Assembly: GCF_000512915.1 (NCBI RefSeq)
Contig: NZ_CP007034.1
Span: forward strand, 1,178,001-1,242,000
DNA length: 64,000 nucleotides
Direction of reading: 5' to 3'
Source: Barnesiella viscericola DSM 18177
GTDB lineage: Bacteria; Bacteroidota; Bacteroidia; Bacteroidales; Barnesiellaceae
The notes beneath the pieces are model-generated. The model worked only from the letters and a program-made list of their open reading frames with translations, did no database searches and was not told the origin of the DNA. Every line of letters starts with the position of its first letter. Position 1 is the first letter of the stretch. Position numbers and translations under genes: made by a program. Positions 1-64,000 of this stretch are shown piece after piece.

Positions 1-1055
1 GTAGGGAGGAAATCCCAAAATGTAGAAATGTTATCGGTTACACGCCGCTCCTTAATCACAGCCGGCCAGTTCACAATAAACGGTACTCGGACTCCTCCTT
101 CATAAAGATCTCTCTTATATCCTCTAAATGGTCCATTTGAATCAAAAAAATCAGGGTCATGACCGCCTACTCGATGCACTCCATTATCTGAAGAAAATAT
201 AAAAATCGTATTTTCCCATACCCCCTCTTCTTTTAATAGAGTAATAATCTGCCCCACATTTTTATCGATTTCACTAACCATTGCAGCATAAGCAGCTTTG
301 GGTTTTAGCTGTGTCTTGAACCCCCTGTTACTATTATTGATATACGGAGTCTCCGGGAAAGAATCTTCGTATTGACTAAGATCGGGATAATCCAGATCGG
401 CATGTGGTGGAGTTATCGCGAAATAAGCAAAAAACGGAGATGTACTATTCTCCTTTATAAATTTGAGACCCTTTTCCATAATCAGGAAATGGCTGTAAAC
501 TTCTCCGCCTAACATAACCTTCTCTTCATTCTCATACAAAAACTCCGGATAATACCGATGAGCCGCAGACTGACTCAAATAACCAAAAAAGTAATCAAAC
601 CCCTTTCGAATAGGACTCCCCTCAGTATTCGGACCTCCCAAGCCCCATTTCCCTACACACATGGTTTTATACCCTTTACTTTTCAATAGTTCAGCTACGG
701 TCATTTCTTCAACCGGCAACGCTAAATCAAAAACACCATCGGCAGTTTTCATACCTTTATTTCCACGCACATAAGCATGCCCTGTATGTTTTCCCGTCAT
801 CAAGCAACACCGCGATGGTGCGCTCACAGTCGACCCACTATAATGATGAGTAAATAATATTCCGCGTTCCGCCAGTTTATCTATATTGGGAGTTTTTATC
901 TTTGTCTGTCCATAACACCCCAAATCGCCAATTCCCATATCATCGGCTAAAACAAAAACGATATTGGGGAGGGATTCCTCCTGAGGCTGCCCGTACAGAT
1001 TTACATTTACAGCCAGACCCGAAGCGATAAACAATCCTATAAAATTTTTATTCAT
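1..1055 (-). CDS. S1-family sulfatase, C-terminus cut by window edge
   Basis: Secreted or periplasmic sulfatase that hydrolyses sulfate esters, probably on host or dietary glycans. About 351 codons are visible and the 3' end lies outside the window. Start taken at the ATG at 1055; an in-frame ATG lies two codons upstream at 1061. Residues 1-22 form a signal peptide. The metal-binding LADDMGIGD lies near residue 36, and the active-site motif S78-A-P-S-R is the serine-type C/S-x-P-x-R. Ser78 would therefore have to be converted to formylglycine by an anaerobic sulfatase-maturating enzyme, not seen here. A further metal-site segment, FIFSSDNGVHR, is also readable. A second sulfatase lies 56 bp upstream in the same direction, so the two are probably cotranscribed. 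The region is more AT-rich than the yebC-pheT block beside it. Substrate cannot be told from sequence. Confidence 0.93.
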   Translation of the reverse strand, partial: MNKNFIGLFIASGLAVNVNLYGQPQEESLPNIVFVLADDMGIGDLGCYGQTKIKTPNIDKLAERGILFTHHYSGSTVSAPSRCCLMTGKHTGHAYVRGNKGMKTADGVFDLALPVEEMTVAELLKSKGYKTMCVGKWGLGGPNTEGSPIRKGFDYFFGYLSQSAAHRYYPEFLYENEEKVMLGGEVYSHFLIMEKGLKFIKENSTSPFFAYFAITPPHADLDYPDLSQYEDSFPETPYINNSNRGFKTQLKPKAAYAAMVSEIDKNVGQIITLLKEEGVWENTIFIFSSDNGVHRVGGHDPDFFDSNGPFRGYKRDLYEGGVRVPFIVNWPAVIKERRVTDNISTFWDFLP

Positions 1056-1111
1056 ACCCATGGCTACATCTATGATAACAATTATACTCTTTTACTTCAA
1101 TCAGATACAAA

Positions 1112-3040
1112 TTACTTTTTTTTGTAAATCACTTCCCACCGATCATTCCAATCGACAGCTCTAACATAACTATTCAGATATTGTAAACGCCAGGCAACAC
1201 CCGAACACTTCATTTTCAACTCTTCTCCTGAAAGTTCAAAAGGTTCAATCAGTCCACTCTCGTACAAATAAGTCAAATCATTCAAGATCAACAAGGTCTC
1301 CGATCCTGTTCTCACATTGTCAAGAATCGCCATAACATCTGATTTTGAGAACCTTTCACCTGTCAATGACAAGAAAACCAATGCCCGGGACCGTACAAAA
1401 CTTCGCTCATCGTCAAGCAAAGGCAATACTTCCGGTTTCAGATTTATTGCCCGCTGTCCCCAATAGGAACATGTGGTAAGTGCCCACCAACGTTCTACTG
1501 GATCCTCCGATCTTAATCCGCTAAGCAACTCATCTTGTACGTCTTCCGAGGGAACAGCAATCTGCATTTGGGCTAAATCAATAAAACGGCCTATTCGTTT
1601 TTTATTTTCCCGTCCCCAACCAGCCGGATTATCCATTGCCTCCTCCAAAATAACTGTTTCCGGGAAAAAGCCCAAGTCGTTCTTCTCAACCAGATACTTA
1701 CATAACTGTCTTCTTAAACTCTCCAAAATCTTCTTATACTGGGGATTATTGGCAAGATTGTTTTTCTCAAAAGGGTCCTGTTCCAAATCATACAACTCTT
1801 CAACCTCAAAGGGCTTGAAAAAAGATTGTTGAATTTCATTCAGGCCATTCTCCCGATACAGATCCTTCCATTCTCTAAATGCCAATTGCTTATATCGATA
1901 AAATGCAAAAAGGGATTGTGAATGATAGGGTTGAAAATTCCGGGCATATCTGAATTTTCCCTTCCTCAATACCCGGTTAAAAGCATACAGTTCATCAAAC
2001 CGGTCTCCATATCCAACCGTAAAATCCTCCTTTTCAATCCGAGATTTTCCTAAAAAAGGTTTTCCATCCATCTGTTTCGGAATTTCAACTCCCGCCAAAT
2101 TAAGAACCGTAGGACCAAAATCCATAAACGAAACGATGTCTTTTACAATCGATCCTGCCTTCACGTTCAACTTTTCTCTCCATCTTTCAGGAACATACAC
2201 AACCAACGGCACATGAATACCTATATCATCAGTATATCCTTTTGTCCCGGGAAGAGAACCTCCATTATCTCCAAACCAGAAGATAATTGTATTGTCCAAG
2301 ACATCATCAGCCCGCAACATATCAATAAGAGAACCCAATTCCTTATCGGCATCTTCAATCCGGTCATAAAAGGTAGCATATGTGTACCGCATCAAATCTG
2401 TATCAGGTAGTGTCGGGTGCAAAAATACTGAATCTGTACTGTGTCGAGGTGTTACAGTCCGATATGTTTCCTTGTTAAACTGCAAACAAGATTCATGGGT
2501 ATCTCCGTTGTTTCGTTGGAAAAAGAAGGGTTGATCCTTGTTGGGCCTATTTCGCCACAAATCCATTGGTCCCTTTATCTCATTCCATGCAGTCTCATCT
2601 AATTTTACATTATAATCGGTTTTTGAAGCATTGCAGGTATAATACCCCTTATCCCTGAGATACGATGGAAACATTCTCAGTCCATCGGGCAAAGGCACAC
2701 TCTCCAACTTTCGATGAAAACTTCCTGCAAATCTAGGTGCATAACAGCCTGTAATCAATGTAGTACGTGCGGCCGAACTCACAGGAGCATTACTATATGC
2801 ATTGGTATAGATAATTCCATTCTGTGCAAGCCATCTCACATTAGGGGTATCAGCACCTTTTCCCTCATTATATAAAGATAAATAATGGGGGGATAAATCT
2901 TCCACGAGAAACCAAACGATATTGGGTCTATCCATATCCTCGCTATGTCTCTGTCGGAATTCAGTTGCGGATATCTCCATTGACGGAATAGAAGAAATCA
3001 AACAAAGAGAGACGAGACTTTCGTAATGCATTGTTCTCAT
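1112..3040 (-). CDS. S1-family sulfatase with C-terminal HEAT-like extension
   Basis: A 642-residue sulfatase, probably acting on sulfated polysaccharide, with a likely N-terminal export signal (residues 1-26; M4 is an alternative start). The sulfatase core starts at about residue 38 (NIVWFLVEDLSPHY). The active-site motif is S88-S-A-A-R, so the usual proline of C/S-x-P-x-R is replaced by alanine, as in some heparan-type sulfatase subfamilies. FWFGDNGG around residue 255 supplies further metal ligands. After the catalytic region, residues from about 500 (DPVERWWALTTCSYWG, then DDERSFVRSRALVFLSL) look like one or two HEAT-type helical repeats, which is uncommon for simple sulfatases. It lies upstream of a second sulfatase in the same direction, 56 bp apart. 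I see no canonical promoter in the AT-rich 140 bp upstream. Exact substrate unknown. Confidence 0.92.
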   Translation of the reverse strand: MRTMHYESLVSLCLISSIPSMEISATEFRQRHSEDMDRPNIVWFLVEDLSPHYLSLYNEGKGADTPNVRWLAQNGIIYTNAYSNAPVSSAARTTLITGCYAPRFAGSFHRKLESVPLPDGLRMFPSYLRDKGYYTCNASKTDYNVKLDETAWNEIKGPMDLWRNRPNKDQPFFFQRNNGDTHESCLQFNKETYRTVTPRHSTDSVFLHPTLPDTDLMRYTYATFYDRIEDADKELGSLIDMLRADDVLDNTIIFWFGDNGGSLPGTKGYTDDIGIHVPLVVYVPERWREKLNVKAGSIVKDIVSFMDFGPTVLNLAGVEIPKQMDGKPFLGKSRIEKEDFTVGYGDRFDELYAFNRVLRKGKFRYARNFQPYHSQSLFAFYRYKQLAFREWKDLYRENGLNEIQQSFFKPFEVEELYDLEQDPFEKNNLANNPQYKKILESLRRQLCKYLVEKNDLGFFPETVILEEAMDNPAGWGRENKKRIGRFIDLAQMQIAVPSEDVQDELLSGLRSEDPVERWWALTTCSYWGQRAINLKPEVLPLLDDERSFVRSRALVFLSLTGERFSKSDVMAILDNVRTGSETLLILNDLTYLYESGLIEPFELSGEELKMKCSGVAWRLQYLNSYVRAVDWNDRWEVIYKKK

Positions 3041-3120
3041 TAGTATAATTTTAATAGGTCATATTCTCTTAACATTACAATAGACAAAAAACAAGAAAGA
3101 ATTTACCCAATCTCCTCTTA

Positions 3121-3162
3121 AAAAAAGCGAGGGAAAAGGCTTCAATCCTTTTCCCTCGCTTG
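3121..3162 (-). terminator. intrinsic terminator of pheT-yebC
   Basis: A perfect 15-bp stem (3126-3140 with 3148-3162, 7-nt loop) is followed on the minus strand by seven T residues. It sits just past the yebC stop codon and separates that operon from the sulfatase genes. Confidence 0.9.
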
Positions 3163-3182
3163 TAAATAAATATAAAAACCGA

Positions 3183-3914
3183 TTACTCTTCGTCCTCGTC
3201 TTCTTCCTTCATGTTGTGGAAGACGTTCTGCACATCTTCGTCCTCCTCGAAGCGCTCGATGAGTTTCTCGATCGAGGCACGTTGTTCGGGAGTCACCTCC
3301 TTCACGTCGTTGGGGATACGCTCAAACTCGGCGCTGATGATTTCATAGCCGGCCTCTTCGAGGTGGTGCTGTATGTTGTTGTTCTCCGAGAACTCGCCAT
3401 AGAGTACGATTTCCTCATCGTCGGCCTCCAATTCGTCGACACCATAATCAATCATTTCGAGTTCGAGATCTTCGAGCGACACGCCCTCCTTGGGCTTGAT
3501 GTGGAACACACACTTGTGGTCGAAGAGAAACGAGAGGCTGCCGGTCGTACCCAGCGAACCGCCGGCCTTGTTGAAATAGCTGCGCACATTGGCTACCGTG
3601 CGGGTGGTATTGTCGGTAGCGGTTTCGATAACCATGGCAATACCAAAAGGCCCGTATCCTTCATAAACAACCTCCTTGTAATCCCCGGCATCTTTCGACG
3701 ATGCCTTCTTGATAGCCCGTTCCACATTCTCCTTGGGCATGTTGGCGGCTTTGGCGTTCTGCATCAGCACACGCAGACGAGGGTTGGCATCGGGATCGGG
3801 ACCACCGGCTTTAACGGCGATGGAGATTTCCTTACCAATCTTCGTGAACGTACGGGCCATGTTGCCCCAACGCTTCAATTTTCTGGCTTTACGATATTCA
3901 AAAGCTCTTCCCAT
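3183..3914 (-). CDS. yebC: YebC/TACO1 family (DUF28) protein
   Basis: A 243-residue member of the YebC/PmpR/TACO1 family. These proteins were long annotated as transcriptional regulators, and some are now known to help ribosomes translate proline-rich stretches. Family features are the N-terminal block MGRAFEYRKARKLKRWGNMAR, the central VVYEGYGPFGIAMVIE followed by TDNTTRT (about residues 83-105), and FLFDHKCVFHIKP. The length is normal. The C-terminus ends in an acidic tail rich in D and E. It lies 40 bp downstream of pheT and before a strong terminator, so it is the last gene of that transcript. The link to translation fits its pheT neighbour, but which role it has here is inference. Confidence 0.95.
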   Translation of the reverse strand: MGRAFEYRKARKLKRWGNMARTFTKIGKEISIAVKAGGPDPDANPRLRVLMQNAKAANMPKENVERAIKKASSKDAGDYKEVVYEGYGPFGIAMVIETATDNTTRTVANVRSYFNKAGGSLGTTGSLSFLFDHKCVFHIKPKEGVSLEDLELEMIDYGVDELEADDEEIVLYGEFSENNNIQHHLEEAGYEIISAEFERIPNDVKEVTPEQRASIEKLIERFEEDEDVQNVFHNMKEEDEDEE

Positions 3915-3953
3915 AGAATATTATCTTTTACTTTTATTTTTGTTAGAATTGAA

Positions 3954-6413
3954 TTATCTCAATTGAGCCTCCAACTTCTGTTGCAGGTTGGAGATGATCT
4001 TGTGCATGATGGCATCGATCTGCTTGTCGTTGAGGGTCTTGTTCTCGTCTTGCAACATAAAGGTAACGGCATACGATTTTTTACCCTCGGGCAGATTCTT
4101 ACCCTCATACACGTCGAAGAGGTAGACCTCTTTGAGCAACTTGCGCTCGCTTTCGCGGGCCACCTTCTCGATATCGGCAAAGGCTACCGACTTGTCGACC
4201 AGCAAGGCCAGGTCGCGTTTTACCGCCTGGAACTTGGGCAGGTCGCTGAAAAGTACGGTGTGCTTGGCGGCCATCTTCATCAAGGCGCCCCAGTTCAACT
4301 CGGCAAAAGCCACATCGGCATCGATATCGAACCGTTTCAGAATCTTGTGCGACACGAGCCCCATCTTGCCCAGCAGCTTACCGCCCCGGTTGCTGTATGT
4401 GAGGGCTGCCGAATAGATCTCGTCACTGGTCTGCACGGCTACCACATCACCGGCAATACCCAGGCGGGTAAAGATATTCTCGACATAGGCCTTCATCTCA
4501 TAGACGCTCGATTTCTCATCGGGGTGTGCCCAACTGCCCTCTACCCGATTTCCGGTGAGCCACAGAGCAAAGTGATGCTCTTCGCTGTATCCCGAGAGAA
4601 TCTTCTCGTCGGTGTGAGCCTCGGGGTTGAAATAGTAGCAGTTGCCGTTTTCATAGAACCGCAGGTTGGCACGACGGCGGTTGATGTTGTGCGAGATGCT
4701 TTCCAAACCGCCGAACAGCAGCGTCTGACGCATCACGTTCAAGTCGTTGCTCAACGGGTTGAGCAGGGTCACGCAATGAGCGCGAGGCCAGCATTGCAGG
4801 TCATCGTAGTAGGCACCGCAGGTGAGCGAGTTGTTCATAATCTCATTGAATCCGCAGCCGGTCAGTTGCTCCGAAATCAGATTCAGGAACTGGTGAGCCT
4901 CGTCGGTCGGCGTCTTATAGGAGAGGCTGGAATGCACACGGTCCGAAATCTCCACGTGGTTGTAACCATAGATGCGCAGCAGGTCTTCAATCACATCGAC
5001 ATCGCGTTGCACGTCGACGCGATAGGTGGGCACCCGCAGGGAGAGTTCCCGCTCATTCTCGCTCACAATCTCGATTTCGAGGCTGCGCAAGATATTTTTC
5101 ACCGTATCGGCCGGAATGTGCTTGCCGATAAGGGTATCGATTTTCTCATAGGTCAGGGTAACGGAGAAAGGTGCCACGGGCGAAGGATAGATGTCGACAA
5201 TGTCGCCGCAAATCTCGCCGCCAGCCAACTCTTTCACCAGCAGAGCTGCCCGTTTGAGGGTATAGAGCGTGTCGTTGGGATCGACACCCCGCTCGAAACG
5301 GAAGGAGGAGTCGGTATTCAACCCCTGCCGACGGGCCGTCTTGCGCACCCAGGTGGGATTGAAGCAGGCCGATTCGAGGAAGATGTCGGTCGTCGCATCG
5401 GTCACGCCCGATTTCAAACCACCGAACACACCGGCAATACACATGGGCTCCTCGGTATTGCATATCATCAGGTCGTTTGCCGTCAAAGTGCGCTCCACCT
5501 CATCGAGTGTCACGAACTTGTCGCCCTCTTTGGCAGGCTTCACGATAATCTTTCCGCCGGTAATACGGTTCAGGTCGAAGCAGTGGAGCGGTTGCCCCGT
5601 GCTGTGAAGCAGGTAATTGGTAATATCGACCACGTTGTTGATGGGGCGCAGCCCGATAGCCGACAAGCGTTGTTTCAGCCAGTCGGGACTCTCGGCCACC
5701 TTCACGTTGCGCACCGTCACGCCACTGTATCGGATACAAGCCTCGTGGTTCTCCACCTCGACTGCGATACCCCCGTCGGGACGGTCGATGGCAAAATCGG
5801 CCACCGACGGACGATGCAATCCGCCGTCGTGTCCCCGATGAGCCAGATAGGCTGCCAGGTCGCGGGCCACGCCATAGTGCGATGCGGCGTCGATGCGGTT
5901 GGGGGTAATATCGACTTCGAGAATGTAGTCGCTCTTGATATTATAATACTCTTTGGCAGGAGTACCGGGTTTGACCGGCTCAGGCAACACGATGATACCT
6001 TCGTGCGAGGTACCGATACCGATTTCGTCCTCGGCACAAATCATGCCGAACGACTCCACGCCGCGAATTTTCGATTTCTTGATCGTAAAGCTCTCGTCAC
6101 CACTGTACAGCACGGTACCCAGCGTAGCTACCACCACATACTGTCCGGCAGCCACATTGGCGGCGCCGCACACGATTTGAGCCGGCTCGGCTTCGCCCAA
6201 GTCGACGGTCGTAATATGCAGGTGATCCGAGTTGGGGTGATCAACACAGGTAAGCACTTTACCGATAACCAGGCCGTTGAGGCCGCCTTTTATCGTCTGT
6301 ACCTCCTCGATACCGCCGGTTTCGAGGCCGATAGAGGTAAGAGCAGCCGAAAGTTCCTCGGGAGTGAGGTCGAAGTTGACATAATCTTTCAGCCAATTAT
6401 ACGAAATATTCAT
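3954..6413 (-). CDS. pheT: phenylalanyl-tRNA synthetase beta subunit
   Basis: The 819-residue beta subunit of the alpha2-beta2 enzyme that charges tRNA-Phe in the cytoplasm. Domains in order: N-terminal MNISYNWLKDYVNFDL; an EMAP/OB-fold tRNA-binding domain at about residues 40-150; the B3/B4 editing region (about 215-390, with SACFNPTWVRKTARRQGL); the B5 domain (about 410-480); a catalytic-like core; and the C-terminal ferredoxin-fold anticodon-binding domain (FQAVKRDLALLVD to the end). The length is typical for the family. pheS is not adjacent, as is common in Bacteroidales. A promoter lies at 6489-6520 and yebC follows 40 bp later. Confidence 0.98.
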   Translation of the reverse strand: MNISYNWLKDYVNFDLTPEELSAALTSIGLETGGIEEVQTIKGGLNGLVIGKVLTCVDHPNSDHLHITTVDLGEAEPAQIVCGAANVAAGQYVVVATLGTVLYSGDESFTIKKSKIRGVESFGMICAEDEIGIGTSHEGIIVLPEPVKPGTPAKEYYNIKSDYILEVDITPNRIDAASHYGVARDLAAYLAHRGHDGGLHRPSVADFAIDRPDGGIAVEVENHEACIRYSGVTVRNVKVAESPDWLKQRLSAIGLRPINNVVDITNYLLHSTGQPLHCFDLNRITGGKIIVKPAKEGDKFVTLDEVERTLTANDLMICNTEEPMCIAGVFGGLKSGVTDATTDIFLESACFNPTWVRKTARRQGLNTDSSFRFERGVDPNDTLYTLKRAALLVKELAGGEICGDIVDIYPSPVAPFSVTLTYEKIDTLIGKHIPADTVKNILRSLEIEIVSENERELSLRVPTYRVDVQRDVDVIEDLLRIYGYNHVEISDRVHSSLSYKTPTDEAHQFLNLISEQLTGCGFNEIMNNSLTCGAYYDDLQCWPRAHCVTLLNPLSNDLNVMRQTLLFGGLESISHNINRRRANLRFYENGNCYYFNPEAHTDEKILSGYSEEHHFALWLTGNRVEGSWAHPDEKSSVYEMKAYVENIFTRLGIAGDVVAVQTSDEIYSAALTYSNRGGKLLGKMGLVSHKILKRFDIDADVAFAELNWGALMKMAAKHTVLFSDLPKFQAVKRDLALLVDKSVAFADIEKVARESERKLLKEVYLFDVYEGKNLPEGKKSYAVTFMLQDENKTLNDKQIDAIMHKIISNLQQKLEAQLR

Positions 6414-6488
6414 AATGAACCTATATTTTATCGTCTATCTTATCGCATTTCGGGGGAGCCTGTCGTGCACCTTCCCGAAAAATTTTGC

Positions 6489-6520
6489 CAAAGTTAATAA
6501 GAAACTGTTTAAAAGCCAAC
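6489..6520 (-). promoter_or_regulatory. probable pheT promoter
   Basis: On the minus strand a -7 box TAACTTTG (6489-6496) matches the Bacteroidota consensus TAnnTTTG. A weaker -33 GTTG (6517-6520) stands 20 bp away. Transcription would start about 70 bp before the pheT ATG. Confidence 0.6.
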
Positions 6521-6551
6521 CGGTCTACCGATTTTTCGACCCGTCGCCACA

Positions 6552-7496
6552 CTATTTCCCGTCGACTGCCGAAGGGCCCGTGCTGGCCGTAATCGACAGG
6601 AAGCGGGGCGGTATGGGTGTCTCGAAATTCATCTCCTTGCGAGTAACTGGGTGGGCGAAACGCAGCTTGTAGGCGTGCAGGGCCACACGTCCCAGCGGGC
6701 TGCCGTGGGCACCATACTTGCGGTCGCCGGCTATGCTGTGACCCAGATCGTGCATGTGGACCCGGATCTGATTCTTCCGCCCCGTGGCCAGATTCAGCTC
6801 GACCAGCGAGAAGTGCTTGTTGCTGCTCAACACCTTGTAGCGGGTAATGGCCAGCTGCCCCTCCTCGGGATTGTCGGTCGAGTAGACCTGAAAGGCGGCA
6901 TTCTCGGCCAGATAGGAGCGCACCATACCTTCGGGCTGTTCCATCTGCCCCTCGACTACGGCCACATACTTGCGCTCCAGCACCATGTTGTGCCAGTTGT
7001 GCTGCATCTGCTCCTGAATGCCCTTGCTCTTGGCAAACATCATCAGCCCCGAGGTGTCGCGGTCGAGCCGGTGCACGATAAAGAGCTTGTTCTCGGGGTT
7101 CTGCGACTTCACATAATCGCTCAGTATGCTGTATGCCGTACCCGTCTTGATGCGGTCGGTCGACATCGAGAGCAGACCGTAGCCCTTGTCGATAACCAAG
7201 ATATACTCGTCCTCGTAGACCAGCCGCAGACGATTGTGCTTGAACACGCTGAACCCGGCCTTGAAATTGATTTTCAGCTCGTCACCGGCATGCAACACCG
7301 TGTCGAACTGAGTCACGGGCATATCGTTCACCGCCACCTGACGATGGGTCAGATACGACTTGACCGTCGTGCGGCTCTTGTCGCCGAACAGCGTGAACAG
7401 GTAGTTGAGCAGCGTGTCGTCGTGCTCAACCTTGAAGCGCTTGATATCTTTGTCGGAAAAACGGCGGCGGGGCCGTTTGTCGGAAGGTTGACGCAT
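6552..7496 (-). CDS. RluA-family pseudouridine synthase
   Basis: Converts uridine to pseudouridine in rRNA or tRNA; the target base cannot be read from sequence. The start is placed at the ATG at 7496 (314 residues), not the longer reading to 7580, because a promoter lies at 7526-7557 inside the longer form. An S4-type RNA-binding domain spans about residues 19-85. The catalytic motif is H142-R-L-D145 followed by RDTSG, with D145 the nucleophile. The later RKNQIRVHM and HPVTRKEMNFETP motifs are standard for RluA. It stands alone between pheT and the divergent psd operon. Confidence 0.93.
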   Translation of the reverse strand: MRQPSDKRPRRRFSDKDIKRFKVEHDDTLLNYLFTLFGDKSRTTVKSYLTHRQVAVNDMPVTQFDTVLHAGDELKINFKAGFSVFKHNRLRLVYEDEYILVIDKGYGLLSMSTDRIKTGTAYSILSDYVKSQNPENKLFIVHRLDRDTSGLMMFAKSKGIQEQMQHNWHNMVLERKYVAVVEGQMEQPEGMVRSYLAENAAFQVYSTDNPEEGQLAITRYKVLSSNKHFSLVELNLATGRKNQIRVHMHDLGHSIAGDRKYGAHGSPLGRVALHAYKLRFAHPVTRKEMNFETPIPPRFLSITASTGPSAVDGK

Positions 7497-7525
7497 AGAA
7501 TCTCTTTTTTTGCAATTTCGTCGTG

Positions 7526-7557
7526 CAAAGATAGTGCAAAGCCACCGCAAAGACAAA
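7526..7557 (-). promoter_or_regulatory. promoter of the RluA-family gene
   Basis: On the minus strand a -33 TTTG (7554-7557) stands 20 bp from a perfect -7 TATCTTTG (7526-7533). The predicted start of transcription is about 20-25 bp before the ATG at 7496, which fixes the shorter start. No gene lies in 7558-7761; the small reading frame there (7583-7780) has no family features. Confidence 0.8.
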
Positions 7558-7761
7558 CAAACCCTCTCTTTTATACGCACGTATGGCTCTTTACGGTTCG
7601 ACCGATTTCAGACAAGGCCAACACGCCCATCGCTTTTTTACCTTTCTTTTTCTATTGATTCATAATCAATTACTCCTTTTCAATGCTAATATTCCAGATG
7701 AATCCAGCACACATTCCGTTCATACGCAATCCGCTCAGTTGCAGAAAAAAGAATCTTTATT

Positions 7762-7792
7762 TTTGTCTTTCCACAAATAACTATTACCTTTG
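7762..7792 (+). promoter_or_regulatory. promoter of psd-pssA
   Basis: The -33 TTTG (7762-7765), a 19-bp spacer and the -7 TACCTTTG (7785-7792) match the Bacteroidota sigma-ABfr consensus exactly. Transcription would start near 7800, about 20 bp before the psd ATG. Confidence 0.85.
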
Positions 7793-7819
7793 CTCGCTAC
7801 ATCTAAACCGTGTTAAAAA

Positions 7820-8485
7820 ATGAGAATGAAGATACACCGCGAAGGTAAAAATATATTACTCATCTTGTTCATAGTTCTGTTTCTCCTGAACTTACCGATT
7901 TACATGTGGGTAAAGATTGCCTGGGTAGCTATTTTTATACACATCGTCTCGCTGGTATTTTTCCTCCTGGTTGTCAACTTCTTCCGTTCACCGAAACGTC
8001 GTTTCAAAGGCGATCGCAAGCATGTGGTGGTAGCCCCGGCCGACGGCGTGGTAGTCGTGCTTGAAGAGGTGCTCGAAGACGAGTATTTCCACGACAAGCG
8101 CATGCAGGTATCTATCTTCATGAACATCTTCAACGTACACGCCAACTGGTTCCCCGTAGCCGGCAAAGTGCTCCACGTGAACCACCAGCACGGGCGCTAC
8201 ATGGCCGCCTATCTGCCCAAGTCGAGCACCGAGAATGAACGCTCGACCATTGTCATCAAGGCCGAAAACGGACAGGAGGTACTGGTCCGCCAGATTGCCG
8301 GTGCCGTAGCGCGGCGCATCGTCACTTATGCCGAGGTGGGCGACGAATGCCAGATCGATGAACACATGGGATTCATCAAGTTCGGCTCGCGCGTAGACGT
8401 ATATCTGCCGCTCGACAGCGACATCAAGGTGAAGTTGCACGACAAAACGACAGGTGACTTGACCGAAATAGCCCGTCTAAAATAA
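7820..8485 (+). CDS. psd: phosphatidylserine decarboxylase
   Basis: Decarboxylates phosphatidylserine to phosphatidylethanolamine at the inner membrane. It is a pyruvoyl enzyme of the short class (221 residues). The self-cleavage site G189-S190 in KFGSRVDVYLP would give the alpha chain its pyruvoyl group. Two hydrophobic segments (about residues 11-30 and 33-52) anchor it, and VHANWFPVAGKV (near 106) is conserved in the family. pssA follows after 6 bp, so substrate-making and substrate-using enzymes are cotranscribed. Confidence 0.97.
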   Translation: MRMKIHREGKNILLILFIVLFLLNLPIYMWVKIAWVAIFIHIVSLVFFLLVVNFFRSPKRRFKGDRKHVVVAPADGVVVVLEEVLEDEYFHDKRMQVSIFMNIFNVHANWFPVAGKVLHVNHQHGRYMAAYLPKSSTENERSTIVIKAENGQEVLVRQIAGAVARRIVTYAEVGDECQIDEHMGFIKFGSRVDVYLPLDSDIKVKLHDKTTGDLTEIARLK

Positions 8486-8491
8486 AACGAC

Positions 8492-9193
8492 ATGAACGTA
8501 ATTATCAAAAACATACCCAACACCATCACCTGCCTGAACCTGCTTTCGGGTTGTTTTGCCTGCATCTTTGCCTTTCAGGGCGAATACGATTGGGTAGCCC
8601 TGTGCATAGGACTGTCGGCCCTCTTCGATTTTCTCGACGGCATGGCCGCCCGGTTGCTGCACGCCTACTCCCCGCTGGGCAAGGAGCTGGATTCGCTGGC
8701 CGACCTCATCAGTTTTGGACTGGCTCCCGGATTGATGGTGATGTACTTCATGGCCCATGACAGCGTGTTCCACGGCATCGACAGCGAATACCAGTCGCTG
8801 TGGGCGTTGAGCGCACTGCTCATACCGGTCTTCTCGGCACTGCGGTTGGCCAAGTTCAACATCGACACCCGCCAGGCCACCTCGTTCATCGGATTGCCGG
8901 TACCGGCCAACGCCCTCTTCTGGATAGGCATCTGCCAGGCCGGACTGCACATGGAGTCGCCGGTATGCGGCTATGCCATCGTGGCGCTGGTCATCATCTT
9001 CTCGCTGCTGCTGGTATCGGAGATTTCCATGTTCTCCCTCAAATTCAAGAACCTGAAACTGAAAGAGAACTACCTGCGTTACCTCATACTCGTAGCTGCC
9101 GTTCTCTTCCTCTCGCTGTGGGGCCTGGCCGGACTGGCCGCCACCATCGGCCTCTACATCGTCTTGTCGCTGCTGACGGCTCGCAAGCGATAA
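8492..9193 (+). CDS. pssA: CDP-diacylglycerol-serine O-phosphatidyltransferase
   Basis: Makes phosphatidylserine from CDP-diacylglycerol and L-serine in the inner membrane, feeding Psd encoded just upstream. The CDP-alcohol phosphotransferase signature is complete: D46, D49-G50, A53-R54, G63, D67 and D71 with the exact family spacing. The protein has 233 residues and about seven or eight hydrophobic segments. Psd and PssA together give the phosphatidylethanolamine branch typical of Bacteroidales. The ATG is 6 bp after the psd stop. Confidence 0.96.
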   Translation: MNVIIKNIPNTITCLNLLSGCFACIFAFQGEYDWVALCIGLSALFDFLDGMAARLLHAYSPLGKELDSLADLISFGLAPGLMVMYFMAHDSVFHGIDSEYQSLWALSALLIPVFSALRLAKFNIDTRQATSFIGLPVPANALFWIGICQAGLHMESPVCGYAIVALVIIFSLLLVSEISMFSLKFKNLKLKENYLRYLILVAAVLFLSLWGLAGLAATIGLYIVLSLLTARKR

Positions 9194-9212
9194 AAACAAA
9201 AACGGAACGATT

Positions 9213-9243
9213 TTTGTTCCTGTTGGGATATAAACCTAATTTG
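9213..9243 (+). promoter_or_regulatory. possible promoter of the DUF4834 gene
   Basis: TTTG (9213-9216), 19 bp, then CTAATTTG (9236-9243), one base off TAnnTTTG. The start of transcription would lie almost at the ATG at 9252, so the message would be nearly leaderless. The gene could also be read through from pssA. Confidence 0.4.
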
Positions 9244-9251
9244 TATCGATT

Positions 9252-9515
9252 ATGCACCTGGCTTTTCTGCTACTGATTATACTTTTCGTCATCTTCTTCG
9301 TCCCCCTGCTGGCTCTTGTCCAGATGGTCGTGCGATTCATCTCGCGCCTCTTTTTCGGTCGCAGCGAAGGTACTGCGGGCAACCCCTTCGGCCGCCAAAG
9401 TCAGAACCGCGCACAAAGCGGACGCACCACCTGGTACACCAGTTCCAAAAAGAGCAAGAAGAAAATCGACAGCTCGGAGGGCGAATACATCGACTTCGAG
9501 GATATAAAAGAATAG
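9252..9515 (+). CDS. DUF4834-type small membrane protein
   Basis: An 87-residue protein with one N-terminal hydrophobic segment (about residues 4-28) and a basic, serine-rich cytoplasmic tail. It ends in an acidic EYIDFEDIKE motif that I associate with the Bacteroidota DUF4834 family, whose function is unknown. It follows psd-pssA by 58 bp in the same direction, so a membrane-lipid role is conceivable, but nothing in the sequence shows it. Confidence 0.75.
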   Translation: MHLAFLLLIILFVIFFVPLLALVQMVVRFISRLFFGRSEGTAGNPFGRQSQNRAQSGRTTWYTSSKKSKKKIDSSEGEYIDFEDIKE

Positions 9516-9598
9516 GAGAGCCACCGAGCGGAATCCCCTGCAAGGCCCGCATCGCGTCTCTCCCATGACATGTGTTTCGTCGGTCGGATAGCTGTGAG

Positions 9599-10027
9599 CT
9601 ATTTCACCGACAAAATCTCTTCTACGATAAAGTTGCTGTATCCACGCCAGGGCAATACTCCCAGGTACTCGTTGTATTTCAGCTCGACATGCCGCCCGCT
9701 CATGCGCATGAGCGAGTCTGCCAAATTGGCATCATCGACCGAAAAGATAAACTGGTTGGACTGCAAGGACCCCTGCCCGGCCGTGCGGAAGCCCTCCATG
9801 ATGAGCGCCCCCTCGTAGGTCTTGAACACATATCCCTTCTTGACCACATAGTTGAGGGTACCCGCCTTCACTCCCGTGCCGAACACAAAATAGTAACGCA
9901 CATACACAAAGGCACCCAATGCCAACACAAGCACCACGGCCGCTCCCCACAAAAAGCGACGAATCGACCGGCGCCAGGCTTCGCCCCGTTTGGGCTCCGC
10001 CTGATTCTCGTTTACACGGCTATCCAT
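9599..10027 (-). CDS. conserved small membrane protein, function unknown
   Basis: 142 residues from the ATG at 10027, which has an AAGAAGAGA ribosome-binding stretch before it; a longer reading to 10084 is less likely. It has a basic N-terminus, one transmembrane helix (about residues 27-45), then a roughly 95-residue external domain (GTLNYVVKKGYVFKTYEG ... EYLGVLPWRGYSNFIVEEI). I recognise this as a protein common in Bacteroidota with no established role. It is convergent with the DUF4834 gene and downstream of pepD. Confidence 0.75.
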   Translation of the reverse strand: MDSRVNENQAEPKRGEAWRRSIRRFLWGAAVVLVLALGAFVYVRYYFVFGTGVKAGTLNYVVKKGYVFKTYEGALIMEGFRTAGQGSLQSNQFIFSVDDANLADSLMRMSGRHVELKYNEYLGVLPWRGYSNFIVEEILSVK

Positions 10028-10144
10028 TTCTCTTCTTTTTTCTCGACTCCCGTCCGTGCCCCCGACCGTCCGTGCCTCGCACATCGCAGGCCGGGTTCAC
10101 ACCCGAACATGAAAATCGTGTTTGCAAACAAAACTGTATTTCAA

Positions 10145-10187
10145 AACAAAAAAGCAGCCGATGCGCCCGGGCACATCGGCCGCTTTT
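10145..10187 (-). terminator. intrinsic terminator of pepD
   Basis: The stem 10151-10163 with 10174-10187 (one bulge) is followed on the minus strand by TTTTTTGTTTT. It lies 16 bp past the pepD stop. Confidence 0.8.
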
Positions 10188-10203
10188 AGCAAATATTATC
10201 GGT

Positions 10204-11673
10204 TCAGCCCTTCACCGGAATGTTTTCCAGCGCAGCCAACAGCAATTCCCAGAAGGTCTCGACCGTCGAAATCTCCACCTTCTCGTTGGGCGAGTGCGGG
10301 TGCTTGATGGTGGGGCCGAACGAAATCATGTCCAACCCGGGATAATTGGCACCGATGATGCCGCATTCGAGACCGGCGTGCATCATCTTCACCTGAGCCT
10401 CATGCCCGGTTACCTGCGGATAGAGGCGCTTCATGAGGTTGAGAATCTCCGACTTGAAGTTGGGTTCCCAACCAGGATAGGCGCCGTCGAAATCGACCCG
10501 GGCACCGGCCAGCGAGAAGGTACTCTCCAACTCCGATGCCAAAGCCCGCTTCATGCTCTCGCTCGAACTGCGCACGAGAATCTTCACCTCGATATACCCT
10601 TCGGAGGTGCGCACAATCGAGAGGTTCGACGAGGTCTCTACCACGTCGGGCGCATCGGGAATCATGCGGTACACACCGTTGTGGCAAGCCACGATGGCAT
10701 TGATCAGGTCGTCCTGTATCTCCTCAGGCAGGAGGGTGTGCGGCAGGGCCGTCTCCTCGGCCTTGAAGTAGAGGTTCTCCTCGATAAATCCATACTCCCG
10801 TTTCAGCGTGGCCGCAAAATCGTCGACCGCTTCCAGGAAATCGTCCTTATCCTCGGCCAGGATAGTCACCACGGCCTCAGCCTCGCGCGGAATGGCATTG
10901 CGCAGCGTACCGCCGCTGTAACTGGCCAGCCGGGCCTCATACTCCGACACAGCCTCTTTCAGGAAGCGAAACATCTCTTTGTTGGCATTCATGCGCCCCA
11001 GGTGAATATCGACACCCGAGTGGCCGCCATGCAGCCCGCCCAGCGTCAGCTTCACGGCAATCTCGTTGGGAGCCGGCGTGTAGGGCTCCTCCTTGTAGCG
11101 GAACTCGATATTGACATCGACCCCACCGGCACAGCTCATATACAGTTCACCGTCCTGCTCCGAGTCGGTATTCAGCAAAATCTCGCCATGCAGTTCGCCC
11201 GGTTCCAGCCCGATGGCTCCATACATACCCGTCTCCTCATCGTAAGTGAAGAGGGCTTCGAGCGGACCGTGCTTGATATCTTTCGATTCGAGAATGGCCA
11301 GAATCGACGAAATGCCGATACCGTTGTCGGCACCCAGCGTCGTCTCGGTCGCCGTCACCCACTCGCCGTCGACACGGGGCAGAATGGGATCGGTCTCGAA
11401 GTTGTGCTTGACCGACTTGTTGGCCTGGGGAACCATATCCATGTGTCCTTGCAGAATAACCGGCTTGCGGTTCTCCATGCCGGGAGTAGCCGGCTTGCGA
11501 ATGATGACATTTCCGGCTTTGTCGCGAAGGGTCTCCAATCCCAGCGAGCGGCCTACCCCCATGATATACTCGGTAATACGGTCGAGGTGACCCGACGGAC
11601 GGGGAATCTGACAAATCGCTTGAAAGTGTTTCCACACAGCCTGCGGCTGAAGAGATGTGAGTTTGCTGTCCAT
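10204..11673 (-). CDS. pepD: aminoacyl-histidine dipeptidase (PepD, M20 family)
   Basis: A cytosolic zinc dipeptidase of the Xaa-His dipeptidase type, 489 residues from the ATG at 11673; a weaker upstream start at 11703 would overlap the next gene. Near the N-terminus are VILQGHMDMVP and TTLGADNGIG, which hold metal ligands, then TYDEETGMYGA with the catalytic glutamate. The lid or dimer domain follows (HGGHSGVDIHLGR), and the C-terminus has GLECGIIGANYPGLDMISFGP and the last metal ligand in KHPHSPNEK. The length matches E. coli PepD. It is read in the same direction as the membrane-protein gene upstream, 26 bp away. Confidence 0.96.
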   Translation of the reverse strand: MDSKLTSLQPQAVWKHFQAICQIPRPSGHLDRITEYIMGVGRSLGLETLRDKAGNVIIRKPATPGMENRKPVILQGHMDMVPQANKSVKHNFETDPILPRVDGEWVTATETTLGADNGIGISSILAILESKDIKHGPLEALFTYDEETGMYGAIGLEPGELHGEILLNTDSEQDGELYMSCAGGVDVNIEFRYKEEPYTPAPNEIAVKLTLGGLHGGHSGVDIHLGRMNANKEMFRFLKEAVSEYEARLASYSGGTLRNAIPREAEAVVTILAEDKDDFLEAVDDFAATLKREYGFIEENLYFKAEETALPHTLLPEEIQDDLINAIVACHNGVYRMIPDAPDVVETSSNLSIVRTSEGYIEVKILVRSSSESMKRALASELESTFSLAGARVDFDGAYPGWEPNFKSEILNLMKRLYPQVTGHEAQVKMMHAGLECGIIGANYPGLDMISFGPTIKHPHSPNEKVEISTVETFWELLLAALENIPVKG

Positions 11674-11699
11674 AGTAGAAATTTTATAAATCCATAAAT

Positions 11700-12740
11700 T
11701 CAAAGGCGATCCGACTCGGGAATCTCCGTCACAATATCTTCCATGACCGGTTCGCCCTTGGGTTTCTTTTTATCGCAAGCCATCGAAATGAAGGCATATA
11801 TTCCTATCAGTACCACCAGCACCATTTGCGCCCCGTGTGCCACAAAGGCAAAAGCCCCGGCCTCGTTACCGGTAATGCCATAGTAGGAGAGTCCGGCGAT
11901 AACCGCCAGATGCCACGGTCCTATCCCCCCCTGCACGGGAAGTCCCATGCCCAGGCTGCCCAACACATAGAGCAGCAACACAGCAGCTACCGTCAGGTGC
12001 GATGTGCTGGGGAAAGCAAATATGCACAAATATAACTGCATAAAATAGCAGAACCAAATAAAAAGGGTATAGAAAATAAACCAGAATTTACCTTTCATCG
12101 TCACAATCGAGGCAAAGCCGGCCCAAACGTTGGCCATGAGACCCCGTATCCGCTGCACGAAACGGCTCTGGCTGTTGGTGCGGAAGAACCACACGACAGC
12201 CACCACACAGAGGGCGATACCCACATAGAGCCACACCGACGTGAGGGTCCCGATTACCCCCGCCTCAATCGACGGATTCTCGTCGAGGAACTGGCGGAAG
12301 GGCCTCATCTGCATGAAAAAGACCAGCAGCGTGAGCAGCGCCAACATCGCCGTGTCGGAGAGGCGGTCCGAAACCACCGACCCCAGCACCTTGCTGAACG
12401 AGGCCTGCTCGCGCTGAGCCAGGTATCCGCAACGCCACACCTCGCCCAACCGGGGGAAGAGCAGGTTCATGGCATACATGCCGAAGATGGCATTGACCAG
12501 CTCCCGCATCGAGGGATATATGTGAAGGGCACGCAACTGCAACCGCCAGCGCAGCGCCCGGGCTATGTGGCTGAACACGGCTACGACCATCGACAAGATG
12601 ACCCAGAAGTAATTCACATCGGTTTTCAGGATTTGGAATATGGTCTCTATATCCAGCTTTTGATAGACATACCAGAACAACCACACGCCGCAAAGTAGAG
12701 GGAGCAGATATTTTACAATATCGCGGATTATCCTTTTCAA
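11700..12740 (-). CDS. YbhN/AglD-type flippase-like integral membrane protein
   Basis: 346 residues with about eight hydrophobic helices, of the lysylphosphatidylglycerol synthase transmembrane family (UPF0104, YbhN/AglD-like). Recognisable blocks are SHIARALRWRLQL (about 57-70), MNLLFPRLGEVWRCGYL (about 94-111) and GLPVQGGIGPWHLAV. Members without the soluble LPG-synthase domain, such as this one, are proposed lipid or glycolipid transporters. The substrate is unknown. It is divergent from rsmA and shares a short control region with it. Confidence 0.85.
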   Translation of the reverse strand: MKRIIRDIVKYLLPLLCGVWLFWYVYQKLDIETIFQILKTDVNYFWVILSMVVAVFSHIARALRWRLQLRALHIYPSMRELVNAIFGMYAMNLLFPRLGEVWRCGYLAQREQASFSKVLGSVVSDRLSDTAMLALLTLLVFFMQMRPFRQFLDENPSIEAGVIGTLTSVWLYVGIALCVVAVVWFFRTNSQSRFVQRIRGLMANVWAGFASIVTMKGKFWFIFYTLFIWFCYFMQLYLCIFAFPSTSHLTVAAVLLLYVLGSLGMGLPVQGGIGPWHLAVIAGLSYYGITGNEAGAFAFVAHGAQMVLVVLIGIYAFISMACDKKKPKGEPVMEDIVTEIPESDRL

Positions 12741-12764
12741 TTTTCCCGTTTTAAAAATTTATTA

Positions 12765-12788
12765 TACCTTTGTATGCCTGCAAAGATA
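12765..12788. promoter_or_regulatory. facing -7 boxes between the YbhN-like gene and rsmA
   Basis: A plus-strand TACCTTTG (12765-12772) and a minus-strand TATCTTTG (seen as CAAAGATA, 12781-12788) stand 8 bp apart. Each points toward one of the divergent genes, so the two transcription starts would overlap. Neither has a strong -33 box at the usual distance. Confidence 0.5.
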
Positions 12789-12901
12789 AGGGTTTCTCTT
12801 CAACTTTGTAGCGAACGGAGGCATGAAAAATCTCCCGGGAGAAACGAAAAATCTCCACTTGCAAGTATTTTATTGACAACCACAGAAACCGCGGAACCTT
12901 C

Positions 12902-13687
12902 ATGAGCTACATGGTCAGACCCAAGAAGTCGCTGGGACAACATTTCCTCACCGACCTGCACATTGCCGAAGCGATTGCCGACACGCTCGATGCCTACCGG
13001 GGCATGCCCGTGCTCGAAGTGGGCCCCGGCATGGGAGTCCTCACCCGCTATCTGCTCGACAAGGGGCACGACCTCACGGTGGTCGAACTCGATTCCGAGT
13101 CGGTCGAATACCTGCAAGAACATTTCCCCGCACTGGAAGGGCGCATCTTGGAAAAGGATTTCCTCAAACTCGACCTCGCGCAACTGTACGACGGCGAGTT
13201 CTGTGTCATCGGCAACTACCCCTACAACATCTCGAGCCAAATATTCTTCAAGATACTCGACTACAAAGACCGCATACCCTGTTGCAGCGGCATGATTCAA
13301 AAAGAGGTGGCCGAACGCATGGCCGCTCCCCCGGGAGGCAAGACCTACGGAATACTGAGCGTGCTGATGCAAGCCTGGTACGATATAGAATATCTCTTCA
13401 CCGTTCCCGAGCACGTGTTCAACCCGCCGCCAAAAGTCAAGTCGGCCGTCATCAGAATGACCCGCAACCAGGTCCGACAGCTGGGCTGCAACGAACAACT
13501 GTTCAAACAGATTGTCAAGACAGCCTTCAACCAGCGGCGAAAAACCATGCGCAACTCGTTGCGAAGTCTGGTCGGGAAAGAGTGCGAGGTACTGGCCGAC
13601 CCCATCTTCGACGAGCGTCCCGAACGACTGTCGGTCGAGCGGTTCATCGCCCTCACCAACCTGTTAGAGAATTACATCACCTCATAA
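12902..13687 (+). CDS. rsmA: 16S rRNA (A1518/A1519) dimethyltransferase
   Basis: RsmA (KsgA) dimethylates two adjacent adenines in helix 45 of 16S rRNA, late in small-subunit assembly. The protein has 261 residues. MVRPKKSLGQHFL at the start is the family signature, LEVGPGMGVLTRYLL (about 38-52) binds S-adenosylmethionine, and NYPYNISS (about 105) is the catalytic N-x-P-Y block. A helical C-terminal domain follows (FNQRRKTMRNSL). M4 is a possible alternative start. mgtE follows 66 bp later. Confidence 0.97.
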   Translation: MSYMVRPKKSLGQHFLTDLHIAEAIADTLDAYRGMPVLEVGPGMGVLTRYLLDKGHDLTVVELDSESVEYLQEHFPALEGRILEKDFLKLDLAQLYDGEFCVIGNYPYNISSQIFFKILDYKDRIPCCSGMIQKEVAERMAAPPGGKTYGILSVLMQAWYDIEYLFTVPEHVFNPPPKVKSAVIRMTRNQVRQLGCNEQLFKQIVKTAFNQRRKTMRNSLRSLVGKECEVLADPIFDERPERLSVERFIALTNLLENYITS

Positions 13688-13753
13688 TCAACTTGCCGGA
13701 ATACCGTCTGCTGCTCCACCCTGTTCCGGCCCCAAACCCAAGGAGGCAGAAAC

Positions 13754-15103
13754 ATGGAAAAGTTTACGCCCGAATACATACAGAACGTTCAGCAAATCAT
13801 CAAGAACGACGAGAAAGACAAGGCCCGCGAGCTGCTCAAAGACCTGCACCCCGCCGACATTGCCGAACTTTACCAACAGCTCAACCTCGACGAAGCCGAA
13901 TACATCTACATGCTGCTCGACGGTGAGAAGGCCGCTGACGTCCTGCTCGAACTCGACGAGGACGACCGCAAAAAGATGCTGAAACAGCTGCCCAGCGAAG
14001 TCATCGCCAAGCAGTTTATCGACTACATGGACTCCGACGACGCCGTAGACCTGATCCGCGAAATGGACGAGGACGCCCAGGAGGAGATTCTCTCGCACAT
14101 CGACGACGTGGAACAGGCGGGCGACATCGTCGACCTGTTGAAATACGACGAGGACACCGCCGGCGGTCTCATGGGTACCGAGATGGTGGTGGTGAACGAA
14201 AACTGGAGCATGCCCGAATGCGTGAAGCAGATGCGTATCCAGGCCGAAGAGCTGGGCGAACTCTACTACGTCTACGTAGTCGACGACGACGACCGCCTCA
14301 AAGGCGTCTTCCCCCTCAAAAAGATGATTACCAACCCCTCGGCCTCAAAAATCAAGCATGTCATGCGCAAGGACCCCGTATCGGTCAAGACCGACACCCC
14401 CATCGAAGAGGTGGCCGTCACCTTCGAGAAATACGACCTGGTAGCCGTGCCGGTCATCGACAGCATCGGCCGGCTGGTGGGGCAGATTACCGTCGACGAC
14501 GTGATGGACGAGGTGCGCGAACAGTCGGAACGTGAGTACCAGCTGGCATCGGGTCTGTCGCAAGACGTCGAATCGAACGACACCGTCTTCACCCAGACGG
14601 CTGCCCGCCTGCCGTGGCTGCTCATCGGCATGTTCGGTGGACTGGCCAACTCGGTCATTCTCGGCAACTTCGAGGCCAACATCGCCCGCAACCCCGCCAC
14701 CGCACTCTTCATTCCCCTCATAGGCGGTACCGGTGGAAACGTGGGCATACAGTCGTCGGCCATCGTCGTGCAGGGTCTGGCCAACGGAAAACTCGACATG
14801 AAGACCGCCGGCAAGCAACTCTTCAAGGAGTTGGGCGTAGCCCTTATCAACGCCTGTATGATTTCGTTGCTCGTTTTCGTCTACAACTGGTTCTTCCTCG
14901 ACAACATGGCCACCACCGTGTCGGTATCGCTGTCGCTCTTCGCCGTCGTCATCTTCGCCTCGATATTCGGTACCCTCGTACCCCTCACCCTTGAACGGTT
15001 CAAAATCGACCCCGCCATCGCCACAGGCCCCTTCATCACCATTACCAACGACATCATAGGCATGCTCATCTACATGAGCATCAGCTATATGCTTGCCCCA
15101 TAA
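13754..15103 (+). CDS. mgtE: MgtE magnesium transporter
   Basis: A Mg2+ channel/transporter of 449 residues. The N-terminal acidic helical (MgtE_N) domain covers about 1-130, a pair of CBS domains that sense Mg2+ about 135-260, and five transmembrane helices about 285-449, with IGGTGGNVGIQSSAIVVQGL as the conserved membrane signature. An unusually complete Shine-Dalgarno (AGGAGG, 13741-13746) precedes the ATG by 7 bp, which is rare in this phylum. It probably shares the rsmA transcript. Confidence 0.96.
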   Translation: MEKFTPEYIQNVQQIIKNDEKDKARELLKDLHPADIAELYQQLNLDEAEYIYMLLDGEKAADVLLELDEDDRKKMLKQLPSEVIAKQFIDYMDSDDAVDLIREMDEDAQEEILSHIDDVEQAGDIVDLLKYDEDTAGGLMGTEMVVVNENWSMPECVKQMRIQAEELGELYYVYVVDDDDRLKGVFPLKKMITNPSASKIKHVMRKDPVSVKTDTPIEEVAVTFEKYDLVAVPVIDSIGRLVGQITVDDVMDEVREQSEREYQLASGLSQDVESNDTVFTQTAARLPWLLIGMFGGLANSVILGNFEANIARNPATALFIPLIGGTGGNVGIQSSAIVVQGLANGKLDMKTAGKQLFKELGVALINACMISLLVFVYNWFFLDNMATTVSVSLSLFAVVIFASIFGTLVPLTLERFKIDPAIATGPFITITNDIIGMLIYMSISYMLAP

Positions 15104-15218
15104 ACGATGCAAAACGAAAAAATTTACAACGTTTTATCCATTTCAATCGTTATTATCTTTATTTTTGTCCATGCAATTGAGAAATTGAGACTAAGATTTA
15201 ACCGACATAAACTCAAAA

Positions 15219-16040
15219 ATGAAAAGAAGCATACTGGATATCTCGGACTTACAAGACATTATTCCCCAACTGAACAACGAGTGGGGAGCCAAACTGCTCA
15301 AACAGCTGATCAAAATATGTAAAGTCGACGATATCAATGCCCTGTACGGACGACACTGCGACCTGCGAGGGGCCGATTTCGTCAACGCCATCATCGACGA
15401 TTTGGACATCACCTGCCGAATCGACAACGAAGAGGTGCTCGACCACCTGCCCGAAGGCTCGTTCGTCACCATCTCCAACCACCCGTTCGGAGCCCTCGAC
15501 GGCGTCATCATCATCAAGCAGATTGCCTCGCGCCGACCCGACTACAAGGTGATGGTCAACTGGATACTCGGCTACATCAAAGCCATGTCCGACAACTTCA
15601 TTGCCGTAGACCCCTACTCCAACCCCGACCACCGCATCGTCTCACTCAACGGCATACGCGAAGCCCTCATGCAGGTCAAAAACGGCCACCCCCTCGGGTT
15701 CTTCCCGGCAGGAGCCGTGTCGCGGCTCAAATGGAGCCTTAAAATCGAGGACCGGGAGTGGCAGCCCAACATCATACGCCTTATCCAGCAGATAAAGAAA
15801 CCCGTGATTCCCGTCTATTTCCACGGGCACAACTCCCTGCTATACAATCTGCTGGGACTAATCAGCTGGCAACTGCGCGCCATGCGCCTCCCCGCCGAAG
15901 TCTTCAAGAAAGAACACAAGACCATACACTTGACTGTGGGCAACATCATCTCGCCCGAAACTCAGGCCCAATATCGCACCACCGAAGAGTTGGGGGCTTT
16001 CCTCCGTCAGGAAACCGACAAGTTGAGAAAGGTAAAATAA
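15219..16040 (+). CDS. lysophospholipid acyltransferase-like protein
   Basis: 273 residues resembling PlsC-type glycerol or lysophospholipid acyltransferases. The first motif is NHPFGALDG. The His-to-Asp distance is one residue longer than the usual H-x4-D, a variant I associate with hemolysin-like acyltransferases of Bacteroidota. FFPAGAVSR is the glycine-rich third motif and PVIPVYFHG the fourth. There is no obvious signal peptide, so it would act at the cytoplasmic face of the membrane. Exact acceptor unknown; phospholipid or an aminolipid are both possible. A -7-like TATTTTTG (15160-15167) lies upstream without a clear -33 box. Confidence 0.8.
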   Translation: MKRSILDISDLQDIIPQLNNEWGAKLLKQLIKICKVDDINALYGRHCDLRGADFVNAIIDDLDITCRIDNEEVLDHLPEGSFVTISNHPFGALDGVIIIKQIASRRPDYKVMVNWILGYIKAMSDNFIAVDPYSNPDHRIVSLNGIREALMQVKNGHPLGFFPAGAVSRLKWSLKIEDREWQPNIIRLIQQIKKPVIPVYFHGHNSLLYNLLGLISWQLRAMRLPAEVFKKEHKTIHLTVGNIISPETQAQYRTTEELGAFLRQETDKLRKVK

Positions 16041-16084
16041 CAGCCTTGAATGCGTACAACACTATGACTGGCCTCCTGTTTCCC

Positions 16085-16345
16085 TATCTTTGGATAGGAG
16101 ATAGGAGGTGAGCCGTCATGATCTATCCTGAAAATTGCATTTTCACTTGTCTCTGCTCTCGCCTTTCGCTATCTTTGTAGAAGATAGGATTCGGCTCGGT
16201 ATAGCCAAACTCGGAAACTACGTTTTCATTTGTCTCTGCTCACACCTTTCACTATCTTTCCATAAAATAGGAGGCGGATCGGCATAATCAAACCGAGAAA
16301 ACTTCGTTTTCCGTTTGTCTCTGCTCTCGCCTTTCACTATCTTTG
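16085..16345 (+). repeat. tandem ~84-bp promoter-bearing repeat, three units plus a start
   Basis: The 328 bp before the sigma-54-type regulator hold no gene. They contain direct repeats whose -7 boxes fall at 16085 (TATCTTTG), 16170 (TATCTTTG), 16253 (TATCTTTC) and 16338 (TATCTTTG), periods 85, 83 and 85 bp. Each unit runs: -7 box; a variable stretch with GATAGGA; a GG-rich part (GGATTCGGCTCGG in the second); a small inverted repeat; -33 TTTGTC or CTTGTC; then CTCTGCTC. The inverted repeats are GAAAAT-TGC-ATTTTC (16130-16144), GGAAAC-TAC-GTTTTC (16213-16227) and GAAAAC-TTC-GTTTTC (16297-16311). A related copy lies at 23180-23270 on the other strand. Confidence 0.85.
16314..16345 (+). promoter_or_regulatory. 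proximal promoter of the sigma-54-type regulator gene
   Basis: TTTG (16314-16317), 20 bp, TATCTTTG (16338-16345). Equivalent pairs with the same 20-bp spacing occur at 16146/16170 (CTTG) and 16229/16253 (TTTG), so the gene may have three tandem promoters. Predicted start near 16352. Confidence 0.75.
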
Positions 16346-16368
16346 TAGACCTAATGATTTCAAGAGAT

Positions 16369-17631
16369 ATGATTCCCGCAGAAGTACAGCAAACCAAACA
16401 GCGATTCGGCATCATAGGAAATGCCCCGGGGTTGATACGCGCCATCACCCGGGCTCTGCAAATCGCTCCCATCGACCTAGCCGTGCTCATCACCGGAGAG
16501 AGTGGTGCCGGAAAAGAGTTTTTCCCGCAGATCATTCATGCCAACAGCTCGCGCAAGCATGGGAAATATATTGCCGTCAACTGCGGTGCCATCCCCGAGG
16601 GAACGATTGACTCCGAACTGTTCGGTCACGAAAAGGGGGCCTTCACAGGCGCCTTGTCGGCCCGCAAGGGTTATTTCGAGGAGGCCGACGGCGGTACCAT
16701 CTTTCTCGACGAGGTGGGAGAACTGCCCCTCACCACACAGGCCCGGTTGCTGCGTGTGCTCGAAAGCGGCGAGTTTCTCAAAGTAGGCTCCTCGACGGTA
16801 CTGAAAACCAACGTGCGCATCGTGGCAGCCACCAACCTCGACATGGTCAAGGCGGTGTCGGAGGGGAAATTCCGCGAAGATCTCTACTACCGGCTCAGCA
16901 CCATACACATCGAGATACCGCCCTTGCGCGAACGGGGCGACGATATTCTGCTGCTCTTCCGCAAATTCTCGACCGACTTTGCCGAACGCTACCGCATGCC
17001 TGTCATTCAACTCACCGACGATGCCCGCAACGTATTGCTCAACTACCGCTGGCCGGGTAACGTGCGCCAGCTGAAAAACATCACCGAGCAGCTCTCTATC
17101 TTCGAGACCAACCGCGAGGTCGACGGCGCTACCTTGCAGGGCTATCTGCCCCAGTACAATATCGAAAAGTTACCGGCCCGCTCCACCCCTACCGAGCAAG
17201 ACCGCACCTTCTTCGAGAAGGAGCGCAAGATGCTCTACAAGACACTCTTTGAGATGCAGAAGGAGTTGGCCGACCTGCATGCCAAGGTCGAAGAACTCAC
17301 CAAGGGGCAACCGGTACAAACGACAACGATTACCCCGTCGACCCAATCGGTTACCGTAGCCCGTTCCATGGCACTCACACCCGTCACGACGGCTATCCCC
17401 GTCCATGTACCGTCGCCCAAAAGCAAAACCATCGACGAGACCGAAGGCGAGGTTATCCCCAATGAGGCCGAATATGTGGAGGAGCAACCTACCACGCTCG
17501 AAGATACCGAAAAGGAGACCATTCGCAAAGCCTTGATACGCAACCACGGGAAGCGCAAAAAGACGGCCGAGGAGCTGAAAATCTCGGAGCGCACCCTCTA
17601 CCGCAAAATCAAGGAGTATAACTTAGAATAA
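16369..17631 (+). CDS. sigma-54-dependent transcriptional activator (AAA+ and Fis-type HTH)
   Basis: A 420-residue bacterial enhancer-binding protein without a receiver domain. The start at 16369 (MIPAEVQQ) is preferred over 16354 because the proximal promoter would begin transcription near 16352 and an AAGAG stretch precedes it. Walker A is GESGAGKE (about 43-50), the sigma-54 contact loop GAFTGA is intact (about 90-95), and Walker B is GGTIFLDE. WPGNVRQLKN and a C-terminal Fis-type helix-turn-helix (TAEELKISERTLYRKIKEY) complete it. A P/T-rich linker of about 100 residues lies before the HTH. With no sensor domain its input is unclear. lptE, a TPR-like gene and secG follow closely, an order I recall as common in Bacteroidales. 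Confidence 0.93.
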   Translation: MIPAEVQQTKQRFGIIGNAPGLIRAITRALQIAPIDLAVLITGESGAGKEFFPQIIHANSSRKHGKYIAVNCGAIPEGTIDSELFGHEKGAFTGALSARKGYFEEADGGTIFLDEVGELPLTTQARLLRVLESGEFLKVGSSTVLKTNVRIVAATNLDMVKAVSEGKFREDLYYRLSTIHIEIPPLRERGDDILLLFRKFSTDFAERYRMPVIQLTDDARNVLLNYRWPGNVRQLKNITEQLSIFETNREVDGATLQGYLPQYNIEKLPARSTPTEQDRTFFEKERKMLYKTLFEMQKELADLHAKVEELTKGQPVQTTTITPSTQSVTVARSMALTPVTTAIPVHVPSPKSKTIDETEGEVIPNEAEYVEEQPTTLEDTEKETIRKALIRNHGKRKKTAEELKISERTLYRKIKEYNLE

Positions 17632-17650
17632 GATAGAACAGAGAGTCTTA

Positions 17651-18154
17651 ATGCCTATGAAACGGATTATCACCATGCTGCTCGTCGTGCTCTCGTCATG
17701 CAGCATCTCCTATAAGTTCAACGGAGCCTCGATCAACTACGACACGACCAAAACCATATCGATTGCCAACTTCCCCATCAAGGCGGCCTTGGTATATCCG
17801 CCGTTGGAGGAGTTGTTTACCAACTCGTTGAAAAACGCCTATACCCGCCAGACCCGTCTGCAAATCGTCAACAGCAACGGCGATCTGCAACTCGAAGGCG
17901 AGATTACCAACTACGACCTCACCCCCCAGGCCGTTACCGAGAATGCCTATGCCTCGCAAACGCGGCTCACCATCACGGTGCGGGTGCGGTTTACCAACAC
18001 CAAGGATCCCCAATTCGACCTGGACCAGAGTTTCTCGGGCTATAAGGACTTTTCAAGCACGCAGATGCTCACCGACGTGCAGGACGAGCTGATTCAGCAA
18101 ATCACCGACGAACTGGTGGACCAGATTTTCAATGCAACCGTAGCCAACTGGTAA
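17651..18154 (+). CDS. lptE: LptE-family LPS assembly lipoprotein
   Basis: 167 residues; M3 is an equally good start. A short signal sequence ends in the lipobox LSSC, so it is an outer-membrane lipoprotein. The rest (SYKFNGASINYDTTKTISI, then LEGEITNYDLTPQAV) fits the LptE family, which plugs and guides the LptD barrel in lipopolysaccharide export. It starts 19 bp after the regulator gene and 4 bp separate it from the next gene, so it is cotranscribed. lptC lies elsewhere in the window. Confidence 0.85.
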   Translation: MPMKRIITMLLVVLSSCSISYKFNGASINYDTTKTISIANFPIKAALVYPPLEELFTNSLKNAYTRQTRLQIVNSNGDLQLEGEITNYDLTPQAVTENAYASQTRLTITVRVRFTNTKDPQFDLDQSFSGYKDFSSTQMLTDVQDELIQQITDELVDQIFNATVANW

Positions 18155-18158
18155 TGCC

Positions 18159-18887
18159 ATGATTTCACGCGAACAAATACGCAACTTGCTCAACGGGGTG
18201 TGCGACCAGCCCATCACCCGGGCCGACGCCGACCAGATGGCCGCCGACTACCCCTACTTCACCGTGCCGCAACTGCTCTATCTCAAATACACCCCCGGGG
18301 CCATGCCCGACGAGCGTCGCATTCAGCAGGCGCTCATTCAGGCCAGTCCCGACGAGCACCTGGAAACGGTTCTCGACATCGAGGGCGAATCGTTTGCCGA
18401 CCTCTACCCCAAGGCTCCCCACACCGATACCACCATGCAGGCGATTGACCTCTTCCTGGGGACTTACCAGAAAGGAGGCAAACTCCCCACCGAAGATAGC
18501 CTCGACAAGCTCATCGCGGGCAGCGTGCTGGCCCAGGCCGACTACATGAGCCTGCTGAAAGACGAGCAACCGGCCACACCCCAGCCCGAACGGAAAGCCG
18601 CTCCGGCTCAGCCAGCCGTCGAACGCAAGCTCGAAACAGGACCGACACCCACCCGAAAGGCCACGGCCGAACGGGGGAATGCCCCGGCTGTACCGCCCGC
18701 CGACACGGCTACCGACGATACCTTCTTCACCGAAAGTCTGGCCAAAATCTACATCAAACAGCGGCGATATGAGAAGGCTTTGCAAATAATTAAAAAATTA
18801 AGTTTGAAATATCCAGAAAAAAATATTTACTTTGCAGACCAAATAAGATTTTTGGAAAAATTGATTATTAACATAAAAACAGAATAA
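18159..18887 (+). CDS. conserved TPR-like protein of the lptE-secG cluster, function unknown
   Basis: 242 residues, no signal peptide. An N-terminal helical region (residues 1-130) is followed by a proline/alanine/threonine-rich linker (about 140-190). The C-terminal segment (ESLAKIYIKQRRYEKALQII) looks like a single tetratricopeptide repeat with a final helix. The last 100 bp are much more AT-rich than the rest. It is tightly spaced between lptE (4 bp) and secG (6 bp). I know of no function; a scaffold role near the envelope-secretion genes is only a guess from position. Confidence 0.75.
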   Translation: MISREQIRNLLNGVCDQPITRADADQMAADYPYFTVPQLLYLKYTPGAMPDERRIQQALIQASPDEHLETVLDIEGESFADLYPKAPHTDTTMQAIDLFLGTYQKGGKLPTEDSLDKLIAGSVLAQADYMSLLKDEQPATPQPERKAAPAQPAVERKLETGPTPTRKATAERGNAPAVPPADTATDDTFFTESLAKIYIKQRRYEKALQIIKKLSLKYPEKNIYFADQIRFLEKLIINIKTE

Positions 18888-18893
18888 CAGAAA

Positions 18894-19289
18894 ATGTCAG
18901 TAGTATTAACCGTTTTTATCATCTTGGCTTCGTTGCTGATGATAGGCATCGTATTGGTACAGAAATCAAAAGGGGGAGGCCTTGCTTCCAATTTCGCATC
19001 ATCTAACCAGATTATGGGTGTTCGCAAGACCACCGATTTCGTAGAGAAAGCCACTTGGACACTGGCTGTCGTAATCATGGTTTTAAGCATAGCTACCGTA
19101 TTTGTATCGCACAACAGTCAAACCACTTCCGGTTCGGAAATCAAAGACGTAGTAAACACCGAGGCTCCTGCCGCCCTCCCCGGATTCGAAACTCCGGCTA
19201 CCGGCAACCAAGCTGCTCCGGCTCAACAAGCCCCTGCTCAACAGGCTCCTGCCCAAGAAGCACCGGCTCAGGAGACTCCGGCCCAGTAA
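18894..19289 (+). CDS. secG: preprotein translocase subunit SecG with Ala/Pro/Gln-rich tail
   Basis: SecG helps SecYEG move proteins across the inner membrane. Two hydrophobic helices (about residues 2-23 and 52-72) surround the family motif QKSKGGGLASNF. The 131-residue length is longer than the usual 75-115 because of a C-terminal tail of imperfect APAQQ/APAQE pentapeptides from about residue 98, exposed outside the membrane domain. It is the last gene of the regulator-lptE-TPR-secG run and is followed by a terminator. Confidence 0.93.
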   Translation: MSVVLTVFIILASLLMIGIVLVQKSKGGGLASNFASSNQIMGVRKTTDFVEKATWTLAVVIMVLSIATVFVSHNSQTTSGSEIKDVVNTEAPAALPGFETPATGNQAAPAQQAPAQQAPAQEAPAQETPAQ

Positions 19290-19317
19290 TCACGCGATTC
19301 AAACCTGACTTTATACG

Positions 19318-19357
19318 ATGCCCGAACCTACTATGTGTACGTTCGGGCATTTTGTTT
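19318..19357 (+). terminator. intrinsic terminator after secG
   Basis: The 10-bp stem ATGCCCGAAC (19318-19327) with GTTCGGGCAT (19341-19350) is followed by TTTGTTT. Confidence 0.85.
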
Positions 19358-19378
19358 CAACCATAATCCCCTCACACT

Positions 19379-20257
19379 ATGAACGACACGAAAAAATTCT
19401 GGAACCTGTTCAAGCGTCACCGCGACAAGGAGCTATCGGCGGCCGAAAAAGAGAAGGAGCGGGCCCTGCAAACCCAACTCGGGAAGCTGGCCCGCAACGG
19501 TATAGCTTTCGACTTCGACAAAGGGAAGGTATTGCCCCGGCAATCGAAATTCGGAGGTCGGCCCACCCTGCCCACCTCCTGGCAATGGCCCCGATACACC
19601 AACGAATATGGCGAAGAACGGCTTCTCCCCTTTCTCCTGCAAATCAACTGCGAGGAGCTGGCACCCTGTGACACCGACAACCTGCTGCCGCATGAGGGCA
19701 TGTTCTACCTCTTCTACGATCTTGCAGACCAACCCTGGCTCAACAGCCCGGGAGCCCAACTGCTCTACACACCCACCCCGGCGGCCGAATTGACTCCGAC
19801 CGAATATCCCGATGGCCTGGCCGATACCCAACGCCTCCACGAGATGGGGCTCAAATTCTCCAATTACCCGTCCATACCCGACTGGGACGACTATAACAGT
19901 CTGCTCGGTGGCGACGACAACGCCAGCAACTATACCGACTGGGACATTATCGAGCCGCAATTGGAGAGCTGGGGATACCCTGCTGTCGAATCGGACGGGC
20001 GCCTGCTGGGATACGCCCGGTTAATCCAGAACGGGATTGCCGAGCTATGCGAATCGAGAGCCCGGGGTGACAAGCCGGAGAGTTACAGCCCCGAGTCGGC
20101 CCGCGAATGGATATTGCTACTGCAACTCGACAGCGTCGACGAAGCCGAGGTCGAGGTCCCATTCGGCGACTGTGGCAGCCTCTATTTCTACATCAGGCAG
20201 AGCGATCTGAAACGCCGCGACTTCTCCCACATACAGTTCGAGATGCAATGCTATTAA
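19379..20257 (+). CDS. DUF1963 (YwqG-like) protein
   Basis: 292 residues, soluble, no signal peptide. The pattern FGGRPTLPTSWQWPRY, then LPFLLQINCEEL, GMFYLFYDL and, near the end, LLQLDS with CGSLYFYIRQSDL is that of the YwqG/DUF1963 family, whose biochemical role is unknown. It is preceded by the secG terminator and followed by a strong one, so it is transcribed alone. No clear -33/-7 pair was found in the 22 bp between, so its promoter may lie inside secG or the terminator region. Confidence 0.85.
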   Translation: MNDTKKFWNLFKRHRDKELSAAEKEKERALQTQLGKLARNGIAFDFDKGKVLPRQSKFGGRPTLPTSWQWPRYTNEYGEERLLPFLLQINCEELAPCDTDNLLPHEGMFYLFYDLADQPWLNSPGAQLLYTPTPAAELTPTEYPDGLADTQRLHEMGLKFSNYPSIPDWDDYNSLLGGDDNASNYTDWDIIEPQLESWGYPAVESDGRLLGYARLIQNGIAELCESRARGDKPESYSPESAREWILLLQLDSVDEAEVEVPFGDCGSLYFYIRQSDLKRRDFSHIQFEMQCY

Positions 20258-20321
20258 AACCGTAACCTGATACCTCTCCACACGAGAGAGAGTTCCACTG
20301 ACATTCCCCATCTACAAACCA

Positions 20322-20356
20322 AGAGGGCTCGACGGCAAACCGTCGAGCCCTCTTTT
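20322..20356 (+). terminator. strong intrinsic terminator after the DUF1963 gene
   Basis: A perfect 14-bp stem (20322-20335 with 20340-20353) with a CAAA loop is followed by T residues. It also lies downstream of the convergent lipoprotein gene and may stop both. Confidence 0.9.
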
Positions 20357-20453
20357 GTTCCCTTTCAAAGGGAGGAACTTGTCCCAATATATTATGAATA
20401 GAAGGAAATAGCCGGGCTATCCGTCAGACAGCCCGGTATCGAATGGTCTGAAA

Positions 20454-21260
20454 TTAGTCTTGAAGCATCCAGCCCAAATCTTCATAGCGGACGAAGGTGG
20501 CTGATTCTTTCTGGCGAGAACCCTCTTTCACACCGTTCAGAATGCGACCGAACGGAGTCACGTCGCTATACTCATAGATATACTCGCAAGAGGCCTTGCC
20601 GTTCTTCATCATCTCTTCGGGGCAGAATATTCTCTGAATCTTCACAATCTTGTTCTTGTGCGACAGGAAAGTACACATATCAATGTGCTGTTTAGCCTGA
20701 GCAGCCTCATACTCGCTCATGTCGGCCGTTGCTGTTGCAGTGGGATAGGTATCGGGATCCATCACGTCGCCATCGGCAGGAGTTTCGAGATTACTCTGCG
20801 CGGCCGAACCCGTGTTGCTCAGGTCGTCGCCGGGAGCTACATTATCCTCGGGATAGCTCTCGTCCGACTCTTTTACCTCCATATCCTTGTCGACAATCTC
20901 GGTCACCGGTTTGCTTACGACATATTTCTTTCCCTCTTCGGTGAGGTTTACCGTTACGAAATAGTGGTCATACTGTCCTGCATACCAGCCTGTACGCGTC
21001 TCGACAATCAAGTCGACCTTATAGTCAATCACCCCGGCTGCCGCCAATTTTTTCAGTTGGAAACGGGCATCGGCATCGTCCAACTCGTAATAACCCGTAT
21101 TGAGTCTTACTACCTGACTACTGTCCTGAAACATAACCAACTGATCTTCCAATGCGCCTTCGGCACTACCTTTCGACAACGAATCACTTCCACAGGAAGC
21201 GAGCATGACACCACAGATTCCTACCAGGGAACCCATCAAAATTCTTGATGCTTTTCTCAT
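20454..21260 (-). CDS. unrecognised lipoprotein
   Basis: 268 residues. The signal peptide ends in the lipobox MLASC (Cys23), so it is lipid-anchored. After it comes a roughly 100-residue region with a WYAGQYDHYFVTVNLTEEGKK stretch, then an acidic low-complexity part (about 125-180), then a conserved-looking C-terminal part (KIQRIFCPEEMMKNGKASC, containing two cysteines). It is transcribed alone and no family is recognised. The C-terminal segment RILNGVKEGSRQKESATFV is plausibly structured. Confidence 0.7.
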   Translation of the reverse strand: MRKASRILMGSLVGICGVMLASCGSDSLSKGSAEGALEDQLVMFQDSSQVVRLNTGYYELDDADARFQLKKLAAAGVIDYKVDLIVETRTGWYAGQYDHYFVTVNLTEEGKKYVVSKPVTEIVDKDMEVKESDESYPEDNVAPGDDLSNTGSAAQSNLETPADGDVMDPDTYPTATATADMSEYEAAQAKQHIDMCTFLSHKNKIVKIQRIFCPEEMMKNGKASCEYIYEYSDVTPFGRILNGVKEGSRQKESATFVRYEDLGWMLQD

Positions 21261-21474
21261 AACGATTAAATTAAAATTTGTGTTTTTATACTGACAAACG
21301 GCTCAACCCGTCTGCTCTTTCTTGTTTATCACACTTGCAGTCAAGATTATCAACGCATCAAGAATTCGACACATCGGTTTAGCGATTTTTCAGTCCCCTT
21401 TCTTATCTTACGTCTTTACTATCCAACACCATTTGACGAGTCGGTTAGTCCCCCCCCAACTGCTATCGATATAG

Positions 21475-21505
21475 CAAAGTTAATGTTTTTTCAAATTATA
21501 TCACA
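21475..21505 (-). promoter_or_regulatory. possible promoter of the lipoprotein gene
   Basis: The 378-bp gap between this lipoprotein and recA holds no gene. On the minus strand a -7 TAACTTTG (21475-21482) has a weak -33 TGTG 19 bp away. A TGCTAT/ATAGCA inverted repeat (21461-21476) touches the predicted start, and a run of eight C (21450-21457) lies in the roughly 200-nt leader. Confidence 0.4.
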
Positions 21506-21578
21506 TAAAACCATAAAAAAATACGCAAGAAAAATAAACTTTTATTACACCCGTCACCGGCTCTCATTTACATAGCAA

Positions 21579-21611
21579 GGGGCAAGCCTCTGATTTCTAT
21601 CGGCTTGCCCC
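21579..21611 (-). terminator. hairpin downstream of recA
   Basis: Stem GGGGCAAGCC (21579-21588) with GGCTTGCCCC (21602-21611). The T tract on the minus strand is short, so it may be an imperfect terminator. Confidence 0.65.
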
Positions 21612-21638
21612 CTCTACATACTGTTATTCCATGATTGC

Positions 21639-22682
21639 CTACTTGGCCGGTTTCAAAGCCTCCATGATGGCGGCTTCGAGCTCGTCGGCCAACTCGGGAT
21701 TATCTTCCACACACTTCTTGGCGGCATCACGACCCTGTCCCAGCTTGGTATCGCCATAGCTGAACCACGAACCGCTCTTCTTGATGATACCCTTGTCGAC
21801 ACCCAGGTCGATTATCTCGCCCGAACGCGAAATGCCTTCACCAAACATGATGTCGAACTCGGCCTTGCGGAAGGGAGGAGCCACCTTGTTTTTCACCACC
21901 TTCACGCGGGTCTGGTTACCAATCACCTCGTCGCCGTCTTTGAGCTGGCTGATGCGGCGAATGTCGAGGCGCACCGAAGCGTAGAATTTCAAGGCGTTAC
22001 CGCCGGTCGTCGTCTCGGGGTTTCCAAACATCACCCCAATCTTGTCGCGCAACTGGTTGATGAAGATGCAGGTAGTGTTGGTCTTGCTGATGGTTGCCGT
22101 GAGCTTGCGCAACGCCTGTGACATGAGTCGGGCCTGCAAACCCATCTTCGAGTCGCCCATGTCGCCTTCGAGTTCGGCCTTCGGGGTCAGAGCCGCTACC
22201 GAGTCGATGACCACGATGTCGACGGCCGACGAACGTATCAGCTGGTCAGCAATTTCGAGGGCCTGCTCCCCGCTGTCGGGCTGCGAAATCCACAGATTCT
22301 CCACATCGACCCCCAGCTTCTCGGCATAGAAGCGGTCGAAAGCGTGCTCGGCATCGATGATGGCGGCGATACCGCCCGCCTTCTGGGCCTCGGCAATGGC
22401 ATGAATGGCCAGCGTCGTCTTACCCGACGATTCGGGACCGTAGATCTCGATGACACGTCCGCGGGGATAACCGCCCACGCCCAATGCCGCATTCAGCGCG
22501 ATAGAGCCGGTGGGAATCACAGCCACCTCCTCGACCGAGTCGTCGCCCAGTTTCATGATGGCGCCGCGGCCGTAGCTCTTCTCGATTTTATCCATGGCCG
22601 CCTGCAAGGCTTTCAGCTTCTCCGACGGCACCGGCACCCGCTTTCCGGCACCGGCATTAGTTTGCGTTTGTTGTTCTTCCAT
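21639..22682 (-). CDS. recA: recombinase A
   Basis: A 347-residue DNA strand-exchange protein for homologous recombination. Walker A is GPESSGKTT (about 79-87), followed by [15 protein letters not shown] and Walker B ([20 protein letters not shown]). The DNA-binding loops contain [16 protein letters not shown] and [17 protein letters not shown]. The length is standard and no intein is present. It lies 19 bp downstream of bcp and has no promoter of its own in that gap, so it is expressed from the repeat-borne promoters upstream of bcp. Confidence 0.99.
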
Positions 22683-22701
22683 AATCGTTCCTATTTTTTA
22701 T

Positions 22702-23166
22702 TTACTTTTTCAAAATCTGTGCGGCGTGGTTCTTGGTATCGACCTTCTCGATCACATCGGCAATCACACCGTTCTCGTCGATGATAAAGGTTGTGCGCAC
22801 GGTTCCCATGTAGGTGCGGCCCGCCATCTTCTTCTCGCGCCATACCCCGAAAGCCTCGTTCAACGTCAACGCCGTGTCGGCAATCAGCGGGAAAGGCAAC
22901 GCCTGCTTCTCGATAAACTTCACGTGCGAAGCCTCGCTATCCTTGCTCACCCCCACCACGGCATACCCGGCAGCCTGCAAGTCGGCATAGTTGTCGCGCA
23001 GGTTGCAAGCCTCGGCCGTACAGCCGGGAGTATTGTCCTTGGGATAGAAATAAAGTACCAGTTTGCGACCCGCAAAGTCGCTCAAACGTATCTCTTTGCC
23101 CGATTGGTCCACTCCCAATATCTCGGGAGCTTTGTCTCCTTGTTTCAGTGCCATAATCTTATCCAT
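22702..23166 (-). CDS. bcp: thioredoxin-dependent thiol peroxidase
   Basis: A peroxiredoxin of the Bcp/PrxQ class, 154 residues, that reduces hydrogen peroxide and organic hydroperoxides in the cytoplasm. The active-site block YFYPKDNTPGCTAEACNLRDNY carries the peroxidatic Cys (in PGCT) and the PrxQ resolving Cys five residues later. VVGVSKDSEASHVKF is also typical. M5 (MALKQGDKAPE) is an alternative start. It is the first gene of a two-gene unit with recA, linking oxidant defence with DNA repair. Confidence 0.96.
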   Translation of the reverse strand: MDKIMALKQGDKAPEILGVDQSGKEIRLSDFAGRKLVLYFYPKDNTPGCTAEACNLRDNYADLQAAGYAVVGVSKDSEASHVKFIEKQALPFPLIADTALTLNEAFGVWREKKMAGRTYMGTVRTTFIIDENGVIADVIEKVDTKNHAAQILKK

Positions 23167-23179
23167 TTAATTCATTATG

Positions 23180-23211
23180 TAAAGATAGTGATAGGTGAGA
23201 GTAGTGACAAA
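23180..23211 (-). promoter_or_regulatory. proximal promoter of bcp-recA
   Basis: -33 TTTG (23208-23211), 20-bp spacer, -7 TATCTTTA (23180-23187). A second pair with the same 20-bp spacing, TTTG then TACCTTTG (23263-23270), lies 83 bp further upstream. Confidence 0.75.
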
Positions 23212-23270
23212 CGAAAATGCAATTTTCAGGTTTGGTCCTACCGAACCGAATCCTATCTCATTCAAAGGTA
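23180..23270 (-). repeat. second copy of the promoter-bearing repeat, upstream of bcp-recA
   Basis: Read on the minus strand, one 83-bp unit runs from the -7 box TACCTTTG (23263-23270) through GATAGGATTCGGTTCGG, the inverted repeat GAAAATTGCATTTTC (23213-23227), -33 TTTG (23208-23211) and CTACTCTCACC to the next -7 box TATCTTTA (23180-23187). The 15-nt inverted repeat is identical to the first one of the array at 16130-16144. A third, more diverged -7 box, TATCTTTG, lies at 23356-23363. Confidence 0.8.
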
Positions 23271-23373
23271 CGAAAAGGAGAGCACAGCGGCAAACAATTT
23301 ACTCATCAACTGTCAAAAGCGATACGTGAATCGTCTCTCTCCCTTTCGGACAATACAAAGATAGCACCACACC

Positions 23374-23392
23374 TGCGCATATCTTATGCGCA
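23374..23392 (-). promoter_or_regulatory. perfect palindrome at the distal bcp promoter
   Basis: TGCGCATA-TCT-TATGCGCA has perfect 8-bp arms with a 3-bp centre. It covers the place where the -33 box of the distal TATCTTTG (23356-23363) would be. It has no T tract, so it looks more like a protein-binding site than a terminator. The binding protein is unknown. Confidence 0.55.
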
Positions 23393-23432
23393 AGTAAGTT
23401 AATAAAAGTTTAATACATAATAACCCGGAAAC

Positions 23433-24542
23433 TCACGACTGCTTCTTGTAGGTGAGGGCCGCCACGGCATTGAAGAGCCCGGCAAAGCCCAGCAGAGCGA
23501 CATACTGCGGCCACAGCTCCACAACCGAAGCGCCTTTGAGATAGACGGCCCGCATCACCGTGACAAAGTAGCGGGGCGGCAACAGATAGGTGATGTCGCG
23601 GGCCCAGGCGGGCATCGACTCGATGGGGGTAAGCAGTCCACTCATGAGCACAAAAATCATGATGAAGAAGAACATCACAAACATAGTCTGCTGCATGGTC
23701 GAGGAGCGGTTGGCAATGATGATGCCCAACCCCGACATGGTGAGTATGAAAAAGAGGGCGGCCAGGTAGACGGCTCCTACCGAGCCGGCAGGCGTGAGCC
23801 CATAAACCCACCAGGCCAACAACATGGCGAGGGTAAGCACCACAAAGCCGATAATCCAGTAGGGTATGAGTTTGGCCAGCGTAAAGAGGAATCGGCTCAC
23901 CGGAGTGACGTTTATCTGCTCGATGGTGCCAAACTCCTTCTCGCTCACGAGATTCAACCCGGGCAGGAAGCCGCAGATAAGTATCAGCAGGATAATCATC
24001 AGGGCAGGCACCATGAAATAGGGATAGTTGAGTGTGGGGTTATACCGGTTCTGCACGGCAAAGAGGTCGGCCTGAACCACGGGCGACTGCTCCTGCCGCA
24101 CCTCGGTGAGGGCCTGCTGCACGATTTGAACCATATACTGCGACCCCAAACCACCTTTGAGGGCATTGGTCCCGTTCACATCGATGCCGATGCGCCGGGG
24201 CGAACTACCGGCGAGCGAGAGCTCGAACGATTCGGGAATGGAGAGTATCACATCGGCCTTACCGGCTTCGAGCGTGGCATAGGCCTCCTCGTAGCTCCCG
24301 GTCACCCCCCTGAGGGTAAAGTAGTCCGACGCCCGCAACTTCTCCACGATACGGCGCGAAAGTTCGGAGTGGTCGTTGTCGACCACCGACACCCCCACAT
24401 GACGCACGTCCATCGTCGCCACCCAGGGAATAACCAGCATCACCAACAACGGGAAGAGTATCACCATCTTGGGCATAAAGGCGTTGCGTATGAACTGCCT
24501 AAACTCCTTTTCGAGTAAAACGCGCAAGGTTCTCATCGTCAT
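23433..24542 (-). CDS. ABC-2 type exporter permease (YbhR-like)
   Basis: 369 residues. One N-terminal transmembrane helix (about 25-45), a large periplasmic domain (about 50-170) and five C-terminal helices (about 175-365) form the ABC-2 membrane fold. KEFGTIEQINVTPVSR, just after the second helix, is the coupling segment found in YbhR/YbhS-type permeases. It is the last gene of the exporter operon and overlaps the other permease by 4 bp. It would pair with that permease to make the inner-membrane channel. Confidence 0.92.
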   Translation of the reverse strand: MTMRTLRVLLEKEFRQFIRNAFMPKMVILFPLLVMLVIPWVATMDVRHVGVSVVDNDHSELSRRIVEKLRASDYFTLRGVTGSYEEAYATLEAGKADVILSIPESFELSLAGSSPRRIGIDVNGTNALKGGLGSQYMVQIVQQALTEVRQEQSPVVQADLFAVQNRYNPTLNYPYFMVPALMIILLILICGFLPGLNLVSEKEFGTIEQINVTPVSRFLFTLAKLIPYWIIGFVVLTLAMLLAWWVYGLTPAGSVGAVYLAALFFILTMSGLGIIIANRSSTMQQTMFVMFFFIMIFVLMSGLLTPIESMPAWARDITYLLPPRYFVTVMRAVYLKGASVVELWPQYVALLGFAGLFNAVAALTYKKQS

Positions 24543-25636
24543 TCGAGTTTATCGTTAAACTTTTTGAGGGCCACCCCCACCAGCACCACCGTCATGGCCA
24601 GCAGAATCACACTCTCCTGCCACACCGCCGGGAACGACTGCCCGCCAATCATCAGCTTGCGCACCGCTTCGATATACCAGCGGGCAGGAATTACACACGA
24701 GACGGCCTGCAAGATGCCGGGCATATTCTCGACCGGGAAGAGCATGCCCGAGAGCATGATGACCGGCAGCATGAGCAGCATACCCGAGACGAGTATCGCC
24801 ACCACCTGCGTGTGTGCAACGGTCGAGATGAAGAGCCCCAATGCCAGCGAGAGCAGCAGGTAGAGCAGCGAGAGGCCCACCAGCCCGGCAACAGACCCCG
24901 TCATGGGCACGCCCAGCACATAACGGGCCAGCAGCAGAATGACGGTGAGGTTGAGGCACGAGAGGAGGAAATAGGGTATCATCTTGGCCGAGATAATCCA
25001 AATGGGACGCACCGGCGAGACGAGCAGCACCTCCATCGAACCGCTCTCCTTTTCGCGCACAATCGAGACCGAGGTCATCATGGCGCAGATGAGGATAAAG
25101 ACGAGTCCCATGAGTCCGGGTACGAAATTGTAGGAGCTCTTCATCTGCGGATTGTAGAGGATACGCACCGCCGGAGCCGAGTCGACCGTCACCGAGCCGT
25201 CGGCCTGGAAAGCCCGTTGCAGGTAGACCAGTCCGGTACCGGCGTTGTTGGGGTTCGAGGCATCAAGAATGAACTGCACGGCCGCCTCGTCGACAGCCCC
25301 GGCAGCGGCTTGCTCGACCAACCGGTCGTAATCGTCGGCAAAGACCACCACGGCCGCCGCCTGTCCGCTGCGCAACACCCGGTCGATGCGCGACTGGTCG
25401 ATATACCCCTTGAAGGTGAAATAGGGATTGACGCGCATGCGCTCGACCTGTTGTCGCACCGCCTCGGTGCGGTTGGGAGCCACGGCAAAGAACTCGATGT
25501 TGTTCACCTCGGTCGAGATGGCAAATCCGAAGAGCAGCACCTGCACCACCGGCATGAGCAGCACGACAAGCATCGTGCGCCGGTCGCGCAGAATGTGCAG
25601 CGTCTCTTTCTTGACAAAATGTAAAAAACCACTCAT
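24539..25636 (-). CDS. ABC-2 type exporter permease (YbhS-like)
   Basis: 365 residues from the ATG at 25636, which stands 2 bp after the stop of the upstream ATPase gene; the much longer open frame upstream is an out-of-frame reading of that ATPase. Architecture matches its partner: N-terminal helix (about 21-42), periplasmic domain, then five helices, with REKESGSMEVLLVSPVRP as the coupling segment. DRRTMLVVLLMPVVQVLLFGFAI is the conserved first helix. Confidence 0.93.
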   Translation of the reverse strand: MSGFLHFVKKETLHILRDRRTMLVVLLMPVVQVLLFGFAISTEVNNIEFFAVAPNRTEAVRQQVERMRVNPYFTFKGYIDQSRIDRVLRSGQAAAVVVFADDYDRLVEQAAAGAVDEAAVQFILDASNPNNAGTGLVYLQRAFQADGSVTVDSAPAVRILYNPQMKSSYNFVPGLMGLVFILICAMMTSVSIVREKESGSMEVLLVSPVRPIWIISAKMIPYFLLSCLNLTVILLLARYVLGVPMTGSVAGLVGLSLLYLLLSLALGLFISTVAHTQVVAILVSGMLLMLPVIMLSGMLFPVENMPGILQAVSCVIPARWYIEAVRKLMIGGQSFPAVWQESVILLAMTVVLVGVALKKFNDKLE

Positions 25637-25638
25637 AG

Positions 25639-26382
25639 CTATTCCCTCCGTTTTGCACCCCGGGCCAAGATGCGGAACACCTCGTCCATCGACCCGGCCC
25701 CAAACTTGCTCTTCAATTCGGCCGGAGCCCCCAGGGCCTCGATTTTGCCGTCGACCATAATCGACACCCGCGAGCAATACTCGGCCTCGTCCATATAGTG
25801 TGTGGTGACGAAGACGGTTGTACCGCCTGCCGCCGCCTCGTAAATCATCTCCCAGAACTGTCGGCGAGTCACCGGGTCGACCCCGCCCGTGGGCTCGTCG
25901 AGAAAAACCACCTCGGGCCGGTGCAACGTGGCTACCGAGAAGGCCAGCTTCTGTTTCCAACCCAGCGGGAGAGCCCCCACCAGCGTATCGGCTTCGCTCC
26001 TGAAATGGAGCCGGTTGAGCACGGCCACCGTGCGCCGCAGCGTCTCGTAACGACCCAGACCGTAGATGCCGGCATAGAGGCGTATGTTCTCGCGCACGGT
26101 AAGGTCGTCGTAGAGCGAGAACTTTTGACTCATGTACCCGATGTGACGCTTGATCTGCTCGCCCTGCCTCACCACGTCGAACCCGGCCACCTGCCCGCTG
26201 CCCGAGGTGGGATAGATCAACCCGCACAGCATGCGCATGGCAGTCGTCTTACCGGCGCCGTTGGCTCCCAGAAAGCCGAATATCTCACCCCGCCGCACCT
26301 CGAAGGTGATGTGGTCGACGGCGGTAAAGCTGCCGAAGCATTTGCACAAGTCGTGCACCGATATGATTATGTCATCGCTCAT
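25639..26382 (-). CDS. ABC exporter ATPase with degenerate signature (YbhF second-half-like)
   Basis: 247 residues. Walker A is GANGAGKTT and Walker B is VVFLDEPTGGVDP. The LSGGQ signature is replaced by LPLGWKQKLAF, the form I recall in the second nucleotide-binding half of YbhF-type proteins, so it probably makes a heterodimer with the upstream ATPase. It overlaps that gene by 4 bp and is followed 2 bp later by the first permease. Confidence 0.93.
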   Translation of the reverse strand: MSDDIIISVHDLCKCFGSFTAVDHITFEVRRGEIFGFLGANGAGKTTAMRMLCGLIYPTSGSGQVAGFDVVRQGEQIKRHIGYMSQKFSLYDDLTVRENIRLYAGIYGLGRYETLRRTVAVLNRLHFRSEADTLVGALPLGWKQKLAFSVATLHRPEVVFLDEPTGGVDPVTRRQFWEMIYEAAAGGTTVFVTTHYMDEAEYCSRVSIMVDGKIEALGAPAELKSKFGAGSMDEVFRILARGAKRRE

Positions 26383-27293
26383 TGCTGCATCAGTTTCATG
26401 AATACATCTTCAATACCGGCCGGCACCGGCTCTACCGTAACCGACCCGAATCCCCGTTGCCGCAACAGCCGCTCGAAGGCCCGGGCATCGAACCCCTCGG
26501 CCACCACCAGATGGTGGGCGGCCCCGAAGGGGTAGCACTCCTTCACCCCCTCGGCCCGACGGGCTTCGAGCAACAGGCCGTACATGTCGTCGCCCGACAG
26601 GGCATAGAGCGGCGCATCGAACCGCGCCACAATTCCGGCCGGGGTATCGACACCCAGCAGATGCCCGTTGTTACAGAGGGCAATGCGGTCGCAACGGCAC
26701 GCCTCGTCCATGTAAGGGGTGGAGACCAGGATCGAGATGCCCTTCTGCTTCAAGTCGGAGAGCATGTCCCAGAACTCCCCGCGCGAAACGGCATCGACGC
26801 CCGTGGTGGGTTCGTCGAGAAAGAGCACCGAGGGCCGGTGTATGAGGGCACAACACAGGGCCAGCTTCTGCTTCATACCGCCCGACAGCTTCCCGGCCCG
26901 CCGCTTGCGGAAGGGCTCTATCTGCCGGTAGATGGGGGCAATCCAGTCGTAAGCCTCCCGCACCTTCACCCCGAACAGGGCGGCAAAAAAGTCGAGATTC
27001 TCGGCCACCGACAGGTCGGCATAGAGCGAGAATCGACCCGGCATATACCCCACCCGACTGCGTATCTCGCGGTACTGGCTCACGATGTCGAAGCCGTCGA
27101 CCGTCGCGCTCCCCTCATCGGGGTCGAGCAGCGTGGCCAGCAACCTGAACAGGGTAGTCTTGCCTGCACCGTCTGGGCCAATCAGGCCGAACAGCTCGCC
27201 CCGCCGCACCTCGAACGTAATCTGTTCGAGGGCCGTGAGGTTACCGTATCGCTTGGTAAGCCCCCGCACCTCTATGGCATTCTGTGGTATCAT
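26379..27293 (-). CDS. ABC exporter ATPase with canonical signature (YbhF first-half-like)
   Basis: 304 residues from the ATG at 27293; a longer reading to 27344 would run into the preceding gene. Walker A is GPDGAGKTT, the signature LSGGMKQKLAL is canonical and Walker B is VLFLDEPTTGVD. A C-terminal extension of about 80 residues after the ATPase core resembles the spacer that joins the two halves of YbhF. In E. coli the two ATPases are fused; here they are separate genes overlapping by 4 bp. Confidence 0.93.
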   Translation of the reverse strand: MIPQNAIEVRGLTKRYGNLTALEQITFEVRRGELFGLIGPDGAGKTTLFRLLATLLDPDEGSATVDGFDIVSQYREIRSRVGYMPGRFSLYADLSVAENLDFFAALFGVKVREAYDWIAPIYRQIEPFRKRRAGKLSGGMKQKLALCCALIHRPSVLFLDEPTTGVDAVSRGEFWDMLSDLKQKGISILVSTPYMDEACRCDRIALCNNGHLLGVDTPAGIVARFDAPLYALSGDDMYGLLLEARRAEGVKECYPFGAAHHLVVAEGFDARAFERLLRQRGFGSVTVEPVPAGIEDVFMKLMQQ

Positions 27294-27318
27294 CGCTATC
27301 GATTCAGAATCGGGTTTA

Positions 27319-28215
27319 TCACTTTTCGGGCAATCGCACCTCACCGTAAAGGCCTATCTTCAACAGGCCGTCATTCTCGACCGCAATCTTCACGGCATAG
27401 ACCAGATTGGCCCGGGTGTCGCGGGTCTGAATCGTCTTGGGGGTAAACTCGCTCTCCGAGGCAATCCAGGTGATGCGGCCGGGATACTCCCGCTGCTGGT
27501 CGCCGCCGAAATCGGCCACGACGGTCACCTCCTGCCCCACCTTCAACCGGGCCAGCTGGTCCGATGTAAAGTAGGCTCGCAGATAGAGGCGGCTCATATC
27601 GGCCACCTTCATGAGCGGACGTCCGGCAGCCGCCAACTCGCCCGCCTCGCTATACTTGACCAGTACCGACCCGTCAATGGGCGAGGCTATGCGGCACTTG
27701 GCCAACCGGTCCTCGACCTGAGCTATCTGCAAGTCGACCGCCGAGGCATTGGCATCGAGAGCCGAGGTATTGTTTTCGAGGTTGGAGAGCAACGCCTCCA
27801 ACTGGCCGTTCAAGACCCGTATCGAAGCGTTGATGTCGTCGAGCTGCTTGGTCGTGGCCGCCCCGTCGTTCAACAGGTTCTCCACCCGGCTGCGCTCCCT
27901 CTCCTGCTGGGCTATCTGGCTGCGCAGGGCCGAGGCCTGCTTGGCCACGTCGGGCCGGTTGCTGTGAATCGAAGCACGCTGCCGTTCGAGTTGCAGCTTC
28001 TGCAAATACAACTGCACGGTATCTATCGCCCCCACCTGACGACCGGCCACAAGCGTGTCGCCCTCCTCGACGTCGAAGTAGAGAATGCGCCCCGTGGCCT
28101 CGGCCGAGACCACCACCTCGGTAGCCTCGAAAGTGCCCGTCGCATCGAAATCGTCACGGTTGCCGCACGCAACCAGAAGCAGCGGCACGATGCTGTAAAC
28201 TGCGATTTTTTTCAT
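27319..28215 (-). CDS. HlyD-type membrane fusion lipoprotein (YbhG-like)
   Basis: 298 residues. The signal sequence ends in the lipobox LLVAC (Cys17), so the protein is lipid-anchored. A biotinyl-lipoyl-like half (TGRILYFDVEEGDTLVAG) is followed by a long coiled-coil hairpin (about 70-165), the second lipoyl half (IDGSVLVKYSEAGELAAAGRPLMKV) and a beta-barrel domain (YLRAYFTSDQLARLKVGQ). It bridges the inner-membrane exporter and the TolC-like protein encoded 12 bp upstream. Confidence 0.93.
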   Translation of the reverse strand: MKKIAVYSIVPLLLVACGNRDDFDATGTFEATEVVVSAEATGRILYFDVEEGDTLVAGRQVGAIDTVQLYLQKLQLERQRASIHSNRPDVAKQASALRSQIAQQERERSRVENLLNDGAATTKQLDDINASIRVLNGQLEALLSNLENNTSALDANASAVDLQIAQVEDRLAKCRIASPIDGSVLVKYSEAGELAAAGRPLMKVADMSRLYLRAYFTSDQLARLKVGQEVTVVADFGGDQQREYPGRITWIASESEFTPKTIQTRDTRANLVYAVKIAVENDGLLKIGLYGEVRLPEK

Positions 28216-28227
28216 CTTGTTCAGGAT

Positions 28228-29514
28228 TTATCGGTTCATCGTATGTTTGAGTTCATAAAGGGTTTTCAGCAGCTCGATTTCGCGCATGCTGCGGGCCATC
28301 GAAGCGGTAGCCTCGTCGGTAATCTTCATCAGCAGGTCGTGCGTGTCGATGACCCCGTTGCGCAACTTCGACTCGGCCGCCTCGCGCACCGACCGTCGCA
28401 GGGCCACGATGCGATCGTCGTCGGCCAAAGCCCGGCGCAACCGGGCGATGTCGCCCTGGTTCTGCGTAGTCTGCAACTGTGTATTGAAGAGGAAGATATC
28501 GCGTTGCACCTCGACCTGCCTGCGGGCGGTGCGCAACTTGTCGAGGTTGTTCTTCTGGGTGTAATAGGCCCCGAAGTTCCACGACAGTTTCACCCCCAGC
28601 AGAGCGTTCCAGCTCCAATCACCGTTCATCATGCCCTGCATGAAATCGAGGCCGGGATAGCCGTAATAGCCCTGCGCAAAGAGTCCCAGACGAGGCATCG
28701 ACGACGATTTCACCAGACGCTCCTGAGCCGAGAGCCGGTCAATCTTCGCGGCAAACAACGACAGTTCGGGACGCTCGTTCCCGCCCATCGGTGCCTCCAC
28801 CACGGCCGGTCGCAGCAGCGTGCGGTCGCCCAGCGCCTCACCGATAAAGAGACCCAACATGCCACGGTAACTCTCCCGCGAAGCCTCGAACTGACCCAAC
28901 TGCTGCCCCACGGTGAGCAGCTCGGCCTCCAACACATCGGCATCGCTCTGCATGGCTACCCCGTTGCGCTGCAAGGCTTCGATCTTGGCCAGATTGCTTC
29001 GCAGCAGCTCCTGCGTCAACCGCGTCTGAGCGATACGCTCGTCGAGCAGCAGGATACCGAAATAGAGATCGTCGATGCGACCGTCGAGGCTGTGCATCTC
29101 GACATCGGCCGACGAGCGCTGTTCGGCCGCCTCGGCCCGAGCCATACCCCGGTCGGCGGCCGACTTGCCACCGTCCCAGATGGTCTGGTTCAGCTCCAAC
29201 GCTACCTTATACTGGTCTTGCCTCAATCCGGGAATCTCCACTCCCTGCCGGGAGAGCATGCCGGTAAGCACATCGGGAAAGGTGGGTACATCGGTCTGCC
29301 ATGTGGCCTGAGCCGACAGGGCCACCTGCGGAATCCAGGCCCGGGCGGCGTTGGAGAGGCTGTACGCCTCGGTCTGGCGTATCAAATCGTATTGCCGTAT
29401 CTCGGGATAGTGCTCCCGAGCCATCTGCCGGCAATCGTCGAGCGTAAGTTGGGCCCGGGCCCCCACGAGGCCGCACCACAGCCCCAGACACAAAACAACG
29501 ACACGTTTCATCAT
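28228..29514 (-). CDS. TolC-family outer-membrane efflux protein
   Basis: 428 residues with a signal peptide ending near ARAQ. Two TolC-type helical repeats follow: LTLDDCRQMAREHYPEIRQYD at the mature start and long coiled stretches around residues 130-200 and 310-420. It would form the trimeric outer-membrane duct of the exporter. It starts 4 bp after the tetR-type gene stop, so it is under that repressor's promoter. M2 is an alternative start. Confidence 0.93.
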   Translation of the reverse strand: MMKRVVVLCLGLWCGLVGARAQLTLDDCRQMAREHYPEIRQYDLIRQTEAYSLSNAARAWIPQVALSAQATWQTDVPTFPDVLTGMLSRQGVEIPGLRQDQYKVALELNQTIWDGGKSAADRGMARAEAAEQRSSADVEMHSLDGRIDDLYFGILLLDERIAQTRLTQELLRSNLAKIEALQRNGVAMQSDADVLEAELLTVGQQLGQFEASRESYRGMLGLFIGEALGDRTLLRPAVVEAPMGGNERPELSLFAAKIDRLSAQERLVKSSSMPRLGLFAQGYYGYPGLDFMQGMMNGDWSWNALLGVKLSWNFGAYYTQKNNLDKLRTARRQVEVQRDIFLFNTQLQTTQNQGDIARLRRALADDDRIVALRRSVREAAESKLRNGVIDTHDLLMKITDEATASMARSMREIELLKTLYELKHTMNR

Positions 29515-29518
29515 AGCT

Positions 29519-30133
29519 CTATTTTTTTATTCGACGCATAATTACTTCGATATTCTCGGCCTTGCGCATTTCGAAAAACTGACTACGGTCGGCAGCAATA
29601 CCTCCAAATACAGGTTCGATAAGAGGATAAGCGATAAAGGGGAATACATTGAGACAGACGATGTCGAGCAACAGATGGCGCACATCGACGGCGACAATCT
29701 CGCCCCGCCCGGCCTGCTGATCCAACTCCTGTTGTAACTGCTGCATGAGGCCGTTGGCTATGCTCGAAATATTCTCGCGCATCACCTCATACCGTTCGGG
29801 CCGCGAAAAGACCTCGTTCACGATAAAGCGGGGCAGGTCGGGATTCTCGGCCAGGAAGTCGAAATGACGCACGATGCCCTCTTTCAACCGCTCCAGCAAC
29901 GGGAGCTCGGGATTGTCGAAAGCCGTCAGTACCGACTGCCCCATGAGCCTCATCTTGTCAGTGAGTATGCGGTCGAAGAGCAACTCCTTGCTTCTGAAAT
30001 AGTAGTGAAGCATGGCATGTGTCACACCGGCCGCCCGGGCTATCGACGCCGTCTTGGCCCCATCGAAACCCCGGAGCATGAACTCCTGCTCGGCTGCCTT
30101 CAAAATATCGGCCTCGGTATCTTTGGTTTTCAT
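29519..30133 (-). CDS. TetR/AcrR-family repressor of the exporter operon
   Basis: 204 residues. The N-terminal helix-turn-helix is clear (ILKAAEQEFMLRGFDGAKTASIARAAGVTHAMLHYYFRSKELLF, here residues 10-53). The C-terminal ligand domain is helical with a conserved-looking NEVFSRPERYEVMRENI. It is the first gene of the operon and a 7-bp-arm palindrome lies at its predicted transcription start, so autoregulation is likely. Its position resembles that of CecR (YbiH) beside ybhGFSR in enterobacteria. The inducing compound is unknown. Confidence 0.92.
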   Translation of the reverse strand: MKTKDTEADILKAAEQEFMLRGFDGAKTASIARAAGVTHAMLHYYFRSKELLFDRILTDKMRLMGQSVLTAFDNPELPLLERLKEGIVRHFDFLAENPDLPRFIVNEVFSRPERYEVMRENISSIANGLMQQLQQELDQQAGRGEIVAVDVRHLLLDIVCLNVFPFIAYPLIEPVFGGIAADRSQFFEMRKAENIEVIMRRIKK

Positions 30134-30170
30134 ACTGGACTATATCAACAAAATGGTTTAACAAAAACGT

Positions 30171-30186
30171 CTAACAAAATTGTTAG
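30171..30186 (-). promoter_or_regulatory. putative TetR operator
   Basis: CTAACAA-AA-TTGTTAG is an inverted repeat with 7-bp arms, 38 bp before the repressor ATG. It lies just downstream of the -7 box, where a bound repressor would block the start of transcription. A half-site-like TTTAACAAAAACG follows toward the gene. Confidence 0.7.
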
Positions 30187-30188
30187 TA

Positions 30189-30220
30189 CAAAACTAATTC
30201 ATATTCCAAAGAAAAACAAG
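30189..30220 (-). promoter_or_regulatory. promoter of the tetR-exporter operon
   Basis: On the minus strand: -33 CTTG (30217-30220), 20 bp, -7 TAGTTTTG (30189-30196). The remaining gap to 30396 (C-rich on the plus strand) shows no gene. Confidence 0.7.
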
Positions 30221-30396
30221 AGTACTTCTATATGTTTTACAACACACAAGAGCATCACCCACTCCCGCGAGGTCTTGTCTCCGCTATCTGTCCGGGACTC
30301 TGCACTCCCCGATCCGCCATACTGCCCGCTCCTCACACCTCACACCCGCACCTCACAGCCCGAACTGCTTCCTACCCCCCTCACCCCTTGTCCGTG

Positions 30397-30438
30397 AAAA
30401 ACAGTCGAGGCCGCCCCGCCATGCGGGACAGCCTCGAC
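30397..30438 (-). terminator. intrinsic terminator of the dehydrogenase gene
   Basis: Outer stem GTCGAGGC (30404-30411) with GCCTCGAC (30431-30438) and an inner CCCGC/GCGGG stem, followed by five T on the minus strand (30397-30401). Confidence 0.8.
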
Positions 30439-30465
30439 CTCGAAAAACAAGTTTGGTTATTGGAT

Positions 30466-31662
30466 TTACAATTCAATATCGCCATTGAACACCTCGTGCC
30501 AGGGCAAACCCTGTTTGTTGAGTTGTTCCATGAAGGGATCGGGATCAAACTCCTCGACGTTGTGAACACCCGGCTTGTTCCATTTGCCGGTGAGGAACAT
30601 CATGGCACCGATCATGGCCGGCACACCCGTGGTGTAGCTTACACCCTGTGCTCCGGTTTCGAGATAGGCGGCGTGGTGGCTGCAATTGTTGTAGACGTAA
30701 TAGGTCAACTCCTTGCCCTCCTTGTCGATACCGCGAATGCGGCAGCCAATCGAGGTCTCGCCCGTGTAGTTCTTGCCCAGGTCGCCCGGGTTGGGCAACA
30801 CGGCTTTGAGGAACTGGATAGGCACAATCTCCATGCCGTTGTACATGATGGGCTCGATGCTGGCCATACCGATGTCCTGAATTACCCGCAGGTGCGTGAG
30901 ATACTCCTGCCCGAAGGTCATCCAGAAGCGGGCCCGTTTGAGTGTGGGATAGTTTTTCACCAGCGACTCCAACTCCTCGTGATAGATGAGATACGACTCT
31001 TTGGGACCGATGTTGGGATAGGTGAGCGGACGGTGAATCTCGTGCGGTTCGGTCTCGATCCACTGGCCGTTCTCGTAGTACTTGCCCTTTTGAGTCACCT
31101 CGCGGATATTGATTTCGGGATTGAAGTTGGTAGCAAAAGCCTTACCGTGATTGCCGGCGTTGCAGTCGACTATGTCGAGGTATTGCATCTCCTTGAAGTA
31201 GTGCTTGGCGGCATAGGCCGTATAGACGCCACTCACTCCCGGGTCGAAACCGCAACCCAGAATAGCGGTGAGGCCGGCCTGCTCGAAACGTTCGCGATAG
31301 GCCCATTGCCACTTGTACTCATACTTGGCCTCGTCGAGGGGCTCGTAGTTGGCCGTGTCGAGGTAGTTGACCCCACAGTGCAGACAGGCGTCCATGATGG
31401 TGAGGTCCTGATAGGGCAAAGCCACGTTAATCACAATATCGGGCTTGTGTTTCTTGAACAAAGCCACCAGTTCGTCCACCTTGTCGGCATCGACACGGTC
31501 GGTCACAATGCGGCTGTCGCCTATGGCTTTGGCAATAGCATCACATTTGGATTGTGTGCGGCTGGCCAAAACGATTTCGGTAAACACGTCGGGGTTCTGC
31601 GCCACCTTGTGGGCCACCACCGTTCCTACGCCACCGGCGCCAATAATAAGAACTTTTCCCAT
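30466..31662 (-). CDS. saccharopine dehydrogenase-family protein, probable carboxyspermidine dehydrogenase
   Basis: A 398-residue cytosolic oxidoreductase. A Rossmann nucleotide site opens the protein (VLIIGAGGVGTVVAHKVAQ), followed by DIVINVALPYQDLTIMDACL and GVNYLDTANYEP. The catalytic half contains ILGCGFDPGVSGVYTAYA and IGCRIRGIDKEGK. Such proteins are often annotated as saccharopine dehydrogenase. Bacteroidota homologues were shown to condense a diamine with aspartate semialdehyde in the carboxy(nor)spermidine route to spermidine, and the length and overall look fit that group. The decarboxylase partner is not in the window. A weak -7 GATCTTTG lies at 31721-31728. Confidence 0.85.
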   Translation of the reverse strand: MGKVLIIGAGGVGTVVAHKVAQNPDVFTEIVLASRTQSKCDAIAKAIGDSRIVTDRVDADKVDELVALFKKHKPDIVINVALPYQDLTIMDACLHCGVNYLDTANYEPLDEAKYEYKWQWAYRERFEQAGLTAILGCGFDPGVSGVYTAYAAKHYFKEMQYLDIVDCNAGNHGKAFATNFNPEINIREVTQKGKYYENGQWIETEPHEIHRPLTYPNIGPKESYLIYHEELESLVKNYPTLKRARFWMTFGQEYLTHLRVIQDIGMASIEPIMYNGMEIVPIQFLKAVLPNPGDLGKNYTGETSIGCRIRGIDKEGKELTYYVYNNCSHHAAYLETGAQGVSYTTGVPAMIGAMMFLTGKWNKPGVHNVEEFDPDPFMEQLNKQGLPWHEVFNGDIEL

Positions 31663-31734
31663 TTGTATATTCTGTTATATTCGATTTTCCTGAATTTCGC
31701 CTGTCGATTGGGTGACAGGGCAAAGATCGTTTTT

Positions 31735-32835
31735 TTATTCGTCGTTATCGGTATCGGCCGTCAAGTCGAGCACCTCCTTGTCGCCGCTCTTGTCGAAATA
31801 TTGCTTGCGCAGGGGCGAAGCCGAAATCTCCTTGTGGAACCGGCGGTTGCGATAGACGTCGAGCGCCAGATAGAGGGCGTGGCGGAACGACTGCTCATCG
31901 GCCTTGTTCTGTCCGGCAATGTCGTAGGCCGTGCCGTGATCGGGCGAAGTGCGCACGACGGGAAGCCCGGCGGTATAGTTCACGCCGTCCTCCATGGCCA
32001 AGGCCTTGAAGGGAGCCAGTCCCTGGTCGTGATACATGGCCAGTACCCCGTCGAACCGGCGATAGTGATCGGTCCCGAAGAAGCCGTCGGCCGGATAGGG
32101 ACCGAAACAGAGCATGCCCTTGTTGTTGGCCTCCTGAATGGCCGGTTTGATGATGTCAATCTCCTCGGTACCCAAGAGTCCGTCGTCACCGGCATGGGGG
32201 TTGAGCGACAACACGGCGATGCGGGGTTTCACCACGCAGAAATCCTGTTTGAGCGACTGCTCGAAGATGCGGAGCTTTTCGAGGATAGCCTCCTTGGTAA
32301 TGGCTCCGGGCACCTGGGCAATGGGCAGATGGCCCGACACCAGGGCTACCCGCAAGGTTTCGTTGAGCAGAATCATCAGGGCCTTGCGACCACGCCCCAA
32401 CCGTTTTTCCAAATACTCGGTGTGGCCGGGGAAGTCGAACTTGTCGGACTGTATGGCATGCTTGTTGATAGGAGCCGTCACCAGCACATCGATGGTGACG
32501 GCCTCGATGTCGGCGGCAGCCCGTTCGAGAGCCGCATAGGCAGCCTCGCCGCCTACGGCCGTAGCCTTGCCGATCTCGACCTTCACCTCGTCGTCGACAC
32601 AGGTAATCAGGTTTATCTTGTTGTCGTCGGCCAGCGAGGCATCGGCAATGATATTGAAGTTGACAGCCGGTATGTCGAGAGCCTTGCGGTGATAGGCAGC
32701 CACCTTGGCCGAGCCATAGACTACCGGCGTACAGATTTCGAGAATGTGCGGGTCGGAGAGCGTTTTGAGAATCACCTCATAACCTACCCCGTTGATGTCA
32801 CCCTGGGTAATACCCACTTTTATCTTATGTTCCAT
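31735..32835 (-). CDS. pdxA: 4-hydroxythreonine-4-phosphate dehydrogenase
   Basis: A pyridoxal-phosphate pathway enzyme (DXP-dependent route), 366 residues from the ATG at 32835. It oxidises 4-phosphohydroxy-L-threonine with NAD+. The N-terminal KVGITQGDINGVGYEVI, then LVTAPINKHAIQSDKFDFPGHTEYL with metal-ligand His, LSLNPHAGDDGLLGTEE, YHDQGLAPFKA and RTSPDHGTAYDIAG all match the family. Lys and His ligands appear intact. It lies between the dehydrogenase gene and rlmN, all in one direction, but wide gaps suggest separate transcripts. Confidence 0.97.
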   Translation of the reverse strand: MEHKIKVGITQGDINGVGYEVILKTLSDPHILEICTPVVYGSAKVAAYHRKALDIPAVNFNIIADASLADDNKINLITCVDDEVKVEIGKATAVGGEAAYAALERAAADIEAVTIDVLVTAPINKHAIQSDKFDFPGHTEYLEKRLGRGRKALMILLNETLRVALVSGHLPIAQVPGAITKEAILEKLRIFEQSLKQDFCVVKPRIAVLSLNPHAGDDGLLGTEEIDIIKPAIQEANNKGMLCFGPYPADGFFGTDHYRRFDGVLAMYHDQGLAPFKALAMEDGVNYTAGLPVVRTSPDHGTAYDIAGQNKADEQSFRHALYLALDVYRNRRFHKEISASPLRKQYFDKSGDKEVLDLTADTDNDE

Positions 32836-32946
32836 AGAATCAATCTTTAAACTTTTCCTGACAGGCCGAAAAAGATTTCGGCCCACTAAGATAAGAAAAA
32901 TCCCCGATATACATCGCGGGCAAGGCGCACTTTTGCACGGAAGCCC

Positions 32947-33972
32947 CTATTTGCGCTCCTTCTCGGCCGTAGAGAGCATACCGCAGGCGGCAAATATATC
33001 CTCGCCGCGCGAGGCCCGTATGGTGGCCGTGACACCGTGGTGGTTGAGCCGGTCGCGGAAGGCCTCCATCGACCGGGGGTCGGAGCTTTTGAGATTCGCG
33101 CCGGGAATGGCATGGAACCGAATAAGATTCACCCGGCAGTCGAGTCCCCTCAACCGGCGGGCCAGGGCATCGGCATGCACCAGATCGTCGTTGAACCCGC
33201 TGAACAGGATATATTCGAACGAGAGACGTCGCTGGTGCGAGAAGTCGTACTGCCGCAACAGCTCCAAGATGTCGTCCATGTGAAAAGCCTTCTCGACCGG
33301 CATAATCTGCAACCGTTCGGCCGGATAGGGCGAATGCAGACTCACCGCCAGATGGCAGTGACTCTCGTCGAGAAATCGCCGTATCCCGGCCAAATGGCCG
33401 ATTGTGGAGACGGTGATGCGCTTGGGACTCCAAGCAAACCCCCAATCGGCGGTGAGAATCGTGAGCGCCTTCATCACCTCGTCGAGGTTGTCGAAGGGCT
33501 CGCCCATACCCATAAATACCAGGTTGGTGAGCTGGTCGCTGTGCTCTACCGAGAGAATCTGGTTGATGATTTCAGCCGAGGTAAGGTTGCGCCGGAAGCC
33601 CTGCTTGCCGGTCATGCAGAAGCTGCAATTCATCTTGCAGCCCACCTGCGACGAGACGCACAGCGTGGCCCGGTCGCGATCGGGTATGTAGACGGTCTCG
33701 ACAAAGTCGTTGTCGCCTACCCTGAACAGGTATTTAATGGTGCCGTCGACCGACCGCTGCGACTGCATCGGCAACGAACGACCCACGTCGTAGCGCTGCG
33801 ACAGCTGATCGCGGTGACGCAACGACAGGTTGGTCATCTCGGCCAGGTCGGTTACCCGCTTGTCATAGAGCCACGCAGCCATCTGCCTGGCGGCAAAACG
33901 GGGCATTCCAGCCTCGGCCACCACGGCTTGCAACTCCTCCCATGTCTTTCCCAAAAGATGCTCTTTTTCCAT
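32947..33972 (-). CDS. rlmN: 23S rRNA (adenine-2503-C2) and tRNA methyltransferase RlmN
   Basis: A radical SAM enzyme that methylates C2 of A2503 in 23S rRNA and A37 in some tRNAs. 341 residues from the ATG at 33972. The cluster-binding motif C-x3-C-x2-C is seen in GCKMNCSFCMTGKQG. MGMGEPFDNLDEV, ISVSTIG-like (RITVSTIGHLAGIR), LAVSLHSP and the C-terminal GEDIFAACGML with the second catalytic Cys are present, so it is complete. A hairpin, GGCCGAAA/TTTCGGCC (32864-32883), follows the gene. Confidence 0.97.
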   Translation of the reverse strand: MEKEHLLGKTWEELQAVVAEAGMPRFAARQMAAWLYDKRVTDLAEMTNLSLRHRDQLSQRYDVGRSLPMQSQRSVDGTIKYLFRVGDNDFVETVYIPDRDRATLCVSSQVGCKMNCSFCMTGKQGFRRNLTSAEIINQILSVEHSDQLTNLVFMGMGEPFDNLDEVMKALTILTADWGFAWSPKRITVSTIGHLAGIRRFLDESHCHLAVSLHSPYPAERLQIMPVEKAFHMDDILELLRQYDFSHQRRLSFEYILFSGFNDDLVHADALARRLRGLDCRVNLIRFHAIPGANLKSSDPRSMEAFRDRLNHHGVTATIRASRGEDIFAACGMLSTAEKERK

Positions 33973-33999
33973 AACCTCGGTTATTGCGGTAATACAAAT

Positions 34000-34045
34000 A
34001 CAGAGTGCGTGTATCGAGCCGACAGCCACGATATACGCACTCTGT
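34000..34045 (-). terminator. long hairpin between the PpiD-like gene and rlmN
   Basis: A 17-bp stem with one mismatch (34000-34016 with 34029-34045) lies 27 bp after the upstream gene's stop. It is followed on the minus strand by ATTTGTATT, a weak T tract. The same stretch holds a -7-like TGTATTTG (33995-34002), so the hairpin may also touch rlmN's start of transcription. Confidence 0.55.
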
Positions 34046-34071
34046 GTTATCTTATTGACGATTTTGGCCGA

Positions 34072-36168
34072 TTAGAAGAAACGAATCATCGTATTCTTGA
34101 TGTCGGCCTTGTCGCGCAGAACCTCCATCAAACGGCTATTGATGAGGTAGTTGTAATTCTGCTGAATCTTGCGGGCTTCGGTCTGAGCATCGAAGGGCTG
34201 TTGTGAAACGGTCTTGTCGGTAACGGTGAATACATACACACCTCTTACCCCTTTCACGGGACCTACGAGCTTACCGTTCTCGGCCGTGGGAGCCAAAGCG
34301 CTCAATACCGGTTCATAACCTACACCGGCAATCGAGGGGGTCGAGAAGGAGATGAACTTGGCACTGTCGACCTGAGCCTTCATGGCCTCGGCATAACCGG
34401 CCAGCGTGTTGATATTCTTGGCTTTGAGGTCGGCAATAATCTTCTCGGCCTTCTTGTCGTTGCGCACCTGTATAGACAATGCGTCTTTCACCTGGTCGAG
34501 CGGAGCATAACCCTCCTTGACGATATTATCGAGAGCGGCTACGACAAACGAGTTGTCGAGCGTGAAGATTTCAGAAACCTCGCCCTTGTCGGCATTGAAT
34601 GCCCAACGGATAGCCTGACGGGCATCGTTGACACCGGGCAGCGAGTAATCCTCGGCGCTGCAATCGTAGCTGTTCACGGTGTAGCCGGCATCCTTGGCAG
34701 CGGCGCTGAATTTCTCGGCCGTGTTGTTGGCTGCGCTGTACGACGACAGTTGGTTATACAGTGCCGTGTGCGTCTCGGTGCTGGGGTTGACAGCCACTAC
34801 ATAGGCAGCCACCTTGGCCTTCTTCACGGGAGCGGTGCGCGACAAGATTTGCACGATGTGCTCGCCACCCAGGCTCTCGGCCTTGAAATAGCCGTTGCCG
34901 CCTTCGCTGAACACTTTGTTGATAAAGGGACGGCCTACGGTAGGAGCCATGTTCTCGGTCAACCACACCTCGTCGTTACCGTTGAATTTGGGAGAGAGTT
35001 CGGCAAAGCTGCCACCGTTGTTCAGCACGTTGAGCACGCTGTCGATTTGGGTCGAACGGGGTTGGAACGAAAGCAGACGCACCTTGATGGAGTCGGGGGC
35101 AACCTTGGTATCCATCAGACGGTACATGGTGTAGGTATCGTTTTCAAATTCGAGCGGCGACGATTCGTTTACGGCAGCCGACTCGGCAAATTTCTTCATC
35201 TTCTCGGGCATCGACGAAACGGCTACGAAGCAATCGTCATAAGCCTCGTCGGAGTTGTTGGCTACGAAAGCAGCCACATCGTCGGTCGTAGCGAAAATCG
35301 ATTGGTTCATCTCGACTTTCTCTTTGGCCTTGGCATAGTCGGCCTCGCTGGGAACGATGTTCAACGTGATGTATTTAATCACGCGATGCTCGGGCATCTT
35401 GTAGAAATCTTTCACCCGGTTGTACTCGGCTTTGAGTTCACTGTCGCTGATGGCAATGGTGGAGTCGGCAATCGAGGTATAAGGTTGCAACGCATAGGCG
35501 ATGTTGGCCGAGGTCTTACCCTCCTCAAACGAGTTTTCGAGATCCAGTTTGTTGGGCGTGAGGGCACGGTTCAAGAGATTGGCAAACTTTTGAATGGCGC
35601 GATCTTCCTTCACCTGTTTCTCGAGACGGAGCCACATCTGACGCTGGGGCTCGATTTGAGCCAGCAGCTCGGGCGTGTTATAGCCATGAGCCTCGGGGTC
35701 GAGAATCACCTGCATGAAGTTGAGCAGACCCTGACGGTCGAACTCGCCGGTTTGCGGGTTGGTGAAGTATTGGCGCACCTGCGGCGAGATGTTGTCGCCG
35801 GTGAGCAGGTCGGCCAGCTCTTCCTTGCTAACCACGATACCCAGCTCGTCAAGCTCCTCGTTCAACAATATTTCGTTCACCATTTGGTCATATACCTCCT
35901 GGTTGATACGCGACGCATATCCCTCGGGCAAAGACATTCCCCGTTGAGCATACATCTGCTGCAACTCATCGGTACGCACCTTCACACGTTCCTGGAATTC
36001 TTCGACTCCGATATTGGTCCCGTTCACGACGGCGACTTTGCTTTGATTCATGGCGTAGAAGGTGTGTCCCGAATTAAGGAAGTCCCCTACGATAAAAGCG
36101 AGCAAGGCAACTCCGATAATCACCACGAGCATGCCTGCTTTACTTCTGATTTTGTTTAACGTAGCCAT
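34072..36168 (-). CDS. SurA-N / PpiD-like periplasmic peptidyl-prolyl isomerase
   Basis: A 698-residue inner-membrane-anchored periplasmic folding factor. One N-terminal helix (about 12-30, VVIIGVALLAFIVGDFL) is followed by a SurA_N-type chaperone domain (about 40-200) and a parvulin-like rotamase region (about 360-460: VRLLSFQPR, GGSFAELSPKF, FKAESLGGEHIVQIL). A further parvulin-like segment lies toward the C-terminus. Length and topology resemble PpiD. It would help outer-membrane proteins fold after Sec export. Isomerase activity cannot be confirmed from sequence. Confidence 0.9.
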   Translation of the reverse strand: MATLNKIRSKAGMLVVIIGVALLAFIVGDFLNSGHTFYAMNQSKVAVVNGTNIGVEEFQERVKVRTDELQQMYAQRGMSLPEGYASRINQEVYDQMVNEILLNEELDELGIVVSKEELADLLTGDNISPQVRQYFTNPQTGEFDRQGLLNFMQVILDPEAHGYNTPELLAQIEPQRQMWLRLEKQVKEDRAIQKFANLLNRALTPNKLDLENSFEEGKTSANIAYALQPYTSIADSTIAISDSELKAEYNRVKDFYKMPEHRVIKYITLNIVPSEADYAKAKEKVEMNQSIFATTDDVAAFVANNSDEAYDDCFVAVSSMPEKMKKFAESAAVNESSPLEFENDTYTMYRLMDTKVAPDSIKVRLLSFQPRSTQIDSVLNVLNNGGSFAELSPKFNGNDEVWLTENMAPTVGRPFINKVFSEGGNGYFKAESLGGEHIVQILSRTAPVKKAKVAAYVVAVNPSTETHTALYNQLSSYSAANNTAEKFSAAAKDAGYTVNSYDCSAEDYSLPGVNDARQAIRWAFNADKGEVSEIFTLDNSFVVAALDNIVKEGYAPLDQVKDALSIQVRNDKKAEKIIADLKAKNINTLAGYAEAMKAQVDSAKFISFSTPSIAGVGYEPVLSALAPTAENGKLVGPVKGVRGVYVFTVTDKTVSQQPFDAQTEARKIQQNYNYLINSRLMEVLRDKADIKNTMIRFF

Positions 36169-36287
36169 TTGTTACTTTCTATGTTTTTTTAGTTTTATAT
36201 TTTATTATTTTTTATCCTCTTTTACTAAGGGCACGAAGATACAAAAATTTGGATTTATCTCGGCATAGAATGCTCAAAAAAAATATC

Positions 36288-37544
36288 TTATTCCTCTATT
36301 TTCATGCGCACAAGTTCAATTTTCGTAGCCTTCCGCCGCAAAATGGTGAACCGATAATTCTTAATCTCTACCGTCTCGCCCAGGCGGGGCAAAGTCTGGT
36401 AATGGTACAGAATATAGCCGGCGATGGTCTGATAATCGTCCGACTCGGGAATATCGAGCCCAAACTCTTCGTTGATGCGTCCGATTTCCATACGGCCCGA
36501 AAACTCATACTCGTTCTCGCCCACCCGACGGGCCACCAGATTTTGAGTGTCGTGCTCGTCCTCGATGTCGCCAAATATCTCCTCCACCAAATCTTCGAGG
36601 GTCACCAGTCCGGCGGTACCGCCAAACTCATCGACCACGATGGCCAGGCTCTTCTTCTGCTGCATGAGGTTGCGCATGAGTTTGTTGGCCAACATGCTTT
36701 CGGGAGCGAAAACGGCCGGGCGAATGCTCTTGCGCCAGTCGTCGTGCTGACGGAACATCTCCGACGAATGGATATATCCCAGTATGTTGTCGATACTCTC
36801 GCGATAGACCAGCACCTTGGAGATACCGGTGCTGACAAAGGTGTGTAGCAACTCCTCGTCGGTCACCTCGTCGATGTCGACCGCCACCAGTTCGGTGCGG
36901 GGAATCATACAGTCGCGCAGGTGAATATTGGAGAAGTCGAGGGCGTTCTGGAAAATCTTCATCTCGGGCTCGACGGTCGCCTGCGAGTCACGCTCCTCGA
37001 TACTCTTCTGAATGAACGAATCGAGCTCTATCTTACTCATCAACACATCGGTATGATGCTCTATCTTCACACCGCCCAACCGCATGAGCCATTTCGAGAC
37101 CATCGAGGTGAACTTGGAGATGGGATACAGAACCACATAGATGAGCCATACGAGCGGAGCAAAGAATCGCATCGTGGCATTGGGGTCGATGCGGAAGATG
37201 GTCTTGGGCATGAACTCGCCCACAAACAGAATCAACAACGTGGAGAGCAAGGTCTGCATAAGTACCACAAAAGCCTCCTGGTCCCACACCAGGGCGATGA
37301 CAGGCTCCAACAGGGCGGCCATACCCATACCGTAGATGACCAGCGCGATGTTGTTGCCCACCAGCATGGTCGAGATAAACTGCTCTTCATTCCCGTAAAA
37401 GAGGCTGAGAATCCTCGACAAAAGCCCCTTTTGCTTCATGTCGAGCTCGGCCCGCACCTTGTTCGACGAAACGAAGGCAATCTCCATGCCCGAGAAGAAG
37501 GCCGAGAAGAGCAGCGCAATGATGATGATGGCTATCCAATTCAT
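36288..37544 (-). CDS. CNNM/CorC-family membrane protein with CBS pair
   Basis: 418 residues, often labelled hemolysin. The CNNM (DUF21) domain has about four helices (residues 1-150, with [19 protein letters not shown]), then two CBS domains (about 205-330), then a C-terminal CorC_HlyC domain (about 345-418, [23 protein letters not shown]). The family is linked to Mg2+/Co2+ transport, and a gliding-motility relative (GldE) exists in other Bacteroidota. It overlaps lptC by 4 bp, so the two are translationally coupled. Confidence 0.92.
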
Positions 37545-38215
37545 GATTTCTTCGTTTGTTTGGGAGGAGCGGCCTGAGCCTTTTGCGGGACGAGCGTGTC
37601 GCCTTTCAGCGAGTCGGCCGGGACAGTGTCGCGCTTGATGGGGAATATGCCGCTGGTACAGCGTATGACATAGCGGGTCATCTGTTCGTTCGAGGTAAAG
37701 CCATAGCCCTCGATAACCTCGTCGGGAGTTTCGATGTGGATAAACGAGTCGGAATAGATTTCGCGTTTGCGCTGGTCCCAGAATATCTGCGAGGTGAGAA
37801 AGACCTCCTGCTTGGTATTTTCAATGCGCACATTCTTGTCGAGCCGCCACAACTGCTTGTTCTTGAAATAGGTAGCCGTATCACCCTGGATAAGGGCCTC
37901 GGTGGCAAACACCGAATCGAACTTCTCGACATACAGCCCCTTCGGGAAAAACCAGTAAGGCTCCTTGGCATTTTCATAGATGAGCCACTCGGGAGCCTTG
38001 ATGCGATAGCGCGTAATGCCCGAGTCGGAGATGAGGGTTTCGACCCCGAGCGTGCGCAACGTAGGCACCTCGGCAGCATTGTCAAACCCCTTGACCACCT
38101 CGTTTTTAGACCCCGAGCAAGCGCTCCACAGAACCGGGAATGCCACAAAAAGCACAAGCCCCAAGCGAGAGAGCCCGATAAACCAACGGTCGGTATTTCC
38201 TCCTTTTTTTGTCAT
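37541..38215 (-). CDS. lptC: LPS export protein LptC
   Basis: 224 residues. The N-terminal hydrophobic segment ends in a lipobox-like WSAC, so it may be a lipoprotein, as in many Bacteroidota. The beta-jellyroll core is readable (GITRYRIKAPEWLIY, FFPKGLYVEKFD, RLDKNVRIEN, FLTSQIFWDQRKREIYSD). This last block, the conversion of precursor trait described in the DUF1239/LptC family, fits well. LptC passes lipopolysaccharide from LptB2FG to the periplasmic bridge. It is the first gene of the lptC-CNNM pair and has a strong promoter. A Pro/Gln/Lys-rich C-terminal tail is unusual. Confidence 0.88.
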   Translation of the reverse strand: MTKKGGNTDRWFIGLSRLGLVLFVAFPVLWSACSGSKNEVVKGFDNAAEVPTLRTLGVETLISDSGITRYRIKAPEWLIYENAKEPYWFFPKGLYVEKFDSVFATEALIQGDTATYFKNKQLWRLDKNVRIENTKQEVFLTSQIFWDQRKREIYSDSFIHIETPDEVIEGYGFTSNEQMTRYVIRCTSGIFPIKRDTVPADSLKGDTLVPQKAQAAPPKQTKKS

Positions 38216-38232
38216 TCTACAAAACTATATCG

Positions 38233-38264
38233 CAAAATTATAAATAGTTGCAGGGCATGCCAAA
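38233..38264 (-). promoter_or_regulatory. promoter of lptC
   Basis: -33 TTTG (38261-38264), exactly 20 bp, -7 TAATTTTG (38233-38240) on the minus strand, about 18 bp before the ATG. Confidence 0.8.
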
Positions 38265-38304
38265 TATTCCCGTAAAAATTATCTCCAACCCCCTTTAAAA
38301 GCAA

Positions 38305-38335
38305 GAGAGGATACATCTCAAAGATGTACCCTCTC
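38305..38335 (-). terminator. terminator of the T9SS cargo gene
   Basis: A 12-bp stem with one mismatch (38305-38317 with 38323-38335) is followed on the minus strand by TTGCTTTT. Confidence 0.75.
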
Positions 38336-38383
38336 GTATAATTTCCAACTACCAAATTGCAGTCGGTAAACCTATCGTTCGAT

Positions 38384-40813
38384 TTACTTTACAATCTTGA
38401 CAGTTTTATTGTTGTTGAATTTCAGGATATATACACCCTTAGCCAGGTTCTGTCCGTCGATAACGGTTTCGCCTTGTATTGCAGCAGAAGCTACACGTTG
38501 ACCAGCGATGTTATATACATCAACCGACGAAACTTCCGAACCGTTAACTACGAAGTTACCGTTCTCAACCGTTACAATGACAGCAGGAGCAACTACGCCT
38601 TCAACACCCGAAACATCGCCCTGAGCAATTCTGAATACAGCCGAAGCACCCGGAATCGAAACCGTAACATCAGTCAAACGGCCTACTGCATCTGCGGGGA
38701 GTTCAGTTACTGTAAATGTCAAGGACATCGCACCCGTAGCTTCATCATAATTTGTCGTAGGTTCTACCCAATCATACAAAGCATCACCTGTGTCTTCAAT
38801 CGACCAACCCTCAGGGAGGTAGTATGCATCAATATTGAATGTCTTGGAGCCACCTTCATTGGGAACTTCAAACTTATAATCACCGTCCGTAGATCTCAAC
38901 CAGGTAAATGTAGCATCTGTTGTGAGGCACATTCCATAAATTCCCATAGATCCACCCTGCTCATCTTGGAGACTCAAGAGGTTGATGGAGAACATATTTC
39001 CATCATCATAAACGGCATAGGAATTTGCAAATTCCGGGGTGTCATAAGAAACCGTCATAAGAGGAGCAGCCTGGATTCCTTCCGGGATATTAATTTGAAT
39101 AAAAATCGGAGAATCGATAGTCAATGAAACATTTTGGGTCAATTCACCCATTTGTTGAGTCAACAAGAAAGGAACCAAGTATGAGTCACTGACAAAATAA
39201 GAATCCATATTGCCTTGCGGAACAGTAGTTGCCGAAGCTAACTTCTCACCGATCTTATTATCGACAACCTTGTATACATCAACCGTAATAGGCAATGTCA
39301 AGTCTCCGGTAAGAGTTCCAAATACAACATATACTGACGACATTGTATACGGAGCATTCGTTTGGGGCATCATTGCACCAAAACCAACAACTTTAGCCTC
39401 CGTTCTGCCCCAATTCTGCCAGTTAGCATTCGTGTTATCAGGTATACCTGCGAATGATTCTACACTCTGGAAATTATAGTTGCACACACCATATAATGCG
39501 CTTTCTTTGCCAATAACAGCATCAGGACTTCCACCAGCAACCAGATAGGCTCTTGTTTCTGCTCCTGTCTGAGAATTGGTCCAATCACCAAACGTATATG
39601 TTGCGCTCTCACCATCTACTGTGCTTGTCAGATAGGGATATTCATATACGCCAAACGGATAAGTTACCTCCAAATTGGTCTCTTCAGAAGTTAATAATGT
39701 TGTCGTTTGGCCATCTACCGAGGTGAGATACTCCCAACTCGACTCAGCCGGAACAATAGATGTATTCTTAAACAATGTGGGGGCATAGGCAGCAACAGTC
39801 ATGGCATTGGGGAAATAGTTTCCAGAGAATGCATCAGGGGCCCACCATAAACCGGCAGGAACAGCATAAGAAGCATCAGGTGCCATTGTTCCTACAGATA
39901 CATTGTCAATAGCCATGTCCATTCCGGCCTTACCTACATAGCGGAAAGCAAATTTCACAGCCTTACCTGCATATTCGGCAATATCGAGAGAAATGCACTT
40001 AGTAGAAAAGACATTCATAGTAGCATCAAGCTCATCGACAGTATAGTTTTTAATAGCATCCTCATCTATTACATTCCAAAGCTTGGTCCACTCGTTACCG
40101 TCGTCGGTCGAAACCAAGACCTCGAGATCCGTGTTACGCGCCGTAAATTCATAAATTCCAGCTGCGGCTTTTTCACTGTCCAGCAGGGTCCAACCCGGAG
40201 AATAAGTCAGGAAGAAATTAAACTTATCGCCCGCAGCAGGAGTAATTGCCGGCGTAATCAGCCATTCGTCCTGTTGGGGATATACAATTTGCATAGTCTC
40301 CATGTCTAAAGCAAATGCCGTTGCAATGTAAGCCGTAGCCTCCCCTTCATACGGGAGAACGCCATAATAGGGCTGCCCGCCGCTGACTTCCCACGTATAA
40401 TTACCATCAGCAGAATTCGGGTCGGTTCCTACTTTTGACTCGTCAACCCAACCGGAAGGAATCCAGTCTACGGTTTTTCCGTCCCAACCTTCAAAACCTT
40501 CAGAGAAAGTAGATGTCGCAGCCATCACACTGGGTTTAGCCAAACGCATTGTATTGACTTTATCCGAGGCTTTCAAAATCATACGTTTCAAAGAGCCGTC
40601 ATTGGCGCGCACTACTTTAATACCTTTTTGATTGGCAACCACTTCTCCCCGCAATTTTGCGACATCGGCTGCTTTTTGCGTATTTTTCACAACCTGAGCC
40701 GACATTTGAGAAGCGTCAACATTCAAATTTCTAACTACCTTTGCGTTATTGGCATTCGCAGTCAAGCCTGCAATAGCCAACAATGAAACTGAAAATAGTA
40801 ATGTTTGATTCAT
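38384..40813 (-). CDS. T9SS-exported protein with choice-of-anchor J / cleaved-adhesin domain
   Basis: 809 residues with a signal peptide (1-21). FSEGFEGWDGKTVDWIPSGW (103-122) begins a choice-of-anchor J or cleaved-adhesin-like beta domain, which ends near AIDNVSVGTMAP (about 305). Several beta-rich segments follow without a recognised enzyme signature. The last 75 residues form a type IX secretion C-terminal sorting domain: SSVDVYNIAGQRV, then DGQNLAKGVYILKF and a basic end. It is thus expected to cross the outer membrane through the Por system and be attached to the surface. It has its own promoter and terminator. Ligand or substrate unknown; it may act with the neighbouring SusCD locus. 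Confidence 0.9.
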   Translation of the reverse strand: MNQTLLFSVSLLAIAGLTANANNAKVVRNLNVDASQMSAQVVKNTQKAADVAKLRGEVVANQKGIKVVRANDGSLKRMILKASDKVNTMRLAKPSVMAATSTFSEGFEGWDGKTVDWIPSGWVDESKVGTDPNSADGNYTWEVSGGQPYYGVLPYEGEATAYIATAFALDMETMQIVYPQQDEWLITPAITPAAGDKFNFFLTYSPGWTLLDSEKAAAGIYEFTARNTDLEVLVSTDDGNEWTKLWNVIDEDAIKNYTVDELDATMNVFSTKCISLDIAEYAGKAVKFAFRYVGKAGMDMAIDNVSVGTMAPDASYAVPAGLWWAPDAFSGNYFPNAMTVAAYAPTLFKNTSIVPAESSWEYLTSVDGQTTTLLTSEETNLEVTYPFGVYEYPYLTSTVDGESATYTFGDWTNSQTGAETRAYLVAGGSPDAVIGKESALYGVCNYNFQSVESFAGIPDNTNANWQNWGRTEAKVVGFGAMMPQTNAPYTMSSVYVVFGTLTGDLTLPITVDVYKVVDNKIGEKLASATTVPQGNMDSYFVSDSYLVPFLLTQQMGELTQNVSLTIDSPIFIQINIPEGIQAAPLMTVSYDTPEFANSYAVYDDGNMFSINLLSLQDEQGGSMGIYGMCLTTDATFTWLRSTDGDYKFEVPNEGGSKTFNIDAYYLPEGWSIEDTGDALYDWVEPTTNYDEATGAMSLTFTVTELPADAVGRLTDVTVSIPGASAVFRIAQGDVSGVEGVVAPAVIVTVENGNFVVNGSEVSSVDVYNIAGQRVASAAIQGETVIDGQNLAKGVYILKFNNNKTVKIVK

Positions 40814-40868
40814 TTGAAATAAATTTAAAAGACTAATAATAAATCTTCATTTTTCTCATTTAGCATGA

Positions 40869-40900
40869 CAAATGTAAAGTTTTTTTTTGGGAAATTCAAG
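40869..40900 (-). promoter_or_regulatory. promoter of the T9SS cargo gene
   Basis: -33 CTTG (40897-40900), 20 bp, -7 TACATTTG (40869-40876) on the minus strand. The leader is about 50 nt. Confidence 0.75.
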
Positions 40901-40987
40901 CATTTCGCTAAAAAACATCACATTTCAAGATAATTTTATCATTAATAAGAACAATTTTCCCCCAAAAGCATGAATCATTAAAAGTAT

Positions 40988-41028
40988 GCCAGACCGATTG
41001 AAAGCAAAATGCTTTCAATCGGTCTGGC
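40988..41028 (-). terminator. terminator of the susCD operon
   Basis: A perfect 18-bp stem, GCCAGACCGATTGAAAGC (40988-41005) with its complement (41011-41028) and an AAAAT loop. It lies 29 bp past the DUF4302 stop and is followed on the minus strand by ATACTTTTAA. Confidence 0.85.
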
Positions 41029-41057
41029 TCATCATATAGTATAGGAGCTATTTGAGA

Positions 41058-42383
41058 TTAATTCAAATCTACCGACATCGCATTGCCGTTACCATCGTTT
41101 ATGCTCATTGTTGTGATTGACAATGGGGAGTTACCCTCCAACGTAAGCGTGGCAGAAAGCAGATTGACAAAATTTTTGAACGATTCAAATTGGCGGTAGA
41201 ATACCATAGCATTCTTAGCCTTGCTAGATGAAGATGCCTCCGTTGTTTCCTGATTGAATGCCAATGTAATCACATTGTCGCTATCAATCGTCACATCATA
41301 ATAATACTCTCCATCAAACTTGCTGGTCTTGAATGCAAATGCGAGTTTGTTTTCTACCGAACTCCAACTGAACTGAATGTACTGCAATGTTCCATAATTG
41401 GCCGTCCGACAATCGCTCTGCATCTGTTCAAACAAAGCCACATACTCTCCTTCCAACGAATTACGGTCTACTCGCCAGTTATTCCCGTCAACAAGGAAAT
41501 AGGTAGCAACCGTACCGGAAGAGATATTTGCATTTTGATCAACATCCGTGCATTCAAGGATTCCTGCTTCATTCAATTTGAAATTCTGAATGGAGAATTT
41601 ATTGTTGTCACCCGTAAAAGGCGATGAGAAATGTACCCCATTATCCAATGAAATCACATAGGAAAGTGTTGTCGGGAAAGCATCTTCATCGGCATCGGCA
41701 GGGACAATATTCAACACTCCGCTTCCCATGCCCGATACCCGATAAGATTCACCAGCGGCCGTAAGGAACAACGCCTTGGATTTCGACGGGAAAATTGCAT
41801 TCTTTATGGCAGAATAAGCCGTATAATAATCTTCCCATTTTTCCACAGTCTTGGTTTCACCATTCACTGTATAGGTAGCTCCCATCGGGAATTTGATCAT
41901 CTTCATATCAATAGAGTGTTTCTTCCCTCTCAAATTAAAAGAACCGTCCTCATTTCGACCCATAATCTGAAATTCATAGTCTCCCATATGACCCATACCG
42001 TCTTGCTGAGGGTCAGAGAAGCAATGAAGCAGTTCATTATAAGTGTTGAAAGTCAACACCGGCCCCATATCGGCGATCAGGTCAAAAGTACTTGCTTTCT
42101 CCGTATAGCCCGAAGAGCTTGAAACGCTATTGTTCGCAGCCATATTCACCGCAGTATTTTTACTAAACTTCATCAACAGCGGATAAGCCTGCTCGCTTTC
42201 ATTCGCAAAATATTGAAGCACCCAGCCATTTTCTTCGGCACACATGGCCTGCTCATAATCATTGAGCGTTTTCTCGGTACGCACGGCCGACGAATCTTCC
42301 CAAATATCCTCCTCGGTCTTATAACAAGAGTTCAAGCCCAACAGGAAGGAAAACGCTAATATAAATACAAGTGATTTTTTCAT
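41058..42383 (-). CDS. DUF4302 lipoprotein of the susCD operon
   Basis: 441 residues with a signal peptide and lipobox LGLNSC (Cys20). NGWVLQYFANESEQAYPLLMKF (here residues 53-74) and the later FDLIADMGPVLTFNTYNELLHCFSDP are the DUF4302 pattern. Members occur as surface or periplasmic lipoproteins beside SusCD pairs and Peptidase_Mx1 genes; their function is unknown. It is the last gene of the operon, 25 bp after the metallopeptidase gene. Confidence 0.88.
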   Translation of the reverse strand: MKKSLVFILAFSFLLGLNSCYKTEEDIWEDSSAVRTEKTLNDYEQAMCAEENGWVLQYFANESEQAYPLLMKFSKNTAVNMAANNSVSSSSGYTEKASTFDLIADMGPVLTFNTYNELLHCFSDPQQDGMGHMGDYEFQIMGRNEDGSFNLRGKKHSIDMKMIKFPMGATYTVNGETKTVEKWEDYYTAYSAIKNAIFPSKSKALFLTAAGESYRVSGMGSGVLNIVPADADEDAFPTTLSYVISLDNGVHFSSPFTGDNNKFSIQNFKLNEAGILECTDVDQNANISSGTVATYFLVDGNNWRVDRNSLEGEYVALFEQMQSDCRTANYGTLQYIQFSWSSVENKLAFAFKTSKFDGEYYYDVTIDSDNVITLAFNQETTEASSSSKAKNAMVFYRQFESFKNFVNLLSATLTLEGNSPLSITTMSINDGNGNAMSVDLN

Positions 42384-42408
42384 TTTTCGTAAAATTCAAG
42401 TTAGTGAA

Positions 42409-43416
42409 TCAATTCTGTACATCAGTACCGGTTGGGATATCATAAACCTGTTTTCTAAGTTCCTCCAACACTTCAATGCTATAAGAATTCTGGCGGCTTT
42501 GAACCTCGGCACGTAATGCTTCCAAATCAAGTTGCCAGGCATCACGCAACCAAGTGCGGGCAATGTCAAGTTTCTGTTCAATCAAAGCCCTGCCATCGAT
42601 TTGGTCATTCCCAGCATCGCCATAAATAGCACCTCCCAGACCGTTGTCTTCCCAAGGTTCAGATGCGGTCTCCAACAAAGAGGTCCACTCGGCATCCGTC
42701 ATGGTAATATAATTGGAAATAACCTCGGCGAAGTCCTCGCGAGGCTGACTGCTCGCATACGGAGTAACAAAGCCCAACGAGGCAGTCACACGGGAATCAC
42801 GAGATTGCCAACCCAACGCATCATAATAGCCAACCGACAATTGGTCAAACTCTTTCGGATAAGTCTTTGTCTGGTGGAGAATATGTGTAAACTCATGGTG
42901 CATCGTATGGAAATAATATTCATTCAATGACGCAAAACTGTTTACATTCATTCCATTCACATTGAAAAGCGACACTTTTAATCCACCTTCAGCCAAACCC
43001 AAAGTTACAGTCAAGTTGGCAGCATTCACCTGAGGAGATCCAATCAGATGAATGATACGTGGAGTCGTCTTTTTCATAAAGTTGGGATCGGACGTCGCAA
43101 CTTTATCATATACATCAAACCATAAATATTTTGTCAGCACAGCCAAATCGACGGCCTTTGAATAGTCGGCCGGTATCAGATTATAATCCATATCCGTACC
43201 CACATCCTGCAACTTGTAGCGGAACTGAATATTATAGGGTTTACGGAATGCCTCTTCCAAATAAACGTCAAGCTGATAGGTCGGTGACGTTGGATCAAGG
43301 GCACTCTCACTGGTATCAAAAATACTTTCACTATCCAGTTTATCTTCACAAGAAACCAGTGACCAAGCACAACCGCAAGCAATCACTGCTCCAAATATAT
43401 ACTTATTCAATTTCAT
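42409..43416 (-). CDS. putative zinc metallopeptidase lipoprotein (Peptidase_Mx1 type)
   Basis: 335 residues. The signal peptide ends in the lipobox LVSC (Cys23). The zincin motif H174-E-F-T-H178 is intact (HHEFTHILHQ) in the family context ASLNEYYFHTMHHEFTH. Further down, EDFAEVISNYI is a plausible third zinc-ligand region. Such enzymes recur in SusCD operons that also encode DUF4302 and probably trim proteins or peptides at the cell surface for uptake. This points to a peptide or glycopeptide substrate rather than a plain glycan. Activity is not proven by sequence. Confidence 0.9.
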   Translation of the reverse strand: MKLNKYIFGAVIACGCAWSLVSCEDKLDSESIFDTSESALDPTSPTYQLDVYLEEAFRKPYNIQFRYKLQDVGTDMDYNLIPADYSKAVDLAVLTKYLWFDVYDKVATSDPNFMKKTTPRIIHLIGSPQVNAANLTVTLGLAEGGLKVSLFNVNGMNVNSFASLNEYYFHTMHHEFTHILHQTKTYPKEFDQLSVGYYDALGWQSRDSRVTASLGFVTPYASSQPREDFAEVISNYITMTDAEWTSLLETASEPWEDNGLGGAIYGDAGNDQIDGRALIEQKLDIARTWLRDAWQLDLEALRAEVQSRQNSYSIEVLEELRKQVYDIPTGTDVQN

Positions 43417-43438
43417 ATCTTTATCCTGTTTTTAATGG

Positions 43439-45148
43439 TTATTGCATGGTTCCATCCACTACGACAGGACGGAATTGGCTCTCATCAACACTTTTAGTAG
43501 TACGCGGAGTCGGTTCAAGGCCCGAAGAGATAGACTCGATAGGCACTTGGAATGCACGGCGAGGATCGAATGTCGTCAAGGTTTCCACTCTGTCGGTTCC
43601 AATCTTGTGGGTAATCTCTATACCATAACGCTTTATATCGAACCAACGCATACCGGTCATTACAGTCTCGATACGGCGGAAATGAAGCACACACCACAAA
43701 TAGGGCAATTTATCTTCTGTCACAGTGTATTTTGCGACCGGGCATACCTCGTCGATATGCAAATCCTGCAAAATGTACGGACGCGGGTCACTCGACCCTG
43801 TCGTAGCATTATCCTTGATATAAAAGCCTCTTGTGGGATCGGCTATTAGGTCAGCGGTCAGGTCGGGCATTTCAGAAGTAGTTGTTGAGTGTGACTTGTT
43901 CCAATAATTCAAATCTTCAACAGCTCCCGCAATATTGCCTAGATAGACACGGGCTTCGGCTCGCATCAACAGAGTTTCCTCTCCCGAAAACTCGGCACGA
44001 ATTGCCTTCGGGTAGCCAATTTGAGCAACTTTATCGGTATACTCAATCTGCATCGCCTGCCAAGACGGCCACAAGCCATACTGCTGTTGGCCATTCACAT
44101 ATAAACGGGATACGATTGACGGAATATAGTTATTCCACGTGGGGCCTGAGCCATAGAGGGTTGAAGTAGCCGCATCACGATTTAAGGCATAACGCGATCC
44201 TCCACTTGTCGGGCTCACACAGATTGTATAGAACAAGTAAGAATCGGTTGCCAGTAACTGGAAATTACTACTTGACAGCGAAGAAAAATATCCTTGCGCA
44301 TCAGCCGTGGTACTGGTATAATTGGTACGCCAGTATTCCGAACGAAGCATCTGCGACGGATTCGATCCCAACGCAGCCGTTGCATACTGTTCTACCTTTT
44401 CATAATCGCGCTTATAGAGATAGAACCGTGCGGCAAATGCATTGGTTGCAGTTTTCGTAAAGTGATACTTCGGAACTTCATAATACTGGTCATTGATATA
44501 TTGCATACCTTCCACCAAGTCAGCTTCAATCTTATCATACACAGCCTTAACCGATTCGCGCTGATAGTTGACATGAACCACTTTTTCGGGAACAGTCACA
44601 TAAGGAACACCCATATCACTGGCACTCGCTTCACCACGATACTGAGGAGCAAACAGATTGACCAACAGGAAATGATAATAAGCCCGCATGACCAATGCCT
44701 CTCCATAAGCAGCATTCAGACGAGCCTGATCCTCTGCATTGAAAGTTCTGCCTTCTGCCTTGAACTCTGACACCTTTTCCAAAACGTGATTGGCAGCAGC
44801 AATCGCATAATAACAGCCCGACCATACAGCTGTCGGCGAATCCTGCGCACTGCTCATATTGGCATCTTCCCAGGCAAAATACTGATCATCAATAGGATCG
44901 TGAGCAGTCAGATTGGGATAATTGATGCCCCTTGCATCGGGGGCGTGATTATCAACAATATTATCAGAGCTCAGTTCGCACATTGGCCCATAATTCGCTG
45001 TAAGATAACCGCCAGCCAGAATCAGTTGAAGCTGAGACGGATTATTGGGGTCAATACGGTTATCGGGCAACTTGTCCAAAAAATCGTTACATGAGGTCAA
45101 CGACAACATTGCAGCGGCACCGATATATAAAAATCTATTTAGTTTCAT
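43439..45148 (-). CDS. SusD/RagB-family surface lipoprotein
   Basis: 569 residues. The signal peptide ends in the lipobox LTSC (Cys20), followed by NDFLDKLPDNRIDPNNPSQL, typical of the mature SusD start. TPR-like helices and the C-terminal SusD core follow (EETLLMRAEARVYLGNIAGAVEDLNYW, then FRRIETVMTGMRWFDIKRYG). SusD proteins lid the SusC barrel and bind the ligand at the surface. It lies 32 bp after susC and 22 bp before the metallopeptidase gene. Confidence 0.95.
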   Translation of the reverse strand: MKLNRFLYIGAAAMLSLTSCNDFLDKLPDNRIDPNNPSQLQLILAGGYLTANYGPMCELSSDNIVDNHAPDARGINYPNLTAHDPIDDQYFAWEDANMSSAQDSPTAVWSGCYYAIAAANHVLEKVSEFKAEGRTFNAEDQARLNAAYGEALVMRAYYHFLLVNLFAPQYRGEASASDMGVPYVTVPEKVVHVNYQRESVKAVYDKIEADLVEGMQYINDQYYEVPKYHFTKTATNAFAARFYLYKRDYEKVEQYATAALGSNPSQMLRSEYWRTNYTSTTADAQGYFSSLSSSNFQLLATDSYLFYTICVSPTSGGSRYALNRDAATSTLYGSGPTWNNYIPSIVSRLYVNGQQQYGLWPSWQAMQIEYTDKVAQIGYPKAIRAEFSGEETLLMRAEARVYLGNIAGAVEDLNYWNKSHSTTTSEMPDLTADLIADPTRGFYIKDNATTGSSDPRPYILQDLHIDEVCPVAKYTVTEDKLPYLWCVLHFRRIETVMTGMRWFDIKRYGIEITHKIGTDRVETLTTFDPRRAFQVPIESISSGLEPTPRTTKSVDESQFRPVVVDGTMQ

Positions 45149-45180
45149 TTTTTCAATCCATTAATGTTGTGACAAACTTT

Positions 45181-48100
45181 TTACAAGCTAAATCTCAAAG
45201 TGAATGTAAACTGTCTCGGAGTCGGAACTGCTACACCACCGGTGTTGAAGAATTCAGGGTCCTGGCCATTCAACTTCTTATCGGCATAAAGCAGACAAAT
45301 GTTCGTAGCCTGTACTTTCAAAGAAGCAGATGAGATTCTGATTTTTTCCAAGAAACTCTTCGGAATATCATACGTCAACGAAACCTCTTTCAAGCGAATG
45401 AAACCGCCATCGGCAATACGCTCGGTCGAATAGTTGTAAGCGCTATATGCCCGGTTCAAATAAGGGATTGTTTCGTTCTGACGTGTACTGGCAATAACCG
45501 GGATAGTGGTATAGGCTTCATCACCGGCCATGGTCCAACGATTCTTGAACTCACGAGGAAGAGCCTGCATATCGTCATATTGGTTCGAGAAAATCGGGTC
45601 AAGACGGAGCTTGTTACCGAAAGAGTAAGTCATAAACACATTCAAGCGGAAGTTTTTCCAAGACAACGTATTCCCGAAACCACCGGTAATCGTAGGATCG
45701 GTAGGCCCTTCATATACCAAATAGGGATTGTCATACTCCTGGAAGTTGATATCGGTAAGCGTAACCTCTCCCTTTTCATTAATCACCTGAGGAAGACCCT
45801 CATCATTCAAACCAGCGAACTGATATGAGAACAACGAACGGACAGGATAACCTTCCATCGCATAACCAGAACCATTAACAAGAGCGATAGACTGGGTACG
45901 ATTATTCAATTCTGTAATTTCCGTCCGCATCTTCGCAAAGGTCAAGTCTGTAGTCCACTCAAAATCTTTGTTCGCAATGTTGGTAGTTGAAATCGTAAGC
46001 TCTGCTCCATTGGCCTTCATAGAAGCCACATTGGCATATTTTGCCGATTCACCGCCCACACCTTGCGTATAGGTAAGACCAATCAAATCGTAGTTGTTTC
46101 GGAAATAAATATCGGCACTTGCATTGATGCGGTTATTTAAGAAACCGAGATCAAGACCGAAGTTGAACTCGTGTTTCTTTTCGTATGTAAGTTCCGAGTT
46201 ACCCAAGTTTGCCAAGGCAAGCACAATTTCCTGATCTGTTGATGTCGGACGCCAAACTGTACCCGGAGAGTAAATCGGAGTTGCATTAGATACGCTGGCA
46301 GGACCGGCATCGGCAGTCAAAGAATAAGATACACGGGCCGTAGCGTGTGACAATATTTTCGGATCGACTTTTTCCTTGAAGAATCCTTCTTCATGTGCAT
46401 TCCAAGCTCCCGAAATGTTCCATGTAGGCAACCACCGGGCAGAACGGGCCATACCCAATTTGTTCGTACCTTCGTAGCGGATTGTTCCGTTGAGAACGTA
46501 ACGTCCTTTATAAGAATAGGTAGCATTAGCAAATGATGCGAAACTGCGACGATAAGTCGGAGCAATACCATAATAGGTGTGACCTTCTTCTACTTGTTGC
46601 TTAAACAGTTTGTAATCAAGATAAGGCACTCCACCATTGTCGTAGACGAATCCCCAGCCTTCCCAAGAGATCTGTTTACGATCGGTTGCACTTACTTCCA
46701 AACCGGCCAAAAGATTGAAGATGTGGGTATTGTCCCAAACCTTATTAAAAGTAGCCGTTCCACGGAAATCATATTGTGACACGGTATAAGTATCATTATA
46801 ATAGATACCACCTTGTGGCAGAATCGTTTCAGGCAATGCATTGGGATCGTCCGGATTGGTATAAAGGAACGGGTTGATATCACGAATAGTAGCATCTTCG
46901 GGATCAATACCGGCACGATAGGCCATCGCTTGGTTCGAACGATCCTTTACATAATGCTGCTGAACAGAACTTTGATAACGGTATGCACCCAGTGCATTGA
47001 ATTCCAATTCTTTAATCGGCCGCCAATTCAACTCGGCCTGAAATTTCAAATCGGTCACATCAATGTCGATATAGTTATTATCCAACTCGTGGAAGATATT
47101 GAAATCGGCAAAGTTGCGGGTATAATACTCATCGGGATCAAGCGCGCGCGATGCATTGATGGCATAACTGTAAGGGTTAATATCAAAGTCTCGTTTCACT
47201 TCACCACTTACGGCATCGACATTCTGGCTCAATGTTCCCGGAGCTTTCTGCTGACGATAAGAGTCAGAGGTCAAGACCGTAAAGCGCAATGTCTCAGAAA
47301 GGTTATACGATGCATTGGCGTTGAATGTATAACGACGGACATTACTCGACGCTGTCCACCCCGGGTCGTTCATCACAGACACAGAAGTATAGAAATTACC
47401 TTTATTTGTACCACCGGCAATACTAACCGAATGGTTTTGCATAAGAGCACTACTGAACAACTGGTCAAACCAATCGGTATTACGGAATTCAGCTTCACGA
47501 AGATACGCATTCATGGCCGACTGGGTATGAGCCAAACCAAACTTTCCATTTGTCTCATCATATGTATTAATCAGCTGATACATCTTACCATAAATACCCG
47601 ATGTAGAGGCCTTGGCTATTGAAGCGAACTCCAACCAACCTTTTTCTTCCATTTCCTTATAAATACCCATTTGCTCTTGCGAGTTACTGATGTTAAACTC
47701 GTTATAATTGGGTTTCATACGAGTGGTAAATTCACCTGTATAGCTTATTCGGGTAGAACCGGCTTTACCTTTCTTGGTCGTCACAACAATCACACCGGCC
47801 ATAGCCCGTGCTCCATATATAGATGTTGCTGAACCATCTTTCAAAATCTGAAAACTCTCAATATCATCGGCATTCAAACCTGCAATGGCCGAAGAGATCA
47901 ATGTTACGGCATCTCCCGACGACAAATCATCGGCATTTATCTCAACAGCATCTTCCATTACCACACCGTCGACAACCCAAAGAGGTTTAGACGCACCCAT
48001 AATAGAAGTGGCACCACGCACACGAATCTTGGGTGCGGTACCAAAGGTTCCCGATACGTTCTGCACCGAAACACCGGCCGAACGGCCTTCCAGCGAACGG

Positions 48101-48516
48101 CTTATATCGGCCACACCATCAAGTTTGGCTGTCTCGGCACTAATTTGGGTGGTTGCACCGGTAAACAGACGTTTGTCCATTTTACCCATACCGGTTACAA
48201 CAACTTCTTGAAGCACTTGTGAATTCGGCTCAAGCACAATATTCATTTCCGAAGTAGAGACCTTCACATCTTTAGTATTCATTCCTATGTAGGAAACCAG
48301 CAGATGCGAATCGGCAGATGGGACATTCATTGTAAAACGGCCATCCAAATCAGTAGCCGTACCTACCGAAGTTTTTCCCTTCAACAACACTGTTGCTCCA
48401 ATGATTGGCAACCCATCTTCGGCTGACACAACGACGCCTGTTACTTTCACCTGTGCAAATACAGGTAACGCAAGCAAAGCTATCGTCCATAAAATAACAA
48501 TTTTCTTAAGTCTCAT
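45181..48516 (-). CDS. SusC/RagA-family TonB-linked outer-membrane transporter
   Basis: 1111 residues from the ATG at 48516; the open frame reaches a TTG five codons earlier. The signal peptide ends near PVFAQ. A carboxypeptidase-regulatory-like beta domain (about 22-95, VVSAEDGLPIIGATVLLKG) precedes the plug (about 105-230, LQEVVVTGMGKMDKR, then IYGARAMAGVIVVTTKKGK) and the 22-strand barrel. No N-terminal STN domain is present, so it is not an anti-sigma-coupled receptor. It imports a ligand in exchange for TonB/proton-motive energy. No HTCS, SusR or ECF sigma/anti-sigma regulator lies beside it. Confidence 0.95.
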   Translation of the reverse strand: MRLKKIVILWTIALLALPVFAQVKVTGVVVSAEDGLPIIGATVLLKGKTSVGTATDLDGRFTMNVPSADSHLLVSYIGMNTKDVKVSTSEMNIVLEPNSQVLQEVVVTGMGKMDKRLFTGATTQISAETAKLDGVADISRSLEGRSAGVSVQNVSGTFGTAPKIRVRGATSIMGASKPLWVVDGVVMEDAVEINADDLSSGDAVTLISSAIAGLNADDIESFQILKDGSATSIYGARAMAGVIVVTTKKGKAGSTRISYTGEFTTRMKPNYNEFNISNSQEQMGIYKEMEEKGWLEFASIAKASTSGIYGKMYQLINTYDETNGKFGLAHTQSAMNAYLREAEFRNTDWFDQLFSSALMQNHSVSIAGGTNKGNFYTSVSVMNDPGWTASSNVRRYTFNANASYNLSETLRFTVLTSDSYRQQKAPGTLSQNVDAVSGEVKRDFDINPYSYAINASRALDPDEYYTRNFADFNIFHELDNNYIDIDVTDLKFQAELNWRPIKELEFNALGAYRYQSSVQQHYVKDRSNQAMAYRAGIDPEDATIRDINPFLYTNPDDPNALPETILPQGGIYYNDTYTVSQYDFRGTATFNKVWDNTHIFNLLAGLEVSATDRKQISWEGWGFVYDNGGVPYLDYKLFKQQVEEGHTYYGIAPTYRRSFASFANATYSYKGRYVLNGTIRYEGTNKLGMARSARWLPTWNISGAWNAHEEGFFKEKVDPKILSHATARVSYSLTADAGPASVSNATPIYSPGTVWRPTSTDQEIVLALANLGNSELTYEKKHEFNFGLDLGFLNNRINASADIYFRNNYDLIGLTYTQGVGGESAKYANVASMKANGAELTISTTNIANKDFEWTTDLTFAKMRTEITELNNRTQSIALVNGSGYAMEGYPVRSLFSYQFAGLNDEGLPQVINEKGEVTLTDINFQEYDNPYLVYEGPTDPTITGGFGNTLSWKNFRLNVFMTYSFGNKLRLDPIFSNQYDDMQALPREFKNRWTMAGDEAYTTIPVIASTRQNETIPYLNRAYSAYNYSTERIADGGFIRLKEVSLTYDIPKSFLEKIRISSASLKVQATNICLLYADKKLNGQDPEFFNTGGVAVPTPRQFTFTLRFSL

Positions 48517-48829
48517 AAATTCAAAACTCAATTATGTATATACTATAAATAATCTTCTATTACGATTTTTGCCTTTTTCTTATCAAAAAAACAATAAGCG
48601 ACAAACACTAAAATCGCCAGTACACCTTAAAATATTAATACACCTATACAACTCTAACTCAAATACACATCTTCTTTTAACTACATTACACAATAAACAC
48701 TAAAATTATTAATTACTGTCTTTACACTTACATGATTTTTTCAAATCTTACAAATCCTCTTCTTGGGGGACAGACTTAATCTCCTCTTCCGAGGGAATCA
48801 AATCTGTTTCAACCAAAACATTCAGCACG

Positions 48830-48858
48830 CAAAGATAGCAAAAAAAAGACAATACAAA
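48830..48858 (-). promoter_or_regulatory. probable susC operon promoter
   Basis: On the minus strand: -33 TTTG (48855-48858), 17 bp, -7 TATCTTTG (48830-48837). The spacer is 2-3 bp shorter than usual. The leader would be about 300 nt, leaving room for post-transcriptional control. Confidence 0.55.
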
Positions 48859-49273
48859 ATTCAATTTGAAAGAAAATTGGCCTCACAGCCTTTCTTTTTG
48901 ACAAAACGGACGAGTCCCATATTGAAAAATGATAAATATACATTTTTTCACAGCACAACTAACTTATTAAGGAACAATAGCATAGGGTATTTCTCCCTTA
49001 TTCCTATTCACAGAGGACGGTAGGCACCACAGAATCTGTTAATAAACAATAAATCGGGCTTAAATACGGTTGCTTTATCACCAAATCAAGCCAATCTTAT
49101 AAAAAATTTAACTCAAAATATTTATTATATTAACAATTTACACATTATATAATTTGCCAACGATACTCTTCAAACAACCGTAAAAAAGAAGCTATCAATA
49201 GATAAAATTTTCTCATTAGTATAAATCGGCGAAAAAAAAGCACGGTTCATGCCTGTATACGCATTCTCTTTTG
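48859..49273. other. AT-rich intergenic region between susC and coaX
   Basis: About 415 bp with no credible gene on either strand. It is strongly AT-rich and marks one border of the accessory block. No direct repeat, transposon end or tRNA was recognised. Confidence 0.6.
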
Positions 49274-49281
49274 TATTTTTG
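49274..49281 (+). promoter_or_regulatory. possible -7 box of coaX
   Basis: TATTTTTG matches TAnnTTTG and stands 16 bp before the GTG start. No convincing -33 TTTG is present at 19-20 bp. Confidence 0.45.
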
Positions 49282-49297
49282 TCTAAAATTTTGAGTT

Positions 49298-50026
49298 GTG
49301 AATCTTATCATCGATCAAGGAAACTCGGTAACCAAAATGGCACTTTTTCAGGCCGGACAATTACAAAATGTCGGTTACTATCCTCAATGGGACTCTGCTA
49401 CCATGGCCCGATTTCTCGATGAGCACCCCATCAACGCGGCTATCTTCTCGACGGTCACCACACCCGACGACGAGGCCTTGATGCTCTTAAAACAACGCGT
49501 ACCGGTATTTGTGCAGTTTGACCACTCGTCGCACATACCTATCCAGATCGGCTACGCTACCCCTCATACGCTGGGGCTCGACCGCATTGCCGCCGTAGTG
49601 GGTGCCTTGATGCAACAGCCGGGAGTGCCGGTATTGATTGTCGATGCGGGCACGTGCGTCACCTACGACCTGCTTACGGCCGACGGGACCTTTGTAGGCG
49701 GAAATATTGCACCCGGCATCAGGCTTCGCCTGCTCGCCATGCATGAACACACGGGCAAATTGCCGCACATCAGCGACGAAGGCGAAATTCCCGAGATTGG
49801 ATTCAGCACCGAAACAGCCATGCGGGCAGGGGCCATACTTGGTGTAGCCTATGAAATAGAGGGTTATATTGCCCGATTGCGTGAAACTTACCCCGAGCTT
49901 TTCGTTTTTTTAACAGGGGGCGATGCCTTAAAATTGGCTGCAAAAATAAAAAGTCGCATCTTTGTGGACGAAAACTTGGTACTAACCGGTTTAAACAGAA
50001 TATTACAGGAAAATGCTAAAATATAA
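49298..50026 (+). CDS. coaX: type III pantothenate kinase
   Basis: Phosphorylates pantothenate, first step of coenzyme A synthesis. 242 residues starting at GTG (49298); no in-frame ATG lies nearby upstream. NLIIDQGNSVTKMALF at the start is the ATP-phosphate loop, with aspartate D6, and GLDRIAAVVGA and VDAGTCVTYDLL follow. The C-terminus has FLTGGDALKLAAK. The length is normal. It overlaps the next gene by 14 bp, so translation of the two is likely coupled. Confidence 0.96.
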   Translation: MNLIIDQGNSVTKMALFQAGQLQNVGYYPQWDSATMARFLDEHPINAAIFSTVTTPDDEALMLLKQRVPVFVQFDHSSHIPIQIGYATPHTLGLDRIAAVVGALMQQPGVPVLIVDAGTCVTYDLLTADGTFVGGNIAPGIRLRLLAMHEHTGKLPHISDEGEIPEIGFSTETAMRAGAILGVAYEIEGYIARLRETYPELFVFLTGGDALKLAAKIKSRIFVDENLVLTGLNRILQENAKI

Positions 50027-51257
50027 GATTCTCTTAATAGCCTTGTCGATAGGAGCCGTTGCGTGGGCTCAGAACGGCACCAGTTCGCCTTACTCCCGCT
50101 TTGGATACGGTATCCTCGGCGACAATGCCATCGGCGCTCAACGGGCCATGGGCGGTGTAGGTTATGCCCTTCACAACAACCGGCAAATCAATATGATGAA
50201 CCCGGCCTCCTACACGAGTATGGACTCGCTCACCTTCCTCTTCGACTTGGGTCTCACATACCAAGCTACCACGACCCGCGAAGGTAATTTGAAGGAGACG
50301 GCCCAGAGCGGTTCATTAGACTACATCGTCATGCAGTTCCCGCTGGGACGGCACATGGCCGGTAGTATAGGCTTGCTCCCCTACTCCAACGTGGGATACT
50401 CGTTTGTCAACTCCATCAGCAACGGATCGGACAGCCGGTCGGGCGAGGGGAACATATCACAGGCTTACGTAGGGGTGAGCGGCAAACTTTTCAAGGGCTT
50501 CTCGATTGGTACCAACATCAGCTATCTATTCGGGAACTTGACCAATGCCAATACGGTGATTCCGGTAGACAGGAGCAGCGGCATATTCGAGACCGACCTG
50601 AAAGTGCGGGATTTTCACCTGTCGTTCGGTGCCCAGTACGCCATTGAATGGGGCAAGAAGCACATGCTTACAATCGGCGCCGTGTACTCGCCCGGGAAAG
50701 CCTTGTTAGGAAAGGCCTACACCAGTAACTACGACGTGGGATCGAGTACGGTCATCGATGCCGACACCTTGAATATGAAAAGCCACTACTCCCTGGCTTC
50801 GACCTATGGAGGTGGTATCAGCTATAACTACGACAAACGGCTGACCGTAGCGGCCGATGTCACCTACCAAAACTGGGCCGATGCCAAATTCACCAACCTC
50901 AACGCCGGTCAATTGCAGACCTCGACGGGACAATTCAACAACCGGTTGAAAGTGGCCCTGGGTGCCGAATTCCGGCCCAAAAGCATGGGTGGCAACTACT
51001 TGCAGCGCATCAACTACCGAGCCGGTCTCTTCTACAACCGCTCATATCTGAAAATCAACGGCAATGACTTGAACGAGATAGGCGCCACTTGTGGTTTCGG
51101 CTTTCCTCTCGCCACCGACAAATCGGTGGTCAATGTAGCTTTTGAATACATCAACCGCCAGTGCTCCCCTCAGAAACTTATTACCGAAGATCATTTCAGA
51201 ATCTCGATTAGCCTCACGTTCAACGAGATGTGGTTCTGGCAACGCAAATTCGAATAA
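50013..51257 (+). CDS. outer-membrane beta-barrel protein next to coaX
   Basis: 414 residues with a signal peptide (cut near AWAQ). NGTSSPYSRFGYGILGD, then GGVGYALHNNRQINMMNPASYTSMDSLTFLFDLGL, recalls the N-terminal plug region of FadL/OmpP1-like barrels. Alternating hydrophobic strands run to the end, which finishes in aromatic residues (FNEMWFWQRKFE). Function unknown; a hydrophobic-compound channel is one possibility. Coupled to coaX by a 14-bp overlap and followed by a terminator. Confidence 0.8.
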   Translation: MLKYKILLIALSIGAVAWAQNGTSSPYSRFGYGILGDNAIGAQRAMGGVGYALHNNRQINMMNPASYTSMDSLTFLFDLGLTYQATTTREGNLKETAQSGSLDYIVMQFPLGRHMAGSIGLLPYSNVGYSFVNSISNGSDSRSGEGNISQAYVGVSGKLFKGFSIGTNISYLFGNLTNANTVIPVDRSSGIFETDLKVRDFHLSFGAQYAIEWGKKHMLTIGAVYSPGKALLGKAYTSNYDVGSSTVIDADTLNMKSHYSLASTYGGGISYNYDKRLTVAADVTYQNWADAKFTNLNAGQLQTSTGQFNNRLKVALGAEFRPKSMGGNYLQRINYRAGLFYNRSYLKINGNDLNEIGATCGFGFPLATDKSVVNVAFEYINRQCSPQKLITEDHFRISISLTFNEMWFWQRKFE

Positions 51258-51306
51258 ATTTCAGGCACTTCGGGAAAAGGTGTATTATCTCTTCTGACAT
51301 AAGTCT

Positions 51307-51353
51307 ATCCTCTTGTTCTCTTCCTGCTCTTGGAGAACGAGAGGATTTATTTT
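51307..51353 (+). terminator. terminator of coaX operon
   Basis: A 14-bp stem with one wobble (51307-51320 with 51333-51346) is followed by TTATTTT. Confidence 0.8.
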
Positions 51354-51382
51354 AAATGACATTCTCACCCAAAGAAGAGAGA

Positions 51383-51413
51383 TTGGCTGAAAGAATATTT
51401 TTTATTACCTTTA
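51383..51413 (+). promoter_or_regulatory. probable promoter of the FtsB/DivIC-like gene
   Basis: -33 TTGG (51383-51386), 19 bp, -7 TACCTTTA (51406-51413). Leader about 25 nt. Confidence 0.55.
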
Positions 51414-51445
51414 CCCTCCAAATAGACGACTGAATCTTCGCATCG

Positions 51446-51766
51446 ATGAAAATTGACAAAGTCAAAATACTCGACTACGCACGCAAGCATTTCTCCTGGG
51501 GGAAGGCCGTACTCGTCGTCTTTGTGATTTTCATCATCTTCATTGACGAAAACAGCTGTATCCAACGCATACGCTACGATGCCGAAATCAATGACCTGCG
51601 CCAGCAGATTGCCGCACAGAACGATACGACCGACTACTACAACCGGCAAATCGAACGGCTGAAAACCGACAAGAACGTGGTCGAACAAATTGCCCGCGAA
51701 CAGTATTATATGAGTAAGCCCAACGAAGATATCTACATCGTCGAACCGAAAAAACAAACTCCCTAA
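51446..51766 (+). CDS. FtsB/DivIC-like septum formation protein
   Basis: 106 residues. A short basic cytoplasmic start, one transmembrane helix (about 20-38) and a coiled coil (about 40-85, IRYDAEINDLRQQIAAQN) are followed by EQIAREQYYMSKPNEDIYIVE. This is the architecture and C-terminal motif of FtsB/DivIC, a bitopic divisome protein. It would act in a complex with FtsL and FtsQ at the division site. It lies alone upstream of a small membrane gene, 11 bp apart. Confidence 0.85.
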   Translation: MKIDKVKILDYARKHFSWGKAVLVVFVIFIIFIDENSCIQRIRYDAEINDLRQQIAAQNDTTDYYNRQIERLKTDKNVVEQIAREQYYMSKPNEDIYIVEPKKQTP

Positions 51767-51777
51767 ATATTACCGAC

Positions 51778-52128
51778 ATGAAACAGCACACGCGCGACAT
51801 GCTCTTTATGGTTTCCTCCATCGCTGTCATCATCGGGGCGGCTCTGCCTCTGTTCATGATCAAACTGCCGTGGGTACCCTATCTCTACGCCTGCGGGGCC
51901 GCCGGTATGGCCATCTGCCGCCTCACCTTCCGGTACAAGGGCAAGAACTTCCGGCTCAAACGACTGTTTCACATCGAGACTTTCTCGTCGCTCTTTCTGG
52001 TAGCCTCGTCCTATTTCATGTTCCGCGACGACCCCGACTGGGTGATGCTGCTCACCGTGGGAGCTGCCCTGCAACTCTACACCGCCATTCTCATTCCCCG
52101 CGTAGCCAAGAAAGAGGGGAAAGAGTGA
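51778..52128 (+). CDS. small four-helix membrane protein, function unknown
   Basis: 116 residues with four hydrophobic segments (about 8-28, 30-48, 68-82 and 87-103) separated by basic loops (RYKGKNFRLKRLFH). Such proteins are often found next to divIC in Bacteroidales. No function is known to me. The start 11 bp after the divIC-like stop suggests they are cotranscribed. Confidence 0.75.
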   Translation: MKQHTRDMLFMVSSIAVIIGAALPLFMIKLPWVPYLYACGAAGMAICRLTFRYKGKNFRLKRLFHIETFSSLFLVASSYFMFRDDPDWVMLLTVGAALQLYTAILIPRVAKKEGKE

Positions 52129-52378
52129 CCATACCGTAACGACCGACAATACCACGCCACAGCCGGCCCCCAACCCTACGCCGCCCTCCGGGAACCGGGC
52201 GAGTCTCTCTGCACCCGAGAATCACCCCGCCCCGATACAGCTCGGGTAGCCTTCCTCATTGCGTCCCTCAACAGCCTGTCGTCCTCTCCCTGCCACCCCG
52301 TCGCTCTGGCCCGTACCCGGGATAAGAAGCTCTTTATCGGATAAAAAATCACTTCATTCACATTTTCAGAGAAAAAAA
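52129..52378. other. intergenic region before blaI
   Basis: 250 bp with no credible gene. The first part is C-rich on the plus strand and does not resemble coding sequence of either neighbour. The last 60 bp are AT-rich and lead into the blaI promoter. Confidence 0.6.
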
Positions 52379-52409
52379 TTTGTTTATCTACGAAATTTTC
52401 GTAGATTTG
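52379..52409 (+). promoter_or_regulatory. blaI promoter with embedded operator
   Basis: -33 TTTG (52379-52382), 19 bp, -7 TAGATTTG (52402-52409). A palindrome with perfect 10-bp arms (ATCTACGAAA, one T, TTTCGTAGAT; 52386-52406) fills the spacer and overlaps the -7 box. The position is right for steric repression by BlaI, whose gene follows. Confidence 0.85.
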
Positions 52410-52430
52410 CGAAACAATCGTAATTAAGAC

Positions 52431-52793
52431 ATGGAGAAACTAACCCATCAAGAAGAAGAGGTGATGCTCGTCATCTGGGAAAAGGGACGGGGCATCGTAA
52501 AAGACTTTGTCGAGAAACTGCCCGAACCGCGGCCGCCCTATACCACAGTAGCCTCGGTCGTGAAGAATCTGGAACGCAAAGGCTATCTGTCGAGCGAGAA
52601 GATAGGCAACACCTACCTCTACACCCCCCGCATCAGTCAGCACGAATACAAAGGCAAATTCCTGTCGGGTATCGTCAAGAGCTATTTTTCCGACTCCTAC
52701 AAGGAGATGGTCACCTTCTTCGCCCACGAGAAGAAACTCTCGGAAGAGGACCTGCGACAAATCATCGCCATGATTGAACAAGAGAACAAGTAA
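52431..52793 (+). CDS. blaI: BlaI/MecI/CopY-family repressor
   Basis: 120 residues. A winged helix-turn-helix N-terminal domain (LTHQEEEVMLVIWEKGRGIVKDFVEKLPEPRPPYTTV, here residues 4-40; SVVKNLERKGYLSSEKIGNTY) is followed by a dimerisation helix pair. Standard length. In its staphylococcal relatives this repressor is cleaved when the M56 sensor signals. The sensor gene follows 21 bp later, so the two form an autoregulated pair through the operator at 52386-52406. Confidence 0.95.
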   Translation: MEKLTHQEEEVMLVIWEKGRGIVKDFVEKLPEPRPPYTTVASVVKNLERKGYLSSEKIGNTYLYTPRISQHEYKGKFLSGIVKSYFSDSYKEMVTFFAHEKKLSEEDLRQIIAMIEQENK

Positions 52794-52814
52794 ATATCCG
52801 CAAACCCTCCCGTC

Positions 52815-54086
52815 ATGAACTTTCTGCTTTACCTGCTGCAAGTACACATTGCGCTCTCGTTGCTCTTCATAGTCTACAAGGCGCTCTCGACCCGCAACAC
52901 CCACTTTACGGCCAGGCGGATCCTGTTGCTGGGTATCCTGCTGTTCGCCCTCGTCTACCCGCTATTCCGCCTTCCCGGAGGAGTGTCCGATGCACTACCC
53001 GCCGAACTGCAAATCACCCTTCCCGAACTACAAGTCAAGCCCGACGGTTCGGGCGACCGTCCGCTATCGCCCTACCAATTCATAGCCGGAGTGTATGGCG
53101 GCGTAGCTTTGCTGCTGGGATTGCGACTGGCAGTTCGACTCCTCTCCATCGTCGGGTTACGAAGGCATAACCCCTTGCGATGCTTGGGCTCCTGTCGTGT
53201 GGTCGTCTGCCCCGAGGGGACGCAACCCTGCTCGTTCTTCAACTGGATATTCCTGCCGGCCTCGGCTCTCGACAATCCTACCGGCTGGACAACCATCGTG
53301 AACCACGAACAGGCTCACGTCAGGCAGATGCATTCGATAGATATCCTGCTGGGCGAGAGCGTTGCCGCACTCTGTTGGATAAACCCGCTGGCCTGGCTTC
53401 TGTTGAAAGAGTTGAGGCTCAACCTCGAATACCTGGCCGACCGGGCCGCGCTGACCGATGAAACGGAAAAGCGCCCCTACCAATACCGGTTGCTCGAACT
53501 GGCGGGGGCCGACCGGACCCCTCGCTCGACCCTGCCGTTTAACCACGCGTTTCTGAAAGAGCGCATTGCCATGATCAACTGCCGACGTTCGTCCCGGTGG
53601 TCTCTGTTCCGCTATTTGCTGGCTCTGCCGCTGTTCGGTCTGCTCGTTGTCGGGAGCCAGAGCTGCCAACAATCGCCTGCCCCTGAGATCGCAAACGCTC
53701 AATCAATGCCGCCTGCAACAACCGAAGTTCTACCCCGAACGGGCACCGTTCACGAGACGTCCGAGCCCGACCCCATATACGAAGTTGCCGAGGTGATGCC
53801 CGAGTTTCCCGGCGGCACGCAAGCCCTCTTCAAGTTTATCAGCGAAAATCTCAAGTATCCCCAAAACGCTATCGACGGTCAAATCGAGGGGCGTGTGGTT
53901 GTGCAATTCGTGGTTGACAAAGCGGGGAAAGTGGGCAATATTCAAGTTGTGCGCAGCATCGACAAGATGCTCGACCAGGCGGCCATCGACGTAGTGCGTG
54001 CCCTCCCCGACTGGAAACCGGGCATGCAGGACGGCCAACCGGTCAACGTGCGCTACACCCTGCCTGTCAGCTTCAAGCTGTCATAA
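52815..54086 (+). CDS. BlaR1-like M56 metallopeptidase with C-terminal TonB domain
   Basis: 423 residues. Four N-terminal helices (about 2-22, 33-52, 89-112 and 178-198), the cytoplasmic zinc motif H164-E-Q-A-H168 of family M56 and a further helix (about 262-280) are followed by a periplasmic region and a TonB_C domain (about 335-423, GTQALFKFISENLKYP, then VRALPDWKPGMQDGQPVNVRYTLPV). The penicillin-binding sensor domain of BlaR1 is missing. It would cleave BlaI after an unknown periplasmic signal. Such TonB-fused forms are frequent in Bacteroidota. Confidence 0.92.
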   Translation: MNFLLYLLQVHIALSLLFIVYKALSTRNTHFTARRILLLGILLFALVYPLFRLPGGVSDALPAELQITLPELQVKPDGSGDRPLSPYQFIAGVYGGVALLLGLRLAVRLLSIVGLRRHNPLRCLGSCRVVVCPEGTQPCSFFNWIFLPASALDNPTGWTTIVNHEQAHVRQMHSIDILLGESVAALCWINPLAWLLLKELRLNLEYLADRAALTDETEKRPYQYRLLELAGADRTPRSTLPFNHAFLKERIAMINCRRSSRWSLFRYLLALPLFGLLVVGSQSCQQSPAPEIANAQSMPPATTEVLPRTGTVHETSEPDPIYEVAEVMPEFPGGTQALFKFISENLKYPQNAIDGQIEGRVVVQFVVDKAGKVGNIQVVRSIDKMLDQAAIDVVRALPDWKPGMQDGQPVNVRYTLPVSFKLS

Positions 54087-54119
54087 GCCTACGGTACAAA
54101 AACGATTCATCATTCACAA

Positions 54120-54206
54120 GCAGATAATCTTATCTGCAAAAAGAGCGAACAAAACTACTTACGACTGAACGAAGCACCCCCGATTGCCGAAAGGTAACCG
54201 GGGGTT
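54120..54206. terminator. two hairpins between convergent genes
   Basis: GCAGATAA-TC-TTATCTGC (54120-54137) and a 13-bp stem with one mismatch (54176-54188 with 54193-54205, loop GAAA) lie between the M56 and LRR genes. Neither has a clear T tract. They may stop transcription from both sides. Confidence 0.5.
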
Positions 54207-54239
54207 CCAATCTATGTTCATTTTTTTTGGAAGTATTTC

Positions 54240-56549
54240 TTACATCTCCACAATCAGCGAGCTGTAATCGGACCAGTTTGCCCGATACGTAGCTCCGGTT
54301 CCGGCCGGTACATAAATCTTGTAACTCACGGGATCCCAACCGCCGGGTTTGGGAAAGACGCCGCGCGAACTGCTGGCCAGCTCGGGGAAGGTTCCCGAAT
54401 CGATGTCGTCGAAGAGTATGGTAACCGATACCAGCCCCATCTGATCCCGGGAACTGCGGGTATTGAAGGCCATATCGCCAATCGACTGAATACCCCGGCC
54501 TATCACCACTGTCTTCAACGCAGTACACTCGCCAAAGGCCTGCTTGCCTATCTCGGTCACACCGTCGCCGATAATAGCCTCCACCAAGCTCGTACAGTAA
54601 ATAAAGGCCGAATTCCCGATGGCTGTCACGCTGTTGGGAATCTCGATGCGAGTCAAGGCCGAACACCGTTCAAAAGCATTGTACTCGATGGTTTTGAGGC
54701 CGTCGGGCAAGACAATCTCCTGCAAGTTCTTGCAGTACTGGAAGGTATTCAGTTGAATGGTTTCGAGCTTGTTCCCCTCGAACACCACCTTGGTCAACGG
54801 CGACACCCTGCTCGTCCCTTCGTAATCGAAGGCCGAACTACCCAACGTTTCAAGGTTGGCAGGGAGAGTTATCTCGGTCAAGTTACATTTCGAGAAGGCA
54901 TACTGGTCTATCTCGACCAGCGACTCGGGCAGGGTAATCGATTCGAGAGCGCTGTTGTTAAAGGCGTTGTGCCCGATATAGGTAATTCCTTCGGGCAGGA
55001 CGATGCTGCGTATGGCCTGTTCGCTGTTGAAGGCACTCGGCTCGACATCGGTCACGGTACCTACATAGGCCCACCGGCCCTCGCCGGTAGCGGCATCGTA
55101 GGTACTCAAATCGGTCAGGAATTCACAATCCTTGCCCCAGAAATAGGGATCGCCGGGGAAGTCGGCACTGGTAATATACAACTGCTCGGTAGCCGTGTAG
55201 GGAATATATTTCACCTGCTTGATGACCAGTTTGCGCATGAGGGTACGCTCGTCGTCCGAGGCAAAGACCAGCACCTCGACCGTAGCCCCTACCGCAGCCG
55301 GGTCGGCTGGAGCTGTAACTGTAATCTTCGAGGCCGACTTGTCGACAGCCACCTGATAATTGCTGTGCGAGATGCACTCGACCGCAATCGTGGCGTTGAG
55401 CGGATTGGTCAGCTCATAGGTCACCTCGGCCGAAGCGCCGACCCCACAGTAGAGAGCCATCTCTCTCAACCGGTCACTACCCGAAACAAACAGCAGGTCG
55501 AACTTGTCGCGATAATAGGGCAACTTGATTTGCTCTCCGCTACCGGCCAGGGTAAGAATCAGATAATCGGGGTTGGAAACGTCAATATCACTGAACATGG
55601 AGTCGCCGTTCTGCCCGGCATCGCCGGTAGCCTGCCCCAGTTGTGTCCAGGTCAGCCCCTCGTCGTAAGAGATGTACCAATAACCATCGGCGCGAATCTC
55701 CAACCGAGGAGTGATACCATCGTCTCCCTTGTCCCCCGCATTACCTTTGAGTGAAGCCAGCCACTCATCGAGTGTCCCCTGATAACCATTCTCTACGGCC
55801 AGTTCATAAGCCGATTTGCCATCGGCACCCGTGCTGCCGTTGAGTGAGGCCAGCCACTCTTCAAGCGTCCCCTGATAACCATTCTCTACGGCCAGCTCAT
55901 AAGCCGATTTGCCGTCGGTGCCCGTGTTTCCTTTGAGCGAAGCCAGCCATTCGTCAAGTGTCCCCTGATAACCTTTTTCTACGGCCAGTTCATAGGCCGA
56001 TTTACCATTGTCTCCATCATCGCCTGCCTCACCCTTGCCACCGTCTTCACCGTTGAGCGAAGCCAGCCACTCTTCGAGGGTGCCCTGGTAACCCTTCTCG
56101 ACAGCCAGTTCATAAGCCGATTTACCTTCCAGCCCATGCGCTATTACCTTCTCGCCCCGATCGTTGAGCAGCCACTCTCCGTCGAGAGTCCAGTAATAGA
56201 GCCCGTCGGTATCCTGCTTCACTCCGATCAAGGGTGTAGAGCCCGACTCGCCATCGGAGCCGTGGTAGATAGTCACCGGTCCGCTCTTGGTAAAGGTGAT
56301 GGTGTAGCCTACCGTCTGGCCATTCTCGACCACAGGAGCTACTCCCGTCACATAATCATTACCCTGCAAAGCCTCGACAATCTGTTGCAACGAATTTATA
56401 TTGGTATTCATCTGGCTGCACAGCTCTTCCAGAGCTGCCAGCCGCGAGCCCATATCGGTATTCTTGTTCCACATGGCTATCTCGTCATACTCCGTACAGG
56501 AGACTAGCGTCAACAGCCCTATAATCAGATAGGTCAATCTCTTTTTCAT
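54240..56549 (-). CDS. BspA-like leucine-rich-repeat surface lipoprotein with DUF4988 and repeat linker
   Basis: 769 residues. A lipobox LVSC (Cys18) follows the signal peptide. Residues about 25-140 fit DUF4988 (coiled segment, then GQTVGYTITFTKSGPVTIYHG and GLYYWTLDGEWLLND). Residues 143-268 hold four near-identical copies of KSAYELAV...GYQGTLEEWLASL joined by Gly-rich triplet spacers. A beta domain (about 280-450) precedes about seven BspA-type LRR_5 repeats (about 500-750, pattern LPEGITYIGHNAFNNSALESITL). It is probably anchored to the outer surface and binds host or bacterial ligands. The next gene, in the same direction, starts 16 bp upstream. Confidence 0.88.
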   Translation of the reverse strand: MKKRLTYLIIGLLTLVSCTEYDEIAMWNKNTDMGSRLAALEELCSQMNTNINSLQQIVEALQGNDYVTGVAPVVENGQTVGYTITFTKSGPVTIYHGSDGESGSTPLIGVKQDTDGLYYWTLDGEWLLNDRGEKVIAHGLEGKSAYELAVEKGYQGTLEEWLASLNGEDGGKGEAGDDGDNGKSAYELAVEKGYQGTLDEWLASLKGNTGTDGKSAYELAVENGYQGTLEEWLASLNGSTGADGKSAYELAVENGYQGTLDEWLASLKGNAGDKGDDGITPRLEIRADGYWYISYDEGLTWTQLGQATGDAGQNGDSMFSDIDVSNPDYLILTLAGSGEQIKLPYYRDKFDLLFVSGSDRLREMALYCGVGASAEVTYELTNPLNATIAVECISHSNYQVAVDKSASKITVTAPADPAAVGATVEVLVFASDDERTLMRKLVIKQVKYIPYTATEQLYITSADFPGDPYFWGKDCEFLTDLSTYDAATGEGRWAYVGTVTDVEPSAFNSEQAIRSIVLPEGITYIGHNAFNNSALESITLPESLVEIDQYAFSKCNLTEITLPANLETLGSSAFDYEGTSRVSPLTKVVFEGNKLETIQLNTFQYCKNLQEIVLPDGLKTIEYNAFERCSALTRIEIPNSVTAIGNSAFIYCTSLVEAIIGDGVTEIGKQAFGECTALKTVVIGRGIQSIGDMAFNTRSSRDQMGLVSVTILFDDIDSGTFPELASSSRGVFPKPGGWDPVSYKIYVPAGTGATYRANWSDYSSLIVEM
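55746..56123 (-). repeat. four in-frame repeats within the LRR protein gene
   Basis: Copies at residues 143-166, 183-206, 214-237 and 245-268, giving periods of 40, 31 and 31 codons. DNA of the copies is nearly identical, so copy number could change by slippage or recombination without shifting frame. The spacers differ in length and are Gly-rich (for example GEDGGKGEAGDDGDNG). Confidence 0.85.
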
Positions 56550-56564
56550 AACTCATTCCCCCCT

Positions 56565-57932
56565 TTAAAAGTAAATGCCGGCCTTCACTACCCAACAACG
56601 ATTCTGAACATGCTTGTAACCAATCATCTGAGAGTTGTCGCCATACATCGTATCGTTTTTATCTATGTCAATGAGCCCATGTTGATACTCCGCTCCCACA
56701 AAGAAACGGTAGAAGGCCACATCGAGTCCGCACTGAAATCCCATATCGTGCCGCGAGAAACCTCCTTCACGACCGAACAGGCAGATTTTTTCGTCGCCCA
56801 CCTGTCGCTTTCCCCACACCCCGAAGGCGTAGTAGAGACCGGCCGAAGGTATCAAGGCAAGGTGTTTGCCCAGTGCTATCGTGTAGTCGATACCTACGGG
56901 AAGCTGCAAATAATTGATAACAGTACGGGTATCGTCAAAGCCATTCACCTCGTAACCTTTGCTGATGAAATTGAGCCCCGTGCGGAAGTAGACCGGATAT
57001 TGACGGCTCAACCCCAACCGATAGGTAAATCCTGCTTCATAGCCTGACTGGGTCGACGATTTCATGCCATAGGAGGTTATCCACGAACTGCAATACCCGG
57101 CATGAAGCCCAAATATATGACGGGGATAGCGGTCTCCCGACAATGCGGCCGAAGGCTCACGAGTACCGTCGCTCGCAGCCGTGGCCGACGATTCGGCCGT
57201 GACAGTCGGAGTTTCGGGAACGGTCTCCTCGACAGGAGTAACCGGCTCTGCCTGCACCGATGGTGCCGTTGTCACCGACGATACCACATCGGCCGACCGG
57301 ATAGTCGAGGCCGACGACTGCACCCGATCTTGCGTCGTTTCCTTTTCGACGATGCGCAGATAGAGTACCGTGTTGCTGCTGTTACGCAAGTCAGGAAAGA
57401 TGTGTTCCATCATATAACGATAGGGACGTCCGCCCTGCAAATCCATCAACTCCTTTTTGCGACCGCCTATTATCTGGCCCTGGTCGTCAAACACCCACAC
57501 CGGGGTATGGTCGAGAATCGACAGCACCTCGTCGCGCCCCTCCATCTCCGAGGCGGCCACCTGTTGCCGCAGCATATCCCAGGCAATGCCTTCGGCATGG
57601 TGCTCAATCAGCGAAGCCGGGATATTCCCCTCGTTTACCAGATAGTTTTTCAACTCTTCGGCACGGCCCTCGGCCAATTGTGCGTTGGCCTCCTCACTTC
57701 CATCGGGCGAAGCGTAGGAACGAATCACGAGTTTCTCTACCCGATCGTTTTCCAAAGCCTCTTCCACCGAATTTAAAAACCGTTGCAGCTGGGCTCGATT
57801 GTCTCGAAAAGACAAATCGACATACCGATAGCCTCGACGATAAAAGATTTTCATCGAGTCAATCGCCTCTTGCGAATGCACGTCCCCTATAAAAAAGGCA
57901 CCCGCCAACAGAAAAAACAAGATTTTTCTCAT
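56565..57932 (-). CDS. outer-membrane protein with OmpA-like domain and C-terminal barrel
   Basis: 455 residues. Signal peptide (cut near VHSQ). An OmpA/MotB-like peptidoglycan-binding region (about 35-110, LVIRSYASPDGSEEANAQLAEGRAEELKNYL) opens the protein, then a Thr/Val/Pro-rich linker (about 205-260). The C-terminal half (about 270-455) is a beta-barrel (HIFGLHAGYCSSWITSYGMKS, QLPVGIDYTIALGKHLALIPSAGLYY). The order of domains, periplasmic part first, is as in barrel proteins of fimbrillin (Mfa/FimA-type) loci. No fimbrillin gene is in the window. It is probably cotranscribed with the LRR gene, 15 bp downstream. Confidence 0.82.
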   Translation of the reverse strand: MRKILFFLLAGAFFIGDVHSQEAIDSMKIFYRRGYRYVDLSFRDNRAQLQRFLNSVEEALENDRVEKLVIRSYASPDGSEEANAQLAEGRAEELKNYLVNEGNIPASLIEHHAEGIAWDMLRQQVAASEMEGRDEVLSILDHTPVWVFDDQGQIIGGRKKELMDLQGGRPYRYMMEHIFPDLRNSSNTVLYLRIVEKETTQDRVQSSASTIRSADVVSSVTTAPSVQAEPVTPVEETVPETPTVTAESSATAASDGTREPSAALSGDRYPRHIFGLHAGYCSSWITSYGMKSSTQSGYEAGFTYRLGLSRQYPVYFRTGLNFISKGYEVNGFDDTRTVINYLQLPVGIDYTIALGKHLALIPSAGLYYAFGVWGKRQVGDEKICLFGREGGFSRHDMGFQCGLDVAFYRFFVGAEYQHGLIDIDKNDTMYGDNSQMIGYKHVQNRCWVVKAGIYF

Positions 57933-58278
57933 TTGGTCTTGAATTATCCTCTTTCAAAATTAAATTTCCTATTCTTATCCCTATATCCAAAGAGGACCAA
58001 ACCGACACACAGAATACCTATCATTATAGGATTTAGTCCCCTTTATTTCTTCAAAAACTATTTTATTAGCTCTTTTGAAATACAAATATATAGACTTTAC
58101 CCGAAAAGAAAAGAACAAAGACAAAAAAATTAACAATAAATAATAGACCCCCAAATATAGAAATAACCGCATAAAAATCAGCCATATAACGTTTCATAAC
58201 TTCCCGAGAGGCTGTTACAGCACCCCATCGTCCCTCGCGTCGCTATCGGACAAATCGAATTTTCCGGTAAAAAATCCG
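57933..58278. other. intergenic region between rodA and the OmpA-like gene
   Basis: 346 bp, AT-rich in the first 200, no credible gene. A minus-strand -7-like TATATTTG (58083-58090) could serve the OmpA-like gene, but no -33 TTTG stands at the expected distance. Confidence 0.5.
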
Positions 58279-59730
58279 TCAATGACGCTCGGTACGGGAG
58301 GCGTCGATGCGCAACAAGACGAACAGCAGAATGGTGAATCCCCACAACGACGAACCTCCGTAGCTGAAAAACGGCAACGGTATGCCTATCACCGGACATA
58401 ACCCGATGACCATACCCACATTGACCGCCAGGTGGAAGAAGAGTATCGATACCACGCAATAGGCATAGACCCGCCCGAAGGCCGAATGCTGTCGCTCGCC
58501 TATCGCCATGAGGCGGAAGATAAGTATCACGAAAAGCAGAATCACCCCGACGGCTCCCCAGAATCCCTCCTCCTCGCCGATGGTACAGAAGATAAAGTCG
58601 GTATCCTGTTCGGGCACATATTTCAATTTGGTCTGCGTACCGTTGAGGAAGCCTTTACCCCAGAAGCCGCCCGAACCGATGGCGATTTTCGACTGGTTCA
58701 CGTTGTAGCCGGCACCCCGCAAATCCTCCTCCATACCCAGAGCCACCTTGATACGCTTCTGCTGGTGGGGTTCCAACACCTCGTTGAAGGCATAGTCGAC
58801 CGAAAAGAGGAAGACTACCGAGACCAACGCGGTGGCCAGAATGGTGAGAACGCGCAGTGAACGGCTCGAAAAATAGAGCACCAGCAGATAGACGACCGTG
58901 GCCGCAGTCACCCCGATGCAGACATAGAGCAGATTAACCGCTACCCCGAAGTAGAGCAACGCACCGCACACCGCCCCTATGGCCCAATAGCCCAACATGA
59001 GATAACGGGCTGCCCGTCCGTTCTTCTGGTAGAGCAGCAACATGCCGGCTACCACCAGGAAGATGAGGATAAACACCAGTACCTCGCCGGCGGCCACGGC
59101 CCCCCACATGAGACTCGAATACTTGACCGCCACCACAAAATAGACAATGGCACACAGCCCGTAAAAGAGGAAAAGCCCCGACAACCCCTCGCGGTAGAGG
59201 ACAAAGATGAGCGAGGCAAAGACGAGGGCCGACCCCGTCTCCTTCTGGGCGATGATAAAGACGATGGGCAAGACGATAATCAGGACGGCCTGCATCAGGT
59301 CGCGCCGGTTTTTCAGGGAGAAGCCATAGGTACCGAACGACCGCGCCAGGGCAAGCGCCGTGGCAAATTTGGCAAACTCGGCCGGTTGCAGACTCACCGG
59401 CCCCAGCACCAGCCACGAGTGCGACCCCTTGATGTCGGGGGCCAGGAATATCGTGGCCACCAGCAGTAGGAGCACGATGCCGTAAAAAAGGTAGGCATAG
59501 GTCTCGTAGACCCGGAAATCGACCATCAGTATCATGAAGGCCAGCACGAGTGAAAGGCCTATCCACATAAGCTGTTTGCCCGAGCGTTCGGCAAAATCGA
59601 AGATGCTGGCGTTGTCGAAGTCGTAGCTGGCGGCATAGATGCTCACCCACCCGCACAAGACGAGAATGAGGTAGAGGATTACCGTCACCCAGTCGATCGA
59701 TCGCCATATGTTAGTGCTTCTTGACTCCAC
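58279..59730 (-). CDS. rodA: rod-shape peptidoglycan glycosyltransferase RodA
   Basis: A SEDS-family glycosyltransferase that polymerises glycan strands with PBP2 during cell elongation. 483 residues from a GTG at 59730, chosen because the following STNIWRSIDWVTVILYLILV is the usual Bacteroidales RodA start; the open frame reaches 59790, deep inside mrdA. About ten helices, ETGSALVFASLIFVL, the conserved GSGGFWGKGFLNGTQTK and the final SYGGSSLWGFTILLF are all SEDS hallmarks. It overlaps mrdA by 20 bp. It is the last gene of the mre-mrd operon. Confidence 0.96.
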   Translation of the reverse strand: MESRSTNIWRSIDWVTVILYLILVLCGWVSIYAASYDFDNASIFDFAERSGKQLMWIGLSLVLAFMILMVDFRVYETYAYLFYGIVLLLLVATIFLAPDIKGSHSWLVLGPVSLQPAEFAKFATALALARSFGTYGFSLKNRRDLMQAVLIIVLPIVFIIAQKETGSALVFASLIFVLYREGLSGLFLFYGLCAIVYFVVAVKYSSLMWGAVAAGEVLVFILIFLVVAGMLLLYQKNGRAARYLMLGYWAIGAVCGALLYFGVAVNLLYVCIGVTAATVVYLLVLYFSSRSLRVLTILATALVSVVFLFSVDYAFNEVLEPHQQKRIKVALGMEEDLRGAGYNVNQSKIAIGSGGFWGKGFLNGTQTKLKYVPEQDTDFIFCTIGEEEGFWGAVGVILLFVILIFRLMAIGERQHSAFGRVYAYCVVSILFFHLAVNVGMVIGLCPVIGIPLPFFSYGGSSLWGFTILLFVLLRIDASRTERH

Positions 59731-61573
59731 TGTATATAATCGTATTGGATTGTAACATGCGTTCTTCGAGATATTTCCGTTCCGGCGCAATCTCGCGGTT
59801 CAGATACATCTCCATCATGAGGCTCCCGATAGGCACGCCATAGGTGGCCCCGAAGCCGGCATTCTCGACATAGACGGCAATGGCAATCTTGGGATTGTTC
59901 ATGGGGGCAAAACCCATGAAGGCCGAGTGGTCCTTGCCGTGCGGGTTCTGTGCCGTACCCGTCTTGCCGCACACCTCGATACCGGGTATGGCCCCAATGC
60001 GACAGGTACCGCCCGTCACCGCCATGCGCATACCCTCGACCACATAGTCGTAGTAATGCGAGTCGACCATCGTGTGCCGGGGAGTGGTAAACTCGGCGTT
60101 GATGGTCGTGTCCTGTATCTCGCGAATGAGGTGAGGCGTGTAGAAGTAGCCCCGGTTGGCAATGGTCGCCGCCAGATTGGCAATCTGCAACGGGGTGGCC
60201 AGCACCTCGCCCTGCCCGATGGCGACCGAAATGATGGTGAGGGCGCTCCAACGGTTCTCGCCGTATATGTTGTTGTAGTAGTTGCTGTTGGGAATAAAAC
60301 CGCGGCTCTCGCCCGGCAGGTCTACCCCCAGCCGGTAGCCATATCCCATCGACACCAGATAGTCTTTCCAGATGTTGAAGGCCTCGGCAGCCGATTTGTA
60401 CTTGGTGCGGTTGTCAATCATCGAACGCAGTCCGTAACAGAAGAAGGCGTTGCACGAAGTCTGCAAGGCCGGCAACAGCGAGAGGGGCGAGGCGTGTCCG
60501 TGACAACCCACCTTCAACCGCCCCGCCACGAAACCGTGGTAGCAGGGATAGAGCGTGTGGTCGGTGATGATACCCTCGTTAAGGAAGATAAGCCCCTGCG
60601 TGGGCTTGAAGGTCGACCCCGGCGGATAGGCGGCCATCAGCGCCCGGTCGTACAGCGGCTTGTATTTGTCGCGATTCAGTTTCAGGTAGTTCTTGCCACG
60701 CTCCCGCCCCACCAGCATCGAGGGGTCGTAGGTGGGACTCGACACCATGGCCAGAATCTCGCCCGTCGAGGGTTCGATGGCCACGATGGCCCCTATTTTG
60801 TTCTGCATCAGCTTCTCGCCGTAGGCCTGCAACTCGACATCAATCGAGAGTTTCAGGTTCTTGCCCGAGACCGGAGCTACATCATAACGCCCCTCTTCAT
60901 AGCGGCCCTTGATGCGTCCGTGAGCATCGCGCAACAGTATCTCCACCCCCTTTTCGCCGCGCAATACCGGCTCGTAAGAGCGTTCGATACCCAGGTCGCC
61001 CGTGTAGTCGCCGCGCGTATAGTAGTCGTCGCGCTCGATATCGCGGGGGGATACCTCGCGGATATTGCCCAGCACATTGGCCGCCACGGGGTAGGCGTAC
61101 TGGCGGAGCATGCGGTTCTGGATAAAGAAGCCGGGGAAGCGGTAGAGCTTCTCCTGCAAACGGCCGTAGTCCTGAGCCGAGAGCTGGGTCATGAAGGTCT
61201 GCGGCGTATAGGAGGAGTAACCGGGATTGAGACGCGGGTTCTTCATGTCGGCCATGCGCTTGTCGAACTGCTCGCGGGTGATTCCCACCGTACGGCAGAA
61301 GTCGAGCGTATCGAAGGGGCGCACCTCCCGCACAATCATCATCACGTCGTAGGCCGGCTGGTTGAACACCAGCAACTTGCCCGTGCGGTCGTAGATGAGC
61401 CCGCGCGAGGGATACTGCGTCTTTTTCAAGAAGGCATTACCGTCGGCATACTGCTTGTAATCGTCGTTAAGCACCTGCAACGAAAAGAGGCGAATGATAT
61501 AGATGCAGGCAATCGTCAGCACGATACCCCCGATGACATATTTCCGTTTGGCCAGTTTATAATCTTTTCTCAC
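59711..61573 (-). CDS. mrdA: penicillin-binding protein 2 (MrdA)
   Basis: 620-residue elongation-specific transpeptidase. One N-terminal helix (about 13-33), a dimerisation/pedestal domain (SRGLIYDRTGKLLVFNQPAYDV, about 56-77) and the transpeptidase domain follow. The catalytic SxxK is S320-T-F-K323 (YPPGSTFKP), the SxN motif is SCN (about 371) and KTG is in VCGKTGTAQNPHG (about 534). The length is normal. It overlaps mreD by 17 bp and rodA by 20 bp, so translation is tightly coupled. Confidence 0.97.
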   Translation of the reverse strand: MRKDYKLAKRKYVIGGIVLTIACIYIIRLFSLQVLNDDYKQYADGNAFLKKTQYPSRGLIYDRTGKLLVFNQPAYDVMMIVREVRPFDTLDFCRTVGITREQFDKRMADMKNPRLNPGYSSYTPQTFMTQLSAQDYGRLQEKLYRFPGFFIQNRMLRQYAYPVAANVLGNIREVSPRDIERDDYYTRGDYTGDLGIERSYEPVLRGEKGVEILLRDAHGRIKGRYEEGRYDVAPVSGKNLKLSIDVELQAYGEKLMQNKIGAIVAIEPSTGEILAMVSSPTYDPSMLVGRERGKNYLKLNRDKYKPLYDRALMAAYPPGSTFKPTQGLIFLNEGIITDHTLYPCYHGFVAGRLKVGCHGHASPLSLLPALQTSCNAFFCYGLRSMIDNRTKYKSAAEAFNIWKDYLVSMGYGYRLGVDLPGESRGFIPNSNYYNNIYGENRWSALTIISVAIGQGEVLATPLQIANLAATIANRGYFYTPHLIREIQDTTINAEFTTPRHTMVDSHYYDYVVEGMRMAVTGGTCRIGAIPGIEVCGKTGTAQNPHGKDHSAFMGFAPMNNPKIAIAVYVENAGFGATYGVPIGSLMMEMYLNREIAPERKYLEERMLQSNTIIYSGVKKH

Positions 61574-62075
61574 GTCCGGTCTTCGTTAAACTGTCCATAC
61601 CCAAAATTACCAGAAAGGTCAGCGCGGTACTGGCCACCACCCGGGCCACGAGCCGCCCGAGATTGAAGAGGCTCAACGACTCGACAAAGAAGAGTACCAC
61701 ACAGAAACAGAGCGAAAGCGTGAGGGCATAACGCACATACAGCGACATGCCGAAACTGCGAATCGAGGGTATCGCCTCGGCATAGTCCTCACCCCGGGGC
61801 GTATACAGACTCAACACCGGCTTGCGCAAGACCGAGAGAATCACACACGACAAGGCATTCATGCCCGGTGTGTTGCTGAAAATATCGATCATGAGCCCCA
61901 GCAGAAAGGCCAGGGTCATGGTCCAGTTTATCGAGAGCGACAGGGGAAGCCGCAAAATGAAATAGATGTAGAAGAAGGGTATGGCAACCCCGAACAGATG
62001 GATATTGTTTCCTATCAACACCTGCAAGAGCACCATGACAATAAAGAGCGTGATGTATCGCAACCAATTACTCAT
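61557..62075 (-). CDS. mreD: rod-shape determining protein MreD
   Basis: 172-residue inner-membrane protein with about five hydrophobic segments. PFFYIYFILRLPLSLSINW and LGLMIDIFSNTPGMNAL are typical for MreD. It links MreC and the elongasome enzymes. Overlaps mreC by 8 bp and mrdA by 17 bp. Confidence 0.93.
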   Translation of the reverse strand: MSNWLRYITLFIVMVLLQVLIGNNIHLFGVAIPFFYIYFILRLPLSLSINWTMTLAFLLGLMIDIFSNTPGMNALSCVILSVLRKPVLSLYTPRGEDYAEAIPSIRSFGMSLYVRYALTLSLCFCVVLFFVESLSLFNLGRLVARVVASTALTFLVILGMDSLTKTGREKRL

Positions 62076-62913
62076 AACGGGCCTCCTTTTCCAGTTTGTC
62101 CTGTTCCTCCTTCATGCGATTCGAGATGACCCGCACGTAACCCAGCCCGCTGAAATCGGTACTCAGTTCGACCCGCAGAGCGTAGAAGTTGTCGTCGTGC
62201 TGCTTCTTGTAGTCGCTGATGATACCCACCATCAACCCCTCGGGGAATACCGACGAGTAGCCGCTGGTGACAATCGTGTCGCCCGCCGCAAACTCGACGT
62301 GGCGGGGCATCTCTTCGAGCACGGCATAGCGGGGACTCACGGCGTCCCACACCAGCGACCCGAAATAGTCGCTCCCCTTCACCTTACAGCTGAGGCGCAA
62401 CTTGGGGTTCAGCACCGAGATGGCTACGGCATGATGCTCGCCCACCACGTTGATGATGCCCACCACGCCATTCTGGTCGACCACCCCCATCTCGGGTTCT
62501 ATGCCCTCGGCACGTCCCTTGTCGATGGTGATGTAGTTGTTGACTTGCGCCACGCTGTTGTTGATTACCCGGGCCACCACAAAGTCATAGTCGTGCAGCA
62601 CCGAATCGGCCGGTATCGTGTCGGCGCCTGCCGCCGAGCGGTAGCTGTTGAGCTGGGCTTTCAGGTTGATGACCTCCATCTCCAACTCACCGTTGCGCAA
62701 CTGCAAGTCGCGGTTGGCCTTGCGCAGCCCCAGGTAGGAGGTAACCTCCGACTGCAAGTCGTAGACGACGACCGCCGCCCGGTTGGCCGACGAGAAATAG
62801 ACACTGCGCTGATAGGGGTTGCGGTCAAACAACAAGACGCAACTGATCGCCACATAGATTGCAAACACAATCCATGAGATATGCCTCCACAAAAAATCGA
62901 TCAAATTGCGCAT
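62068..62913 (-). CDS. mreC: rod-shape determining protein MreC
   Basis: 281 residues. One N-terminal helix (about 12-28), a coiled coil (about 55-90, LGLRKANRDLQLRNGELEMEVI) and the two beta-barrel-like domains of MreC (GVVGIINVVGEHHAVAISVL, then GDTIVTSGYSSVFPEGLMVGIIS). It organises the periplasmic side of the elongasome and activates PBP2. It lies 113 bp after mreB with a hairpin in between. Confidence 0.95.
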   Translation of the reverse strand: MRNLIDFLWRHISWIVFAIYVAISCVLLFDRNPYQRSVYFSSANRAAVVVYDLQSEVTSYLGLRKANRDLQLRNGELEMEVINLKAQLNSYRSAAGADTIPADSVLHDYDFVVARVINNSVAQVNNYITIDKGRAEGIEPEMGVVDQNGVVGIINVVGEHHAVAISVLNPKLRLSCKVKGSDYFGSLVWDAVSPRYAVLEEMPRHVEFAAGDTIVTSGYSSVFPEGLMVGIISDYKKQHDDNFYALRVELSTDFSGLGYVRVISNRMKEEQDKLEKEARYE

Positions 62914-62938
62914 TTCTTCGTCTTTTGACTACCAACAA

Positions 62939-62973
62939 CGAGTTACAAAGGCACTCAGGGTCTTTGTAACTCG
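62939..62973 (-). terminator. hairpin between mreB and mreC
   Basis: A perfect 12-bp stem, CGAGTTACAAAG (62939-62950) with CTTTGTAACTCG (62962-62973), 11-nt loop. On the minus strand it is followed by TTGTTGG, a poor T tract. It may act as a partial terminator that lowers mreC-mreD-mrdA-rodA relative to mreB, or be an RNA processing site. Confidence 0.55.
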
Positions 62974-63026
62974 TTTATACTGAACTCCCGGCCCGGCCGG
63001 GCCAACCGCTTTCGTTCCCGGCTCGA

Positions 63027-64000
63027 TTACCGAATGAGGAACGAGAACTGGTCGATATTTTTCAAAGCCACACCCGTGCCCTTGGCCACAGCGTGCAAGG
63101 GGTCGTCGGCAATGTGGAAGGGGATACCTATCTTATCGGTAAGCCGCTTGTCCAAGCCTCTCAACAGGGCACCGCCACCGGCCAGCCAGATACCGTTGCG
63201 CACGATGTCGGCATAGAGTTCGGGGGGGGTATGTTCGAGCGCGTTGAGCACGGCAGCCTCGATTTTCGAAATCGATTTCTCGATACAGTGGGCAATCTCC
63301 TGATACGAGATGGGTACCTCCATGGGCAGGGCCGTCATACGGTTGGGGCCGTGTACCACATAATCTTCGGGGGGATTGTCGAGCTCGGTCAGGGCCGAAC
63401 CTACGTTGATCTTGATCAGCTCGGCCGTGCGCTCACCCACCTTCACGTTGTGCTGGCGCCCCATATACTCCTGAATGTCGTTCGTGAGGTCGTCGCCGGC
63501 CACCCGTATCGAGTTGTTCGAGACGATACCGCCCAGCGAAATCACGGCGATTTCGGTCGTACCGCCACCTATGTCCACAATCATGTTACCCTCGGGAGCC
63601 TGCACATCGAGACCGATACCGATAGCCGCAGCCATCGGTTCGTAAATCATATATACGTCGCGGCCTCCGGCATGTTCCGACGAGTCGCGCACGGCACGAA
63701 TCTCGACCTCGGTACTGCCCGAAGGGATACCGATAACCATACGCAGCGAGGGCGAGAACCAGTGGCTCTTCGAACTCACCATCTTGACCATGCCCCGAAT
63801 CATCTGCTCGGCGGCATAGAAATCGGCAATCACGCCGTCGCGCAACGGCCGTATCGTGCGAATGTTCTCGTGTGTCTTACCATGCATCAAACGTGCTTTT
63901 TCGCCGACAGCCAGCAGCTTGTCGGTACGTTTGTCCAACGCAACCACCGACGGCTCGTCGACCACGATTTTATCGTTGTGGATAATCACCGTGTTGGCCG
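63027..64000 (-). CDS. mreB: rod-shape determining protein MreB, N-terminus cut by window edge
   Basis: Bacterial actin that guides elongation. The reading frame is open to the last base of the window. The visible protein begins ANTVIIHNDKIVVDEPSVVAL, the end of the family's phosphate-1 loop, so only about 20 N-terminal residues are missing. VIGIPSGSTEVEIRAV, MIVDIGGGTTEIAVISLGGIV (phosphate-2) and NGIWLAGGGALLRGLDKRL (adenosine site) are intact. Lowest gene of the mre operon upstream end; its promoter lies outside. Confidence 0.97.
   Translation of the reverse strand, partial: ANTVIIHNDKIVVDEPSVVALDKRTDKLLAVGEKARLMHGKTHENIRTIRPLRDGVIADFYAAEQMIRGMVKMVSSKSHWFSPSLRMVIGIPSGSTEVEIRAVRDSSEHAGGRDVYMIYEPMAAAIGIGLDVQAPEGNMIVDIGGGTTEIAVISLGGIVSNNSIRVAGDDLTNDIQEYMGRQHNVKVGERTAELIKINVGSALTELDNPPEDYVVHGPNRMTALPMEVPISYQEIAHCIEKSISKIEAAVLNALEHTPPELYADIVRNGIWLAGGGALLRGLDKRLTDKIGIPFHIADDPLHAVAKGTGVALKNIDQFSFLIR

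Follow-up and report, generated by a model that had tools for sequence, protein, structure and literature searches.

Hairpin promoter units stacked at -7 boxes in Barnesiella viscericola: a candidate family of mobile, promoter-regenerating modules

A tandem array of hairpin units upstream of a sigma-54-type regulator gene

The window analysed here is a 64,000-nucleotide stretch (G000:C1:1178001-1242000) of the 3.08-Mb genome of Barnesiella viscericola DSM 18177, referred to below as G000. An array of hairpin units lies between an acyltransferase gene and a regulator gene that is followed by co-directional genes for LptE, a protein with no Pfam match and SecG (Table 1). The regulator had been taken from the DNA alone to be of the sigma-54 type, and its Pfam matches agree. 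Most relatives have a recognisable counterpart of its start codon at 16369, which lies 23 nt past the end of the -7 box of unit 3; another ATG is in frame at 16354.

Direct reading finds the four -7-like boxes where the initial annotation had placed them, three of them as TATCTTTG and the one at 16253 as TATCTTTC, with -33 motifs exactly 20 bases 5' of the last three. The tandem repeat of about 84 bp described there is likewise present as an array of 83-84 bp units, each with a -33/-7 pair at its end. A covariance model (see below) calls three units, Tandem Repeats Finder detects a repeat of period 83 at 16140-16349 (2.5 copies, score 276), and a 36-base promoter string of the array is matched twice in the window, once perfectly and once with 2 mismatches, where 0 matches are expected in shuffles. 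The same annotation spoke of complete promoters, which fits the boxes and their -33 spacing but is doubtful for the 16253 copy, because its box lacks the G of TAnnTTTG, the consensus given in PMC7366714 as deduced for B. fragilis. The first box, at 16085-16092, is probably the ancestral promoter box behind which units were inserted; by reading, a box stands 3' of the upstream gene in most of nine orthologous regulator promoters.

Table 1. Features of the window at and near the hairpin promoter arrays
Feature	Position	Strand	Details
Upstream -7 box	16085-16092	+	TATCTTTG; directly 3' of acyltransferase gene (Acyltransf_2)
Hairpin promoter unit 1	16095-16178	+	10/13 stem pairs; -33 CTTG 16146-16149; -7 TATCTTTG 16170-16177
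Hairpin promoter unit 2	16178-16261	+	12/13 stem pairs; -33 TTTG 16229-16232; -7 decayed, TATCTTTC 16253-16260
Hairpin promoter unit 3, gene-proximal	16261-16346	+	11/13 stem pairs; -33 TTTG 16314-16317; -7 TATCTTTG 16338-16345
Sigma-54-type AAA+ regulator, Fis-type HTH	16369-17631	+	Pfam Sigma54_activat E 3.7e-65, HTH_8
LptE	17657-18154	+	downstream co-directional gene
ORF	18159-18887	+	between LptE and SecG; no Pfam match
SecG	18894-19289	+	downstream co-directional gene
AhpC/TSA-family gene	22702-23166	-	directly downstream of the 23179-23262 unit
Second array, one unit	23179-23262	-	84 bits; terminal box TATCTTTA; older box precedes unit

The window also holds a 93-bp tandem repeat at 55747-56008 (2.8 copies) within a minus-strand gene call, perhaps encoding ankyrin-type protein repeats.

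Alignment of 42 units gives the consensus AGAAGATAGGATGCGGCTCGGCAT..CAAACTTGAAAACTTCGTTTTCGTTTG.CTCTGCTCTCGCCTTTCACTATCTTTG, an imperfect hairpin with compensatory changes. The outer stem joins AAGATAG to CTATCTT, that is, the left arm pairs with the unit's own -7 box, and encloses an internal loop, a middle stem (CGGCTCGGC with GCTCTCGCC) and a variable tip palindrome. Subfamilies of 83-85, 73-74 and 75-77 bp differ in the tip, which by reading looks palindromic in each. The 8-bp box stands at both unit ends, and it is the right-hand box that covaries with the unit's left arm: at L031, a locus with two different flanking boxes, the left arm corresponds to the right-hand box of its own unit.

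RNAalifold alone returned only 7 pairs, in the middle stem; the outer stem was added by hand and followed by shuffle and slide tests. Paired cells make up 90.8% of 546, against 84.4% in shuffled alignments (reached in 0 of 500), and 87.8% of cells in the outer stem are paired. Cells changed on both sides number 34, against a shuffled mean of 7.6 (0 of 500) and 1-8 when the alignment is slid, in counts that refer to sequences rather than events and are inflated by the relatedness of units; the 73-bp subfamily carries several stem changes together. The covariation score is 0.232 versus 0.112 (0 of 500), and two weaker measures give 6 versus 4.5 pairs with a double change (88 of 500) and 17 versus 14.5 further pair types (25 of 500). 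Folds of single units as DNA are modest (z from -2.70 to +0.69, n = 9 units, the highest value being that of window unit 2).

Units are dispersed in the genome and point towards genes

The initial annotation had reasoned that many dispersed hits in the genome and in relatives would mark a repeat family and that a lack of other genomic hits would speak against one. Dispersed units with conserved -33, -7 and inverted repeat were found in abundance. Used as a DNA query, the window array has 47 matches in G000, and a covariance model (R1) built from the 42-unit alignment finds at least 94 units at E <= 0.01, a lower bound obtained by scoring 150 of 1,424 first-look candidates. When same-strand neighbours are joined these form at least 62 arrays, so that the window array, tandem as described, is not isolated. 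Non-homologous genes are thus preceded by a repeated intergenic sequence, as expected of a mobile promoter.

Forty-one arrays contain a unit of at least 60 bits (one unit in 15, two in 20, three in 6). A downstream gene is called for 40 of these stronger arrays and is co-directional in all 40, at a median distance of 30 nt from unit end to called start; the remaining array lies inside a CRISPR array. At array 2808053 the called gene is 1,560 nt away, and a co-directional ORF about 600 nt off is overlapped by an opposite-strand ORF. The gene caller assigns 20 of the 21 weaker arrays a co-directional gene and one no gene; by ORF lists two of them (1058370 and 2426722) face convergent genes, the orientation of the other 19 being that of the gene caller. 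The retrained caller missed some genes (as at L051), and ORF lists were used to correct three loci. The unit at 2426722-2426802 (L033:2223-2303; 58 bits) has no co-directional gene downstream and might drive a small RNA; an Rfam search of this locus returned no match.

The genes served are mostly housekeeping-like, judged from their first residues, and Pfam identifies DapB, a CBS-domain protein, an RsmD-type methyltransferase, FtsK, an aminotransferase and UvrD among them. Another dispersed palindromic repeat, GGATACCGCATCGAGGTGCGGTATGAC ... CCCCGCGCTGCGACGCGGGGTCCAG, often lies directly 5' of promoter unit arrays, with its exact core at L012:2473, L025:2473 and L032:2557 and variants in L029, L042, L161 and L262; it is absent from the window.

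Units of at least 60 bits at different loci have a median identity of 72% (1,868 pairs, 50 of them above 90%), and two unlinked units, at 1277444 and 2170101, do not differ at any of the 82 bases compared. Within arrays the median is 80% (23 pairs), with 5 above 90% and 4 pairs 94-98% alike. The high-identity pairs of both kinds point to ectopic spread together with local duplication. In a set of 60 genomes, R1 matches all 9 of the genus (G000-G008) and 3 among the other 51. A sample of the order, searched at E <= 1e-7 with stricter filters, has matches in 24 of 393 genomes; these fall under 11 family labels, and 5 of the 24 belong to the genus.

Units are gained, lost and exchanged at orthologous -7 boxes

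We read the promoters of six genes across the genus (the regulator, trkH-ftsK, obgE, dapB, the CBS-domain gene and rsmD). Unit counts are by reading; cmsearch drops some directly adjoining units. The regulator promoter has three units in G000, two in G004, one each in G008, G001 and G002 (the last with another tip), two diverged units in G006, and two units plus a CRISPR block in G003; cmsearch with R1 finds no match there in G005 or G007. At trkH-ftsK there are two units in G000, two plus one variant in G008 and four plus one variant in G002, while G004, G001, G007 and G005 have a bare single box, G003 has a different upstream neighbour and G006 gave no match to the query. The gene at this locus had been considered grpE-like from its first residues; Pfam assigns it to FtsK. 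Units precede obgE in G002, G004 and G005, none does in G000, G008, G003, G006 or G007, and G001 leaves no room for a promoter.

At dapB, an uninterrupted 83 bp stand at the box in G000 and are absent from G008 and G003. The additional unit matches the one at 573350 with 97.6% identity and does not resemble the local unit; it belongs to another subfamily than its neighbour, which rejects simple tandem duplication of the local promoter as the whole story, although local duplication does explain several near-identical neighbouring units. At the same native box of dapB, G005 is 73 bp longer than G007, whose otherwise empty promoter has a weak, partial R1 match of 27 bits. Before the CBS-domain gene, G000 and G008 have a similar first unit and different second units at the same box, and G002 and G004 have no unit. 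Before the aminotransferase gene, 83- and 73-type units occur in swapped order in G000 and G008. Orthologous sites thus differ by presence and absence of units, and a gain can be told securely from a loss only where the unit is missing from outgroups. The rsmD promoter of G008 was dismissed as an empty site, since its flank matches the left flank of G000 array L045, about 5 kb away; it is read as an inversion with a breakpoint at a box.

G000 and G008 are sister species whose matching blocks are 81.8-97.5% identical. Among 17 promoters or sites read in both, a non-random set taken from strong matches, 6 agree, 10 differ and 1 (rsmD) is inverted. Agreement in unit number and type is found at obgE, L021/L245, L016/L251, L014/L250, L043/L253 and the window unit at 23.2 kb (L256). 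Those that differ are the regulator, trkH-ftsK, dapB, the CBS-domain gene, a CRISPR-end site (L028/L260), L012/L257 (both copies of other sequence), L049/L258 (1 versus 3 units), L037/L259 (1 versus 2), L026/L181 (other terminal type) and L013/L182 (83- and 73-type order swapped). The initial annotation had counted identical intergenic sequence in all relatives as an argument against a mobile family; gains, losses and swaps were seen instead.

A BLAST comparison covered 21 regions of G008. Eleven of them were read as pairs, 4 lacked a counterpart among the G000 loci retrieved, and 6 (L180, L244, L246, L247, L249, L254) were left uncounted; L244 and L249 are joined differently in G000. Two rearrangements between these genomes have their breakpoints at inverted unit arrays, spaced about 5 kb in one case and 7 kb in the other: L009 and L045 versus L244/L225 are read as an inversion, and L032 and L029 versus L249 show up as split BLAST blocks.

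The same box also joins units to CRISPR repeats. G000 has a long CRISPR-DR49 array (L028:6254-8981; G000:C1 573.2-576 kb) whose repeats contain TATCTTTG, with a unit at one end. This unit, at 573350-573433, sits at TATCTTT between the 5' and 3' halves of a repeat and is followed by 33 Rfam CRISPR-DR49 matches. An older chimeric repeat end occupies L028:6254-6290, where a 3' arm resembling that of a unit runs into the 3' half of a repeat. At the same site in G008, identified by the same left spacer, another unit type follows the repeat half and no 3' half comes after; G002 has a lone repeat interrupted at the same place with both halves present, and G005 has two units within its CRISPR array, at the repeat TATCTTT. 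Rfam confirms the repeat family in G000, G005, G004 and G006 only; the repeats of G008, G002 and G003 are split and were assigned by pattern match. The right-hand joints of unit and repeat share 8 bp (TATCTTTG) in G000, G002 and G005 and 12 bp (TTTGTATCTTTG) in G003.

CRISPR repeat sequence within a gene promoter was seen in two cases. The terminal module of the G003 regulator promoter is a 77-bp repeat-spacer block running box to box, in a genome with a single match to the repeat pattern and hence no CRISPR array by that pattern. The uvrD promoter box of G002, where G000 has hairpin units, is a CRISPR repeat half with 2 mismatches. The units themselves are not CRISPR repeats, which are near-invariant and separated by unique spacers: units diverge, and their palindromic tips are common to several loci.

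Proposed insertion behind -7 boxes and its alternatives

We consider it likely, though by no means certain, that the family consists of mobile, promoter-regenerating hairpin modules that are exchanged or inserted at -7 boxes, the window array being one instance. A module would begin just after one -7 box, approximately where transcription starts, and continue across an imperfect hairpin into a new -33/-7 promoter; the -7 box of this promoter is the 3' arm of the hairpin. The module would enter with the same orientation, directly behind a TAtcTTTG box already in place, and the gene would thereby keep a promoter at a nearly unchanged distance. Each insertion would leave one more target box, so that arrays could grow by further insertions, local duplication and homogenisation; they would shrink, swap or invert through recombination. 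Entry behind a -7 box of a module that brings its own promoter would explain direction, position and box-to-box boundaries, and selection for promoter function could by itself enrich the orientation. The mobile promoter element already suggested by the initial annotation is thus strongly supported by the dispersed units and by their gains, losses and swaps at orthologous promoters.

Either a transposase that targets the -7 box or recombination or template switching between boxes would suffice to move such modules. We slightly prefer the latter, since the box-to-box rule also holds for CRISPR repeat-spacer blocks, whose similarity to units is limited to 8-12 bp at the joint; these blocks favour it weakly. 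Hairpins and melting of the box would help recombination or template switching, and the hairpin may be the substrate for movement.

A non-autonomous element of the MITE or hairpin (HUH) type, moved by a specific transposase that targets the -7 box, would share mobility with the preferred explanation and differ in the mover, the CRISPR cases then being incidental. A set length, ends that form a hairpin and insertion in one direction behind a short motif are reminiscent of single-stranded DNA transposition as known from IS200/IS605 and REP/RAYT, and the patchy presence under 11 family labels and the young subfamilies with near-identical copies would also fit. Against this, a search for one family, the Y1 transposase PF01797, gave 0 matches in G000 with 5 of 14 control genomes positive, no target duplication is clearly separable from the box (L031), and CRISPR blocks of unrelated sequence follow the same rule; we regard a dedicated transposase as possible but somewhat improbable. 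We propose just as tentatively that the -7 box is a general module-exchange point, at which any TATCTTTG-to-TATCTTTG block could be copied in behind another TATCTTTG; the family would be a population of selfish promoters. Insertion would then exploit promoter melting or the initiation complex as its site, and CRISPR arrays and gene promoters would trade parts through TATCTTTG.

The covariation could be unselected, made by quasi-palindrome template-switch repair that copies one arm onto the other. Such repair, which is compatible with mobility, yields double changes without function and fits a hairpin-prone sequence with many DNA rearrangements, but the internal loop and bulge remain unpaired (by reading) where it would perfect them, and we think it unlikely.

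Still less probable is a set of static tandem promoters whose copy number tunes expression, as the initial annotation had envisaged. Every unit has a -33/-7 pair, and copy number varies among orthologues, with 1-4 units at several genes; however, among the stronger arrays TAnnTTTG is intact in 39 of 41 terminal and only 20 of 32 inner boxes (Fisher p = 6e-4), 15 of the 41 hold a single unit, unit number is not fixed among orthologues and unit sequence spreads between loci. A -33-like motif 19-22 bp upstream is kept in 35 of 41 terminal and 31 of 32 inner units, so the inner decay is confined to the -7 box. The decay of inner boxes speaks against the proposal that copy number sets promoter strength, and we infer that the gene-proximal copy is the working promoter, which would maintain expression, as conservation suggests, while inner copies are mostly neutral residue.

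Equally improbable is a role of the hairpin at the RNA level, whether as a terminator that shields the gene from transcription further upstream or as a stem that stabilises the 5' end of transcripts begun at the previous box. The stem has compensatory changes, and transcripts from inner promoters would, from the box spacing, start approximately at the base of the next hairpin. Against this, the stronger arrays have a divergent upstream neighbour in 20 cases (a co-directional one in 18 and none called in 3), which rejects a terminator or insulator as the general role. Stem pairs are preserved at 85% in five single-unit arrays that lie in divergent regions, compared with 92% in the remaining 37 units, and 15900-16500 has one terminator-like match, on the opposite strand, with 0.5 expected.

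Relation to known systems

Insertion at a start site that spares the host gene recalls Ty3-type elements, yeast retrotransposons that integrate at the transcription starts of tRNA genes and leave the gene functional; they have no relation to the units here. Putative mobile promoters were reportedly described by Matus-Garcia et al. in 2012 ('Promoter propagation in prokaryotes', cited in PMC8049555). We know of no -7-box-directed insertion, self-stacking arrays, covarying -7-box hairpin or CRISPR repeat exchange among them, and the units described here, each of which carries a predicted promoter defined by sequence, would differ from them in these four properties.

A similar element is found in Porphyromonas gingivalis, which belongs to the same order as the host. 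This MITE, BrickBuilt, is intergenic and dispersed (19 copies in one strain) and, like the units, has tandem repeats inside and promoter elements (PMC4596501). Its 23-nt repeats are framed by leader and tail, its terminal inverted repeats resemble those of IS elements and its transcription is bidirectional, and the parts of PMC4596501 available describe no -7-box rule; terminal inverted repeats of the MITE kind are present in the units as the outer stem. Dispersed, palindromic units that fold into hairpins are shared with REP/RAYT systems (PMC3733652), and some units have GTAG at the 5' base. REPs measure 20-40 bp (PMC3733652), whereas the units are longer, carry promoters and sit at -7 boxes. 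With no Y1 transposase of the RAYT type (PF01797) in G000, membership of REP/RAYT was rejected, and the term REP-like used in the initial annotation does not apply in its strict sense. CRISPR-DR49 (Rfam RF01362) resembles the units in its tandem array, in the TATCTTTG of its 77-bp-period repeat and in common junctions, but with its unique spacers and near-invariant repeats is a distinct system that modules enter.

The general kind, mobile promoters and MITEs with promoters, is known (PMC4596501, PMC8049555, PMC9208149). Among the literature matches listed, with subscription papers outside their scope, none describes a hairpin that is directed to -7 boxes, stacks on itself and restores promoters, or an exchange between hairpin units and CRISPR repeats, and among the same matches harmless insertion at bacterial core promoters is not described.

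If the preferred reading of promoter-regenerating modules is right, many promoters in these bacteria would be in the course of replacement by mobile modules that target promoters and instantly restore them. This would be a harmless-insertion strategy of the sort known from tRNA-targeting elements. Promoters could in this way turn over quickly from one sister species to the next, inversions could arise with their breakpoints at promoters, and CRISPR arrays could exchange sequence with promoters.
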